Assembly (NCBI GenBank): GCA_020152595.1
Contig: JAIGNY010002845.1
Location: 1,944,501-2,008,500, forward strand
From: Chiridota heheva
Lineage: Eukaryota > Echinodermata > Holothuroidea > Apodida > Chiridotidae
Length of the DNA: 64,000 bases
Direction of reading: 5' to 3'
The translations under genes were made by a program, and so were the position numbers. The number at the start of each line of letters is the position of its first letter. Within the stretch, counting starts at the first letter, position 1. Of the stretch, positions 1 through 64,000 are shown piece after piece. The notes under the pieces were generated by a model. It ran no database searches. It worked only from the letters and a program-made list of their open reading frames with translations, and had not been told where the DNA came from.

Positions 1-59
1 CTGTTTCTTTGAAGTGTTCTTTCATATAAGATGAAACTGCTTGACCCTAAACTAATCCT
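1..59. mobile_element. TTAA-1 element, right end only
   Basis: The sequence reads into the window through the right arm of the TTAA-1 foldback family (motif TTTCATATAAGATGAA, then AACTAATCCT) and stops at a TTAA at 60-63. It matches the right ends of the copies at 15.7, 24.3 and 35.4 kb. The left part lies outside the window. Confidence 0.8.
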
Positions 60-339
60 TTAAATATAATGCATAGTAGAAAAAAGTGTGTATAACAAGC
101 AGTCATTAACATTATAACCATTTCTGTTTGCATTGATACTTGATTGTTCCACAATGTTTATCTTCCAACTTTTATTGTCATACTTTTGAGCTAATCACTT
201 TATGCGGTAAATAGATCTAGATGAGCAGTTGTCACACTTCTCACTTGTAGCTCCCTGACACTGTGCACTATGCCAAAGGTGACTTTAAAACAGAGTGCAT
301 TGTCATAACTGCATCCATCTCTATCTTATATCATTTTGA

Positions 340-1343
340 TATAAGGTCACATGACTTTGTTTACATCACCATTTTCTTGGGAAAACCAAAGTCGTCTGTT
401 GTACACTTAATTAGATTTACATACGTTTGCATGTTGTTATATCAGATAATTTTTGCCCGGCGGGGGGGGGCACTTCATACTAAAAGTGGTAGGGGTGTGC
501 AGCCCACCAACCGAAAAACATACCCGCAGTATGCAGGTTTTGTGGTACCTGCAGTATGAAATTATACAATTTTGATACCCGCAGTATGAAAGAAGTCAAT
601 TTTGATACCTGCAGTATGAGTATCGACAAAAAACTTTGTAAAAATGGACCAGCAGTACAAAATTAACGCAGTAAAACCTCATTTTTTGGGACCTGCACTA
701 CGAAAATGACAAAAAAAAGACAAATTTGTTTACTTTAAAAAAATAAAAATAAAAAAATAAATTTAGTACAAATTTTTACTTTTTTTGTAGTAAAAAAAGA
801 CACCTGCACTACAAAAATGGTGTAAAAAAGGCACCTGCTCGGGCGGCACATGTATATACATATACCGGTTATTTTTGTAAGATAATTATGCTGTAATCTT
901 GCTGTACCATTGGTTGCACTAATAGATGTGTGCGGGGAAATAAAAAGACATTTTCTCGATTTCCATCTCATCTTGATTAACGTTTGAAGTGGGTTTCTGC
1001 TGTACGACACGACGGCTTCAACCTACGGTTCACACAAGGAATTGCAGCGAGCACTTTATATCAGGTGTGTAGGCTTTGTCCGAGTATAACGAACAATCAG
1101 ATGGCGTTAATTGTTAATGTTACTCTTCGTATACCCGGCGAAAATATAAAACTGATGGAAAATATGAAATAAAATCGGAAGCGAGAAAAAAGTTGCACTT
1201 AGTAAGATTCGCTGAACTGGTACTGGTAGATTAGCTAGCATGTGATGTGACTGAGCTGTGTGAAGACATGCAAAATGCAACAATGCCGCTGCCCTGCAAT
1301 ATGGAGTACAGTTGAGTTAGAGTCACGTGATGAAATCCATTTA
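340..1343 (-). mobile_element. TTAA-2 element, truncated and interrupted copy
   Basis: The reverse complement aligns along its length with the complete TTAA-2 element at 21441-22284. Shared landmarks include GGTCACATGACTTTG, ATAGATGTGTGCGGG and CACTTTATATCAGGT. Both outer ends are eroded. The alignment is split by the polyG element at 455-868, which is absent from the complete copy, so this is a nested insertion. Short open frames here are not conserved coding sequence. Confidence 0.8.
455..868 (+). mobile_element. polyG element inserted in TTAA-2, hAT-like
   Basis: The insert starts GCCCGGCGGGG and contains several direct repeats of the motif TACCYGCAGTATGAA about 30 bp apart. Related copies lie at 18.3 and 48.3 kb; all share ACTAAAAGTGGTAGG near the left end. 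It is bordered by TAATTTTT (447-454) and TTATTTTT (869-876), a 7/8 match, while the uninterrupted TTAA-2 copy has a single such stretch. An 8-bp duplication fits the hAT superfamily, but the terminal inverted repeats are weak, so the class is an inference. Confidence 0.65.
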
Positions 1344-1814
1344 TTGGCATAGCTGAGTTTTCATATTGTTTTTATTGATGATGCCATCAATATAAATTAG
1401 CTGGTACTGTTATTCTTTTCATTTAACATTGCCAATTGCTTTATCTTCAACCATTATCAAATCAAAAATGAAAGTAAATAGTCTATAGCCTTTATTTAAA
1501 ACATTATTATTTTGTATTTTTTTGTGTGCTGATTGAAGTTTGTGGAGTATGTGTGTAATGTGTACAAATGTATTTGATATATGAATGGAAAAACAGCAAA
1601 AAAACTCATTCCATTTTGCACTGATCTCAGCATTTTGATAATAGAGTTTTTAAATATTGTTTCATCATCAATATAAGATTAGCCTGTATTCTTATTCTTT
1701 TCTTTTAGCATTGCCTTATATTGCTTTATCTTAAACATTATCAAACCCAATTTTTAGTATTCTATAGCATTTTAATCAAAAAATGAATTGTTAGTTTTTA
1801 AGTAATGGCTCCTC
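1344..1814. repeat. AT-rich stretch with a diverged ~110-bp direct duplication
   Basis: Segments near 1360-1470 and 1648-1755 share ordered motifs (ATCAATATAARATTAGC, TTATTCTTTTC, TTTATCTT, AACATTATCAAA). They look like an old direct duplication about 288 bp apart. No coding or RNA signal was seen. Confidence 0.5.
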
Positions 1815-2285
1815 AATACGGAACGCCAAACGGACCACTAAATATGTTAACAAAACATATGTTCGCAAACAAATATGGTCGCAGAATTTAAGTTCAGAAA
1901 ACAAATATGCTCGGAAAATGTATGCTCAGAAACAAATACGTTCAGAAAATATATGTTCAAAATCAATATCTTCGCAAGAGATATGTTCCCAATTTTAAGC
2001 TGGCAAAAAACCACGTTACAAGCAATATCTTCGCAATTTGTGACAAAAATACTTGGTGGTCCCTTTGGCAGGCATGCTTGCCAAAAGGATCACCAAACGT
2101 TTGTCACAAAAGTAGTTCATGAAATACTTCACAAGGTAGTATGTGAAACACTTCACAAAAGGAAATCACTTTACAAAGTACGTGAAATACTTTTAGTCGT
2201 GAAATATTTCACAAGTAGTACATGAAATACTTCACAAGGTAGTTCGAAATACAGTGTTCGCAAACAGTGGCGTATGCATATTCAT
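1815..2285 (+). mobile_element. ATATG-family dispersed repeat, copy 1
   Basis: This is the inverse of 6294-6870: it begins ACGCCAAACGGACCACT and ends GCGTATGCATATTCATG, both found in reverse at the second copy. Inside, a short degenerate motif like ACATATGTTCGCAAAC recurs many times, which leaves long frames open by composition. A hairpin-capable stretch (about 2055-2098, GGTCCCTTTGGCA with TTGCCAAAAGGATCACC) and a run of TGAAATACTTCACAA repeats follow. No transposase is visible and the class is unknown. Confidence 0.6.
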
Positions 2286-2690
2286 GATTCAATTGTTTTG
2301 AAGGTCATGACTTGTCCTTTTCCTTAATAAAAATTTCTAGTAAATTATGACCACAAACTTACTGTAGCAAATATTGAGACCACTTATCTTACTTGAAATA
2401 ACTGCTCAACCAAGAGACCGAATACAATGGGGCCATTGATAAGGGAATTTGATTCTAATTACTTGTGGTTTTTAGAATAAAGAAAATAAAGAGGAAAAGT
2501 GTGACCCGACCTGCTTATTTATCAGGTCGGGTCTGACTGTTTGAAATTTTAAGGAGCACAACAACTAATGTGTGGCCTACCGGGGTTGTCCTCCTATCCA
2601 CAGACATGGATAGCTCGGCTTGTTCAACCTTGGGGTATATTTTCAGCTGATCACTGGTAACATGGTACGTAATGCAATAAGAACTTTGGG
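2286..2690 (+). mobile_element. Hairpin family (GACCCGACCTG), copy 1
   Basis: Its reverse complement recurs at 46655-47035, including AAGTCATGACTTGTCC-like, AATGGGGCCATTGAT-like and AAACAGTCAGACCCGAC blocks. The core hairpin at 2503-2533 is the best-kept part. It abuts the ATATG repeat directly. Confidence 0.6.
2503..2533. repeat. Perfect 11-bp stem hairpin
   Basis: GACCCGACCTG and CAGGTCGGGTC form a perfect inverted repeat around a 9-base AT-rich loop. The same hairpin with a different loop is kept at 46736-46766, so it belongs to the repeat family. There is no T-tract after it, so it is not a simple Pol III or bacterial terminator. Confidence 0.85.
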
Positions 2691-3078
2691 GTTGCTACAC
2701 GAAAATAAGTAGAAAGTGTTTGTAAAATCATATAACGGGTTCATTTTCATGTAGGCCGCGATGGAAAAAGATTAAAAAATGTATCATGGAGACAGGAATG
2801 GTGATCGCATAGCGGTGCATAAAATAGCAGAGTCAAACAAGGATGCTTTAAGGGGACTGTTTTTTGGTACCATAGCTGGAGGACCCCAAGGATGCTATTG
2901 TAGAGGGAAGGGAGGGGCCCTCAAAGCAATAGCCAGTCCAACGCAGGCATATACATGCATTTTCAGGGCCTGACCAAATTGTGCTACGAAAGTTCCCACC
3001 AACAGTGACGTAAAAGAATTATTTTGGTGGGGCGGAGGACAACAAATTAGTATCATTAAATCTATAGGCAACATCAGG
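2691..3078. other. Unassigned sequence
   Basis: I see no motif-bearing open frame, tandem repeat or copy of another family here. It ends at the hAT-like target site. Confidence 0.5.
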
Positions 3079-3716
3079 CAGGGGCGTAACTGAAGGGAGT
3101 GGGGTGTGCTACACCTCTTAGAAAAAAGTTTGTAGAGCAATTCCAATTTTGACTATTTCGTCAGGCAAAACATGGCACATTTCTGAAGAAAAGTTGTAAA
3201 ACAAATACTTTTGAAAATGTTCTGGAAAATATCATAGTTTTGTTGTTATCTATTTTATGCATGGCCGTATGAACTCTACAATTTTGCCGAACTTTCTCAA
3301 TTTTCAGGGGAAACTTTTCTTCTGCCGCCTGTTTGCATTGGTAGATTTTAAGTTGAGAATTTAATTTTAAAATTGTCTTCTATCCATCAATTAAATTTTC
3401 AAACTTTGTGTTGATTATCACCAGTTCTAAGCAACAAAAACAAGAAATTCTTAGATTCACCCCTGGACACTGCCTGCAGGGGCCCTTAAGCAGGTGAATT
3501 TTGTTTTCGCAACTCTGCTGCATTTAGTACTCTAGCCCAAGCAGAAGTGTCTGACAATGTCAATGGTTGTGTGGGGGTCGGGGGATTGGGGGTGGAAGTC
3601 TATTCTATATCATGTGATTGTAGACACATATTGTTGATAGATAAGTCGGGCAAGTGCAAATTTGTTGTACACTACCCCCCCCCTCCCACCACCCTTAAAG
3701 TCTAGTTATGCCCCTG
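3079..3716. mobile_element. hAT-like MITE with 8-bp target duplication
   Basis: The ends are CAGGGGCGTAACT and, inverted, CAGGGGCATAACT (12/13 identical). The flanks are ACATCAGG (3071-3078) and ACACCAGG (3717-3724), a 7/8 match. An 8-bp duplication and CAG-starting ends are the hAT signature. The interior encodes no transposase, contains C/G homopolymer tracts near the right end, and is non-autonomous. Confidence 0.85.
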
Positions 3717-3820
3717 ACACCAGGATCAGTATTTAAGCACCCCAACAAGAAAATCAGGGGAAATTGGTCCAATGTTGACTAATGAACCCTTTGCCTCCCC
3801 CTCACTTTAAACCCTTTGTC

Positions 3821-4440
3821 CAGTGGCATAGCAAGGGGCACTTGGGCCCCATGCAGCCATTCAAATGACCCCCAAGGAGAGTTCACGTGCACCCCAGCTC
3901 CAACATGTTTGAGGCTTGCTACCATAATGGGCCCAAGGATGGACATCATGATAGCAATTTCTCAACATCTTTTTGTTATAATAAATGACATCCATACACA
4001 CAAGACACGAAGTAGAGGAAACTTCTATCCAAACATTTAAGGTCATCAATATACACTGTATTAACCAACTGTCAAATTTAATGGTCAAGGTTTTGAATAA
4101 TCTGGATTAAAGCAATAGTTTCCTGCATAGTCCTCTAAATAGCAGGTCCCTGGTCCTAATTTTTCTAAAATAGCCCTAGTAGATTGTCTGTTGAAAAACA
4201 AAACATAAACAATATCTTCAAAGTTTATATATAGTGCGATAGATGGGGAGGGGCAGAGAAAGGGGGAGGAATAGTGCATAGAGGAGGGTGGGGTTAGGGA
4301 TGGGGCAGGTTAGGGATGGGACAGGTAAGGGAGGGCATGGATATGGGAGGGATCGTGTCAGGGGAAGGAGGGCGGGTGGATGATACATGCTTACATATGT
4401 TAAGATTACAGTTTGTATGTCAGTAGTAATTAGTAATTTT
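3821..4440. other. Orphan hAT-like end and G-rich tract
   Basis: CAGTGGCATAGC at 3821 looks like a hAT-type left end, but I found no matching right end. From about 4235 to 4380 one strand is strongly purine-rich, with a loose repeat of the form GGTTAGGGATGGGACAGG that could form G-quadruplexes. The TTAGGG resemblance is not a telomeric array. Confidence 0.5.
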
Positions 4441-4647
4441 TCCCTTATCTTTTTTTTATCATTTTAAGGTGGCCTGACCCTGATAAATGCTGCTTTGTTC
4501 AGGTCTCCCCCACTGCAGGCATTTAAGCATGCTGTTTCATTCTTGTTTATTAAGTTCTACTGTTGTAACTATTCATTATGCTTATGTTAATGAAAATACC
4601 AAATGTTACTACTCTCTTTTGATGCAGTGGAAATAAATAAATAAATC
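4441..4647 (+). mobile_element. LINE 3' end fragment
   Basis: This AT-rich tail ends in GGAAATAAATAAATAAATC, the simple-repeat tail seen at 3' ends of many CR1/L2-type LINEs. Weak coding remnants precede it and no RT motif is legible. The call rests on tail form only. Confidence 0.45.
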
Positions 4648-4724
4648 TTTTTCTTTTTATGATTTTTTTTTTTATTGTCGGACCTATCTTATAGTTTTCA
4701 GTGGGCTGGACATACTATTGAAGG

Positions 4725-4920
4725 ACATTTCATTATAACAAGAGACAGAAAGGAACACAATATATTTATCTTTCTTGGTGAGCCCGACTTGTGACTCAAG
4801 GAGCCCCATCATGATAACAAGGGACAGAAAGGAACGGCCAAGTATATTTTTTTGATGGGCCCAACTTATGATTGATGGAACCGTCACAATAGCAAGAGGG
4901 TTAGAAAGGAAGGGCCATCC
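4725..4920. repeat. Degenerate ~78-bp tandem repeat, about 3 units
   Basis: The motif ACAAGRGACAGAAAGGAA recurs near 4738, 4817 and 4893, each followed by a similar GGGCCCAACTT/GAGCCCGACTT segment. The units are well diverged. Confidence 0.6.
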
Positions 4921-5954
4921 TGAATATGAAAATGGGCCATAAAGAGTAAATGAGCACTGTTTGGTTACTGTCCGTGCCTTTTATATCACTACAAGCTGCT
5001 GCGGCCGACTTCAATAAATATGTGCTTTTTCAAAAATGTATTATTATACTTGTTACCGGCGCCCTCTCACCGCTGCACCAGCCTAGTTACGCCACTAACC
5101 TTGTCCAAGTCATGGATTTTGGCAGAATTAATGTCATCATTGCATTACCAAAAACACCACATTATGGTATACATATACATTTTGACTGTTTGATATACCT
5201 ATACCTGGTTTCAGCCTTCACCTCCTCCAGGTGAGGATTAACCGACGAACTCAAATTTATATATATCGCATTTGTTAAATATTGCCTTCTAGCCAAAAAT
5301 CCCACAAAACTAACCAAAAATGTTAAGATTTCCCGACAAAACTTTGACTGATTTGGAGGCTTGGTGGGGGAGGGGAAATTCCCTTGCAACTCCGTTAGTT
5401 ACGCCACTTCACTCGAACCTAAACATTCTATACAAGTTTTTCGGGGAGGGGTGTCACAACATTCACTGGCGGCGGAACCGGGGCTATGAGGCTCAGCTCC
5501 TCAACAAAAAAATGTGTGTGTGGGTGGGAGGGGTGGGGGAGGGAGGGAAGGGGAAGGGGGGGGGGCTTAAGCTTACCCCCACAGTGTGTTCTAATTTAAA
5601 TTATTTTGGGGTATCACCACATCAAGACAAATTTGCTGGTTAAAGCAAGTTTACTGCATTTAGATATGATTGTAACCCTGCAGGAGGAATGCCAAAATCG
5701 CAGAGCTATTCCCCTGGCCCCCACTATGGTTTTGCACGTCGATCCAGTTATAGGCAGGTCTGGACCTCATGCTCTTTAAACAGAGAAGGCAGAGCTGGGG
5801 GGCTTCAGCCCCTAATAATTTTAGGTGAACATGTGAATTATCACGTTACCCGACCTCATAATAACAATATTGTTATCACATGTCACCTGACCTCGTTAGT
5901 CCCCCCCCCTCCCCTCCCCTCCCCCTCATATTTGGAAGAAAAAATCATTGTTAA
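4921..5954. other. Unassigned, with hAT-like end scraps and a G-run
   Basis: Two isolated right-end-like motifs, TAGTTACGCCACT, occur near 5083 and 5394 without partners. A G-rich run at about 5520-5570 and C-runs near 5900 are potential G-quadruplexes. Open frames here lack recognisable domains. Confidence 0.4.
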
Positions 5955-6150
5955 ATAATTAGTTCGGGGGTCAAACAAATCCATCTTATATGAAAGAAGA
6001 CTTCAAAAGAAACAAAATGGTGACGAAAGCATTCAAAAAATCTTTGTTGAGGAGATTTTTAAGTTTGGTTTAAGTTCAGTTTACGTTTGGTGTCTTTTGT
6101 GTACAAATGACTGAAATTAGACTAGTTGTATTTTTATTACCTGTTTTATT
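5955..6150 (+). mobile_element. TTAA-1 element, left part
   Basis: After TTAA (5951-5954) the sequence reads ATAATTAGTTCGGGGGTCA, then the family motifs CCATCTTATATGAAAG, CTTCAAAAGAAACAAAATGG and CTGAAATTAGACTAGTTG. It stops before the centre of the element; the right arm is missing. Confidence 0.75.
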
Positions 6151-6293
6151 ATCTAATTTCATTTTAAACTTCATAATATCAGTAAATATAGGCTACTTGG
6201 ACCAGGTTCCTCATGACATAAAATGGTTAATAACTCCAAGATTATACCGGAGAAACCTAAAACACGACCCCAGCATTTCACATATCATCGAGA

Positions 6294-6870
6294 CATGAAT
6301 ATGCATACGCCACACTTTCCGAGTACATTTCATGACAACCAAATCTTTTGTGAGCATACAAATTGCAAACACATCTCTAGCGAAGGTATTTCTAACGAAC
6401 CTATCTTTAGCAAGCATACAAATTGCAAACGTATCATTTGCAAACATTTAAGATTAAACATAAATTTACCGAACTCAAAATTGTTTCAGAACATTTATGT
6501 TTCAAACATATTTCATAGCGAATATATATTTTCTGAGCATGTTAGTTTTCTGAACATACACACTGCGACCATATTGTTTCCGAACGTATGTTTTGCAAGC
6601 CTATTAGTTTTCTGAACTTATATTCTGCAACAACATCTGCGAACGTATCTTTAGCAAGCATACAAACTGCAAACGTATCATTTGCAAACATTTAAAATTG
6701 AACATATATTTACCAAACTCAAAATTGTTTCAGACCATTTATGTTTCTAACATATTTCATAGCAAACATATAATTTCTGAGCATATTAGTTTTCTGAACA
6801 TACACACGGCGACCATATTGTTTCTGAACGTATGTTTTGCAAGCATATTAGGTGGTCTTTTTGGTGTTCA
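6294..6870 (-). mobile_element. ATATG-family dispersed repeat, copy 2, with 244-bp tandem duplication
   Basis: This matches 1815-2285 in reverse. Within it a block starting TCTTTAGCAAGCATACAAA at about 6405 is repeated from about 6649, so 244 bp are tandemly duplicated. The two open frames there encode similar peptides simply because of the duplication. The region is composed of recurring GAACGTATG/GCAAACAT-like words; I do not call a protein. Confidence 0.65.
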
Positions 6871-6894
6871 ATGCATCAAAGTTTGTGAAAATAT

Positions 6895-7171
6895 CCCTTA
6901 CATAAATATTAGCTTGCAGCAAGCTTGCAGCACGCTTACGATGAGCTAACAACTTTTAGCTTGCGCAAGTGTGCTGCAGGTGTGCTGCAGGTGTGCTGCA
7001 GGTGTGCTGCAGGTGTGCTGCAGGCGTGCTGCAGGCGTGCTGCAGGCGTGCTGCAGGCGTGCTGCATGCATGCTGCAGGCAAGCTGCAGGCGTGCTGCAG
7101 GCATGCTTCAGGCGTGCTGGCGTGCTGCAAGCGTGCTGCAAATGTGCTGCAAGCTAAAATTTCTGTAAGGG
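6895..7171. mobile_element. CAAG element, copy a
   Basis: The ends read CCCTTACATAAATATTAGC and GCTAAAATTTCTGTAAGGG, inverted copies of each other. The interior is built from GCAAGCTTGC-like palindromes and a 10-bp array. The left end shows ACAT rather than the family ACAG. No convincing target duplication flanks this copy. Confidence 0.8.
6971..7145. repeat. 10-bp minisatellite, unit GTGCTGCAGG
   Basis: About 17 tandem units with T/C variants and a gradient toward GTGCTGCAAG at the right edge, where the array merges into the element end. Every unit carries CTGCAG, and all six frames stay open because of the composition. Confidence 0.9.
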
Positions 7172-7236
7172 CATGGACCGGACTGCTTATGGCATCATAT
7201 TCATCCTACTTGTGTAAAGTTACAATGATTTTTGCC

Positions 7237-7677
7237 CTGTATGCTGCCCTTACAGAAATATTAGCTTGCAGCAAGCTTGCAGAAAGCTTGCAGCACGCTT
7301 GCGACAAGCTAACAATTTTTAGCTTACGCAAGCGTGCTGCAAGTTTGCAGCAAGCATGCTGCAAGCTAGTATTTGGAACAAATTAGTTTGCGCAAGCTAG
7401 CAAAAACTATCTGCAAGCTTGCGCAAACTAGCAAAACTTTTTGCAAGCTTGTGCAAGCTAAGAAATATTTTTTGCTAGCTTGCGCAAGCTAACATTAGTT
7501 TGCGCAAGCTAGCATTTGTTCCAAAAACTAGCTTGCAACATACTTGCTGCTAGCTTGCAGCATACTTGCTGCAAGCTTGCGGCAAGTATGCTGCAAGCTT
7601 GAGCATGCTTGAACAAGCTTGCACAAGCTACAAATTGTGAGCCTGTTGCAAGCTTGCTGCAAGATTTTCTGTAAGGG
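7237..7677. mobile_element. CAAG element, copy b
   Basis: A complete copy with CCCTTACAGAAATATTAGC at one end and GCAAGATTTTCTGTAAGGG at the other. Two halves fold back on each other around GCTAACATTAGTTTGCGC. It lies only 65 bp from copy a. The interior is saturated with AAGCTT-centred palindromes and no coding sequence is supported. Confidence 0.85.
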
Positions 7678-7735
7678 TGGTGACAGACCATATTCACAAG
7701 TTTGATTGTATTCATTAAGAACTGACACCACCAGA

Positions 7736-7965
7736 AAGAGTTCATCTTATATGAAAGAGGACTCATTCAAAAGAAACACAATGGTGGAGAAACTACTTCA
7801 ATATCTTATTTCGTTTAAGGAGATATTCAAGTTTAAAGCTCTATCTTATATGTGTAGAAATGACTGGTGTAGTAAGTCTACTATGGAAGGTTGGTGCCCT
7901 TATCCTCACATTCTTAACAACTGTTGATGTATTTTGAAGAAAATTTATTTGATTCACTAGAAATC
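7736..7965 (+). mobile_element. TTAA-1 element, solo type-B arm
   Basis: It has the outer arm words TTATATGAAAGAGGACT and AAGAAACACAATGGTG. Its inner arm, GTAGTAAGTCTACTATGG and CTTATCCTCACATTC, matches the right arms at 35.7 and 41.7 kb rather than the common type-A arm. The extreme end and the opposite arm are missing. Confidence 0.7.
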
Positions 7966-8511
7966 ATTTTAGCTTATGTACCTGCATGTACTGTCACACA
8001 ACATTAAAATCATTTTTATACTGCTATTGTTGATGTTTATTACTGACTTTTAGCTAATTAGTTTTTAATTTCATATTTTTCTTCATTTTTTCATATTTTC
8101 ATTCTATCACTTTTATTTTTGTAGAAGACTAATTTGCCATAATAAAAAAATGAAGTTCATTGACTTACTACAACATAGCCAGACCAAAATACCCTATAAA
8201 TAACATTTATATTTTCTTTTGTTGTGTGGTTAGCTTGGTTTGTTTAGTAATGTTTATATTGTAATTCAATTGTCATAATTCTGACTAATCATTTTCAGCG
8301 GTAGACAGATGTAGCTGAGCAGTGCAACACCTTGTTTCTACCAGTAAGTTTTTGCTTGCCGCATTGACATCATCTGAACTACTGGGACAGTGAAGAAGGT
8401 AAATACATTGCCCTGTTTCTTCCAATATTTTGTATGTATTTTCTTATTCTTGGGTGGTGGCAGGATTTGTCTTCTGATGGTGGAGGACACCACGCCTGAT
8501 CGGGGGCTGGG
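7966..8511. other. Unassigned AT-rich sequence
   Basis: No repeats shared with the rest of the window and no domain-bearing frame were seen. Confidence 0.4.
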
Positions 8512-8691
8512 GGAGTGGTGGCGCTACAGTAGAGGGGGAAATTTCCCACCACAAGATTGCTTTGTCCCCCACTTCCCCTTAGAAAATTATGTAAAGTGAC
8601 ATTTTTCATCAGATTTATGAGCTTTTGCCCCCCATAAGGGAAATTTGCGCCTTTCTTTTCTCCCATGGTAAAAATCCTGGCGCCAACCCTG
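8512..8691. mobile_element. Short hAT-like MITE (GTGGCGCTAC type), copy 1
   Basis: The left end GAGTGGTGGCGCTACAG and right end CCTGGCGCCAACCCTG are inverted relatives. The interior (AAATTTCCCACCACAAG, GTCCCCCACTTCCCC, GCTTTTGCCCCCC) matches 47851-48038. The flanks match only 5 of 8, so the target duplication is eroded or absent. Confidence 0.55.
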
Positions 8692-8699
8692 AGCAGGAG

Positions 8700-9515
8700 A
8701 TCAGCAGGGCTGATTATACATTTTGATGATATATCATGTTTTTTTATATATATTTTATTTGTATTTCTTTGTAATCAATATTATCATCATGATCATCTAA
8801 TTTGATGTCATATATTAAAAATAGGAAACAAAATAGGTATGGAACATAAAAATAACAAAAACAGAATTATATTGCATGAATTCAAATAGTTGATAGGTTT
8901 GAAGAATGCAGTATTACGATAGTTATGCAGTTGGGCATATTAAAGGCTGTTGCCGAAAGGGCGATCTCCTGATTGGAAAATCTAAACATGCGCCACAGTG
9001 ACCATAATTTAAACTGTTACTGATAAGTTCAGCCATTAAACATTTTGTTGCAATTCAAAATCTGTTATTTTTAAATTTCAATTAGTTTGAATAAAGTTGC
9101 AGCCTTGAAAATTATATTGAAATTAATTTTTCTGGAACTTAACATTCTTTCTTGTATAATTTGAACTTTTGCTGGTGACTAAAATTTTAAAATCTGCTCG
9201 TCAGAGACTAAAATGAAATCAATTTTCAAAGATTACCTTAAATCTCCCTGGTGAAAGTCAAATTTGCGCTAGTGTAAATTGAGAAAATAATTTCATCATT
9301 TTGTTCCACCAATCAAATTAGAATGATTTGCATGTAATTTTCCTAAGTTTGGCTTAAACCTATTTTACTGTTATGTATTTCTATAGAGAGATTTGAATTT
9401 GGAAAAATGAATTGTGGGTTGTAATGACCAAAAATCTCCCTATTGGAAGATCTCCAGTTTGGAGCAAAGTGGCTGCTTTTTCTACATCAATCTGATTTTT
9501 TGCTTTCTCTTTCCA
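8700..9515. other. Unassigned AT-rich sequence
   Basis: Mostly A/T-rich text with no tandem repeat, no shared family and no recognisable frame. Confidence 0.4.
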
Positions 9516-9850
9516 GGCAAGCTTATACTTTCTATTATTCTCCATGAGCTCCATTGGTTGCCTATAATCAGGCAAAGAAAAGATATCAAAGTATTAGTCA
9601 TTACATATAAGTCTCTTTATACCAACAGTCACCTGATTACATCTCTGCCCTGCTACACAAACTGGTCGCAGCTGCCTTCGCTCACTTTATCTGCACCACT
9701 ATTTATTTGAGCCACAAATCCATCCTATGACTTTCACCGACAGAGCCTTTTCCTGTTATGCTTATGGGAAGTAGAATCAACTGCCTGTGTACATCAAAAA
9801 TGCAAAGTCCAGCAGACAATTTAAAAAAAAACATCTGAATCATCTTTTTG
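9516..9850 (+). pseudogene. L2/CR1-like LINE, C-terminal RT region, broken
   Basis: One frame reads LHELHWLPIIRQRKDIK, the conserved block downstream of reverse transcriptase in L2/CR1/Jockey-type elements. After a frameshift the text continues PDYISALLHK. A further frame gives TDRAFSCYAYGK, a stop, then NQLPVYIKNA and FKKKHLNHLF, matching the family's GDRAFS...LP..I+...FK..LK..LF ending. Order and spacing fit the family, but several frameshifts and a stop make it dead. Catalytic RT motifs are absent, so it is a 5'-truncated copy. Confidence 0.8.
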
Positions 9851-11476
9851 GACTTGCCCAGAGCCCTAGCTTTGCTGTTTCACAGGGGCGGCCCGACCTG
9901 CCCCTCCGTGGGTCCGCCGTGCCCCTTGGGGTTCCGCCCTGCCCCTCATGAGAAAAATAGATATTTAAGAAAAAATAGATTTTTGTTTTTTAACTTAATG
10001 ATCTTTATAGCCTCATAAATGAAATACCTTACATGGATACAGAACACAGAATGATAGCATAGAAAGCGATTGTCCTGTTTGGCTAATGGCTGGTCCTTAT
10101 CATTCAGAATAGCTTCATTCTGAGATGCATGATTGTAGCTAAAATCCCAGAGATTATTCACCAGGGGATTGAGCCTTAAGGGGGCCCCCGTGACTCCACG
10201 CCCAAAATAAGCAGCACTTCGCAAGCGCATTAATGTGCCCCTCAACAAGTCTAGCACCCTGCCCATTTTTGAACCAAGCTAGGGGTCTGTTGCCCACAAA
10301 CTTTACTTTCTTGTTCCTGTGTAGCACCCTGCAATTCATTGCTTGGAAATAACTTTGATGGATATTCAAAAAAAAAAAAACTTCTTAATTACGTGTAGGC
10401 CTTAAAGGTCAAGCAAACTAAATAGATTATGCTGGGCATATTTGCAAGCATTGTGTTTCGTCAGTGGCAAAACAGGTAGTGCATATATAACACATAAGAC
10501 ACACATGCATATTCATAGCCATTCCAAAGATGTCTCTTGACTCTCATATGAGAATGCACATAATTACAAATATGATAGGAATATTTTTCACTCAGAAGTG
10601 ACATTGAATAAAAGACCATTTTCATATAAAATATGGGTGCACTATTGCCAACAAATTAATTTAAAATTTCTCCTCTTGCGAAACCAGTTGGTACCAGGCA
10701 ATGTATAAAATCTATTTACACAGCCAAGTGATTAGCAGTTGACTGCTGCAATTTCAAGTTAATCAAACCAGCTTTAAGTTTGTAAATTATACTTAAATCT
10801 ATTCCACCAGTAATAGAAAACCTGTCATCAGCCCATTTTATGATCCACCTCAAGATACAGTATTCAAAGACAATAAAGACTGGAGGATTGTCCATATACA
10901 GTCGTTAAATATGCTTTTATGACCTTGTGAAAAGAGGTAGGCAGTGCTATGTGAACACATAAAACATGACTGACAGATGGAATTTTCAAACTGCAACTGT
11001 ATTTTATAACTGAATACGATATGAATTTTACCATGATTTCATATTTGCACAATTGCGCTATTGAGTATTATAGTCAAATATAATATCAGATAAATACAAA
11101 TACAATTTTTTGAATTATTCCCAGAAATTTGGAAATAGTTTGCACATAAAACCTTCCATCAACATCTTGGTTAGATTTGAAAATTGGATATTTGAAACTT
11201 TGCATCATTAATCCAGAATTTTTGTAATGATTTTTCTTAAGTTAAGTTTTAATGTAGGATATTGATGAAAGTAAAGAAAGAATATAGATAAAGCTACCAT
11301 CTGAAAGGAAATGAATTTTTGTTTGTTTGATAATCATAAATAAGATAAGTTAATCAAATTTCTTAGATTCATCAACAGCATACAGTAGCATAATATAGAG
11401 GAATGTAAGTAGAATGTGAAAAATGATTTGTGAAAGATACAAATGCGTGCCCAGTACTGCAACCCACAGTGCCTTT
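9851..11476. other. Unassigned sequence with a GC-rich island
   Basis: At 9890-9950 and 10165-10270 there are GC-rich pieces, including CAGGGGCGGCCCGACCTG, which could be a hAT-type end, but no partner end was found. From 10370 onward the sequence is AT-rich and unremarkable. Confidence 0.4.
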
Positions 11477-11480
11477 TTAA

Positions 11481-12163
11481 AGGTATATGGACAGTAGCAA
11501 CCACTTTGCATAAATTAATGCAAATGCCCTTTCATAAACACTCACCACAAACACTTTCTCACAAAATAGATCCCAAAATGTAAAAATCTGGCTTATCTTT
11601 AAGTATCCAAACGTATGCTCATTACGTATTGGTTTTTCGTGAACGTTATGTGAAAGTTACAATGTACCATAAAGTAATACTTACAGCCTAACATGACAAG
11701 TGGAGTTCGCCAATCATTCAAGAAATAATGGATCAAAACTTAAGTTGATATTTCCTCTTCATTCATGAAAATGTCCTAAATTAGTTAGCACATCGCTAAT
11801 TAGGTGATATTCTGATGTCTGATTCAATGAGACTGATGGTTTAAAGTAGCCTAGGTCAATGTGACACAGTGACACTGTGGTAGTTATGCATTGTAGGCCT
11901 CGCTGTGTCCTTAATCTTATGTCACCGCTTTTTTTAATAGTGGAAGTCAGGCCGTTTCTTGGGACTTAATTTTTTCAACTTTTTCGCCAATGCCACAGAA
12001 ACGAGTGGAAATTTGTGATAGATGTATGTTAATGAAATGTTCAGAATATTAAAAGGAACATATATTTATGGCAAAATCACTTCCTGTCCATATAACTTAA
12101 TGAAATGTTCAGAATATCAAAAGGAACATATTTATGGCAAAATCACTACCTGTCCGAATACCT
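11481..12163. mobile_element. TTAA-4 element, copy 1
   Basis: The left end is AGGTATATGGACAG directly after TTAA (11477-11480). The right end is CTGTCCGAATACCT followed by TTAG, so the ends are inverted relatives. A reverse copy lies at 37814-38575. Near the right end a ~65-bp block (ATGAAATGTTCAGAATAT) is duplicated in tandem. There is no transposase, so it is non-autonomous. Confidence 0.8.
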
Positions 12164-13747
12164 TTAGGTAATTTGGAGTAGGAAGGAGGGGGAGGGGGGA
12201 ACAGACGGGATAATATTCTCTCCACACAATTGATAAAGTCTTGTCATTATCCAGTCATTATTTGAATGTTGCATTTTTATACATTTAAAAGCACTTTCGG
12301 CCAGTGTCACAAAGAGTACAAATCATTGATCAAAATGAAAAATATCCCATTAAAGGTGAGAATTAAAAAGAAACTTTCTTTGTTTATTGGAAGGGAGGTG
12401 GTATTCAAAATGTTAAATTACAGGCCCCTTAATGGTTAAATCAGTCTCATTATTAGAATTTACATACAATATATTTCATAGGGATATTTTCCTAGGGTGA
12501 AAAAATTACCATAGGGGAGGGGGCTGTTATAAAAGGAATGGGCATTTGTATTTTTCTCCAGTTAGTATGTTAAAATGGGAGAGTTGGGGGGTATAAAAAG
12601 GAAAGTGGCATTTAATTTTTCCCCAGCTAGTATGTTAAAAAAGGCTCTGGCACCCCATCAACACAGAGTCCTGCTAAAGTGTGGGGTCCAATGGAAAGGC
12701 CTATATAGTTCATCTTGTATGTTTAAGTTTATTTATAGTGTACACACTTGCATCTCTAGTAGTCTGGTCTGGTAGTAGATTGTTGATTGGTCAATCCTTT
12801 CAGTATCTTGTTTGATTTTCTGTTCATTGTCGAGAACGAAATAAGATGAGCACAAAACCAAAATAAAATTGAAAAATAATATCATTATTCAAATACCCCA
12901 AAACACAGAATTTCTGGGAAAATTGAAAAGTCTTACATAACTGAAAATAGGATAGGGTAAACAAAGCATACATTTTGAATGTCATTTGCCAAAACATAGA
13001 GGCTCGCAGACACATCCTACTCCAGAACAGGTCTATCTTAGAGGGAGTCTGTCATTTCCTGCATGCATAGATTTCTGTGACCCTGAGAAACTTATACCAC
13101 ACTTTATTTAAAAATTTCCTGAATGATGCAGGGTTGTAATTCTCATGCAGGAATGGGAGGGCAGAGCACAGATTTTTCACTGCATGAAAACAATGGATGT
13201 AAATACATCTGTTTAACCCTTCCATATCAGTGGTCACACGACCAGATGGACGTGCTCTTTTTCAACAACAAAAATTTGCTTTGTCAAATAAGCCCACAGC
13301 AGCTCAAACACTTGTTTCCAAAAATTGCCATTTTTGATGAGGGTTATATTAGGAATTTTTCTAAAAATTTCTTCAAATTTTCAATTTTTTTCTCTCAAAA
13401 ACTTACTTACCATACTTCCACACCTTGCTTTTTCCTAAAAACCTGTGAGAAACTGTCAAAGCTATCAATGCATCCAATACTGGTCAAATTTTGACTGCCC
13501 CGATCATCATTATCTCTTTTTGGCAAAAACTGTGCAAAATTTGATGATTTTTATCCCTTTTGAGACCAAATTTTGACAAAAATTGTAGTTCCTGATCGCA
13601 ATACATCTCACCTACGCAAAATATATTGTTGAAATTGGAATTCCCCACATTTTCAATTGAATTACAAAAAAAAAAAAAATGCCCCCTCTTTGCCCACACC
13701 GAAAATATAAGTTTTAAAACAAACACACACTTTACTCATAGGCACAG
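12164..13747. other. Unassigned, with a ~70-bp local duplication
   Basis: Text around 12512-12570 and 12580-12640 (GGCATTTRTATTTTTC, CAGTTAGTATGTTAAAA) is a tandem duplicate. A G-rich stretch lies at 12180-12200. Frames at 13.1-13.7 kb have no recognisable domains. Confidence 0.4.
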
Positions 13748-13815
13748 CATGGTGTAGTGCGGGACTTCACGTCTGAGTCAGCGACCCGACCTGGGTTCGA
13801 AAACCATACCGCACA
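13748..13815 (+). repeat. tRNA-like SINE head
   Basis: ATGGTGTAGTGCGGGA resembles a Pol III A box and GGGTTCGAAAACC a B box, at tRNA-like spacing. Pairing does not give a clean cloverleaf, so I call a tRNA-derived head, not a gene. No 3' core shared with the other SINEs is visible downstream. Confidence 0.5.
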
Positions 13816-14187
13816 CGTGTCTTTGTTTTTCGCAAGTAATTACAGGAGTAATTATTTTTTGTTTATTTTCATTGTTTTTGCATGTTTTGCTTTGAGAAAA
13901 AAAATTAAGCTATCATTGGAAAGAAAATTTCACAAACAATCTAAATCCATTTTTTTATTCACAAGAAATAATAAAAGCTCAAAAAAATTGAGCAATTTTG
14001 ACCTAAAATTTGCAAATGCCAATATTTTCTTTATTTTGAAGTTTTTATTGAAAAGTTTATTGTCTTAACATTCCGATATAAACCAAACTTGTAGTGCCAG
14101 AAAAGGAAAGGAAAGTTGTGAAAATTATTTTGAAAACGAACAAGCTGGGATTCGAAGGGTTGAAGCAGTACGTGATGAACAACTCTG
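13816..14187. other. Unassigned AT-rich sequence
   Basis: No identifiable feature. Confidence 0.35.
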
Positions 14188-14500
14188 GCTATTAATTTTC
14201 AGTTTAATGCATCCAAACTCACCAGTGTTTAAAACTCACTGATGAAAACATCATTTTAAAAGTCCATATTAATATTCAGCACAAAATTACACACATGGCT
14301 TGGCCCTGCAATAACTAAATCCACAATACCTGGCTCTTCACAATAAGTTCCATTGTGTGCATAAAGATGATTGGGAGTGTAATTACTGATGCATAAAATC
14401 ACTGAACTATCTGTTGTGGGTTTCTTAATTGCTTCGGGCAGAGTCTGAAAGTCATACCCGCTGAATTGGAGCCTCTTGCAGGTGAAAAGGCTGAAAATCT
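14188..14500 (+). repeat. Dispersed ~310-bp repeat, copy 1
   Basis: A direct-orientation match to 26917-27225, including AATGCATCCAAACTCACCAG, ATCCACAATACCTGGCTCTT, ATGATTGGGAGTGTAATTAC and GGGTTTCTTAATTGCTTC. Differences are scattered with small indels. The repeated blocks do not sit in a shared open frame, so a repeat is likelier than paralogous exons. Confidence 0.75.
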
Positions 14501-15312
14501 GTAATGTAATGTATTAAAATCTGAACAGATCAGGTTTTGAAATTTAAAAATGGCGCTCTTAGTTTTTGAGTTATGAAGAAACAAAAGTTTGATTAAAAGT
14601 TTAAGCTAAATGCATGATGTATAGGCAGCTCAAAATCTTTGTGTAATCCTTTAAAAGTTTCTTTCCTATTCTTAGTGATGGAATGGTGGAAAGTTTTGTC
14701 CTGCTAAACTTTAATGGTGGTATGATAAAGACTTGAAAATGTTTGGATACAATTTGTTGCACCACTGCAAAGAATTATGATAAATGTCGTTGCAACTTTT
14801 TTTACAAGATTTTGGAGAGGACAGAAAAAAACAATATGAGTTGATATTAGAGGTCACTCTATTCATTTCCTTCTTGCTTTAGTTTCCTTTAAAGGAATAT
14901 TCCTGTGGATCTGCACATGATAGAGGGCTATTAAAGAAACAATTTGGTGTAAAAAACATGTTAATATCTTTTTCCATTTAGGAGTGATTGCATTTTAAAG
15001 ATTGCACTAGTGTGTTAAAAAGTGACCTCACAGTGTAAAATGTGATGTCATAAAGGCAGATCCCAGACTATTCTTATGTATTTCTATAAAACAAAAACAA
15101 CAATTCTCTTTTATTTACAGTGTTAAGTTCATCAACAGACGGGCAAAGCATGTTCTTATTAAATGTATGTTATACCCTATCTCAATAAATAAACAACAAA
15201 TGCTTCCAGTAATTTAGGAAGATGCAATTAATTTTCAAAGAAATACACAAGAATTGTCTTGATTTGCCTTTATGACAGCACATTATATACTGCGAGGTCA
15301 TTTTTCAACACA

Positions 15313-15645
15313 CCCTTATAGAAAAAAATAGCTTGCAGCAAGCTGGCGACAAGCTTACAATTTTTAGCTTGTGCAGGCTTGCTGCAACTTTGTGGCAAGC
15401 TTGCAGCAAGTTAGTATTTAGGACAAATGCAAGCTTGCTAGCTTGTGCAAACTAACATTAGCTTGCACAAGCTAGCAAAATATATTTTTTTGCTAGCTTG
15501 CAGGAAGATTTCTGCTAGCTTGCGCAAGCTAACAAGCTTGCATTTGTCCCAAATACTAGCTTGCTGCAAGGTTGCAGCAAGTTTGTGCAAGCTAAAAATT
15601 GTTAGCTTGCCGCAAGCTTGCGACAAGCTAGTTTTTCTGTAAGAA
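15313..15645. mobile_element. CAAG element, copy c, inserted in the TTAA-5 right arm
   Basis: It runs from CCCTTATAGAAAAAAATAGC to AGTTTTTCTGTAAGAAA. The opposite arm of the surrounding foldback is uninterrupted (AACACACTAGTGCAATC when inverted), giving an approximate empty site centred on a TA. The borders have decayed. Confidence 0.8.
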
Positions 15646-15722
15646 AGTCATGCAATCTTTGAAATACGATAAGTTTTAAACGGAAAACAAAATTAACATG
15701 ATTTTTACACCAAATTAATTCT

Positions 15723-16118
15723 TTAAAGGATTAGCTTAGGGGTCAAGCAAGTCTATCTTATATGAAAGAGGACTTCAAAAGAAACAAAATGGTGAAGAAA
15801 GCATTCAGAAATCTTTTTCAGTTAAAGGATTAATTCAGGGGTCAAGCAAGTCCACCTTATATGAAAGAGGACTTCAAAAGAAACAAAATGGTAAAGAAAG
15901 CATCTAAAAATCTTATTCCATTAAAGGATTAATTCAGGGGTCAAGCAAGTCCACCTTATATGAAAGAGGACTTCAAAAGAAACAAAATGGTAAAGAAAGC
16001 ATCTAAAAATCTTATTCTATTAAAGAATTAGTTCAGGGGTCAAGCAAGTCCACCTTATATGAAAGAGGACTTCAAAAGGAACAAAACAGTGAAGAGAGCA
16101 TTCAAAATTCTTATTCCA
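15723..16118 (+). repeat. 99-bp tandem repeat of a transposon end, 4 units
   Basis: TTAA recurs at 15723, 15822, 15921 and 16020, exactly 99 bp apart. Each is followed by the TTAA-1 outer arm (GGTCAAGCAAGTC, CTTATATGAAAGAGGACTTC, AAAGAAAGCAT). Only the fourth unit continues into the rest of the element. The units are very alike, so amplification is fairly recent. Confidence 0.95.
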
Positions 16119-16592
16119 TTTCTTTTAAAGAGATATTCAAATATAAAGTTTGGTATCATTTCTTTAGAAACGACTGAAATCAGACTAGTTGTGATGTCAC
16201 AGCCTCAGATTCCTCAAAGTCTTTATGTATTTGAAAAAAAGTGTATTTAATTTTTCCACTATTTAAATTATTCTTCCACGAACTTTCTTCAGGTGGTATA
16301 TTATAAATACCCTTCCTAGATTCAGTTTTACTACTTTTCTGACAAATTCCATGGTTTTAAGTCACAAAATCGCATGACAAAGTATGATAGAATACATAAA
16401 GACTGAGGAATCTGAGGCTATGACATCACAACTAGTCTGATTTCAGTCATTTCTACACATGAATGATACCAAACTTTAAACTAAAATATCTCCTTAACGG
16501 AATAAGATTTTTGACTGTTTTCTTCCCCATTCTGTTTCTTTTGAAGTCTCTTTCATATAAGATAAACTTGCCTTGACCACTGAACTAATCCT
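15727..16592. mobile_element. TTAA-1 element, complete type A/A copy with amplified left end
   Basis: The element runs from AGGATTAGCTTAGGGGTCA to GAACTAATCCT, between TTAA at 15723-15726 and 16593-16596. The inner arms carry AGACTAGTTGTGATGTCAC and its inverse, so nearly the whole element folds back. The opposite arm of TTAA-5 keeps the unoccupied site CTATTAAAGAAAC (14929-14941), with only one TTAA. Confidence 0.9.
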
Positions 16593-16728
16593 TTAATAGT
16601 CCTCTATCACATATATGAAAATACAAATTCACAGGAATATTCCTTTTAAAGAACTTTGCTGTAGCCAAAAATAAACCTTTTGAGAAAAATTGAGAAACCA
16701 TGATCTTATACTAGATACATAGTGACTA

Positions 16729-17030
16729 CCCTTACAGAAATATTAGCTTGCAGCAAACCTGCAAGCTAGCAATTTTTGGCTTGCGCAAGTGCGCTGTAAG
16801 CTTGCAGCAAGCGTGCTGCAAGACATTTTGCCAGCTTGCGCAAGCTAACAAATATTTTATGCTAGCTTTTGCAAGCTAATGTTAGCTTGTGCAAGCTAGC
16901 AAGATAGTATTTGTTCCAAACACTATCTTGCAGCACGCTTGCTGCAAGCTTGCAAGCTTGCAGCACGCTTGCCCAAGCTAAAAATGTTAGCTTGTCCCAA
17001 GCTTGCTGCAAGCTAAAATTTCTGTAAGGG
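16729..17030. mobile_element. CAAG element, copy d, flanked by TA
   Basis: CCCTTACAGAAATATTAGC and GCTAAAATTTCTGTAAGGG form perfect outer inverted repeats. TA lies directly outside both ends (16727-16728 and 17031-17032). This is the cleanest copy, and a TA duplication would fit Tc1/mariner-type mobilisation, but other copies do not show it. Confidence 0.85.
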
Positions 17031-18294
17031 TAAAGTTTATCCAATCCAGACAGGAGAAAATTTTATTTCATTTCAAAAACAACAATATTTTTGCATTAAC
17101 ATCTTGAATACATCTTGGTTGAGTGTTTTTTCATTTTGTTTGGGGAGTGGGGGAAGGGGTGGGGGAGATAGTGTACACCCCAAACTTTTCATCACTGGCT
17201 CCCCCACAATTACAGCCCTGTCATGAGGGTTACAGTACAAGTTGTCCTTTAAAGGATTTGGGACACAGGGGCAAGTCTCTCCCTACCTAAACAGCTCCTT
17301 TCTGAAAGATGACTCTAAGCAGAAAGTGGTTCAGAAAAGAATATGAATGCTTTTATATTTGTGCTATTTTGAAAGAAAGAAAGCAAATTTGCAAATTGCA
17401 ACAGGTATACACATAACGTAGACGCTTCCACTTGTCCAGCATAAGGTTCTGTCTATATGTAGGTCTGCTATGTACATGTATTTCATGGTGGACGAGGTCA
17501 GTAGGACAAATGGACACCAAAGTTACTAAAAGTCATGCACGACTTGGACAAATGTTTGTTCAACAAATGAAAAGTGGATTTTTCTTGCTCTCTGTAAGTG
17601 GACTGAACCACTACCAAATATGGGGGTATAATTTTTCCATCAATCTAAAATTTAATATTTTCTTCAAAATCAAAAAGCACTAATAAAATGTTGTTGTTAG
17701 TTGATATGTTCTGTTTATATCTCATTGCAATGTTCAGGCTGGTGGTGTAACACTTTACCTCTGGTTCATGCACAAATTTGAATATTTATTACATTTTCTA
17801 GTAAGACCTATATATAATGCCCTCTGAAAACTAATTTGAAATTTTACAGAAGTGGAAAACAAGGTTATCAGTGCTGTCATTGATCTTAACCTTACAAATT
17901 ATTGGGGTAAAAGTCGGTTTGTTTTTCTGATGGAGTTAAGTGACTACTGAAAAATATGACCCTACAATTCAAACCAGAGATTGAAGAGAAAAGTTACAGA
18001 CATAACTAGCAATTATATTCACTGGTTGATTGATGGTTGGTTGGTCTGGAGTTGGAATCATAATAGAAGGTAGGACCAGTGATAACTCAGGAACAGACAG
18101 AAAACATACAAACTGGCAGGTTCATTTTGGTTAGAACAGTTAATACATTAAAGGTATATATTGGATGTGTGGAGGCAAAAGTAGCTTAATTGCTTTAAAA
18201 TCTATTAAAAACAATCATAGTAGCAACATATTCCATCAATATTAATTAAACATTGACCATTTTATAGCGATTTTACATCCCGGAAAAGGCAGGG
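17031..18294. other. Unassigned sequence
   Basis: Only a short G-rich run (about 17140-17168) stands out. The frame at 17432-17683 has no domain that I recognise. Confidence 0.4.
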
Positions 18295-18630
18295 CAGGGG
18301 GGGAGGGGGAAGGGGGAGAAGGGGGAGAGGGGGGTAGGGGGCACTTCCATATGTGAGGTATATATATATATGCCTCCCAAGTAGATGCCTTTTTTCATCA
18401 TTTTCGTAGTGCAAATGACGTTTAACTCTGTTAATTTTGTACTGCTGGGCTGGTCCATTTTACAATATTTGGTTGAATACTCATAGTGAAGGTATCAAAA
18501 TTGACTTCTTTTATACTGCGGGAATCAAAATTGTATGATTTCATACTGCAGTTACCAAAAATTATGTGGGTATATTTTTGGGTTAGTGGGATGCACACCC
18601 CTACCACTTTTAGTATTAAGAGCCGCCCCT
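18295..18630 (-). mobile_element. polyG element, copy 2
   Basis: The reverse complement matches 455-868: ACTAAAAGTGGTAGGGGTGT, then CGCAGTATRAAAGAAGTCAA and CAGTACAAAATTAAC. It is flanked on both sides by G- or C-runs; 18294-18340 on this strand is a strong potential G-quadruplex. Target duplication is not visible because of the homopolymers. Confidence 0.75.
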
Positions 18631-19288
18631 CCCCCTCCCCTCCCACTCTCCCCCAGGTTTTACATCTCAGGCTACAATTTGCATATTTTATGCAAATTAT
18701 GGCAATCTTGGTATTTTCTTTTGTGAATCCTTCATATTTCTAAATGGCCATCATAATTCTTTGCGGTGGTGCTGCAAATTCTGACCAAACATTTTGTGAG
18801 TCTTTAAGTCTTTGACATGTTCCTAAGATAGTTCTAGCAAGAATAAACTTCCCATCATTTTCAAGAAAGGCATTCAAAGATCTAGATAAAGATTTAAAGC
18901 ATTTATTTCTTCAAAATTCAAAAACTGATCTGATCAGATTTACATACTCTTTTAAGCAATATAGAAAGTGCTACACATCCATAGAACTTTAATATAACAT
19001 GAACAAATCCTGTGCCTTTTAAAAGTCAGCACTAAATTAGGGATATAGGAAATTAGAAAATATAAGATAAATTACTGAGTATTTTTCTGTATATCAGTGA
19101 CAACTTTGACAAAAGTTCAATTTAGACAGATAATCACCTATTGTTATTCTTACTTCAGTTTTAGGAATTTTCTAGCTGCCTTAATAAAAAGCCACTTTCT
19201 AGTTAGGCCCAAATAAAATGTATATCAATTTCTGAAGTTTCCAACAATACCTCAACAATTGGAAAATTGGCACCCCAGTTATTTCATA
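18631..19288. other. Unassigned AT-rich sequence
   Basis: No identifiable feature. Confidence 0.35.
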
Positions 19289-19292
19289 TTAA

Positions 19293-19405
19293 AGGAATAG
19301 TTCAGGGGTCATGCAAGACTATCTTATATGAAAGAGGACTTGAAAAGAAACAAAATAGTGAAGAAAGCATTCAAAAATTGTATTCCATTGAGGAGATATT
19401 TAAGT
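19293..19405 (+). mobile_element. TTAA-1 element, left end only
   Basis: TTAA at 19289-19292 is followed by AGGAATAGTTCAGGGGTCA and the outer arm down to TTGAGGAGATATTTAAGTT. There the sequence switches to the foldback at 19408, so the element is truncated by, or was a target for, that element. Confidence 0.75.
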
Positions 19406-19407
19406 TA

Positions 19408-20035
19408 CATATTTTGTCCTCCACAACATTTCAAAATTTGAAAATGTTCAACATTTGAAAATGTTCAACATTTGAAAATGTTCAACATTTGAAAATGTTC
19501 AACATTTGAAAATGTTCAACATTTGAAAATGCTTTTATTTGAAAATGCTCAACATTTGAAAATGTTCAACATTTGAAAATGCTCAACATTTGAAAATGTT
19601 CAACATTTGAAAATGCTCAACATTTGAAAAATGCTTAACATTTAAAAAACAGTCACTGATAGCGCCTTTACTCTTAGCATCCTCAGCATGCAAACAACCA
19701 AGGGGTGACAGCAGCAGGGGTTTAACCTGAGGCTGCGTACCCTCACTCAGGACCTCTATTTTTCATTTATTGAGGAGTGATAGGAATATTTTATTTCTAA
19801 TATTTTTTTTTTAGTCGCCCTCCTCCAAGAAGATCCTGACACTTCCTCTGGAAAATCCATGGAGAACTTTGAATAAATATTACTTGAAATATGTGTAGGG
19901 ATGACAACCAACCTTGGTTGTCACACCTTGGCTGTATGATGAGGATGCTAAGAGTAAAAGGCGTTATCAGTGAACATTTTTAATGTTGAGTATTTTCAAA
20001 TGTTGAACATTTTAAAATGTTGTGGAAGGACGACG
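19408..20035. mobile_element. Foldback element with one-armed minisatellite
   Basis: The left arm starts TTTGTCCTCCACAACATTTC and the right arm ends AAAATGTTGTGGAAGGAC. Inner arm blocks are also inverted: CACTGATAGCGCCTTTACTC, TTAGCATCCTCAGCAT and ACCAAGGGGTGAC have partners at 19895-19975. The left arm contains a 17-bp array of about 12 units; the right arm has only about two. No coding sequence was found. Confidence 0.8.
19434..19640 (+). repeat. 17-bp minisatellite, unit AACATTTGAAAATGTTC
   Basis: About 12 units with T/C variants (TGTTC or TGCTC) and one shortened unit. The unit is itself nearly palindromic, as expected if it grew from the foldback arm. Confidence 0.95.
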
Positions 20036-20957
20036 ACTTGAAACTTCTTATAGTCAAGTGCCCCATAGGACCTACAAAGCCAACTTGCTTTCCAGTTGTC
20101 CTGGATGGTAGAATAGCCAAGCTAAATCATATCTGTATTTTTAGGAAATGACATTTTCATTGAAATATTATCAATATTTTACAGAGCAATTGTCACAGGA
20201 TCATGACAATTGGAAGAAATTTGTGGTTGCCTGTGTAGCAGCCGATAACTATGACAACAGCAACAATGATGATAAAGAATCACACTCAGATGGTTGTAAA
20301 TTGCCAAAGAAATTATTATTTCCAGTGCATACTGTACCTCTTTAAATCAATGGAAGCAAGAATGTTCATAAATCTTGAAGATAGTTTGTCCTATAATTAT
20401 TTTGTCTCAGAATTTTACTTCCTACCCTTTTGATTTACCGAGAATAACAAACTAGAAAAAACAAAAATATTGACTTTCTTTCATCTTCACTCTTGTGAGA
20501 GCTGGAGATCAGGGCTGCCTTGTTGTTATTCAACTATCAATAATCTCTCTGAAAGCTGCAATCTTGGACACTATACATTAAAAATGTGTACTGCTTTTTA
20601 TGAACACACTTTTCTAGTAATCTGTATCATTGACCATCCATACATCTTAAATAATGGCACTTTCCGTATTCTATCATTTTTAATTAGTATGTTGTTTTAA
20701 TTTTTAGGACTTTTGCACAATCCCCCTCCCCCCAATTCAAGTTTGATCGTTTATAATGAGGAATTGAAAATTGATAAAAAGTTTTGTCCAAGACTGTAGT
20801 ATCACTTCTACTTTTGGATTTCCCTTCATCGTCCCATCGTAAACCATGACGCCAGGTTCTGTTTGTAGAGCAAATTGTGTTTTATGATGGAGGTGGGCCA
20901 GAACTGCTTAGATGACCAACTGGTTTGTGGTGTAAACTGCCTGATTAGGGAGTTATA
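20036..20957. other. Unassigned sequence
   Basis: Open frames at 20148-20345 and 20470-20700 lack recognisable domains or splice context, and I do not call them genes. Confidence 0.35.
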
Positions 20958-21105
20958 TGGCCTTGTTTATATGGCATTTAAGGAACCATTTAGCGTGTCA
21001 TCCTTGTTAATTGTTTAATGAGGTTCTTAAGGGTTAATTAACGTTAAGGACCTTTTGGTTTTTCCCATGAAATAAATCTTGGGGAAATCTGTACATTCAT
21101 AGGTA
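20958..21105 (+). repeat. Dispersed repeat, copy with an empty TTAA site
   Basis: ATGGCCTTGTTTATATGGCA, GAGGTTCTTAAGGG, TTTTGGTTTTTCCCATGAAA and GAAATCTGTACATT match 24321-24347 joined to 24911-25035. Here the site reads GCATTTAAGGAACC with a single TTAA. Confidence 0.9.
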
Positions 21106-21440
21106 CTGTACCATCCTGAGACTCAATTATTTTACAATGACACAAGTTTGGTCATATCAAAAATGAAATTATCAATCAAATGATAAGTAGTAATTTCAGC
21201 TGTTTGTGAGGACCTAGCTGACATAGATGTGCGGCTCATCATAGGAGCAACGCTTGCACCTTTCCCCTCTCCCACAAAACAATGCTTATCATTTTTGTTT
21301 TGTAATAAGGAATAGTGACAAACCTGCTTGCATTATATGTATAATTAAAAAGTTGCTTGACCCCCTCCCCCCACACACAATCATAATTCACTCATCCAAC
21401 TAAAAACTCAGCTGCCTATGCTAAAAAAAAATGTGGCTAA

Positions 21441-22284
21441 AGGAGTACCAGACCAAAAATGAAAAAGGGCGCTCATGGTTGCCAATTTCACAAATATATC
21501 CTCCACAAGATTGATGAACTTCATACCTCTACAGAGGGATTTTATCACGTGACTGTTACTCAACTGGACTCCATTTTGCAGGGCAGCGGCATTGTTGCGT
21601 TTCACGCGTCTTTACACAACTCAGTCACATCACACATACAACAAACACACTACATGCTAACCAACCAGTACCAGTTCAGCAAATTTTACTGATTGAAATT
21701 TTTTGCTCACTTCCAATTTTTCTTTATATTTTCCTTAAGTAAGTTAAATTTTCACCAGGTATAAGAAGAGTAACATTAACGTCAACACCATTTGATTGTT
21801 CGTTATACTCAGACAAAGCCTTCATACCTGATATAAAGTGCTCACTGCAAATCCTAGTGTGTAAGGCCTACCGTAGGTTGAAAGCCGTTGTGTTGCACAG
21901 CAGAAACCCACTTTGATCAAATGGAAATCGAGAAAATGTCTTTTAATTTCCCGCACACATCTACTAGTGCAACCATGCACAGCACAGCAGGATTCCAGCA
22001 TATCTTAAAAAATAATCTTAGATAACAACATGCAAGTGTATGTAAGTCTAATTAAGTGTACAGCAGAAAACAGTGGTTTTGGCCAACAAAATGGCAATGT
22101 AAACAAAGTCATGTGACCTCGTGATGTCAGCTGGAACACCCTAATAGCCCACTTTGTCACAAGGGCAAAGGTCACTTGAATATTCATATTAACCAGAAGA
22201 TTGCTATACCATTGAGGTGCTAGATAAGCATTCAAATTTTTGGGCCCTAAAAATACATTCCTCACATTTCGGTCTAGTGCTCCT
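21441..22284 (+). mobile_element. TTAA-2 element, complete copy
   Basis: The ends are AGGAGTACCAGACCAAAAAT and, inverted, AGGAGCACTAGACCGAAATG, bordered by CTAA and TTGA, which are decayed TTAA. Relatives are a reversed copy at 340-1343 and a 237-bp derivative at 35907-36143. No transposase frame is present, so it depended on an outside enzyme. Confidence 0.85.
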
Positions 22285-22414
22285 TTGAACTATGCATATG
22301 TTGAATTAAATATTAGTGCTACATACAGCAAATTGCATCATATCTTCAAAACAGACATCCCTATCACAAGATGTAGTGAGGGAGGAAGGTAAGTACAATG
22401 CACTGTGGGATACA
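22285..22414. other. Unassigned spacer
   Basis: A short unassigned spacer between TTAA-2 and the next candidate MITE. Confidence 0.3.
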
Positions 22415-22717
22415 CAATGGTATAGCCAGTCTTTGGATTGGAGGGGTGGGATAGGGAGAGGGGGGGGGGGGGGATAGAACAAAATAATTGTTAATGGTGT
22501 AAAAAAAAAATCCAAAAATTAAAATAAATTTTACTGAAGAGCCAAAAAGAGGGGAAAAAGGTTCATTGCCTCAAAATCTGGACCTACATTGTATGAGCAA
22601 ATTTTTTGGACCTTTTAGCAAAATTGATGGCCTCTTTAGCAAAATCACTAGACCTTTTTCGGATCCAATGGGGTTTGAGAGGCAAATGACCTGGTCGACC
22701 CCCTGGCTACACCCATG
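22415..22717. mobile_element. Probable hAT-like MITE, decayed
   Basis: CAATGGTATAGCCAG and, inverted, CATGGGTGTAGCCAG resemble the CAGTGGCGTAGC-type ends seen elsewhere in the window. A G-run at about 22470-22482 lies inside. I cannot find a target duplication. Confidence 0.45.
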
Positions 22718-22987
22718 CAATAAACTGCAGAAGGGTTAAGGTGTGCAAATGCAATACACAACTATTGCAATGCAAAATTATGGTCCTTGTGTTTTTTGCC
22801 ACCCTTCTTTTCCCCCTCTAAATATGATAGCCTTAAAATGCAAATGATATTGTGTGTCTAACCAAATCAATGCAGAGAAGATTTAACCTATGGCTATTTA
22901 AAAATTTAAAGTCAACTTTCAATAATAAAGGTGTGACATTTACATCCCCTGCTAAATATGCCCCTGATCACTTCGGTTCGTATCGCC

Positions 22988-23041
22988 GATCGGGGGACTT
23001 AATAAGTCCCCTGATCGGGGGACTCAATAAGTCCCCTGATC
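22988..23041. repeat. Two overlapping palindromes (GATCGGGGGACT type)
   Basis: GATCGGGGGACT with AGTCCCCTGATC forms a stem at 22988-23016. A second copy differing by one base runs 23013-23041, sharing the central GATC. The result is a 25-bp direct repeat of a palindrome. A sequence-related but distinct hairpin lies at 23534-23567. Confidence 0.9.
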
Positions 23042-23271
23042 GGGATACTCAAGCATGCACACTGGGCTTACAGTGATATATGGAAGCCGCCATTTTTATT
23101 GTGAAGTTTCAGTCATAGACGCTTTTTAGTCGTTTCGTTGAAGGTTTGTAACAAAGTTTGCTTTGTTCATCTTCAATTTCGCGAAAGTAAAACAATTTCG
23201 TTATTATCACGCAGTTATTGCTAAATAACTTTCACAAATCCCCAAGTTATTTTTCATGATTTAAGAAAACC

Positions 23272-23730
23272 TTGTTAAAGCGTGACTGCCTAACGGTAAC
23301 ACATAACAAGATTCAACACTTTTCTTCAGATTTCTCGAAAACCGCACGGAGAATTTTAAAAGCGCACGGCGAAAAAATAATTCATATGCCATTATTTCAA
23401 ATCGTGAAGAAAAATTTGAACCCTTCACAGTGGTTGAGTTCCTGCGCTCGAAATGTGTCTGATTCTTATGTTATTCCTATAGAAACTTTGAAGTTGGATA
23501 GATGCATTGTGGGATACTTCTGTAAAGGATCCTCCGATCGGGAGAACAAAACTGTTCTCCCGGTCGGGGGTAAAATCTGGACTGCTGATGTGATGTCATT
23601 TTTTCTTAGTACAAAGAAAAGACTTCTGATAGAAGCAAACAAAGACAAACTTCTGAAAAGTCTTAAATTAATCTTCATAAAACAACCTGATATTTTAGAT
23701 GCAACGCTCTTAATGCATTTTAATTTATAG
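23272..23730 (+). CDS. Unassigned 152-codon open stretch
   Basis: The frame is open from a TTG-led position at 23272 to the stop at 23728-23730. The first ATG is only at about residue 39 (MPLFQIVKK). I recognise no domain, signal peptide or membrane segment. Upstream (23090-23240) is locally less AT-rich, with GCCGCCATTTT at about 23087, close to a YY1-type motif. The frame includes the hairpin at 23534-23567, which argues for repeat-derived sequence. It could be an exon, a decayed transposon frame or chance. Confidence 0.15.
   Translation: MLKRDCLTVTHNKIQHFSSDFSKTARRILKAHGEKIIHMPLFQIVKKNLNPSQWLSSCARNVSDSYVIPIETLKLDRCIVGYFCKGSSDRENKTVLPVGGKIWTADVMSFFLSTKKRLLIEANKDKLLKSLKLIFIKQPDILDATLLMHFNL
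23534..23567. repeat. 15-bp stem hairpin
   Basis: CCGATCGGGAGAACA pairs with TGTTCTCCCGGTCGG (14 of 15) around a four-base AAAC loop. It shares CCGATCGGG with the palindromes at 22988-23041. Confidence 0.85.
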
Positions 23731-24320
23731 TACAGTCTGTTTTTGTAACCCCTAGTTTGTGACCACCATACCTTTTTGTGACCCCTGTAGTTTCTGGCTA
23801 CCAATCCATCCCTGTTTAAAAAGCATAACAAAATTCAATTCATATAAGCACATGGGCAGGAGGCATAGATGTGATTTCACTTCCTTAAACAAAATCGAGC
23901 TCCTATGCCTACGCATATAAGATTAGTTTGTATGCAATAAAAATTATTAATTGATTCAAATTCAACTTTGATCACGTTTAACCGGATCATAGCTGTTTTT
24001 GATTTCAAGAAAACATTCATAGGCGGGATTGGGAGGGGGGTGCAATGTGGGCAATTCCCCCTCCAACTTATAACTTTTTTTCACATTTAAATTTTTTGTA
24101 TGGTATTTCTTGTATTTTAGAGTGGTTTTATGATTTTTCCATCCCCCCCCCCTGACCCCTCCCCTTTCCAAAACACTTTCGGTGGATAAATCCCCCTTAC
24201 ATTATTCTATATCAGTTCAAACTGCAACCATTGTTCAAGTGTAAATCTTTCAACACAACACTGAACCCCCCCCTGGCATCATCATTGTAAGGACTGTAAC
24301 ACTATGGTATAATGTATAAA
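23731..24320. other. Unassigned, with C-runs
   Basis: Only homopolymeric C tracts (about 24144, 24267) stand out. Confidence 0.35.
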
Positions 24321-25035
24321 ATATGGCCTTGTTTATATGGCATTTAATGGATTAGTTCCGTGGTCAAGCTTGTCCATCTTATATTAAAGAGACTTCAAAA
24401 GAAACAAAATGGTGAAGAAAGCATTGTAAAATTTTATTCCGTTTAGGAAATATTCCAGTTTAAAGTTTAATATCATTTCTTAGGAAATAACTGAAAACAG
24501 ACTAGTTGTGATGTCACAGCCTCAGATTCCTAAAGTTCTTATGTATTTTAAAGGAAGTTTATTTACTTTTTTCACTATTTAAGTCATTTTTCTTCAAACT
24601 TTCTTCAGGTGGTATATTATAAATACCCTTACTAGATTCAGTTTTACTAATTTTTTGACATATCCCATGGTTTATAAGCCACAAAATTGCAGGACAAAAT
24701 ATGATAGAATACATAAAGACTTTGAAGAATCTGAGGCTATGACATCACAACTAGTCTGATTTCAGTTGTTTCTTTACAAATAATACCAAACATTAAACTT
24801 AAATATCTCCTTAATGGAATAATATTTTTGAATGGTTTCTTCACTATTTTGTTTCTTTTGAAGTCCTCTTTCATATAAGACAGACTTGCATGACCTCTGA
24901 ACCTAATCCTTTAAGAAACTATTTAGCATGTTATCCCTGTTAATTGTCTACTGAGGTTCTTAAGGGTAACAAGAGTTGACAAAATTTTGGTTTTTCCCAT
25001 GAAATAGTATCTCAGCGAAATCTGTACATTTATAG
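24321..25035 (+). repeat. Dispersed repeat, copy filled by a TTAA-1 element
   Basis: This is the same repeat as 20958-21105, split by the insertion at 24348-24910. Left flank GGCCTTGTTTATATGGCA and right flank GAAACTATTTAGCATG rejoin exactly as in the empty copy. Confidence 0.9.
24348..24910. mobile_element. TTAA-1 element, complete type A/A copy
   Basis: A 563-bp foldback between TTAA at 24344-24347 and 24911-24914. It starts TGGATTAGTTCCG and ends AACCTAATCCT. Both inner arms contain the type-A block (AGACTAGTTGTGATGTCACA and inverse). The unfilled paralogous site at 20980-20983 has a single TTAA, so four bases were duplicated on insertion. No coding sequence is supported. Confidence 0.95.
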
Positions 25036-25425
25036 TATATCACATACTACATTTATAGTGTATCACATATTACATTTATAGTGTATCACATATAACATTT
25101 ATAGTGTATCACATATTACATTTATAGTGTATTACATATTACATTTATAGTGTATCACATATAACATTTAGTGTATTACATTTATAGTGTATCATGTATT
25201 ACATTTATAGTGTATATATTACATTTTAGTGTATTATATACATTTATATATACATTTATAGTGTATCATTTATAGTGTATCACATATTTCATTTATAGTG
25301 TATCACATATTACATTTATAATATATCACATATTACATTTATAGTGTATCACATTTACATTTATAGTGTATCACATATTACATTTATAGTGTATCACATA
25401 TTACATTTATAGTGTATCATATATT
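25036..25425 (+). repeat. 23-bp minisatellite, unit CATTTATAGTGTATCACATATTA
   Basis: About 16-17 units; the middle (25160-25270) is disordered by deletions and partial units. It begins immediately after the dispersed repeat that ends at about 25035, in a position where the empty copy at 21.1 kb has no array. Confidence 0.9.
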
Positions 25426-25560
25426 TCAAGTATTATCCATTTCAAATAGATATTTATAGCTGCTTTAGTGTAAAATTTAAAATTACTACACATCAGCTTG
25501 GTAATTGCTCATGTAAAACTTCTTCAGCTTCAGTTAAACACCTTTAATCAAAGAATAACC
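25426..25560. other. Unassigned spacer
   Basis: No feature was seen between the array and the hAT-like MITE. Confidence 0.3.
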
Positions 25561-25568
25561 CCTCAAAT

Positions 25569-26022
25569 TAGTAGCATAGCTAAAGGGGCAGGGGAGCAGC
25601 GGGCTGGGGCAATTGCCTGCAGATTGGCAGATTCTAATTTGCACAATAGAAATTTAGTATGTTGGATATTTTGGTAATCCTGAAGAAAACAATTGGCCTT
25701 AGAGTTCAATTGTAACAGTCATCTTTGGAGAAATGATCACAAATTTTCTGAACGCCAAAATTTTACTAATTTGACCTAGTTTATGTTAGCTAATTTCCTA
25801 CAAGTTTTTCTAAAAAATTCTGACATGTTCCTCAAAATTTCTAATTTTTTTTTTTTAAATATCTGACTTTTCCCTTAAAATTTCCATTAACAGTATGTGT
25901 GTGCATGGGGGGAGGGGGAGATGTGTGTGTGGGGGTTGGAAAGGAAGCTTGCATTTGGAAATTGTTATGGTTTGCCACCCCCTCCACCTACAAAAAAAAA
26001 AAAATCAAGCTATGCTGCACTG
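25569..26022. mobile_element. hAT-like MITE with 8-bp target duplication
   Basis: The left end TAGTAGCATAGCT and the inverted right end CAGTGCAGCATAGCT agree apart from a 2-bp indel. The flanks CCTCAAAT (25561-25568) and CCTAAAAT (26023-26030) match at 7 of 8. The interior has G-runs and a (A)n tract and no coding sequence. Confidence 0.75.
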
Positions 26023-26030
26023 CCTAAAAT

Positions 26031-26916
26031 AAAATCTCTCATTTCAAAATCTAAATCATAAAGACTAAAATACATAAACACGGACATGACAATTTATATG
26101 GAGAGAAAACTTCTTTGCAACAACATAACACCCGTAAGTCAATCTTGGTCAAAAGACAATCCCACAAAACAAAAAGAAACAAACTGAGAAAGCTTGGCAA
26201 CCTTCAAGACTGGCACTTGACCAAACCTGAACGTGTGGTTGGATAGTTTTTTTTTTCTCCCTTATATCTCTTAATGAGGGTACGACCAAAGTAACAACAC
26301 TACTTAATTATCTCGGCATGACATTTTTATAATATTAGGTTCCAAAGGGGCTGTGATTTTTGGCCAAAATTAACCGTGTTTTATGGTCATTTGTGTAGAG
26401 ATTAGCTGTTTCTGGTATGCATTTATCTAGTGCCTTCTGAGTTGGTCATAGATACAAATTTAATGCCTGGCAACTAGGCTACTGCCAGTTGTCTCGCCAG
26501 TGCATGAATTGTAATTCCCACGCAGAAGGTAAAGTCTATATTGAAGGATGGCATAGACCATCAAAAGTATACGTCATCACCAGGTTTGAAGTGTGGACTG
26601 TAGGTGGCATCCTTCATGAAGTGTTTCATATTTTTCTCCTTTTGTATCAGTCTGTGCCCTTCACGTTTCCACCACAAAACCAATAAATTTTGCAACAACT
26701 CATTTAATCTGAATAGGTGTCTTCATATCAATGCAATTTATAACCATAAAAGGTCATTATGAGGCTATTTTAACACTCTATGAGTTAATTTCAGATCAAT
26801 AGTTCTCGCAAGTAATTATATTTAAGTAAAACCAAGAATTAATTGAGTAATAATTGTCACCTGCGGGTAACAAGAGTTAAGACAAAACACTTCAGGAAAT
26901 CATCATGATGAGGACT
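26031..26916. other. Unassigned sequence
   Basis: No tandem or shared repeat was seen. The frame at 26489-26686 has no recognisable domain. Confidence 0.35.
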
Positions 26917-27225
26917 GGCTATAAATTTTCAGTTCAATGCATCCAAACTCACCAGAGTGTTTATAACTCACTGATGAAAACATTCTTTTAAAAGTTTAAA
27001 TGAATCCTCAGCACCACATTACATGCACGACTTGGCCCTGCAGTAACCAAATCCACAATACCTGGCTCTTCACAATAAGTTCCATTGTGTACATATAGAT
27101 GATTGGGAGTGTAATTACTGATGCGTAAAATCAATGAACCATCTGTAGTGGGTTTCTTAATTGCTTCTAGCAGAATCTATAAGTCATACTCGCCAAGATG
27201 GAGGTACTTGCGGGTGAAAAGACTG
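26917..27225 (+). repeat. Dispersed ~310-bp repeat, copy 2
   Basis: A direct-orientation partner of 14188-14500. The similarity stops at both edges, which supports a unit near 310 bp. No terminal repeats were identified. Confidence 0.75.
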
Positions 27226-27660
27226 AAATTTTTTAGCGAGGTTTGGGCGTAATGATTTAAACAGCTGTGTCATTGAGCGGTCGTGAGCAAGATGTTTCTA
27301 TGGCCCAGGGAGGCTCATGGTCATTATGGCACCATGTAGGCACCAATGAATGGATATTTTGGGAAAAAATTGTGATTCCTGGGTGACAGTTGAGGGACAT
27401 GTTGCCCCCACCCTTTATGTGGAAGTTAAAATATAATGTACATATTTTTCACAATGGTTCGTGTAACATTGCATTTTGAAAACTTTGTGCCTTGAAACGT
27501 TTAGATTTAGCATGTGCATCTTGATTAGAATTTTAAGCTTAACATTCCCCCTCTCTTTCTTGTATAATTAGACCAGTGCTTATCCTGGCAAGAGGAGAAG
27601 AGGCAGACCACGTTAAAAATGACGCAGGTCTGTTGAAAAGGAGCTGGCGTTATCTACCTA
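27226..27660. other. Unassigned sequence
   Basis: No identifiable feature. Confidence 0.35.
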
Positions 27661-27661
27661 C

Positions 27662-27790
27662 TGTGGTGTAGCGGTCATTATACCTGTCTACAGACCACGA
27701 GGCCCTGGGTTCAAGCCTGGGTTGGGTGGACACGCCAGTGTACCACAACTGGTTATCAAAGGCCGTGGGCATTGACTTGGTTGTCGATGT
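27662..27790 (+). mobile_element. tRNA-derived SINE (ACAACTGG core), copy 1
   Basis: The A box is TGGTGTAGCGG (27664-27674) and the B box GGTTCAAGCC (27708-27717). Downstream, ACAACTGGTTATCAAAGG (27745-27762) is identical to a stretch of the SINE at 54.3 kb, although the tRNA-like heads differ. The 3' limit is unclear and may extend further. Confidence 0.7.
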
Positions 27791-28114
27791 TATGTCTGTC
27801 CGTACGTCGTACCTGTGTTCTCGTCCAGGTCGTATTAAGCGTTTCGTGATAGCATTTGTACTATCATAACCGAATACGCAGGCAACGACCCCGTCATTGT
27901 AACTGTGTGTTCAATCGTCGTCGTCGACGGCCTTGGTTGGGGTGCCGCTGGAAGAAAGGCTTCATATTCTGTGCTAAGGAGGACCCTCATTGATGCCTTA
28001 TATGTCACCTACTGTAGGCACGATGAGTGCTGAGTAAGCGATTGGATTATCCAGGTTTCTGTGGTGCAAGCAGAGAATCAATGACTCAGGCCTGGACACG
28101 ACACCAACTCATTG

Positions 28115-28266
28115 ATCCTCATTAGTGGTGGTACTCATTTTACAGCAGAGTGGACTGAAGAAAGTAGAGTCAATTGGCTTGCTCAGGGAAACAACGTCAT
28201 AACCCCGGGGGTAGTCAAACCAGCTACAAGTAGACTGTCTTTTGGAATACAAGTTTGACTCTCTGA
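28115..28266 (-). mobile_element. tRNA-derived SINE (TTGAGCAAG core), fragment
   Basis: The reverse complement carries CCCTGAGCAAGCCAATTGA, TTCAGTCCACTCTGCTGT and AAAATGAGTACCACCA, matching the core of the SINEs at 30956, 48605 and 63134. GGTTTGACTACCC upstream is a decayed B box. The fragment abuts the 17-bp satellite. Confidence 0.7.
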
Positions 28267-28267
28267 C

Positions 28268-28945
28268 CAGTGTGCTTTTGAATTCACTGTGCTTTTGAAT
28301 TCACTGTGCTTTTGAATTCACTGTGCTTTTGAATTCACTGTGCTTTTGAATTCACTGTGCTTTTGAATTCACTGTGCTTTTGAATTCACTGTGCTTTTGA
28401 ATTCACTGTGCTTTGAATTCACTGTGCTTTTGAATTCACTGTGCTTTTGAATTCACTGTGCTTTTGAATTCACTGTGCTTTTGAATTCACTGTGCTTTTG
28501 AATTCACTGTGCTTTTGAATTCACTGTGCTTTTGAATTCACTGTGCTTTTGAATTCACTGTGCTTTCCAATTCACTGTGCTTTCCAATTCACTGTGCTTT
28601 CCAATTCACTGTGCTTTCTAATTCACTGTGCTTTCCAATTCATTGTGCTTTTGAATTCACTGTGCTTTTGAATCCACTGTGCTTTTGAATTCACTGTGCT
28701 TTTGAATTCACTGTGCTTTTGAATTCACTGTGCTTTTGAATTCACTGTGCTTTTGAATTCACTGTGCTTTTGAATTCACTGTGCTTTTGAATTCACTGTG
28801 CTTTTGAATTCACTGTGCTTTTGAATTCACTGTGCTTTTGAATTCACTGTGCTTTTGAATTTACTGTGCTTTTGAATTCACTGTGCTTTTGAATTCACTG
28901 TGCTTTTGAATCCACTGTGCTTTTGAATTCACTGTGCATTGAATC
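28268..28945 (+). repeat. 17-bp satellite, unit ATTCACTGTGCTTTTGA
   Basis: About 39 units. Most are identical; a variant block with CTTTCCAATTC lies at about 28563-28650, flanked by the common form. Each common unit contains GAATTC. The homogeneity suggests recent expansion. Confidence 0.97.
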
Positions 28946-29855
28946 TCTGACCACTCATAAGTCATGTGCTTCTCCACTCCTAATGGTACATTCCATAAGG
29001 AATATAGCATGATAAAAACACTTTTCTTTCTCTTTCACTTCAATGAATAGGTGGATTTCAATTTCAACCTGTTGGCTCTTTCGCAATAATTTCAACAATA
29101 TTATTTAAGACAACACAAATTGTTGTTGAGGGTCACTCATGCGTCTATCAAGCTGCTGTCTTACTTTACATTACAAATGATACAAAACATTAGAAAAATG
29201 AAATCGAGTTAGGTGCAACTTCCTTTAAGTCCGATGCGGTGTCCACTTGCGGTTTTCGATTCATATCATATCAAAACAAGCTATTATTTCAGTGAGCTTC
29301 TGCATACTTGAGATATCTTTCATTCTGCGACGTGTGAACTCCACTGCATTCAAACTAGGATGACACCCACATATCATTGTGCAATTACCATTTAAACGAC
29401 TAAACGTTAATTTTGTTTTGAGCAAAACAGTAGTAGGATTTATTCCAGTCACTTCTGTTGCACGTCATGGAAGTGAAAAACATTTTGTTACAAGTGAGGG
29501 TTGAATTTAGAAGTCGATGAACATGTGTGATGTCACGCGCTCGCATTCTTAAAAATTCTTAATGAGGGATCTTCTCTCAAGAAAATTGCTTGAACTTCAC
29601 CAATAAATCTGATCATACTGAGTAACGTCACTTTTGCTCCAGTAATTAATTGGCTTGTCGGTGCATGGTCGGTGATTAAGTAAACATTTCAACCAATCAC
29701 AAGTGTTAGATTATAGTGTATTTCGGATCTCCACGTTCAGCTCAATAATCAGGGACAAAAGTCTCGGCACTTTTTCCCCTTCCACCCTTATTCCAATGTT
29801 AGTATGCAATTTGCAATAAAAAGGTTTTGGTAATATATCTGCAACATTTACATTG
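28946..29855. other. Unassigned, apparently unique sequence
   Basis: A minus-strand frame at 29261-29452 (begins MTGINPTTVLLKTKL) is the least repeat-like short frame in the window, but I recognise no domain. It lies just downstream of the LINE tail. Confidence 0.35.
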
Positions 29856-30183
29856 AATATCTGCATGTTATTATTACAAACATTAATCTTACAAAAGCTC
29901 TAAGCGCATTACAAATTATAAAATGTAAAATTTCCCCCCCCCCCCCCCAAAAAAAAATATACAAAATATAAAAATGCAAGCAAAAGCATACTGACCAAAA
30001 ATGAACCTGTAAATTGTAAAAAAGCAAGTGAATATAAGAACCACAGAAAGCATAGAAAGTTAAAACTTAGAACAAAGACTGTTTAAAATACTTGAAAAAG
30101 AATAAATGAATGACATGGAAAAGTAAAACACATGTTCTCCTAAAAATAGGGATACAAAAAATAAGCATAACTGTAGACAAAGA

Positions 30184-30772
30184 TTATGAATTATTAGAAA
30201 GTTGAAAAAGATGGCTTTTAAGAGAATGTTTAAAACCAGAAAAATTATTGATATTGCGGATGTTGGGAAGCAAGATATTCGAAAGGTGTGGAGCAGATAA
30301 TTTGAAACATCTATCGCCAAACTTATTCAAAGAACAAGAGGACACAAGTAGGTTGGCAGAACTCGAGTAAAGCATACCATTAGGAATATATGGAGTAATA
30401 AGAGGACACAAGCAGGTTGGCAGAACTTGAGGGAAGCATACGATTAGGAATATATGGAGTAATAAGATTAGACAAATAAAAAGGGGCTCTGAGATGCAGA
30501 CAATTGAAACCATGAACTACAATTTGAAAGACAATGCGTCGATTCACTGGCAACCAATGCACAAAATAAAGATGTAACATGGGAACGATGGGAAGACTGA
30601 AAATAAGTCTTGCTGCATTATTTTGCACAACCTGGAGCCCATTTAGCAACTTGCAATTAATTCTAAATAAAATACTATTGACATAATCAATACGAGATAT
30701 AATAAAAACATGAACAATTAATTTAGTTGCTTCAGGAGTTAAAAAATGATGTATGAGTGAAATAAATAACAT
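30184..30772 (-). pseudogene. LINE post-RT C-terminal region with 64-bp duplication
   Basis: The upstream frame reads ISRIDYVNSILFRIN, VQNNAARLIFSLP and HWLPVNRRIVFQIV, the typical conserved series after the RT palm in L2/CR1-type elements. LITPYIPN...SSSANLLVSS occurs twice because 64 bp are tandemly duplicated (starting at 30337 and 30401). 64 is not divisible by 3, so the frame shifts. The second frame finishes with FGDRCFKLSAP and FKHSLKSHLFQLS. It is non-functional. Confidence 0.88.
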
Positions 30773-30955
30773 GGCTTAACCTTCTCATTAACAAATGTTT
30801 CCATAGAAACAAAAGAACAAAATAAGCACCTAAATTCTTAACATGATTTGTGTTTGAAATAGTAGATTTATCAATTTGAAGACTAAATGTGTCAAAGTTG
30901 GCAGATTGTGAGGTGAATCAAAGAACATACTCAGTTTTATTCGCATTCAAAGAGG

Positions 30956-31245
30956 TGCAGTGCCTCAGTGGTTAAGGAGTCACGCTCGTATTCGATAGGT
31001 ACCGGGTTCGATTCCTGTCGTGAGTGCTATATTGTGTCCTTGAGCAAGACACTTTACTCTATTTGCTTCAGTCCACTCAGCTGTGAAAATGAGTACCAGC
31101 ACTGCTGGGGAGTTAATCTGCGATGGACTGGCGTCCCATCCAGGGGGAGTCATGTACTCTCATCTGCTTGCACCATTCAAACTAGGGATAAGCACTGGCT
31201 CTATGAGCCTAATGGCTTGATGGAATTGGCTTTTATTTGGATTCA
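30956..31245 (+). mobile_element. tRNA-derived SINE (TTGAGCAAG core) inside the LINE
   Basis: The A-box region is TCAGTGGTTAAGGAG and the B box GGGTTCGATTCC. The core CTTGAGCAAGACACTTTA (31039-31056) is followed by CAGTCCACTCAGCTGTGAAA and GGACTGGCGTCCCATCCAGG, the latter like the widespread L2-type 3' tail. It ends near CTAATGGCTTGATGGA. It lies within the minus-strand LINE between its RT and post-RT regions, so it inserted later. Confidence 0.9.
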
Positions 31246-31513
31246 GTTTCAAACAGTTCTGAGATAGCCAGAAACAAATGTCATGAATGCAGTTTTCAAG
31301 CAACACAGCAGAATGATTATTAGGGTCGAAAGCAATATACAGATGGCTGTCATCGGCGTAGAAATGGTACTGGACCTCATATTTCTTCGCAATGTCGGTG
31401 TCACACACATCGCAAACATTATTGGACCTACGACAGACCCTTGTGGTACACCAAAAGTAACCTCCTGTGGGGCAGATCAAATATCCTTCATCAAAATCCT
31501 TGGATACGTCCAT
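31160..31513 (-). pseudogene. LINE reverse transcriptase, catalytic YADD segment
   Basis: One frame has YHFYADDSHLYIAFD, the catalytic box with both aspartates, followed by CFWLSQNCLKLNPNKS, the downstream RT motif. The upstream motif FGVPQGSVVGPIMF is present in a different frame at about 31470-31425, so a frameshift separates the two boxes. The SINE cuts off the end. Confidence 0.9.
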
Positions 31514-31651
31514 CTATGTAACAATTAATTCAACTGAGGGCATCTCCAGTAATGCAAAAATGTCGCTGCAGTCAGAATAAATCATATTTCATTTATGTAT
31601 TGAAAGCTGCACTCATGTCAAGAAGAGCAAGTGGTACCATTGTCTCATTAT

Positions 31652-31948
31652 TCAACGCTGACAAAATGTCGCCATGAACACGCAACAGAGCAGTTCCGGT
31701 GGAATGAAAGATCCGGTAAGCACTGTAATAAGTATCCAATACTTAAGTGAAAGAAGAGAAGTTATCCTTGTGGCAACAACATGTTCTAGTAGTGTTGAAA
31801 CAAAACTGAGGTTCAAAATTAAAAAGTTCTTGAGGATATTTGGGTCAAATGATGCCTTCTTAAGCAGCGAGGCTACAAATGCCTCTTGTTTGGGAACCTC
31901 ACAATTTGACAAGGACAAGTTAGTGGTATCAGTAAGGATGGGAAGCAT
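31652..31948 (-). pseudogene. LINE reverse transcriptase, N-terminal segment, 3' of the array
   Basis: The frame includes DTTNLSLSNCEVPK, FVASLLKKASFDPN and LKNFLILNLSFVSTLLEHVV, close to the usual ...VP..fK.A.V.PLLKKP.LDPN.L.NYRPISNLSFLSK.LEKVV blocks of L2/CR1-type RT. The internal 97-bp array lies immediately 5' of this in coding order. Confidence 0.85.
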
Positions 31949-32450
31949 TTCATCAGTGTACTTCTATAAATGCCTCTTTGCATTGTTTGGGAACCTCACA
32001 ATTTGACAAGGACAAGTTAGTGGTATCAGTAAGGATGGGAAGCATTTCATCAGTGTACTTCTATAAATGCCTCTTTGCATTGTTTGGGAACCTCACAATT
32101 TGACAAGGACAAGTTAGTGGTATCAGTAAGGATGGGAAGCATTTCATCAGTGTACTTCTATAAATGCCTCTTTGTATTGTTTGGGAACCTCACAATTTGA
32201 CAAGGACAAGTTAGTGGTATCAGTGAGGATGGGAAGCATTTCATCAGTGTACTTCTATAAATGCCTCTTTGTATTGTTTGGGAACCTCACAATTTGACAA
32301 GGACAAGTTAGTGGTATCAGTGAGGATGGGAAGCATTTCATCAGTGTACTTCTATAAATGCCTCTTTGCATGGTTTGGGAACCTGACAATTTGACAAGGA
32401 CAAGTTAATGGTATCAGTGAGGATGGGAAGCATTTCATCAGTGTACTTCT
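31880..32450 (-). repeat. 97-bp minisatellite inside the LINE RT frame
   Basis: TGCCTCTTTG recurs at 31972, 32069, 32166, 32263 and 32360 (97-bp steps), with a shorter 92-bp step to a diverged unit at about 31880. Each unit carries the coding segment for the ...LPILTDT.NLSLSN..VP block. 97 is not a multiple of three, so the frame is lost in the array. Confidence 0.95.
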
Positions 32451-32586
32451 TAAGAAGCCAGGTTGGGAGGGAGTCAAGATCACATGTGGATGCAGATGCC
32501 TTGACAATAATCCGCTGAATTTTATCAGCTGTTGTATAGCCAAACGAAAAGAAATCAGAAACTGATGGTGCAGAAGGGGAAAACAT
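32341..32586 (-). pseudogene. LINE reverse transcriptase start, 5' of the array
   Basis: The frame reads DLDSLPTWLLKKYTDEMLPI, then NLSLSNCQVP: the conserved opening of the RT domain (LDPLPT.LLK...D.L.P.IT.I.N.SL..G.VP). It runs directly into the 97-bp array. Confidence 0.85.
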
Positions 32587-32796
32587 GGTGCTATCATTTT
32601 GTTAAAGAAGGCACATGTTCACCAGGTAGAATGTTGTAACAAATTTTTCGAGATCTTGTCAGTGAAAAATCTAGTGAAAACATCTGGCAAGTTAGCACAA
32701 CTGGTATGTTGGATGGGATGTGGGAGGGCTTGTTCCAATTAAGAATACCTTTCGTATGATTAAACAGTTTATTCTGATCACCCCCACAATCAAATC

Positions 32797-33456
32797 TCAA
32801 TTTGAATAGAAATCTGTTTTAGCTCTGTTAGCGAGATAACACACTTTGTTACACTGAGCACGATACGTAATGCGATCAGACTCAAGATTAGATTTAGGGT
32901 ACTGCCGCTCAAGCTGTCTTCGTAATACCTTTCCTTCAAGTAAGTCTGTTGAATACCACTGCGTGTTTGGGCAAATCATAATGACACTTTAAGTTTCTGG
33001 AACATGTGTATCAAGAATCTTCCTTATTCCAGTGTAATAACTATCAACAGCAGTAGCGAGATCCGAATCACAAATAGCAATATCAAGCATGACTATGTCC
33101 CTTTTTAATGCAAGTCTGTCAATTTGGTTGCATTTGCGACATTTTACTTGCCTGTAGATGACATCAGGTTTAGCAAAGATTAAATCAAATTTAATACATT
33201 TGTGGTCAGATAAGCAAGGATCAGAAATAACGGTTTCATTTCGAATCAGTCCAGAATCAGAAGAAATAACCAAATCAAGTTCACTTTCATGGGTTGACTT
33301 GTGGACAGACTGAACTAGATTACATGAAGATATCAGCGAAAAGAAAGTTTTGACATCAGTATCGGATGAGCGATCAACATGTAAATTGAAATCACCACCA
33401 ATAATGTTAATTTTACTCACAGAAATTCCAATTATGTATTTCTCAAATTCTTGCAT
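32797..33456 (-). pseudogene. LINE endonuclease C-terminal half and linker
   Basis: The frame 33456-32989 shows INIIGGDFNLHVDRSSD, the GDFN catalytic block of AP-type endonucleases. STHESELDLVISSD and SDHKCIKFDL follow, the terminal SDH block with the catalytic histidine. The next frame (32979-32797) shows QWYSTDLLEGKVLRRQLER and YRAQCNKVCYLANRAK, the usual linker before RT. Key endonuclease residues persist but frames are broken between the blocks. Confidence 0.9.
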
Positions 33457-33469
33457 AAAATTGTTGAAA

Positions 33470-33820
33470 TTGTGTCCATGAACACCAGGCCAATAAATAA
33501 CAGCAACTTTAAGTTTTTTTACTAGAGATGGTGAGATTAGCTTCTAATAATTCAAAAGTTTCATAATTGTCACTTGATAACAGTTGAACTTTGATATTTC
33601 ACTTATAAAGGAGGGCAATACCCCCACCCCCCTCTTGTTAGTCTGAGGTTTGCGAGAAAAAGAGTAACCTCTAGGTGTAATATCAGTAGTGACAGCGTCG
33701 TCATCAAGGTGACCAAGCTAAGTTTCAGTTATCATAAAAAGTTAAAGCTTGCTGTCAACAACAAGTTCACATAAAGCAGTGGATTTATTCCAGATGGAGC
33801 GGGGGTTAAACAAGCCACAG
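33470..33820 (-). pseudogene. LINE endonuclease N-terminal half, broken by stops
   Basis: The reverse strand reads GLFNPRSIWNKSTALCEL, then after a stop MITET, another stop, then DITPRGYSFSRKPQTNKRGV and VAVIYWPGVHG. These are the N.RS..NK, I.ET.L, gY.f.R..r..+gGGv and v.viYRpp blocks of LINE endonucleases. The catalytic glutamate block (ITET) is legible but flanked by stops. Confidence 0.85.
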
Positions 33821-33879
33821 CTACTTTAAAAAAAAAATGTTGTCATATAATATCATGATTAATTTATAGTGAAAGAAAG

Positions 33880-34331
33880 AAGCGGCATAGCTAGACTTTT
33901 TTGCAGGGGGTACAAAATCACCACACACAAAAATAATCTATGCTTCCCCCCGCCCTCCTCCCCTGTTTTCTTTTTGGGGGGAGAATTTTGAGGGAAAACT
34001 CAGAAATTAAAAAAAAAAAGTCAGAAATGTTTAGGAAAAAGTCAGAAATTTTTAGGAAAAAGTCAGAAATTTGTTAACTCTAAATAGGCCTAACTTTCAA
34101 ATGGTTTTCAGAATTTTGTGATCCTGTTTCTCAAGATGGCTGGTTTACAACTGAAATAATTCTTAAAAGACCAATCTAATGACAGCTTCCTGCTTACATC
34201 AGGATTACCAAAACAATCCAATACTGAAATTCTCTTAATTGTTCAAAATTTCTGACTTTTTGGACATTTCCAGCCGGGGGGGGAGAAAAGGGTGGGGGTC
34301 GCAATTGTCCCCCTATTTAGCTACGCCACTG
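33880..34331. mobile_element. hAT-like MITE with 8-bp target duplication
   Basis: The ends are AAGCGGCATAGCTA and, inverted, CAGTGGCGTAGCTA. The flanks are AAAGAAAG (33872-33879) and AAAGGAAG (34332-34339), a 7/8 match. The interior has three spaced copies of AAAAAGTCAGAAAT, an inverted match near 34250 and G/C runs. It is non-coding and non-autonomous. Confidence 0.85.
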
Positions 34332-34339
34332 AAAGGAAG

Positions 34340-35346
34340 ACACATATCATAATTATTCAATATGAATTATTTTAGAAATATGTGGTTTCTGCTTCAACAG
34401 ATGGAACGCAATAATCTAATTATGTGAACAACAGTTCAAGAATTCAATAGCGCAATACGCTTAGTTTTCTATTATAACGGAACATAATATTTTTGAGAAA
34501 AAGAAGCAGGAGAACGGACAATTTTGTATCTACGAGAGGATTCTTTTTGTAAATCACAGACTCAATTAAGCACACGTGTAATAATGATACGTGATACATG
34601 ATATTTATCAATGAAAACATGTCGAAGAAGGAATTCTTTCATATCTCTTTAGCACGTCCTTCACATTTAAAAAGTTACTAAAATACCCAAAATACAGCAA
34701 TATTTATGTCATCATTTCTTACCTTACAAACACTTAATCCATTTTCTGGTTCACATACCATATCCAACCAATTTCATTTGACCTACCCATTTTTGTTTCA
34801 TTTCAGGAAATAATATTATTTTCCTGCAAAAATGATTAAACACCCCCTGTCCCCCAAAAACACACAACACACACACACAACCCAACTCCTGTTATTCATT
34901 GTAAATGAAATCAAAAAGATTTTTCTACATCCATTACTACCTTGCATTACCTTATATTATCATCTATAGGCAATGTCAGAGAAAAGACTACACAGAATTC
35001 TATTTCAGGTTCAATATAATTCATTTCTGCAAATTAAATATCATTAAACTTCATTACTTTATTAACTTATACTACAAAAAACCTTTTTTTTAATTACTTT
35101 TAGTTTGGAAAACTCAGACAATCATTTGCACTTTTTGTCCTTCTACGCCTATTCATTGTTGGCATGTGATTTGCAAGAAAAGGTTTTGGTATTAAATCTG
35201 CAACACTGAAGAGAACCATAAGGGAAAGGAAATAAATCATTTTGTCCAGAATTGTAGGTGTTTTTTTTTTTTGTGCTTTAATGAAATAATCATGAATATT
35301 TTATTTAGAAGTAGGTGGTTTTCTAAGCCTTGTTTCCTAAAAACAC
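34340..35346. other. Unassigned, with a short CA microsatellite
   Basis: A brief (CA)n-like run lies near 34860-34880. Otherwise the sequence is AT-rich with no recognisable frame. Confidence 0.4.
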
Positions 35347-35350
35347 TTAA

Positions 35351-35902
35351 AGAATAAGTTCAGTGGGCAAGCAAATTTTTCTTATATAAAGAGGACTTCA
35401 AAAGAAACAAAATAGTGAAGAAAGCGTTCCAAAATCTTATTCCGTTAAGGAGATAACGATGTGTAGAAACGACTAAAATCAGACTAGTTGTGATGTCATA
35501 GCCTCAGATTCCTCAAAGTTGTTATGTATTCTATCATATTTTGTTCTGCGAATTTGAGGCTTGAAAACCATGGGATATGTCAGAAAAGTAGTAAAACTGA
35601 ATATAGTACGGGTGTTTTATAATGTACGTGCATCTGAAGAAAGTTTGAGGAAAAATAATTTAAATAGTAAAAAAATTAAATAAACTTTCTTTGAAATACA
35701 TTAACAATTGCTAAGGAAGTGAGGATGAGGACACCAACTTTCCATAGTAGACTTACTACACCAGTCATTTCTACACAGATAAGACAGAGCTTTAAACAGC
35801 TCCTTAACAGAATAAGATTTTACAATGTTTTGTTCACCATTGTATTTCTTTTGAAGTTCACTTTCATATCAGATGGACTTGCTTGACCCCTGAACTCATC
35901 CT
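35351..35902. mobile_element. TTAA-1 element, hybrid type A/B copy
   Basis: TTAA at 35347-35350 and 35903-35906. The left inner arm is type A (AGACTAGTTGTGATGTCATA). The right inner arm is type B (CCATAGTAGACTTACTACAC), unlike the A/A copies at 15.7 and 24.3 kb. Its outer arms still match, so it folds only over the outer part. Confidence 0.85.
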
Positions 35903-35906
35903 TTAA

Positions 35907-36143
35907 AGGAGAACTAGACCAAAAAGTGAGGGCGCTTGTTTTTGCGAATTTCACAAATACAGTATATTATCTACAACAGATCGATAAACTTCATACCTCC
36001 ATAGATCACAGACAATGTGAGGGCAAATGTCACTTGAATATTAATATTAACCAGAAATTTGCTATACTGTTGCATGCTAGATAAGCATTCAATTTTTGGG
36101 GGACCCCTAAAAATACACCCGCACTTTTTGGTCTAGTGCCCGT
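35907..36143 (+). mobile_element. TTAA-2 internal-deletion derivative
   Basis: AGGAGAACTAGACCAAAAAG at the left and TTTTTGGTCTAGTGCCCG at the right match the TTAA-2 ends. The sequence jumps from CTTCATACCTCCATAGA to GGGCAAATGTCACTTGAATA, omitting roughly 600 bp found in 21441-22284. The TTAA at 35903-35906 is shared with the preceding TTAA-1 element; TTAA at 36144-36147 closes it. Confidence 0.9.
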
Positions 36144-36147
36144 TTAA

Positions 36148-36600
36148 ACATCCCCAAGAAAATTATAGGTAAATCCAAAGAGCTTCAAGTGCATCACCCC
36201 TCACCTTCCAAGATATATATACTTCAGCTCCTGCATTTTTCCGAGGGGTTAGGGCCAGCAGTACAGTCGTAAACCTTGAGCCACCTTAAGAATTTCCTTC
36301 CTTAAAAATTTCCTTCCAACGTGTATGGCCTTTTTCATTACTTACTCATAAAGAAATAAAACTTTTAAGTTAATTAGTCAAAAAGTAACTACAACAGAAT
36401 TTATGTAGAAAAATACATTAAGATCATACCTACAGTAGTAGAAATTAGGGAAATTAATGTATTTGTAAGATTTGAAATATTTTCTTAATCATTGAAAATA
36501 GTTCAATTTATTTCCAATGAATTAAATAGCCAATTATCAAGAAAGTGATTCCTGGAAAGTTTAGTTTACCGCGTAATGTGCATTAATGAAGCAATGGGTG
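36148..36600. other. Unassigned sequence
   Basis: No identifiable feature before the hAT-like end at 36605. Confidence 0.35.
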
Positions 36601-36604
36601 CACT

Positions 36605-36796
36605 CAGTGGCATAGCCAGCATTAAAGAAGTGAGGGGGTCCAAGTAGGTCCTCCCTAGATCCCCTCTCTAGACCCCCTCCCAAGGCCCTTCCCAAGACAA
36701 AGTCTTCAAATTGAGGCAAATTTGTTTAAGATTTTAAAAACAAAAATTATATTTAAAAAAACAAAACAAGATTATCCAATTTTTAAAAATGTCCTC
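36605..36796. mobile_element. hAT-like left end
   Basis: CAGTGGCATAGCCAGCATT follows GGTGCACT (36597-36604). The array downstream repeatedly contains GGCTAYGCCTCTG followed by GGTGCATT, which looks like the matching right end plus the target copy. Confidence 0.55.
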
Positions 36797-37135
36797 AAAA
36801 AGTGGCTACGCCTCAGAGTGCATTCAAAGAGCTCTCGCGAAAAGTGGAGGTCCCCCTTCCCTTGGCTACACCTCTGGGTCCATTCAAAGGAGCTCTCGCA
36901 AAATGTGGGGTGTCTCCCCGTGGCTACGCCTCTGGGTGCATTCAAAGCTCTCGCCAAAAGTGGAATCTCCCCTTCCCCGCTGCTATGCCTCTGGGTGCAT
37001 TAAAAACTTGCAAAAAATGGGGTCCCCTCCCCGTGGATATGCCTCTGGGTGCATTCAAAGCTCTTGCGAAAAGTGGGGTCCCCCCCTCCCTGTGGCTATG
37101 CTTCTGAAAGCATTTAAAGGAGCTCTCGCGAAAAG
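36797..37135 (+). repeat. ~58-bp tandem repeat, about 6 units, carrying a hAT-like right end
   Basis: Each unit has GTGGCTAYGCCTCTGGGTGC, then ATTCAAAG, AGCTCTCGCGAAAAGTGG and a C-rich stretch. Frames stay open through the array by composition and lack a recognisable domain. Confidence 0.85.
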
Positions 37136-37189
37136 TAAGGGCAATTTTTTTTGGAATCAAGAGAATTTTTAAATAACATGTTTAATTTT

Positions 37190-37660
37190 TTGATAAAAAC
37201 TAAACTGAAAATTTTGCAATCAAATGTAATCCCAGTACTCCTCTATGGATATGAATCCTGGAAGCTGATGAGACAAAACTAGATGTGTTCCAAAGGAGAT
37301 GCCTTATAATTATTTTGAAACCTAGATGGCCAGTGAAAGTCACCAATGAAGAACTATATGATAGAACAGGCACAGTGGAGATAAGCAAGGAAATATTCAA
37401 AAGATGGAGATTGTTGGGTCATGTATTAAGAAAAGACAAAGAAAACTGCCAGAATATCCATCACCTGGACACCATATGAAGGTAGAAGAAAGAAGGGAAG
37501 ACCTAAGACTACATGGAGAAGAGTGTCAAAAAAGGAGAGAAACAGCTTTGGATAGAACAACTGGGGAGAAGCTGCAGTAGCAGCAAGAGACAGAAAGAGA
37601 TGAAGGAATTTGCTTAGAGAAGCCTCAACCTCCAAACCTAGGAGCGGTACTGTAAGCATT
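37190..37660 (+). pseudogene. RTE-clade LINE, C-terminal scrap
   Basis: Successive frames read KLKILQSNVIPVLLYGYESW, LDVFQRRCLIIILKPRW, FKRWRLLGHVLRKD and RRKKGRPKTTWRRVSKKE, then AVAARDRKR. This is the characteristic ending of RTE-type reverse transcriptase proteins (SN..P.LLYG.E.W, RRWR.LGHVLR, GRPK.TWRR). Three frames are needed, so it is inactive. The catalytic RT core is missing. Confidence 0.85.
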
Positions 37661-37813
37661 TTTTTAATAATGTCGTTAAAAAATTACTGAAGTATTTATA
37701 AGAAATAATACTGATTAATTTGAACATTCGTATCAGAGGTTTTCAGTACCATCACTTGCACGAAACATGTGTTTTGATATTTTGAGACTCAAGAAAAATA
37801 TGCCCTCATATAA

Positions 37814-38575
37814 AGGTACGTGGACATTTTGCCATATGTTCCTTTTAATATTCTGAACATTTCATAAACATATATCCATCAAAAATTTCCACTCATTTCT
37901 GACATATTCACAAAAAAGAGGAAAATGAAGCACTAAAAAAAGACTGGATTTTCACTACTAAAAAATAGGTGTGTGACGTGAGAATAAGGACACAGCGAAT
38001 TTGGTGGCGAGGCCTACAATGCATAACTTACACTGTGTCACATTGACCTATTGCTGTATGGTACACTGTTACTTTCACATAACGTTAGTGTTGTGTCTGC
38101 AACCATTTTTGGAACAAATTTAAGAATCCGCATAAATGATTGTACAAAAATGGTACCGATTTAAAAAAGTTGTGCTTCATTTATTGAGCGAATAAACACT
38201 TGGGGAAAGGGCAAAAGGAAAGTAAATGGAGAATTTCTACAGGTTATCCTACCATTGTGTGTCATCTAATCAGAGTGAAACATGCTATGTACTCCCCTAC
38301 CCTTACGTCACAAATAAACCAATACATAATGAGTATACGTTTGGAGACCTAAAAATAAGCCAGCTTTTTTTAATTTTGATATCAATCTTGTAATTGTAAG
38401 TAAGTGTTTGTGGTGAGTGTTATATTATGGGCATTTGTACTAATTTATGCAAAGTGTTTGTAATGAGTGTTATGACAAGCATTTGTATTAATTTATGCAA
38501 AGCGGTTTGTGGTGAGTAATATGGCGAGCATTTGTGTTAATTTATGCAAAATGTTTGCTACCTGTCAATATAGCG
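37814..38575 (-). mobile_element. TTAA-4 element, copy 2
   Basis: A reverse match to 11481-12163, from AGGTACGTGGACATTTTGCC to GCTACCTGTCAATATAGC. It lies between ATAA (decayed TTAA) and TTAA (38576-38579). Near its right end a ~55-bp block is triplicated. Confidence 0.75.
38400..38565 (+). repeat. ~55-bp tandem triplication within TTAA-4
   Basis: GTTTGTGGTGAGTGTTAT, GCATTTGTAYTAATTTATGC and AAAG/AAAT recur three times. Copy 1 of the element at 11.5 kb has one such unit, so the amplification is specific to this insertion. Confidence 0.85.
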
Positions 38576-38870
38576 TTAAAGGTACATGTTCACAAATGCT
38601 CATGTTGATTTCAAACATTTGTTTGTAGTTTGAATATTTGTGCATATAATTTTGTATAATAGCTTCTGTACATTCTTTGTAAAACAGCATTAAATTAGGT
38701 TATGAAAATGAAATACAATGGTCATCCTTGATGGAATGACCATTTGAATATTTTCATTATTAAATACTTTTTTTTAAACAACAATTTTATACAACAATTC
38801 ATTTAAGTTTAATAATTATGAAAAGAAAGTTTAATTGTCAGAAGCATTTATTGGGATTACTTTTCTTTTA
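38576..38870. other. Unassigned AT-rich spacer
   Basis: No identifiable feature. Confidence 0.3.
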
Positions 38871-39410
38871 CTCATAATATACATTCCCACAACACCAGGC
38901 TCTCCCACCGTTTGTTTTCTCTTCCCATAAATTCTGACCTTTTCAAACATTCCATTGTATCTAATGGTATTAAGTTCTGGAATCAAATATGCAATTTTAT
39001 AAAAAACATAAAAACTGTAAAATTATTTTCTGATAAGTTGAAAAAGACACTTATGTCTAAATATGACTAACTCTATTATACCTTCATGTATTTTCATCTC
39101 CACTTAGTTTATGATTATATTTGAACTCTTATCTGTTTTTACCCAACCACTTAAATAAATTTTCCCCTAGGCTTCTTTATGTTACCGAGTGGGGAGGGGG
39201 GAGGGTGAAGGTTCCTCTTTTCCTTCTATTTTCACTTTTCTATACATTTCCTTTGTGATTAAGTATTCAATTTAAGTTACGGTGGGCTTCTTGTAAAAGC
39301 TCCGGCTTCTAAGCCCTACCACCATTTATCATAAATTGTTATGTGTTTTCATTATAAATATTGTAATATATGCATGAAAATGGAAAATAAATCAATCAAG
39401 TCAAATTAAA
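38871..39410 (+). pseudogene. LINE C-terminus and 3' tail
   Basis: One frame reads HSIVSNGIKFWNQICNFIKN, then LFSDKLKKTLMSKYD, like the last coding block of CR1/L2/Jockey LINEs (...G.K.WN.L...IK...FK..LK..L...Y). A long AT-rich 3' region ends at about 39400 with GAAAATGGAAAATAAATC and ATCAA repeats. It is 5'-truncated. Confidence 0.7.
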
Positions 39411-40743
39411 ATTAAGAAATATATTTGATAATATTCACTCATAACCCTTCACTGCTCTTTAGCAAGACATTTAAAAAACTTGTTTTCATATTAATGCAAG
39501 CTGTCACAAGAATTATAAAATAGAGGGGGCAAACAAATTTCACAATTGAGGCTGTGTTGTGTTGAGGAAACAAAACTTTGTTGAAATAAGATGCCTCAGA
39601 AAAAGAAAAAAAAAACAGAAAAAAAAAACAGGTGACTAAATGAGCCTGGGAAAATGATACGTAATTGGATTTTTATGACCATTGATGAGCTCTTAAAGCC
39701 TGAGAAAAAAAAACAGAACTCATCAACTCCTCTCAGACACTTGTCCGCGAGGTGAGGAGCTAGTCCTCCCGATAGCCATCAAAATACTTGAATGGTTTGG
39801 TCAGCACTGCTGTTGTTATTTTGATTTTCAAACATAGAATGAAAAGTGCCAATCAACTTGATCGGTGGAAATGATAAAGAAAGATTAAGATCACCTATAC
39901 ATAAAAGAATGAAAGGGGTTAAGATGCAGGGAGTATGGTATCTCTACTTCCTATCTTGTTTGTATTCTATGCTCTGACCACACCCCCTTCTTCTGTAAAC
40001 TTACCTAAATGATGACACAGGCTAAAACAACTGCTTACAAAACACAGCATTGTTGTTAAACGGTCTACTAAGTTCCAAATGTGTTGATTAAAGAGTCTTT
40101 TAATTGTTTACAAATGATTATAAAATGCAATTAAGAGAGCCTGATACAAAAGGCAAACTTATTCTTGGAGTGACTGGGCCTGATTTTATTTTAATAATTA
40201 AATGCCATGAACTTAACTTGCTGCATGAGTCACAGTGAACTGAATGGCTACAAGGTTGTAGAAATCAAGTTAACAGTCGTTTGCTGAAACAAAAGGTGCG
40301 AAAGAAGTCGTTAAAATTTCAATGACGTCAAACTAGCAAGGAAGTGAAACTCACCAATGCTTATAAACACTCTCAACATATTTGGCAGCCTAGTCATTTA
40401 CTGACTTTAAACCTGTTACTAAAATAGAAGGTCAATTGCAGGTCATACATCTTAAAAATGATTCGATTATAATCTGCCCTCTTAAAAAATCTTCAAATAA
40501 TTGGCAGAGTTTAATAGTCCATCAGAAAAAAAATGTTAATTTTGGTAGAGGAATTAACTTTGGAAATGATTCCTTTAGTTTATGAATGATCAATTAGCGG
40601 TAAAATGGTGAATTTTAAACTGATTTTGATCAGTTTTTGCTAAAAATACCAAGTTTTGATTCAGCAAATTGTGCGTCTCCATGGAAATTCAATTCTAAGT
40701 ATCATGCCACTTTAAGAGAGTATAGGTAGACTTACTGCCAATT
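39411..40743. other. Unassigned, apparently unique sequence
   Basis: No frame with a recognisable domain, no shared repeat and no tandem array. Confidence 0.4.
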
Positions 40744-40747
40744 TTAA

Positions 40748-40998
40748 AGGAAGGTATCGTCCCATAAATACATTCAGAAGTGAACTTTGCCGTGCCTGGT
40801 AACGTCACTTCTGGTTTTCAATTTTCCTTATTGGTTGCGAGAAATAAGGAGACTTAGGCTCCTATGTTCTGTCCAGCAAACGTGTAATCAATAACATCGC
40901 AGATATCTCTCAATCGAAGAAAAAAATATGAAAACTGAAAACTGGAATTGACATTGACAGCTCACTTCTAAATTTGTGTATGGGAAAATACATTTCCT
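40748..40998. mobile_element. TTAA-3 element, copy 1
   Basis: The left end AGGAAGGTATCGTCCCATAA follows TTAA (40744-40747). The right end ACATTTCCT is followed by TTCA, a decayed TTAA. Subterminal GGTAACGTCACTTCTGG matches the second copy at 43.1 kb. Confidence 0.75.
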
Positions 40999-41002
40999 TT
41001 CA

Positions 41003-41291
41003 GACAAATTTGTGAAAACTTTAAAAAAACCCATTCGTTTGGAGTTTTGTCATCAAGATCGAGTCCATGGTACTTTCATTAAGAAGTTGTGGAATATTGG
41101 TTGGAGATCCACCAGAGATCGAACCAAATTTAAAAAAAAAAATGATATTAGTGAAAGTTTCAATGTTTGTAAATACTGCTTTACATTGCTTATATGGCAC
41201 AGTACCCCTTGGTTCATAAATGGAGTTCAGTGACTTGCAACTAACATTTTCCTGATCATCCCGACAAACAGACATCAAAAGTATGCGGTAC
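41003..41291. other. Unassigned spacer
   Basis: Frames on both strands overlap here without recognisable domains. Confidence 0.3.
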
Positions 41292-41295
41292 TTAA

Positions 41296-42838
41296 AGGAT
41301 TAGTTCAAGGGTCCGACAACTTCATCTTATATGAAAGAGGACTTCAAAATAAACAAAATGGTGAAAAAATCATTCAAAAATCGTATTCCGTTAAGAAGAT
41401 GATTTCACTTTAAAGTTTGGTATCATTTGTGTAGAAACGACTGAAATCGGACTAGTTGTGATGTCAGAGCCTCAGATTCCTCAAAATCTTTATGTATTAT
41501 ATCATATTTAGCCTGTGATTATGTGCCTTACAAACCATTGGATATGTCAGGAAAGTACTAAATCTATTAAGGGTAATTGTAATTTACCACCCGAAGAAAG
41601 TTTGAAGAAAAATGAAAGAAAAAAATAGTCCAAAAAATAAATAGATTTTCTTTAGAATACATCAACAATTGTTGAGAATGTGAGGATGAGGGCACAACTT
41701 TCCATAGTAGACTTGCTACACCAGTCGTTTCTACACAGATAAGCTTTTAACTTGAACATCTCCTTAACAAAATATGATTACCTCCGCCAACAAATTTGGA
41801 CGGAGGTTATGTTTTCGCCTGTGTTTGTTTGTCTGTTTATTTGTTTGTGATCAAGATATCTCGAGAACTGATGATTGGATTTGAATTAAATTTGGTGTGT
41901 GATTGTTTACTGCTTATGGAAGAAGTGATCAAAATTTGAGACATATTGGAACAAGAGAAGGGTAAAAATGGGGGGTAGGGACATGTTTTTGCCTCTGTTT
42001 GTTTGTCTGTGATCAAGATATCTCCAGAACTGATGATTGGATTTAGATTACATTTAGTGTGTGGTTTTGTTACTGCTTACGTGGGGACATTTTAAGGTGA
42101 GTTTGTCTGTCATCAAAATATCTCCAGAACTGATGATTGAATTTTGATTGAATTTGGTTTGTGGTTTTGTTACTGTTTCTTGAAGAAGTGATTAAAATTT
42201 AAGACTAATTGAAACAAGGGACGGGCAGAAATTGAGGAGTGGGGATGTTTTAGGATGAGATCTGTCAAGACTCAATTGTCAAAACTTAGTTGTCAAGACT
42301 AATTTGAAACTTTCAAATGGAATGTGCTGAACAATGACTTTGCACTCTGAATGAAGATCCAAACAATCAATTTTCTGGACTCAAAGAGACTTACATCAAG
42401 TGTTCTCTGGAATCAATGAAAATGAAACAATTGGTTTCTGCCATGAATGGAAAATGATGGAATGTAAATCCTGGCTGAATAGAGCTCAAACAATAATGCA
42501 TCACTTGAATAAAAGTGAAAACAATGGTATGGTCTTGAAAGAAATCCAGTCAGAAGATAATCCTTTAAGTGTTCAGATTGCAAATGTTCATTACAGATCA
42601 AAACTGGAGATGAATCTTGGTGGGCCTAGGGTTTCTGAAGTAGATTATTGCGGGTATGGGGATTGAATAAACTCTAAAACTATTCCAGGCTTGTTGGAAT
42701 TGCAATGAGCGGAGGTATGCGCTCTAGAGAGTGCTAATATTCTAGTTCTTAAAGCTGTCTTCTGCATTTTGTTTTTTTTAAAGCCCTTTTTTATACATAT
42801 CATATAAGATGAACTTGCTTGACCAATGGACTAAACCT
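41296..42838. mobile_element. TTAA-1 element, hybrid A/B copy, split by a CTCCG element
   Basis: The left end AGGATTAGTTCAAGGGTCC follows TTAA (41292-41295). The right end ACTAAACCT precedes TTAA (42839-42842). The left inner arm is type A (GGACTAGTTGTGATGTCAGA) and the right is type B (CCATAGTAGACTTGCTACAC). The right outer arm is broken at about 41778 and resumes at 42746, around the CTCCG element. Confidence 0.88.
41779..42745 (+). mobile_element. CTCCG non-autonomous element, copy 1, nested
   Basis: Starts TACCTCCGCCAACAAATTTG and ends AGTGCTAATATTCTAG. It shares its length and order with 55695-56546: GTTTGTTTGTCTGT, CAAGATATCTCSAGAACTG, GGAATTGCAAYGAG, GGAGGTATGC. A ~110-180-bp internal block (ATATCTCCAGAACTGATGAT) is repeated three times. 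The same style of repeat is widespread in marine invertebrate genomes; that is from memory. Confidence 0.85.
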
Positions 42839-42845
42839 TTAATAA

Positions 42846-43105
42846 GATCTATTTATGTATGTGGGCAAGTGGGTAAAGGAGGGAGGGGGGGGGGAGGGGT
42901 GGTGGGAAGCATATGAGCTGCTGGTTGGCTGGTGACCTCAGGAATACGCTCAGAATCTTACAAATCCACAGTTGAAGGTCAAAAGGTGATACAGCCATCT
43001 TTATTCGTCTTAGCTGTGAACACACCTGGCAAGAAAATAAGGGTCCCTGACTATGATTCTCAGTTTTGTTTCTTAATTGGATTGCAGCAGTTTACTGTGT
43101 ACATG
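42846..43105. other. Unassigned, with a G-run
   Basis: A G-rich stretch at about 42878-42905 could form a G-quadruplex. No other feature was seen. Confidence 0.35.
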
Positions 43106-43109
43106 TTAA

Positions 43110-43360
43110 AGGAAAGGCATCGTCTTATAAATATATTCAGAGGCAAATGCCACATGGTAACGTCACTTTCGGTTTTCAATGCCCCTATGAAATCTGCCAT
43201 GTTATCGATCACACATTCGCAGGACCGAACATAGGGGCCTACATTTATTATCGACATCACAGATTTCTAGTAAACAATTAAGAAAATAGAAAAACGGAAG
43301 TGACGTTACCAGCACAACGGCGTTCACTTTTGAATGTATTTATGGGGAGATACCTTTCCT
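43110..43360. mobile_element. TTAA-3 element, copy 2, intact ends
   Basis: A 251-bp element between exact TTAA at 43106-43109 and 43361-43364. The ends AGGAAAGGCATCGTCTTATA and, inverted, AGGAAAGGTATCTCCCCATA are followed by subterminal GGTAACGTCACTTTCGG and its inverse. No coding sequence is supported; the frames present simply read through the element. Confidence 0.9.
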
Positions 43361-43534
43361 TTAAGTAAAGGCTAGATGCATGTAGTGTTTATGAAAAAGC
43401 ATTTAGGAAAACTGGTGAATGAAAATAACATGCACAGAACATATCATTTTCTTATTCTTACATTTAAATTACAATTCAAAAATCAAAACTCTATTTAATA
43501 AACATATATGACTGAAATGGTTTTAAAACATTTG
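43361..43534. other. Unassigned AT-rich spacer
   Basis: No feature was seen before the 23-bp satellite. Confidence 0.3.
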
Positions 43535-44488
43535 ATTATATGCACTTTAAATATTTGATTATATGCACTTTAAATATTTGATTATATGCACTTTAAATAT
43601 TTGTTTATATGAACTTTAAATATTTGATTATATGCACTTTTGATATTTGATTGTATGCACTTTTGATATTTGATTATATGTAGTTTAAATATTTGATTAT
43701 ATGCACATTAAATATTTGATTATATGCATTTTAAATATTTGACTATATGTATCTTAAATATTTGATTATATGCATTTTAAAATGTTTGATTAAATGCACT
43801 TTTGATATTTGATTATATGTTTTTTAATATTTGCCAAGATGCATTTGAAATATTTGATTATATGCACTTTAAATATTTGATTATATGTACTTTAAATATT
43901 TGATTATATGCACTTTAGATATTTGATTATATGCACTTTAAATATTTGACTATATGTATCTTAAATATTTGATTATATGCATTTTAAAATGTTTGATTAA
44001 ATGCACTTTTGATATTTGATTATATGCTTTTTAATATTTGCCAATATGCATTTGAAATATTTGATTAAATGCACTTTAAATATTTGATTATATGTACTTT
44101 AAATATTTGATTATATGCACTTTAGATATTTGATTATATGCACTTTAAATATTTGACTATATGTATCTTAAATATTTGATTATATGCATTTTAAAATGTT
44201 TGATTAAATGCACTTTTGATATTTGATTATATGCTTTTTAATATTTGCCAATATGCATTTGAAATATTTGATTATATGCACTTTAAATATTTGGTTATAT
44301 GCACTTGAAATATTTACTTATACGCACTTTAAACATTTGATTATATGCACTTAAAATATTTGATTATATGCACTTAAATATTTGTTAATATGCACGTTAA
44401 ATATTTGATTATATGCACATTAAATATTTGATTATATGCACTTTAAATATTTGATTATATGCACTTTAAATATTTGATTATATGCACT
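43535..44488 (+). repeat. 23-bp satellite with ~207-bp higher-order repeat
   Basis: About 40 units of the form TATTTGATTATATGCACTTTAAA. A recognisable series of nine variant units (including TTTGACTATATGTATCTTAA, TTTAAAATGTTTGATTAAAT and TTTGCCAAKATGCAT) recurs. The marker GACTATATG lies at 43741, 43949 and 44155, so the higher-order step is 206-208 bp, close to 9 x 23. Confidence 0.95.
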
Positions 44489-46028
44489 CTTATTTCATGA
44501 AAAATATGTTGTTTTATACCTTAGGTTAATAAAGCGGTCCAAATGACATTGAAGGCTAACAAGTTGATACCCTGCACTTCTCTAGCCTTGACTGTTCAAA
44601 TAATGAATGGATTAAGAATAGTATGCTTTTGTGTATGCATTAAAATAAGGTGGCAACTTTCCATTATGCAATATCAAATATTGAAACCTGTCTGACAAAA
44701 AGAGAGAAATTTAAGACAGCATATGTCGTTAAGCTGTACGACTTGAAATGCATTCTCAATTGCAAAGACCGTCTCATTTCTAATTAGTTTTTAAAAAGTA
44801 ACAGGGTAGCTTCTTTATCCACTTTTCTAGACACGATGTTTATGTATATAGGCTAGGCATAACATTTATCAAACAAAAAAACATTGAAACCATATGGTCG
44901 TAAGGTTTAATGATACAGAGCTCCAAGAACCAAGTATGAGAAGAACAAATATTAAACCAAACACAGATATAGAGTGACACTTTTCAAACATTACACCGGT
45001 AGTTATCAAATAAGCCATCTTATTGAGCCCAACAATTAGGTGAGGATTTGCTGGTTGGAATTTCAAACAGCTGCTGCAGGCCAAAAATGGTGGCATACAA
45101 CATTTCTCCTGTAATTGTACTTTCTGGCATGAAGCAGAAAAGTACGTTATTCTTTACACAAGGCGAATATGTGACTCACACTTTCAAGGTCAGTCAAGTA
45201 TTGTTTGTTCACTCTGCACAGTAATGCATCGGCCCTGGACGTGTCAGCCAATGATCAAACACTCTCTTTAAGTCTCACCTAAAACACCAAAAACATATTT
45301 TGTGGTACAGTGATTATACGCAAAGACCTCTGATTGTTAATTTGAAAAAATTGTATCCGTGTCCTTGGTGGAAAATGCAACTTTGTGAGCTTAAACGGCA
45401 TATGTCACATGAATATGTCCACTATATCAGGCTCATTCCTAAACTGAAAATTATGCTGCCAAGTGTGTGATTCTATTCTGAGAAAGAAAATCACAAAAAA
45501 TTCCCAAACTTCATTTATTAGTTCTAAAATTTTCTTGTTGTCATTTTCTTTCTAATTTATTTACTTGTTTTGAATGAACAAAAACGTAATAATTAATTTT
45601 ATGCGAGGGCGCCATATTCTGATTGCCCTATGAAAACTGTGCTGACAGTAAGCAATCATAACCTGAATGAAATTAACTCAGATTTTTTTCGACAATAATA
45701 AGGCCGAAGACAAAAGGTGTCTTAAGTGCATGAAAAATCCTTTTCATACTTCAAACAAAAGAAATTGCAACATTTAATTGGCTAAATCGCACGTAACAGA
45801 CACAAATCTGGTAGAAAACCACCTCGTCTGCATGTTTAGTGTGTAAGGTATCACGTGATCACAACTTCTGTACCAGATTGACCTTGACGTCACTGAAAGT
45901 GTGAAGTCGCGTATTACACAGCATGTTCATATATCACGATAAAAACCAATAACAAACAATCATGAACAACATATATAGTGAAGAATAAAGATCTAGATGT
46001 ATTTCAGTTTTAGATTCTATAGCTATGA
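44489..46028. other. Unassigned, apparently unique sequence
   Basis: No shared repeat was seen. A short cluster of transcription-factor-like motifs at 45851-45892 is listed separately. Confidence 0.4.
45851..45892. promoter_or_regulatory. Candidate E-box, NR half-site and CRE cluster
   Basis: TCACGTGA (45851-45858) is a palindromic E-box. TGACCTTGA (45879-45887) is an extended nuclear-receptor half-site of the ERR/SF-1 type in reverse. TGACGTCA (45885-45892) is a full CRE overlapping it by three bases. The motifs are seen; any function is inference, and no nearby gene is visible. Confidence 0.3.
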
Positions 46029-46362
46029 TGCACTTGTCAATTGTGTGACTCACCTCTACACCCCTGGACAAGGTGAGTCATTGCACCAATGTGGGTGGTC
46101 AAAACATGTACATTGACGCACCCCTCAGTCACTCAGACTTAAGTGACTGACATTTCTTGTGGAAATGACTTACCCCAAATCACCCACCTCTGTACAAAGT
46201 CAATGGATCTGAAGTAAATTGACTCACCCCTGAGTCACTCTTGAGTGACTGACAATTTGGTAAAATGACGCACATGTGAGTCACTTTTTCATACGTCAAT
46301 GACTCACCTTTGACTGACATTGCCAGGGGTAGTAGGGGTGAGTCATACAACTGACAAGTGCA
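46029..46362 (+). mobile_element. AP-1-rich MITE, copy 1
   Basis: The ends TGCACTTGTCAATTGTGTGA and, inverted, TGCACTTGTCAGTTGTATGA match at 18 of 20 positions. Seven TGASTCA heptamers lie inside. The copy at 62740-63063 is in the opposite orientation. The flanks are TGA and TAA, so a 3-bp TWA-type duplication is possible but not proven here. It is non-coding. Confidence 0.85.
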
Positions 46363-46654
46363 TAAGCCTATTGCAACTGTTTTTTGAAAATTCAACTAAA
46401 GACAGAATAACAAACGATTAAAGGCCAGATGTCGTGTTAAGATGGAGATAAAAATACACAATACAATCCAACGGTTCTGATTGGTTAAAATATTTCCACA
46501 ATTACGGACAAGCCAATCAATTACTGCGGTGGAAGTGACATCACTAGTATGTATCAGATTTAATGGAGATTATCTTGAGACAAGATCACCTCTTTAAATT
46601 CACATCCACACATACCCAACTTGCCCTTGTGTAATTAAGGGAGCTTTTCTTGTT
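46363..46654. other. Unassigned spacer
   Basis: No identifiable feature. Confidence 0.3.
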
Positions 46655-47035
46655 TTCCCAGACTGTTGAAGAGGGACGGGGTGCCCCAAAATTCCCGTTC
46701 ATTAGTTGTTATGCTCATTAAAGTTCAAACAGTCAGACCCGACCTGATATATAAGCAGGTCGGGTTAGACTTTTCCTCGTTATTTTCTTTGTTCTGAAAA
46801 CCATAAGCAATTTGGATCAAATTTCCTTCATCAATGGCTCCATTGTACTAGTTCTCTAATTGGTCCTGGGTTGTTGTGGAAGTTGGTGCTGAGTATAAAA
46901 TTAGCAATAGATGAAGTCATTATTGTGTGGTTATTTTAATTAAGATAAGTGGTCTCATCATTTGCTACATTAAGTTTGTGGCCGGCTATGATTTGCTGGA
47001 ACAAATTTTTAAGGAGAAAGACAAGTCATGTTAAT
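46655..47035 (-). mobile_element. Hairpin family (GACCCGACCTG), copy 2
   Basis: A reverse match to 2286-2690. The hairpin at 46736-46766 has stem GACCCGACCTG with CAGGTCGGGTT and loop ATATATAAG, so the stem persists while the loop differs. The outer ends are not defined. Confidence 0.6.
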
Positions 47036-47850
47036 TTAATGCTGACAATCTTCTGGTACCATCATGGTTTTTTAGTATAACACCCAAGTTCAGGCCTTTG
47101 CATAAAAAGTCTGCTTCAGATATGATGCAAACATTTTACCAAGGTAAACATACCACTGAATACTGTGGGCTCCATGGTGTTTGTTTGATAAAGGTGTCAA
47201 CAACTTTGTATGACTGAAATTGACTAAGTGATTGGGAAAACAGATAAGGAATTGAAAGCCAATCGGAGATAAGACAATTGACATTCCAGTCAAAGTGGTT
47301 TTAGGGTAAATTAAAGGTAAAATTGTTCTCGTTGCAGACAATGAGCCACCAGTTGGAATATTAATTTCACATCAAATCCAAATTAAGAGTCATTTTGGAC
47401 TGATAAGGCTGTGTAATATGACTTAAATACACATAATGGAGGGTTTCTAATTCCAGGCATTACAGAACAGTAGCAATTAAGGCCATTAATTTGATAGCAA
47501 AGTTAAACACAGAGTGCCATCAGCAATACACAATAAAAAACGTGCCTCAAGCTGTTATTCTCCCTGAAAAAAGATCAAAGAATTCAATGTCAGTCTACAA
47601 TCTTGGACAAACTTATTGTTCCACCTTTTCCCTTCTGCCCCATGTCAATTTCGCTAAATTTACCGAACGTTTCCTGAGATGATCCTCTTCAACTCCAACA
47701 TTGAGACTTAAAAACTAAACAACTAGTTTTGTCCATATAGGGTCTATACAGGTAGGTATGGGGGAGGGGGTGAGGGTGGAGGGGCCAAGAACAAACATAA
47801 AGACCAACTTTGCAATTATTTAAATGTAAGTAATAGAATGTTGATAACTG
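47036..47850. other. Unassigned sequence
   Basis: Frames at 47090-47341 and 47491-47682 have no recognisable domains, and no repeats were seen. Confidence 0.35.
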
Positions 47851-48038
47851 CAGTGGAAGTGCTACAGGGGGGATTTTCCCCCAGGAAATTGTTTTGCCCC
47901 CCACTTTCCCCCAATTGTTTTTGTAAGGTCAAATATTTTATAGATCTTTTCCCCCCAATAAAACAAAGCTTCCCCTCTCTTACCCCCCCCCCCCTCCCCT
48001 TCCCCAGCATTAAAATCAAAATTCCAGCGCTGCCACTA
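47851..48038. mobile_element. Short hAT-like MITE (GTGGCGCTAC type), copy 2
   Basis: CAGTGGAAGTGCTACAGG and, inverted, TAGTGGCAGCGCTGG are related ends. The interior matches 8512-8691 (GGATTTTCCCCCAGGAAATT, GCCCCCCACTTTCCCCC). A 13-base C-run lies near the right end. The flanks do not match. Confidence 0.6.
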
Positions 48039-48329
48039 TAAGTGAACCCCACACCACTAGTCCAGTGGTTATATGGAGAATCCAGAATCAGTTGCACCCA
48101 CAACTTTCAAGGAAGGGTGGCCCCAGGATTTGCCCTTTTGTGGCTTTTTTCAATGGTTACTGAGCTAACAATAGATTAAGTATGTCATTTACATTCAATT
48201 ATCCTCTCCGCTTCCCGTCAGAACACTGAGTTCCCCGATTAAGAAAAACTCCTTACTTTCAGACAAAACTTAAAAAGCTTGAAAATTGTAACAAGACCTA
48301 ACACAAGTTTATTGGAGTTTCTTGACCAG
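48039..48329. other. Unassigned spacer
   Basis: No identifiable feature. Confidence 0.3.
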
Positions 48330-48566
48330 AGGGAGGGAGGGGGTGCCTTTTTTGCATCATTTTTATAGTGCAGGTATTTTTTTCTCATCATTTACGTAGT
48401 GCAGGTTTAAAAAAATGCTGTTTTACTCTGTTAATTTTGTACTGCTCTTCCATGATTTGTATCATATTTGCATTAAATACTCATACAAAAGTCTGTCACA
48501 CTGCCAGTATGGGTTTCGGCTTTTGGGCTGCACACACCTACCACTTTTAGTATTAGGTGCCCCCGC
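48330..48566 (-). mobile_element. polyG element, copy 3, shortened
   Basis: The reverse complement gives CCTAATACTAAAAGTGGTAG, GTGTGTGCAGCCCA, GAGTATTTAATGC and CAGTACAAAATTAACAGAGT, then two CCTGCACTA-type words. It lacks part of the right end present in copy 1. Confidence 0.7.
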
Positions 48567-48604
48567 CAGTTTCTTGAATCCCTGAGGTTTACATTACAAT
48601 TTAT

Positions 48605-48840
48605 ACATGATAGTTATTTACAGTCTCAGGCGCTGCATTTGTCCTTGAGCAAGACACTTTATTCTGCATGTACATCAGTCCACTCAGCTGTAAAACGAGG
48701 ACCAGTATAGCTGGGGAGTTAACTTGCAATGGACTGGTATCCTATCCAGGGGGAGTCATGTGCTCTGATTCGCTTGTGCCATTGAAACCAGGATTGAGCA
48801 CCGGCGCTAGCTATGAGCCTAATAGCTCGGACGGCTTTAT
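48605..48840 (+). mobile_element. tRNA-derived SINE (TTGAGCAAG core), lacking its head
   Basis: CTTGAGCAAGACACTTTA at 48644, CAGTCCACTCAGCTGTAAAA, GGACTGGTATCCTATCCAGG and GAGCCTAATAGCT match the full copies at 31.0 and 63.1 kb. No Pol III boxes precede it: it is 5'-truncated. Confidence 0.8.
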
Positions 48841-49031
48841 TTATTCACAATGTAAGTATTTATGTGCCAACATTGAAAAAGATTTTGAAATATACAAAGT
48901 TAAAATTTACTCTAGAATTGAACTTCTTGATTGACAGTTTGGTGACTGGGTAGAGAGAGAACTATCCTGTATTTGGAGAATAATAATTAAGGTTTTAAAA
49001 CCATAAATGAGGCTAAAAAAGGGTGCTTATA

Positions 49032-49238
49032 GACCTTTTCAAACCGAGTTTTAGCAGAACGTGATTTCTTCAGTACTTCGACCAATCATTGTGCAGACAG
49101 CCAAGATTTCTCCAGTATTTAATTCGTCAATAAGATTCCTCCAGTATACGGTTGGTCCATTATGGACAAGTGAATTTCGGCCATGTGACAATATCTAAAT
49201 AAGTTATCCGGAAATTGCCGATTTAGATTTGAAAAGGT
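49032..49238. mobile_element. TA-flanked MITE, copy 1
   Basis: GACCTTTTCAAACCGAG at the left and GATTTGAAAAGGT at the right are inverted, next to TA. It matches 57531-57903 (TTCGACCAATCA, GTATTTRATTCGTCAATAAG, GGTCCATTAYGGACA). A TA site and this size suit a mariner-type MITE. Confidence 0.75.
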
Positions 49239-49239
49239 A

Positions 49240-50510
49240 TATAACCATTGTAAGGTCTCTGGACCCATCTGGACCAGCCGGGTGTGTCTGGCCTTCCTAG
49301 CCCCCTAGGCCAACCCGAGTTCAAGATGTCCTACTTTGGATCTCACTGGTCAAATATTGTATATAAAATTGTCTGACGATTTAGATCAAGATGAATGTCT
49401 TACTATTGTGTCATCGAAAAAGAATATTTAGTGGCATCAGGGTTTTTGGTTTGAGCCCGGAAACGAGTCATGAAAGATAATGTAGGAGCACACACAGGCC
49501 TGCGTGGGAAGGTCTGCAACCCCTTGCGAAAAATCAAACAAAAAATATATAAGAAGGGTATGTATATAAACAAGCTACCCACATTCCCGTTTGAAAAGCT
49601 TGTTCCCAACTAAGTTGAGAAAACTCATGTACCTACATGTACAAAAACATGTCATCTGTAGGTTGCAATGGATTTTGATAATGAGTGGAAACATGCCCCC
49701 ATTTCCCCTCCCCTACACACACGTTTCTTTAGCAATTCCACTAGTGATTGTAAAACAGCTAAAAACTCTGGGAAATAAGAACCACACACCTGAATTTTTT
49801 TTTAATTGCAATGCACTGATCTTTGACATCACTGAAACTGCCAAAGAAATTGCAACAACCTAATTAATGAAATCAATGGATGAATTTTTTTAAGCACATC
49901 CTACAACTATGGCATGCTTGATTGACAAATTATTATTCAATTATTTTTAAAATATTTACAGATCATTTTAAATTGGTTAGGTTCACTGACCAGTAGGTCT
50001 TACACCGTTTCATGCTTCTAATTGTCAATTAAAGAGCTGTAAATTCAAAGTAAGTGGCTCCCAAGGAAAGAGGATATGAAAATTTGAGTACCCTCAAAGA
50101 ATATAAACTGACAACATAAGTTTCAAGAATGTCACCTTCACATCCACAGGTAGTTACTCACTGCTATTTGAAATAAAATAAATCTTCAGTAAATATTTTT
50201 CAAGTGTAACAGGAAGTTATTAAGAACTATATCACCCGCCCATTCTTCATAAAAAGTCACTTCTAATACTCATATCCATGGACCAACTTTCCAAGTTCAA
50301 TTCTGATGGATTATGGATTAGTATGACCATGTAATAGGTAGATAGAGGTAGCACCAGTCTTAAGAATTAACCCCGGGGGATTGGGGGTTTATATATCCCC
50401 CACTTTCATTAGAGGACGGATGGTATATACAATTACCACTCCCCTCCCCTTAAATAAAAATCTTTTTGCCCTCGCAATATTTGTGATGTCATTGCCATAC
50501 ACAACAAGGA
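49240..50510. other. Unassigned sequence
   Basis: No repeats or recognisable domains; a frame at 49591-49863 is unremarkable. Confidence 0.35.
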
Positions 50511-50513
50511 AAA

Positions 50514-50937
50514 CCCTTACCGAAAAACTAGCTTGTCTCAAGCTTGCTGCAAGCCTTGTGGCACACTTGCAGCAGCTAGTACTTGAGACAAATGCAGTCA
50601 AGCTAGCAAAAACTTTCTGCAAGCTGCACAAGCTAACGCCTATTTTGCTAGCTTGCGCAAGCTAATGTTAGTTTGCGCAAGCTAGCAAGCTTGCATTTGT
50701 CCCAAATACTAGCTTGCTGCAAGCTTGCCAAAAGGTTGCAGCAAGCTTGCACAAGGTTGCAGCAAGCTTGCACAAGGTTGCAGCAAGCTTGCACAAGGTT
50801 GCAGCAAGCTTGCACAAGGTTGCAGCAAGCTTGCACAAGGTTGCAGCAAGCTTGCACAAGGTTGCAGCAAGCTTGCACAAGTTAAAAATTGTTAGCTTGT
50901 TGCAAGCTTGCTGCAAGCTACTTTTTTTCTGTAAGGG
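50514..50937. mobile_element. CAAG element, copy e, with 21-bp array
   Basis: Runs from CCCTTACCGAAAAACTAGC to CTTTTTTTCTGTAAGGG. The right half contains about eight units of GCAAGCTTGCACAAGGTTGCA (50728-50880, 21 bp). The unit length is a multiple of three, so all frames repeat leucine/glutamine/alanine-rich peptides that are artefacts of the array. Confidence 0.9.
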
Positions 50938-51423
50938 AAGGTCTGAAGTAGCACAACTAATCATGTTATTACAGATATATTTTTTGGTGTAATAATTTGT
51001 TGGTATGTTTATTTTTTGTTCAGCCAAACATTTTTTATCATGATTTGTTTTGTTTTTTGTGCATTTTACAATAAAATGTATCTACAACTGGAGCATGGTT
51101 TCACATTATTTTAGACTTAATTTTTGCCCTAAAATTAATTCCAGGAGCTTCCACCAGGACTCCACCAGGGGCCTTTAAGGAAGCCCCTGGACCCCACGCC
51201 ACAAAATTTGTATTGAGCTCAGATTGGCGCTGACGAGCTAATTATGTCTTCCTTCCACAACTAGATACACGTCACTGGCAGCAGTTAAATTTACAACCAT
51301 GAAAAATATCAAAATTTCTGTTTAAAATTGTCCATTATATAATACAATTCAACATCTCTAACAGGTAAAAATAAAGTTCACACACATGTTTCCAAATCAT
51401 CCCTGGCTTATGCAGAAATGTGT

Positions 51424-51588
51424 CACTTAGCGTGCATCACTTAGTGTGCGTCACTTAGTGTGCGTCACTTAGTGTGCGTCACTTAGTGTGCGTCACTTAG
51501 TGTGCGTCACTTAGTGTGCGTCACTTAGTGTGCATCACTTAGTGTGCATCACTTAGTGTGCGTCACTTAGTGTGCGTCACTTAGTAAG
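51424..51588 (+). repeat. 14-bp minisatellite, unit CGTCACTTAGTGTG
   Basis: About 12 units, a few with CATCACT. It lies in the spacer of the large inverted repeat, and the unit contains the near-palindrome CACTTAGTG. Confidence 0.95.
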
Positions 51589-51987
51589 ATCTATTTACTA
51601 GGGACGTATCTAGCAATTTTCTATTAAGCTTAAAAACTGACGATTTACAGCTTTTTAAAATCTCAGGCATCAATTAAGTTTGATACATATTTATGATGTA
51701 TTACAGGGCAGTTTGGTAATTTCTTTGTAAATCCTTTGCTTTATAAATGTCTATCATATAAAGTGGTGCAGCAAATAAAGACCAAAGTTTTTGAGTCTTT
51801 ACGAGACCCCAAACAATTTCGCAGGAAAATACTTTTCCATCATTTTCAATGATTGAGATTTGGGATAGAAATTTAAAGAGTTATACATAGAATAAACATT
51901 TGATACCAAAAAATAAACATACGAACAAATTATTACACCAAAAAATGTATTTGTAATAACATGATTGGTTGTGCTACTTCAGACCTT

Positions 51988-52384
51988 CCCTTACAGAAAA
52001 CACTAGCTTGCAGCAAGCTTGCGACAAGCTAACATTTTTAACTTGTGCAAGCTTGCTGCAACCTTGCTGCAAGCTTGCACAACCTTGTTGCAACCTTGCG
52101 CAAGCTTGCTGCAACCTTGCGCAAGCTTGCTGCAACCTTGCGCAAGCTTGCTGCAACCTTGTGGTAAGCTTGCAGCAAGCTAGTATTTGGGACAAATGCA
52201 AGCTTGCTAGCTTGTGCAAACTAACATTAGTTTGCGCAAGCTAGCAAAATATGTGTTGGCTTGCGCAAGCTTGCAGAAAGTTTTCGCTAGCTTGCACAAG
52301 CTTGCGGAAAGGTTTATGCAAGCTTGCATTTGTCCCAAGTACTAGCTGCTGCAAGTTTGCCACAAGTTTGCAGCAAGCTTGATC
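51988..52384. mobile_element. CAAG element, copy f, truncated at the outer end
   Basis: Starts CCCTTACAGAAAACACTAGC and has its own shorter array of TTGCTGCAACCTTGCGCAAG-type 21-bp units (about 52060-52160). It stops at about 52384 without the TCTGTAAGGG end. It is the inverted duplicate of copy e, with fewer array units. Confidence 0.85.
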
Positions 52385-53050
52385 AGCCATAAACTCAAAA
52401 CCAAACGGTGCTATTTTGCAAATGCAAAACCTGTTCAGCTCAGATTCAAATGTTGAAATCGTTACCTGTCCATAGATCATGTTTTTGATTACAACTTGAA
52501 TCAGGTTTGCCATTTGGTATCCCCGGATACCGAATTTGAAATTTGGCATCCCCCAAAACCAGCCGGTAACAGATATTATTTCTGGGTACCAAACTGATAA
52601 TTTGCTATCGACAGGGCATAAATTTAGGACCAAAAAGCAAAAGACTATTTTTTACACATTTGACTTGATTTGTTTATGATTAAATGTAAGTAGTTAATTT
52701 AATTTGATTTTGGTACTAAAAATGACATATTTCAAAAGAGTTGTCACAAATTTCCCAGGCTGATTTTGCACCTAAGGAGAAAATTTGGGTTTTTTTTTTT
52801 TTTTTTTGCAGGGGTGGATTGTTAAGGAATTGATCAAATTTCAACACAATGTGAAGTTTTTCCTAATGGAATTGTACATTACAGAGTGTGCACATGAGAG
52901 AAATCAACAGCCAAACTCTTATTCTTTTATCTCTTTATTTTCTGTAATATTTTTTTCCAATTTACCAATCAAGTATCATACTTTGGTATCCGGATGCTGC
53001 AATTTAGTATCCAAATGCAAAATATTTGGTACCAAGCCACAAATGTTATC
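52385..53050. other. Unassigned, with T-run
   Basis: A poly-T run lies at about 52790-52808. The phrase GGTATCC/GGTACCAAA recurs loosely (52515-53040), with no clear unit. Confidence 0.35.
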
Positions 53051-53624
53051 TGGCAACCCTGACTTGAATCTGGCAGAACTTATTTGATAACATTGTATCC
53101 TTTTGATCACAACAGGCACGAGGACATTGCCCTTTCTCTTATTTGTATTCTAAAGTGAGAGAGACTCAAATTATTAAGATAAACAGGAAAAGATAAAATG
53201 CCCAAGTGAACATACCTTGGTTCCTTTATCAAACGAGGAGTTTCCCTGCAGGAACTATGCCTACAGGAGATGCTAATCTCTGGGTATGAACTGATACGGA
53301 ACAGTGCTACCATTCTTTGAATAGAAAAGAGAAGCGTTTATTAATCCGGGGAGGTGTTATTTGGATCATTAATTAAAGCTTCCCCGTATTTTATATTTAT
53401 TTTATAGGAAATACACTGATTCATAGTGGCCTGGTTTAACCAGGGAGTTGTCATTAGACAATGGCCTGGTTCAATGAAAATGTAATAGATAAACATTTAG
53501 GTTGGGATTAATTCACTTTGTTTCAAGAAAGTCTTAGCTATCATGTGAAGATTCAGTGTTGACAAGAACTTATGTCTCATACGACACAAAGATTAACCAA
53601 TTTACATGAACCTCGGTAAAGGAC

Positions 53625-53780
53625 CATGGCCCCTATCCCATACCATGGCCCCCTATCCCATACCATGGCCCCTATCCCATACCATGGCCCCTATCCCATA
53701 CCATGGCCCCTATCCCATACCATGGCCCCCTATCCCATACCATGGCCACCCATCCCATACCATGGCCCCCTATCCCATCT
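53625..53780 (+). repeat. 19-bp minisatellite, unit CATGGCCCCTATCCCATAC
   Basis: About eight units of 19-20 bp (an extra C in some). It starts at the GGACCATGGCCC that occurs once, unamplified, in the duplicate at 54858. Proline/histidine-rich frames here are array artefacts. Confidence 0.95.
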
Positions 53781-54340
53781 CATGTGTCAAGAAGCTCAGT
53801 TTTGGTCCACAGACAAACACAATTCAGAAAGTACAACATACTGTGATGCCGCAGCATCACTGTGTCTCTTTAACGCTACCATGTATTTGTTTGTTAGATA
53901 ATTGCATCCCTGGGTATGCGGCAGAACTGACCAGTACTATTTCGCTCTATTCTGTTGCATGTGTTAGCATATCCAGGGTTAACCAGACCTTTCAGATACC
54001 ACACGTCCGTCCATCGTCCGTCCATCATATCATGACCAAGAGGTTCGGTCAGCCTGCTTTTGGTCTCTATTGTGACAAGTAGTGTATTTGAGTGTATAAT
54101 GTGAGGTTGATTTGGAATTAGTGGTTTTTTCACATATTTGTGAATAAAAACTTCTATCTTTTGATTTCATCAAAACTTAAGTCTGATAGAACTTATTTGA
54201 TACCACTTGCATCATATGATCACAACATGAGGACATTGCCCTATCTCATATTTGTATTGTAAAAGGGAGAGATTTCAAAGCATAAAGATAACAGGAAAAG
54301 CTCAAATGCTCAAGTGAACATACCTTGGCTGCTTCATGAG

Positions 54341-54512
54341 ACCTCCGTGGTGTAGTAGTTAGTGTTTGTCCTCTCACCTGCATGTCCCAGGTTCGTATCC
54401 CGGTGGGTCTGCAACCAGTGAGTTCACAACTGGTTATCAAAGGCTGTGGCCATCTTGATATAATGTCCAGCACTGGATGCTTTTGGGACGTTAAACCTTC
54501 CTATGCTATGCT
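54341..54512 (+). mobile_element. tRNA-Glu-like SINE (ACAACTGG core), copy 2
   Basis: The A box TGGTGTAGTAGTT (54348-54360), anticodon-loop-like CTCTCACC (54371-54378) and B box GGTTCGTATCC (54390-54400) follow the layout of a tRNA-Glu(CUC). The core ACAACTGGTTATCAAAGG and a tail with GGGACGTTAAACC follow. The sister duplicate at 53.2 kb lacks it. TCATGAG at the left and TCAGGAG at the right may be its target duplication. Confidence 0.85.
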
Positions 54513-54880
54513 ATTAAATCAGGAGTTAATTTCCCTGCAAGAATTACGCCTTAAGGAAAAGCAAATCTCTGGGTATGGACTGATACGGAACAGGGCTACC
54601 ATTTTTTGCTGCAAAAAGAGATGAGTGAAACAAAGGAGGTATTATTTACATATTTAAAAGCTTCCCTGGTTAAATCTGGAATATAAATGAATCTGGAAAA
54701 ACCCTGATTCACAGTGGGTTAGCCAGCTAAAGATGTAGTAAATAACAACAATTTTTGGTTGGGTGAGGAATTCAGAGTTGATTATAGCTTTTCTATAATG
54801 CTTTAATGGTATAATGGTTTCTCAAAGCTAACAAAGTTTAACTAGTTTTATAAGAACTTCGGCAGAGGACCATGGCCCTT

Positions 54881-55148
54881 GCATAAGCATAGGTAGGGGG
54901 AGGGGGATCAGAGAGGGGTATAGCCCCCATAAATGCAAAAAAAAAAAAAAAAGATAATAAACGTATTACATGAACTTTGAAAGAAAAGTAACCAGGTCAA
55001 AACAAATCTTAAAAATGCACAACCTTCGCAATGGCACTTATGCAACCTCCCCCCTCTTCCCCTCCCCCTCGTTTTTCGATTTTGAAGCAGTGACCTTTTT
55101 TAGTATGCTGTTCAAATTTTTGGTCACTGGATCAGCCAGTTCAGAATA
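54881..55148. other. Unassigned spacer
   Basis: A poly-A run lies at about 54938-54953; nothing else was seen. Confidence 0.3.
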
Positions 55149-55335
55149 TTAGTTCAATTAATATTAGTTGAATTAATATATTAGTTGAATTAATATTAGT
55201 TGAATTAATATTAGTTGAATTGATATTAGTTTAATTAATATTACTTCAATTAATATTAGTTTAATTAATATATTAGTTCAATTAATATTAGTTTAATTAA
55301 TATATTAGTTCAATTAATATATTAGTTCAATTAAC
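55149..55335. repeat. 16-bp AT-rich minisatellite, unit TTAGTTGAATTAATAT
   Basis: About 11-12 units with TTGAAT, TTTAAT and TTCAAT variants and occasional two-base extensions. Confidence 0.9.
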
Positions 55336-55694
55336 ATTATCATTGGTCTCTGTAAAATGCACAAGATCCCGGTCTTTTTAAATTTGTACATGTGCATACA
55401 TAGCATTATGCGTGTGTGACGATTCAATTATAGTGCATAATGTTATAACGATCTACAAAAACGTGTTTGTTTTTGTGAAAGATTAGTAAGATAATAGCAG
55501 TCACCAGGCAAAAATTACAATGAGCAAAAAAGAAAAAGTAATTAAATTCGGAAAAAATGGTTCTGGCATGCCAATATTGTGCCCCGACATCCACGACATT
55601 GCTACTCACATGGCCCTCACTCAATATTTCTTAAATAATGTACACTCTGTGTCCATTCCTAAAATAATCTCCGTACGTACAGTGTATGTATAAT
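55336..55694. other. Unassigned spacer
   Basis: No identifiable feature. Confidence 0.3.
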
Positions 55695-56546
55695 TACCTC
55701 TGCCAACGAAGTTGGACGGAGGTTATATTTTTGCCTGTTTGTTTGTTTGTCTGTCATCAAGATATCTCAAGAACTAAAAATTGGATTTAAATTAAATTTG
55801 TTGTGTTGTTTTGTTACTGCTTACAGAAGATGTGAGTAAAATTTGAGACATATTGGAACAGGGGAAGGGTGAAAATGGGGAGTGGGACATGTTTTTGCCT
55901 CTGTTTGTTTGTCTGTCATCAAGATATCTCGAGAACTGCTGATTGGATTTTGATTAAACTTGGTGTGTGGTTTTGTTACTGTTTATATGAGACATATTGG
56001 AACAGGGGAAGGGCAGAAATTAAAGGGTGGGGATGTTTTTGGATGAGATCTGTCAAGACTAAGTTGTCAAGAATAAGTTGTCAAGAATAAGTTGTCAAAA
56101 ATAGAATTTCCGAAGAAATATGCTGAACAATGACTTTGTTCTCTGAATGAAGATCCAAACAATCAATTTTCTGCACTCAAAGAGACTTACATCAAGTGTT
56201 CTCTGGAATCAAAGAAAATGAAAGATGCCATGAATGGAAAATGATGGAATGTGAATCCTGGCTTAATAGGGCTCAAACAACGATGCTCCTTAACAACTCC
56301 CTGCTTGAATAAAACTGAAAACAATGGTGTGGTCTTGGAAGAAATCCAGTCAGAAGATAATCTTTGAGTGTTCAGATTGCAAATGTTCATTACAGATCAA
56401 AACTTGGGGATGAATCTTGGTGGGCCTAAGGATTTCTGAGGTAGATTATATTGAGTATGAGGATCAAATGAACTCTAAAATTATTCTAAGTATGTTGGAA
56501 TTGCAACGAGTGGAGGTATGCACTCCAGAGAGTGCTAATATTCTAG
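55695..56546 (+). mobile_element. CTCCG non-autonomous element, copy 2
   Basis: A direct match to 41779-42745, from TACCTCTGCCAACGAAGTTG to AGTGCTAATATTCTAG, with one internal ATATCTCRAGAACT block fewer. The inverse of the right end contains ATACCTCC some 25 bases inward, hinting that the left end is recessed. No coding sequence is supported. Confidence 0.85.
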
Positions 56547-56659
56547 ATGTACGCTGTATATATGGAGTGTGGGGGCAGTGATGCGTAAATGTCATAAATT
56601 GTCAATTGTGGCTTTGAGATGTTCGATTTTCTAACATGTGGAAAAACCAAACATCACTG

Positions 56660-56795
56660 GTATAAGGGCGCGAATCTTTCATACGGAAATCGAACCTATA
56701 CAACTTGGTTAAAAAAAATCAGAAGTCCATCACCTTAGTCGACTGGGCTATATCAAACGTACTCATGCTTGGGGTTTTATTGAATACATACCATG
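56660..56795 (-). repeat. tRNA-like SINE head
   Basis: The reverse strand shows TAGCCCAGTCGACTAAGG (A-box type) and AGGTTCGATTTCC (B-box type), about 54 bp apart, slightly long for a normal tRNA. An 8-base T-run lies between them and would be expected to terminate Pol III. I call a SINE or tRNA relic rather than a gene. Confidence 0.5.
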
Positions 56796-57528
56796 AAATA
56801 CAGGCCAACAAATTGTGCCGGAATTGGTTGAAATTTCAACCAATCAAACAAATCGAATCGAGTATTAAACATTGCATTTTGTCTCTTTAAAATTTTGACA
56901 TCATCTGAACAAAAGAAAGATATCAAAAGCAGTCTCTTCTCAGATGTGGTTAATTGTTTGTTTGTTTGTTTGTACATAATCCTCCCTTACGGGAACTCGG
57001 CAAGACTCCTACATGGAGCATCTTCTTGTCCTCAGTCACACAAACTGCCACAAACGTGACATTAAAATTTGTCCTGCACTGCATCTCTTTAACTAAGAAA
57101 TGGATGAAATAATGACTTCAGAAAACCTTCTTTGTCAGAAAGTTATTCAACTATTTTTGTTATACACCTTGTGATTATCAAAACAACCTATAGTATGTTT
57201 TTGGAAGTAATACTAATACAATCAATTGAAACAAACAATAGAGGAATATGCGCTTCCAGAAATACTTGATATAATAAAGAGCTTGACCTTGCAAAGGAAT
57301 AACACATGAAAGGAAATTATCTTACACACCTTGCTGCCAAGATGATTTGATCAGGTAAACAAAGGCAGCAATATTTGTCGAAAAGAAAATAAATACTTGG
57401 TACATGACCTGTAAGTCACTGACATGCCTGGTAGGAGGGTAGATCCAGTATATCTCTTTTTTGTTATTTCTTTTGGTTTATTAAAGGATTGGGGATCAAT
57501 CAATCAATTAATTTATCAATGGCATTTA
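56796..57528. other. Unassigned sequence
   Basis: A TTTG tetranucleotide run lies near 56955-56972. TTAAAGGATTGGGG at 57481 resembles a TTAA-1 start but has no further match. Confidence 0.35.
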
Positions 57529-57530
57529 TA

Positions 57531-57903
57531 GACCTATTTTTAAACCAAGTTTAGCCGAACGTAAAGTTCTTCAGTTCTTCGACCAATCAACTGCTGGGGA
57601 ATTTTACCTTTCTTTCCCAACCAATTAGGTGCAGGTTTGAGCAAAATATTCTATGCAACAATATGTGTGCATATTACATTCATGTTTGATGCACGTACGA
57701 TGTGTGCACTTGAAAACAAATTTGATACGCTTGATCCCATACAGTGTGTGAATTGTGCAGACGGCCAAGGTTCCCTCAGTATTTGATTCGTCAATAAGAT
57801 TCCCACAGCATACGATTGGTCCATTACGGACATGTGAATCTCGGCAATGTGACATTATTTAAATCATTTTTCTGGAAATTGGCGATTCAGATTTGAAAAG
57901 GTC
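57531..57903. mobile_element. TA-flanked MITE, copy 2, longer form
   Basis: Ends GACCTATTTTTAAACC and GATTTGAAAAGGTC, with TA on both sides (57529-57530 and 57904-57905). Relative to copy 1 it has about 165 extra bases (57590-57752) after TTCGACCAATCA. Confidence 0.8.
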
Positions 57904-57905
57904 TA

Positions 57906-58941
57906 TTGAGAGCTAATAAACGTTTTCAGACACAAATGTTTGAAGTATATCCTTGAAAAAATGGAGTGCCAGCAATTGTCTTCAAGATCTGTAGCCAGGT
58001 AGCAACAACTTGAGCTAACTGGAAGAAAATATGTTATAAACCAGGAAAACAGCAAAATGTCCCATCAAAATAGGTTAAAAAAAAAAAACATTACCATTTT
58101 ATAGCATTTTGAATTTTAGAGTCTTATTACAATAAAATATGCAAATTTTAGTGTAATTTTGTGAAATCACAACAAGAAAACTTGGGAATTTCCTTAAGTT
58201 GATTTATTTCAGTCCTTAATTCACCACTGTTCTTTGATTGGGACATCTTTGACCAGATGAAATTATTTGCATCTATAGTAGCCTACTTTTCCCTCCCCCT
58301 TAGCCTATGGACCCAACAAGGGATCCTTAGTCGGGCCCTTAAACCCCATGCCCTTTAGGCTTAGCACTTCAGCTTCAGCAAAACTCTTTGTCCATTTCGG
58401 CCCCCTTCCCCAATAATTGTTTGTTCCGTAACCACTGCCTTCCCCAACTTTAATCCAAATATATATGGCTATACTTATGATCTTCAAATTTAGCCACATC
58501 CCCGGTATAAGCACTTCTCTGAATTAGTTGTATCAACGTATACCTGCCACGTTCATTGAGTGGCACACAAAAAGTCTCATTTGGAAACATACTATACTAT
58601 CATCCAATATTCACCAGGTTCAGGATCACATAAAGGACAATATAAGCAACACCAAAAACTTAAAGGCAAAACTGCAATTGAAATGCTTCATTATTTTTCA
58701 TACCTGTTGACTTACATATTTGCTAGAAACTCCAAACCTTTCAATGAAATATATCACCTAGGTGTCAAAGAAGGAAATGGCTTGATTTGATGACCTATGT
58801 GTCAGTCACAAATGTTATTATCCAAGAGCTAACAAGTCATTTCTTACAAACAACCTATCTACTGGGTATATATCCCATTATGGATGGAGACAGTATTGCA
58901 TAATTGATCGGAAACCATTTTACCGCTTTTTGTATTTTTAG
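57906..58941. other. Unassigned sequence
   Basis: No repeats shared with the window. An RTE endonuclease would be expected here if the LINE were complete, but I could not recognise one, so the LINE is 5'-truncated or unreadable. Confidence 0.4.
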
Positions 58942-58949
58942 GTCAAAGA

Positions 58950-59206
58950 TGGAGAAGTCGGTGGAGGAGAAAATTAGAGAAAGATCATGGCACGAGCACT
59001 TTGGCGATGTTATGAATATCAGTAATGATGAGGGGGAAGATGAAGGTCTACACCAAGAAATGGCACCAGCAGAACATGGATTAGCAGGTATTAAAATGGG
59101 ATTAGTCACGAGAGCAATAAATGGCACCAGCAGAGCATGGATTAGCAGGTATCAACATGGGATTAGTCACGAGAGCAAGAAATGGCACCAGCAGAACATG
59201 GATTAG
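58950..59206 (+). pseudogene. RTE linker before RT, running into the array
   Basis: The frame reads MEKSVEEKIRERSWHEHFGD, matching the RW.EHF...LN block that separates endonuclease and RT in RTE proteins. It then enters the array, where AEHGLAG-type repeats are encoded by 61-bp units. Confidence 0.75.
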
Positions 59207-60557
59207 CAGGTATCAATATGGGATCAGTCACAAGAGCAAGAAATGGCACCAGCAGAACATGGATTAGCAGGTATCAACATGGGATTAGTCACAAGAGCAA
59301 GAAATGGCACCAGCAGAACATGGATTAGCAGGTATCAACATGGGATCAGTCACAAGAGCAAGAAATGGCACCAGCAGAACATGGATTAGCAGGTATCAAC
59401 ATGGGATCAGTCAGGAGAGCAAGAAATGGCACCAGCAGAACATGGATTAGCAGGTATTAACATGGGATCAGTCACGAGAGCAAGAAATGGCACCAGCAGA
59501 ACATGCATTAGCAGGTATCAACATGGGATCAGTCACGAGAGCAAGAAATGGCGCCAGCAAAACATGGATTAGCAGGTATCAACACGGGATTAGACAAGTG
59601 AGCAAGAAATGGCACCAGCAGAACATGGATTAGCTGGTATCAACATGGAATCAGTCACGAGATCAAGAAATGGCACCAGCAAAACATGGATTAGCAGGTA
59701 TCAACACGGGATTAGACAAGTGAGCAAGAAATGGCACCAGCAGAACATGGATTAGCAAGTATCAACATGGGATTAGTCACGAGAGCAAGAAATGGCACCA
59801 GCAGAACATGGATTAGCAGGTATCAACATGGAATCAGTCAGGAGAGCAAGAAATGGCACCAGCCTGGCAGAACATGGATTAGGAGGTATCAATATGGGAT
59901 CAGTCACGAGAGCAAGAAATGGCACCAGCAGAACATGGATTAGATATCAACAGGTCACAAGAGCAAGAAATACCAGCAGAACATGGATTAGCAGATGGGA
60001 TCAGTCACAAGAGCAAGAAATGGCACCAGCAGAACATGGATTAGCAGGTATCAACATGGGATTAGTCACGAGAGCAAGAAATGGCACCAGCAGAACATGG
60101 ATTAGCAGGTATCAACATGGGATCAGTCAGGAGAGCAAGAAATGGCACCAGCAGAACATGGATTAGCAGGTATCAACATGGGATTAGTCACGAGAGCAAG
60201 AAATGGCACCAGCAGAACATGGATTAGCAGGTATCAACATGGGAAATGGCACCAGCAGAACATGGATTCAGGAGAGCAAGAAATGGCACCAGCAAAACAT
60301 GGATTAGCAGGTATCAACATGGGATCAGTCACGAGAGCAAGAAATGGGACCAGCAGAACATGGATTAGCAGGTATCAACATGGGATCAGTCACGAGAGAA
60401 AGAAATGGCACCAGCAGAACATGGATTAGTATCCAGGTCATTAACAAGAAATGGCACCAGCAGGATTCAGTCATGGGACAGTCAGAGCAAGAAATGGCAC
60501 CAGCAGAACATGGATTAGCAGGTATCAACATAAGATCAGTCAGGAGAGATAAAATCA
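59056..60557 (+). repeat. 61-bp minisatellite in the RTE coding region, about 24 units
   Basis: ATGGCACCAGC begins units at 59060 and 59121 and onward at 61-bp steps. Units read AGAACATGGATTAGCAGGTA, TCAACATGGGATCAGTCACG and AGAGCAAGAA. Short deletions occur near 59940-60000, 60240-60280 and 60430-60490. 61 is one more than 60, so each unit shifts the frame. Confidence 0.97.
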
Positions 60558-60559
60558 TG

Positions 60560-61300
60560 AAAGCAACTAAAAAACATGAAAAACAACAAGGCTGCAGGTG
60601 TAAATAAAATTGTAGCTGAAATGTGGAAGGTCATCATGTAATGGCAGTAAATGAATTACACAGCTTGTTTTAAATATGGTGAGAGGAAACTGTGCCTGAT
60701 GACTGGAAGAAAAGCCTAATTACCATAATACCGAAGAAGGATTATCTTACGATATGCGATAATTCCGAAGGCATCTCACTACTACCAATAGCTTGCAAGA
60801 TCATGGACGCATGATTATTGACAAAATGAAGGATGCACTTGACAGGATACTTAGACCTGAGCAAGCATGGCTTCAGGCAGGAAGGGCACTAGTGAACAGA
60901 TATTCATCCTCAGAAACATTTTAGAAGTCAGTAGAATGGCAATCCAGCTTTTTGATTGACTTTAGTAAGGCCTTTGACAGTATTGACATAGCAAAGGTGT
61001 GGATGTATTGAGCCACTATGGTGTACCACAAAAGATTACCAACATTATAAAGCAGCGGTATGATGGCAGTAGATCCGCAGTAAGTCCTGTATGAAGGTGT
61101 AACATCAGATTGGTTCAATGTAGCGACAGGTGTGAAGCAAGGATGCCCCATGTCAGGCTTCTTGTTCATCATTGCACTCGATTGGGTAATGCGACATACT
61201 GTCAATGGTTACACGAATATGGCATTAGATTGAGCTTCTGCATGCTACTGGAAGATTTAGATTACGCCGATGACATAGCCTTATTGTCAAGCAAATGAGA
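60560..61300 (+). pseudogene. RTE reverse transcriptase catalytic core, broken
   Basis: Across frames: LKNMKNNKAAGVNKIVAEMW (substrate-choice block opening RT), PDDWKKSLITIIPKKD, LIDFSKAFDSID (about 60948-60983, with catalytic D), VATGVKQGCPMSGFLFIIAL then DWVMR (61120-61200), and DYADDIALLSSK (61258-61293, catalytic DD). The aspartates survive but at least four frame changes separate the blocks. Confidence 0.92.
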
Positions 61301-61370
61301 TCATTTACAGGACAAAACTTCACGACTTTCAAACCAATGCAGGATATGTAGGGATATCAATGATTAAAAG

Positions 61371-62010
61371 GTGATGAGAATTAATGCTAGAAGGCAAGAT
61401 GCTTTTTCAGTGAACGGAAAAGAAGTGGATGGCGTTAATGAACTCACATACTTAGGATCCACCCTGACGAAAGATGGCGGAACACTGATTGACATAAGGA
61501 GAAGAATAGGCAAGGCTAGAAACACTTTGATCACCTTAAACAACATTTGGAAATCTATCATCTACTGCTTAAGGACAAAATTACAAATTTTTCAAACAAA
61601 TGTTATATCTGTGCTTCTATACAGATCATACACATGGAGAGTGAATGAGGACAATATAAAAAGTAGGTACATTCCAACAAAATTGCCTACGCAAATATTA
61701 AAAGTCCGTGGTTAATAGTAATTTCAACTAATGACTTGTATAGAAAGACAAAGATGTTACTGACAAGCATAACAATTCGTGAGAGAAGATGGAAAGAAAT
61801 CAGACATATTTTACGTAGAGATGCCACCAATAATTCAAGGGTAGCTTTGTCCTGGACACCAGATGGGCAAAAAAAGAGGCAGGCCAAAAACAATTTGAAG
61901 GCTATTGGTAGAGAAGGAGAGAGATGCTCGGATGGGGAAAGCTGAAGCCAAGTCAGTGAAGTGGCACAAGACAGGAAGAGATGGATCTCTGTGCTGAAAG
62001 CCTTATTCCA
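61371..62010 (+). pseudogene. RTE thumb and C-terminal region
   Basis: VNELTYLGSTLTKDGGTLID, RRRIGKARNTLITLNNIWKS and TNVISVLLYRSYTWRVNED follow the RTE order; YG.E.W has decayed to YRSYTW. After a frame change RRWKEIRHILRRDATNNSRV and SWTPDGQKKRQ appear, then VAQDRKRWISVLKAL. This is the same ending seen in the scrap at 37.2 kb, so at least two RTE insertions are present in the window. Confidence 0.9.
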
Positions 62011-62024
62011 AAATTTCAGTAATT

Positions 62025-62675
62025 TATGGTATAGCCCTTTTTTAGGTAGATGTTGATGAGGATATGGTATAGCCCTTTTTTAGGTTCTGTTGATGAGGAT
62101 ATGGTATAGCCCTTTTTTAGGTACTGTTGATGAGGATATGGTATAGCCCTTTTTAGGTACTGTTGATGAGGATATGGTATAGCCCTTTTTTAGGTAGATA
62201 TTAATAAAGATATGGTATAGCCCTTTTTTTAGGTAGATGTTGATGAGGATATAGTCTAGCCCTTTTAGGTACTGTTGACGAGGATATGATATAGCCCTTT
62301 TTCAGGTACTGTTGATGAGGATATGGTATTACCCCTTTTTTAGGTATTGCTGATGAGGATATGTTATAGCCCTTTTTTTAGGTAGATGTTGATGGAATAG
62401 CCCTTTTTTAGGTACTATTGATGAGGATATGGTATACAGGATATGGTATAGCCCTTTTTTAGGTAGTGTTGATGAGAATATGGTATGGAGTTTGTTTTTA
62501 GGTACTGTTGATTAGGATATGGTATAGCTCGTTTTAGGTACTGTTGATGAGGATATAGAATAGCCCTTGTTTAGGTACTGTTGATGAGGATATGGTATAG
62601 CCCTTGTTTAGGTACTGTTGATGAGAATATGGTATAGTCCTTGTTTAGGTACTATTGATGAGGATATGATATAGC
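62025..62675 (+). repeat. ~38-bp minisatellite at the RTE 3' end, about 17 units
   Basis: Units read ATGGTATAGCCCTTTTTTAG, then GTACTGTTGATGAGGATA, with the T-run length and AGATGTTGA/ACTGTTGA variants. It starts directly after the coding end (CTGAAAGCC); RTE elements often end in short tandem repeats, so this may be an expanded terminus. Confidence 0.95.
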
Positions 62676-62739
62676 TGGCCACAACCTTTTGTCAAAATTA
62701 AGAATAGATAATAAGGGCATCATTAAACTTTTGTAATAA

Positions 62740-63063
62740 TGCACTTGTCAGTTGTATGACTTATCCTTAGTACCACCGGCAATGTCAGTAAAAGGTTAGT
62801 CATTGACATATGAAATAGTGACTCACATGTGTGTCATTGTACTAAATTGTCAGTAACCAGAGTGACTTTGAGGTGGGTCAATTTACTTCAGACCCATTGA
62901 CTTTGTACAGTGGTGATTGATTTGGGGTAAGTCATTTCACAACAAATGTTAGTCACCTAAGTGACTCAGGGGTGTGTCAATGTACATGTTTTATCCACAC
63001 TTTTGATGCAATGACTCACCTTGTCCAGGGTTGTAGGAGTGAGTCACACAATTGACAAGTGCA
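62740..63063 (-). mobile_element. AP-1-rich MITE, copy 2
   Basis: A reverse match to 46029-46362. The ends TGCACTTGTCAGTTGTATGA and, inverted, TGCACTTGTCAATTGTGTGA are flanked by TAA on both sides (62737-62739 and 63064-63066). That suggests a TWA-type, PIF/Harbinger-like duplication. Four TGASTCA heptamers remain. Confidence 0.85.
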
Positions 63064-63133
63064 TAAATCATTAGTGAATACAAAAATGAAAAGCGTACCA
63101 CATAGCACACATTTTAGGCCAGCATAAAATATA

Positions 63134-63425
63134 TGCGCGGTGCAGTGGCTCAGTGGTTTAGTAGTCAAGCTCATATTCAAAAGGTACTGGGTTCCATTCC
63201 CTTCGTGAGATCTGCATTGTGTCCTTGAGCAAGACACTTTACACTACTTGCTTCAATCCATTCAGCTGTGAAAAATGAGTACCAGCACTGCTGGGGAGTT
63301 AATCTGCAATGGACTGGCATCCCGTTCAGGGGGAGTTATGTACTCTCATCCGCTTGCACCATGGAAACCGGGGATAAGCACCGGCTTTATGAGCCTAATG
63401 GCTTGATGGAATTAGCTTTATCAAT
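63134..63425 (+). mobile_element. tRNA-derived SINE (TTGAGCAAG core), full copy
   Basis: The head GCAGTGGCTCAGTGGTTTAG (A box) and GGGTTCCATTCCC (decayed B box) precede CTTGAGCAAGACACTTTA at 63224, CCATTCAGCTGTGAAAAATG and GGACTGGCATCCCGTTCAGG. It ends CTAATGGCTTGATGGAATTA like the copy in the LINE. Confidence 0.9.
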
Positions 63426-63429
63426 TATA

Positions 63430-64000
63430 TGCAATTTTCCGGTTGCTGACCTTCTTCAAATAAAAAACGTGTATAGAATATCAATTTGACAAACCTGGAA
63501 TATAAATTATGTTGTCTAAAGCATGCCTCAATTAAAAAGGAGAATACAAAATAACAAAAGTGTCATTTTATTTCTTTTTTAAATATCATTAATTCCTTAG
63601 AATCTAAATCATAAATGTTTCTTTGTTTGTTTGACGAGGGCTTAACGGCACCACAACAACGAGGGTCAAAATGTGCCTCAGAGGTTAGAACATTCTAGAG
63701 GTAGGAAGGAAAGAAAACAGGGGGAGAATGAGAGAAATACAAAAACTAAAAGTCAGAAAGCTGGGATCGAGAGAGCAGGTGCATGGGTGAAATCATAAAT
63801 CTTAGAATTACAAATAATGATAGATTAAAAATAATTATAGAAAAAAAGCTCAAATGTATTTGTCTGTTGTAAAATGTTATGGCTGTACAAGGACACCATA
63901 CTTGTTTTTGTTTTCATTTTGGCACTTGTAATTACACTGTCAATGCAGAATTCAATAGTAAAATAAGTTGTTGTTGATGGAAAATACCACCTCACTACTG
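63430..64000. other. Unassigned sequence to the window end
   Basis: No shared repeat or recognisable frame. Confidence 0.35.

Follow-up and report, generated by a model that had tools for sequence, protein, structure and literature searches.

The abundant TTAA-1 repeat family of Chiridota heheva, present in thousands of copies in the assembly, is very probably a Kolobok-superfamily MITE, non-autonomous and with long TIRs. As far as the literature shows, it is most likely a newly noted member of this already known type; no published name for it was found in the literature, Repbase lying outside the search. We describe it from one copy in the window (the whole stretch of 64,000 nucleotides analyzed here), which also holds an unfilled relative of that copy's flanks:

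24348 to 24910, plus strand: TTAA-1 MITE copy, 563 bp, with ends TGGATTAGTTCC...CTAATCCT
24344 to 24347, no strand: left copy of the target site, TTAA (sequence reading, coordinates re-checked)
24911 to 24914, no strand: right copy of the target site, TTAA (sequence reading, coordinates re-checked)
24349 to 24550, plus strand: left terminal inverted repeat, about 203 bp (self-alignment)
24705 to 24909, minus strand: right terminal inverted repeat, about 205 bp (self-alignment)
20955 to 21102, plus strand: unfilled relative of the flanks, with a single TTAA at 20978 to 20981 (alignment and sequence reading)
24911 to 25035, plus strand: flank to the right of the insertion, matching the unfilled relative at 82% identity

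Self-alignment shows that this 24-kb copy is built as an inverted repeat, each arm about 203 bp long, and no stop-to-stop open reading frame (ORF) of at least 100 amino acids lies inside it. At the filled site the left flank runs up to ...TATGGCATTTAA and the right flank reads TTAAGAAACT; the unfilled relative reads GCATTTAAGGAACC across its one TTAA. With TTAA-1 and one TTAA taken out, the filled site matches the unfilled relative at 126 of 149 positions (85%; scripted alignment) with two gaps, neither at the insertion junction; identity is 27/27 in the left flank and 82% over 127 bp in the right. An earlier, sequence-only reading of the window had proposed TTAA as the target, duplicated on insertion, and this holds: one TTAA at 20978 to 20981 becomes two around 24348 to 24910, through a junction that aligns without a gap. 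The flank itself had been called a dispersed repeat, a description that we withdraw. A search of the 1.1-Gb assembly placed it twice (two of two candidates), each time within the window, and it is therefore a local repeat that looks like a local duplication, although this search ignores very common words and two places do not prove rarity. Because the flanks are only 85% identical and occur at these two places only, we infer the order of duplication and insertion. The same two facts leave some room for the reading that the unfilled site once held an element, since removed, or that the repeat resembles the flanks for another reason, and precise excision leaving one TTAA would give the same picture as a never-filled site, the two being indistinguishable here. 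We regard such a reading as improbable, given that the alignment passes ungapped through the junction with exactly one TTAA and that the genome-wide TTAA statistics are independent of this filled/unfilled pair.

A search of the assembly with TTAA-1 returned 11,295 first-look candidates, of which 40 were scored and 30 loci taken. Leaving the window copy apart, exact TTAA adjoins the left end of 21 of 29 genomic copies, the right end of 26 and both ends of 19 (the right boundary of one copy, L013, was moved one base by hand for this count). Of the 11 flanks lacking exact TTAA, ten differ from it by a single change, the exception being AAAG, and outside the 4-bp TTAA the flanking bases of the 29 copies are not conserved. 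The family consensus is 564 bases long, starts AGGATTAG and ends CTAATCCT; the start sequence first given for the family had to be corrected, since the 24-kb copy starts TGGATTAG. Identity to the consensus is 92.6 to 95.7% in the 29 genomic copies and 92.9%, 91.1%, and 80.7% in the window copies at 24, 16, and 35 kb, respectively. Across the 1.1-Gb assembly there are 8,499 exact copies of the 21-bp tip, and 5,826 of them (69%) directly follow exact TTAA (backward controls, 0 for both), against a TTAA background of 727 in 79,926 positions (0.9%).

The window holds further copies and fragments of the family:

15727 to 16592, plus strand: second MITE copy with three extra TIR units, outer TTAA at both ends and units joined at TTAA
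35351 to 35902, minus strand: third MITE copy, about 81% identical to the consensus, TTAA on both sides
41296 to 41688, minus strand: MITE copy with an intact TTAA-flanked end at 41296, the other end replaced by another sequence
19293 to 19417, plus strand: truncated MITE with one TTAA-flanked end (similarity search, sequence reading)
42751 to 42838, minus strand: MITE end fragment, then TTAA (similarity search, sequence reading)
1 to 59, minus strand: MITE end truncated at the window edge, then TTAA (similarity search, sequence reading)
5958 to 6129, no strand: diverged MITE fragment (similarity search)
7740 to 7866, no strand: diverged MITE fragment (similarity search)

Exact TTAA stands at 10 of 10 ends of recognizable family copies within the window, an end count from which a 12-mer match at 19000 to 19011, with neither family similarity nor TTAA, was excluded. 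The tip units of the 16-kb copy form a tandem array at 15723 to 16120 with a 99-bp period and 4.0 copies (TRF). From about 41780, by the lost far end of the 41-kb copy, runs a sequence starting ACCTCCGCCAACAAATTTGGACGGAGG that resembles the start of another repeat. TRF reports further arrays in the window, of 23-bp units at 25025 to 25425 and 43526 to 44488, 17-bp units at 28271 to 28937, 61-bp units at 59054 to 60548, and 37-bp units at 62025 to 62675. Pfam on 8 of the 40 window ORFs of at least 100 amino acids gave DUF6451 and two domains of LINE type, one of them below cut-off; LINE-like remains lie at 31160 to 33543 on the minus strand, with endonuclease PF14529 and, below cut-off, reverse transcriptase PF00078.

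Both the target and the termini of TTAA-1 point to Kolobok, for which excerpts of PMC9587614 give a TTAA duplication and 5′-RR...YY-3′ ends. TTAA-1 has the 4-bp TTAA target-site duplication, which suits a piggyBac MITE equally, and its consensus (AGGATTAG...CTAATCCT) has 5′-RR...YY-3′ termini, the first base of the 24-kb copy being T. According to excerpts of PMC6004289, Xenopus Kolobok elements start with AG after TTAA, with ends such as AGGACATGTC, and Xenopus T2 MITEs, presumed to be Kolobok, have TTAA followed by AGGRR. The TTAA-1 consensus has AGGAT at this place, and because its fifth base is T we do not file the family as T2, though it behaves like one.

A candidate transposase partner is consistent with the same assignment. 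A THAP search of the assembly gave 2,889 candidates, of which 150 were scored and 30 taken as loci. At one of these, L043 on contig C97, tip bases 2 to 24 align with TTAA-1 (22 of 23 identical; BLAST E = 1e-5). This TTAA-1-like left tip precedes a THAP exon by about 245 bp and lacks the MITE interior, so that the MITE and the transposase element share only the outer ∼24 bp. The exon matches PF05485 (E = 6e-5 for one half and 2e-6 for the other) and contains DAVPTIF, and about 4.7 kb past it on the same contig are frames with SGDGRC, ATDRH, DVWH, and NHLWWSAQTC, in that order. Judged from published descriptions in excerpt, these residues would represent the D, D, DxxH, and zinc-finger layout of Kolobok, whose transposase is described with a DxxH and a zinc finger (PMC9587614) and whose entry in a motif table lists THAP with AVPTIF and DDE (PMC6004289). 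The DDE part reaches the cut-off for no Pfam family (weak MULE match, E = 0.034).

The C97 copy is decayed, with TTCT in place of TTAA and two stops in the THAP exon. L077 matches the L043 element at 91% identity, starting at the second base of the tip and reaching into the THAP exon (the first base differs), and its tip is preceded by an intact TTAA. The longer L043 tip, AGGATTAGTTCAGGGGTC[AC]ATCAAAAAATATTC, occurs with at most three mismatches at 10 places in the genome (backward control, 0), preceded by TTAA at five, TTGA at three, and TCAA and TTCT at one each. Three of the other nine places were examined, L077 among them; at the remaining two, L076 and L078, the same tip is followed by sequence matching C97 about 10 kb further on. 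The similarity between L078 and C97 stops beside a TTAA with no inverted AGGATTAG-type tip that would mark a right end of the C97 element, and L069, the closest sister transposase (57% amino acid identity), has no such end in the 7 kb scanned. The sequence-only reading had proposed looking for a transposase gene between AGGATTAGTTCA-type ends and testing it for a piggyBac domain: such an end is found on one side, at a THAP/DxxH element, and not on the other, and the scanned pieces have no piggyBac match. Diverged TTAA-1 pieces (69 to 77%) just past the transposase frames on C97 (L068, about 5480 to 5900) are probably nested old copies. L063 and L064, where opposite tips lie far apart, were considered as possible autonomous elements and proved to be two independent MITEs, both carrying additional tip units.

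Could TTAA-1 instead be a piggyBac MITE with aberrant ends, mobilized by resident piggyBac transposases? The TTAA duplication would fit, and the genome has 117 PF13843 matches (domain matches alone), several with open frames of at least 450 amino acids. The piggyBac terminal motif CC[C/T]T (from excerpts of PMC2872659) is nevertheless absent from the consensus, which starts AGGATTAG, and the element that does have a TTAA-1 tip carries THAP and DxxH frames, with PF13843 in none of five scanned pieces. We consider this reading highly unlikely and reject piggyBac membership on the terminal motif. Because many piggyBac transposases occur beside Kolobok-like ones, two TTAA-targeting systems seem to coexist in this genome. 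The earlier observation that the ends are not piggyBac-like is thus upheld, and the diverged or undescribed TTAA group suggested to account for them is unneeded, since a second TTAA superfamily with 5′-RR ends, Kolobok, is already established and its published features suffice. Less likely still is membership of an undescribed TTAA-specific superfamily: the DDE part of the candidate partner is above cut-off for no Pfam family, and one DDE piece had no sequence match among solved structures (two hits, E = 0.22 and 0.54), but the target, the RR...YY ends, the THAP domain with AVPTIF, the DxxH, and the zinc-finger-like stretch all fit Kolobok as published in the excerpts cited.

Other elements with THAP or related transposase sequences occur in the genome. 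A protein search gave 24 transposase matches from 37 candidates, at least eight of which have a same-strand THAP match 3.7 to 4.8 kb upstream, among the THAP matches listed. Five of six upstream stretches examined appear to start with TTAA followed by AG, resembling other THAP elements of the genome: L070, L074, and L075 have AGAGGGCCTGCCATGG-like starts and L071 and L073 AGAGGTCATGACAC-like starts, the latter type first met on L059 (TTAA before the left arm, none at the right arm); L072 shows no clear end. In most upstream stretches, chance alone yields several cases of TTAA followed by two purines, and the starts picked therefore rest on resemblance to other THAP-element ends. The most frequent family among the 30 THAP loci (L066, at about 1305 to 3713, L067, L037, L038, and L055) is abundant, about 1.9 to 2.4 kb long, with ends AGAGGGCCTGCCATGG, TIRs of about 220 bp, and a THAP exon; most of the copies read have TTAA followed by AGAGGGCC at each end. 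We rejected this Kolobok-like family as the TTAA-1 partner. It has no match to the C97 transposase pieces; because the L070, L074, and L075 pairs start with similar ends, it may be a non-autonomous derivative of their type.

For TTAA-1 we infer cut-and-paste transposition. A Kolobok transposase, with a THAP DNA-binding domain and a DxxH DDE nuclease, would be supplied by another element, would recognize the AGGATTAGTTCAG(G/T)GGTCAA tip, and would excise the MITE and insert it at TTAA, duplicating the four bases. The enzyme that moves the MITE would presumably be the C97-type transposase or a lost sister.

Several published systems, known to us from excerpts of the papers cited, share parts of this picture. 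Xenopus T2 MITEs (e.g., Xmix/T2-A1) resemble TTAA-1 in their TTAA target, AGG terminus, and high copy number, and Xmix has a tandem-repeat family of its own, Xstir (PMC6004289); TTAA-1 differs in its consensus AGGAT, not AGGRR, in its TIRs of about 205 bp, and in that its tandem units are the TIR tip itself, whereas that paper describes Xstir as the amplification of an internal segment. XKol of Xenopus (PMC6004289) matches TTAA-1 and its candidate partner in TTAA, AG ends, THAP with AVPTIF, and DDE; here, TTAA-1 has no ORF of at least 100 amino acids, and the candidate partner is decayed, with about 4.7 kb separating its THAP exon and DDE frame. KolobokP (PMC9587614) likewise has Kolobok ends and tandem multimers but, unlike TTAA-1, no strong target preference; it has long terminal direct repeats and a His-Me finger nuclease, and in passing we noticed no long terminal direct repeats of this type around a coding interior. 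The coral CMITE and CMITE-IN (PMC2872659) are also TTAA MITEs with tandem arrays, CMITE-IN being a composite of one element inserted into the TTAA of another; unlike TTAA-1, CMITE has piggyBac-type CC[C/T]T ends and is about 100 bp long.

The tandem tip arrays of TTAA-1 have junctions at recurrent positions. The sequence examined contains 119 distinct tips, 94 with exact TTAA, and 32 of the 119 directly follow another tip unit, in nine sources (L005, L009, L010, L023, L058, L063, L064, L065, and the window; L001, L031, and L032, which overlap the window, and L066 and L067 were left out, and short upstream units may be missed). All 32 detected junctions fall at inverted-repeat positions 45 to 49, 95, 106 to 107, or 113, which correspond to TTCA, TTAA, TTCA, and TTAA in the consensus, respectively; 20 of them come from one array, L065, chosen for its clustered tips. 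The quartet before the new tip is TTAA in 23 of the 32, TTGA in four, TCAA and TAAA in two each, and TTAC in one, each of the nine non-TTAA quartets being one change from TTAA. Genome-wide, exact junction patterns number 757 (99-bp), 543 (110-bp), and 49 (52-bp class), counted for these three preset TTAA-like classes only (backward controls, 0). Same-strand tip spacings below 1 kb among the first 100 places listed are 99, 313, 52, 150, 257, 205, 52, 104, 103, 104, and 110 bp, and 7 of these 11 fall inside the L065 array (C2:1072900-1074300), which spans roughly 1.1 kb in units of about 52 bp and lacks the MITE interior. At C3399:233489-237211, 17 junction matches lie within 3.7 kb.

One tentative explanation, which we think possible rather than probable, is that Kolobok transposition builds satellites, the tip inserting repeatedly at TTAA or similar sites in the inverted repeat of another copy. 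The outer old tip and the new copy would then move as one composite, each round would add a tip unit of 52, 99, or 110 bp, and arrays without the MITE interior would become free minisatellites. Slippage or unequal exchange at TTAA-A microhomology would also explain the arrays, similar junctions being expected from the same microhomology, and growth of an array once it has been seeded is more simply explained by unequal exchange.

For the TTAA-1 family itself, these results give a family of thousands its likely class and make a new TTAA superfamily unneeded. The tip arrays at TTAA-like sites provide a testable case of a DNA transposon end seeding tandem repeats, one that parallels Xmix and Xstir of frogs as described in the excerpts cited above.
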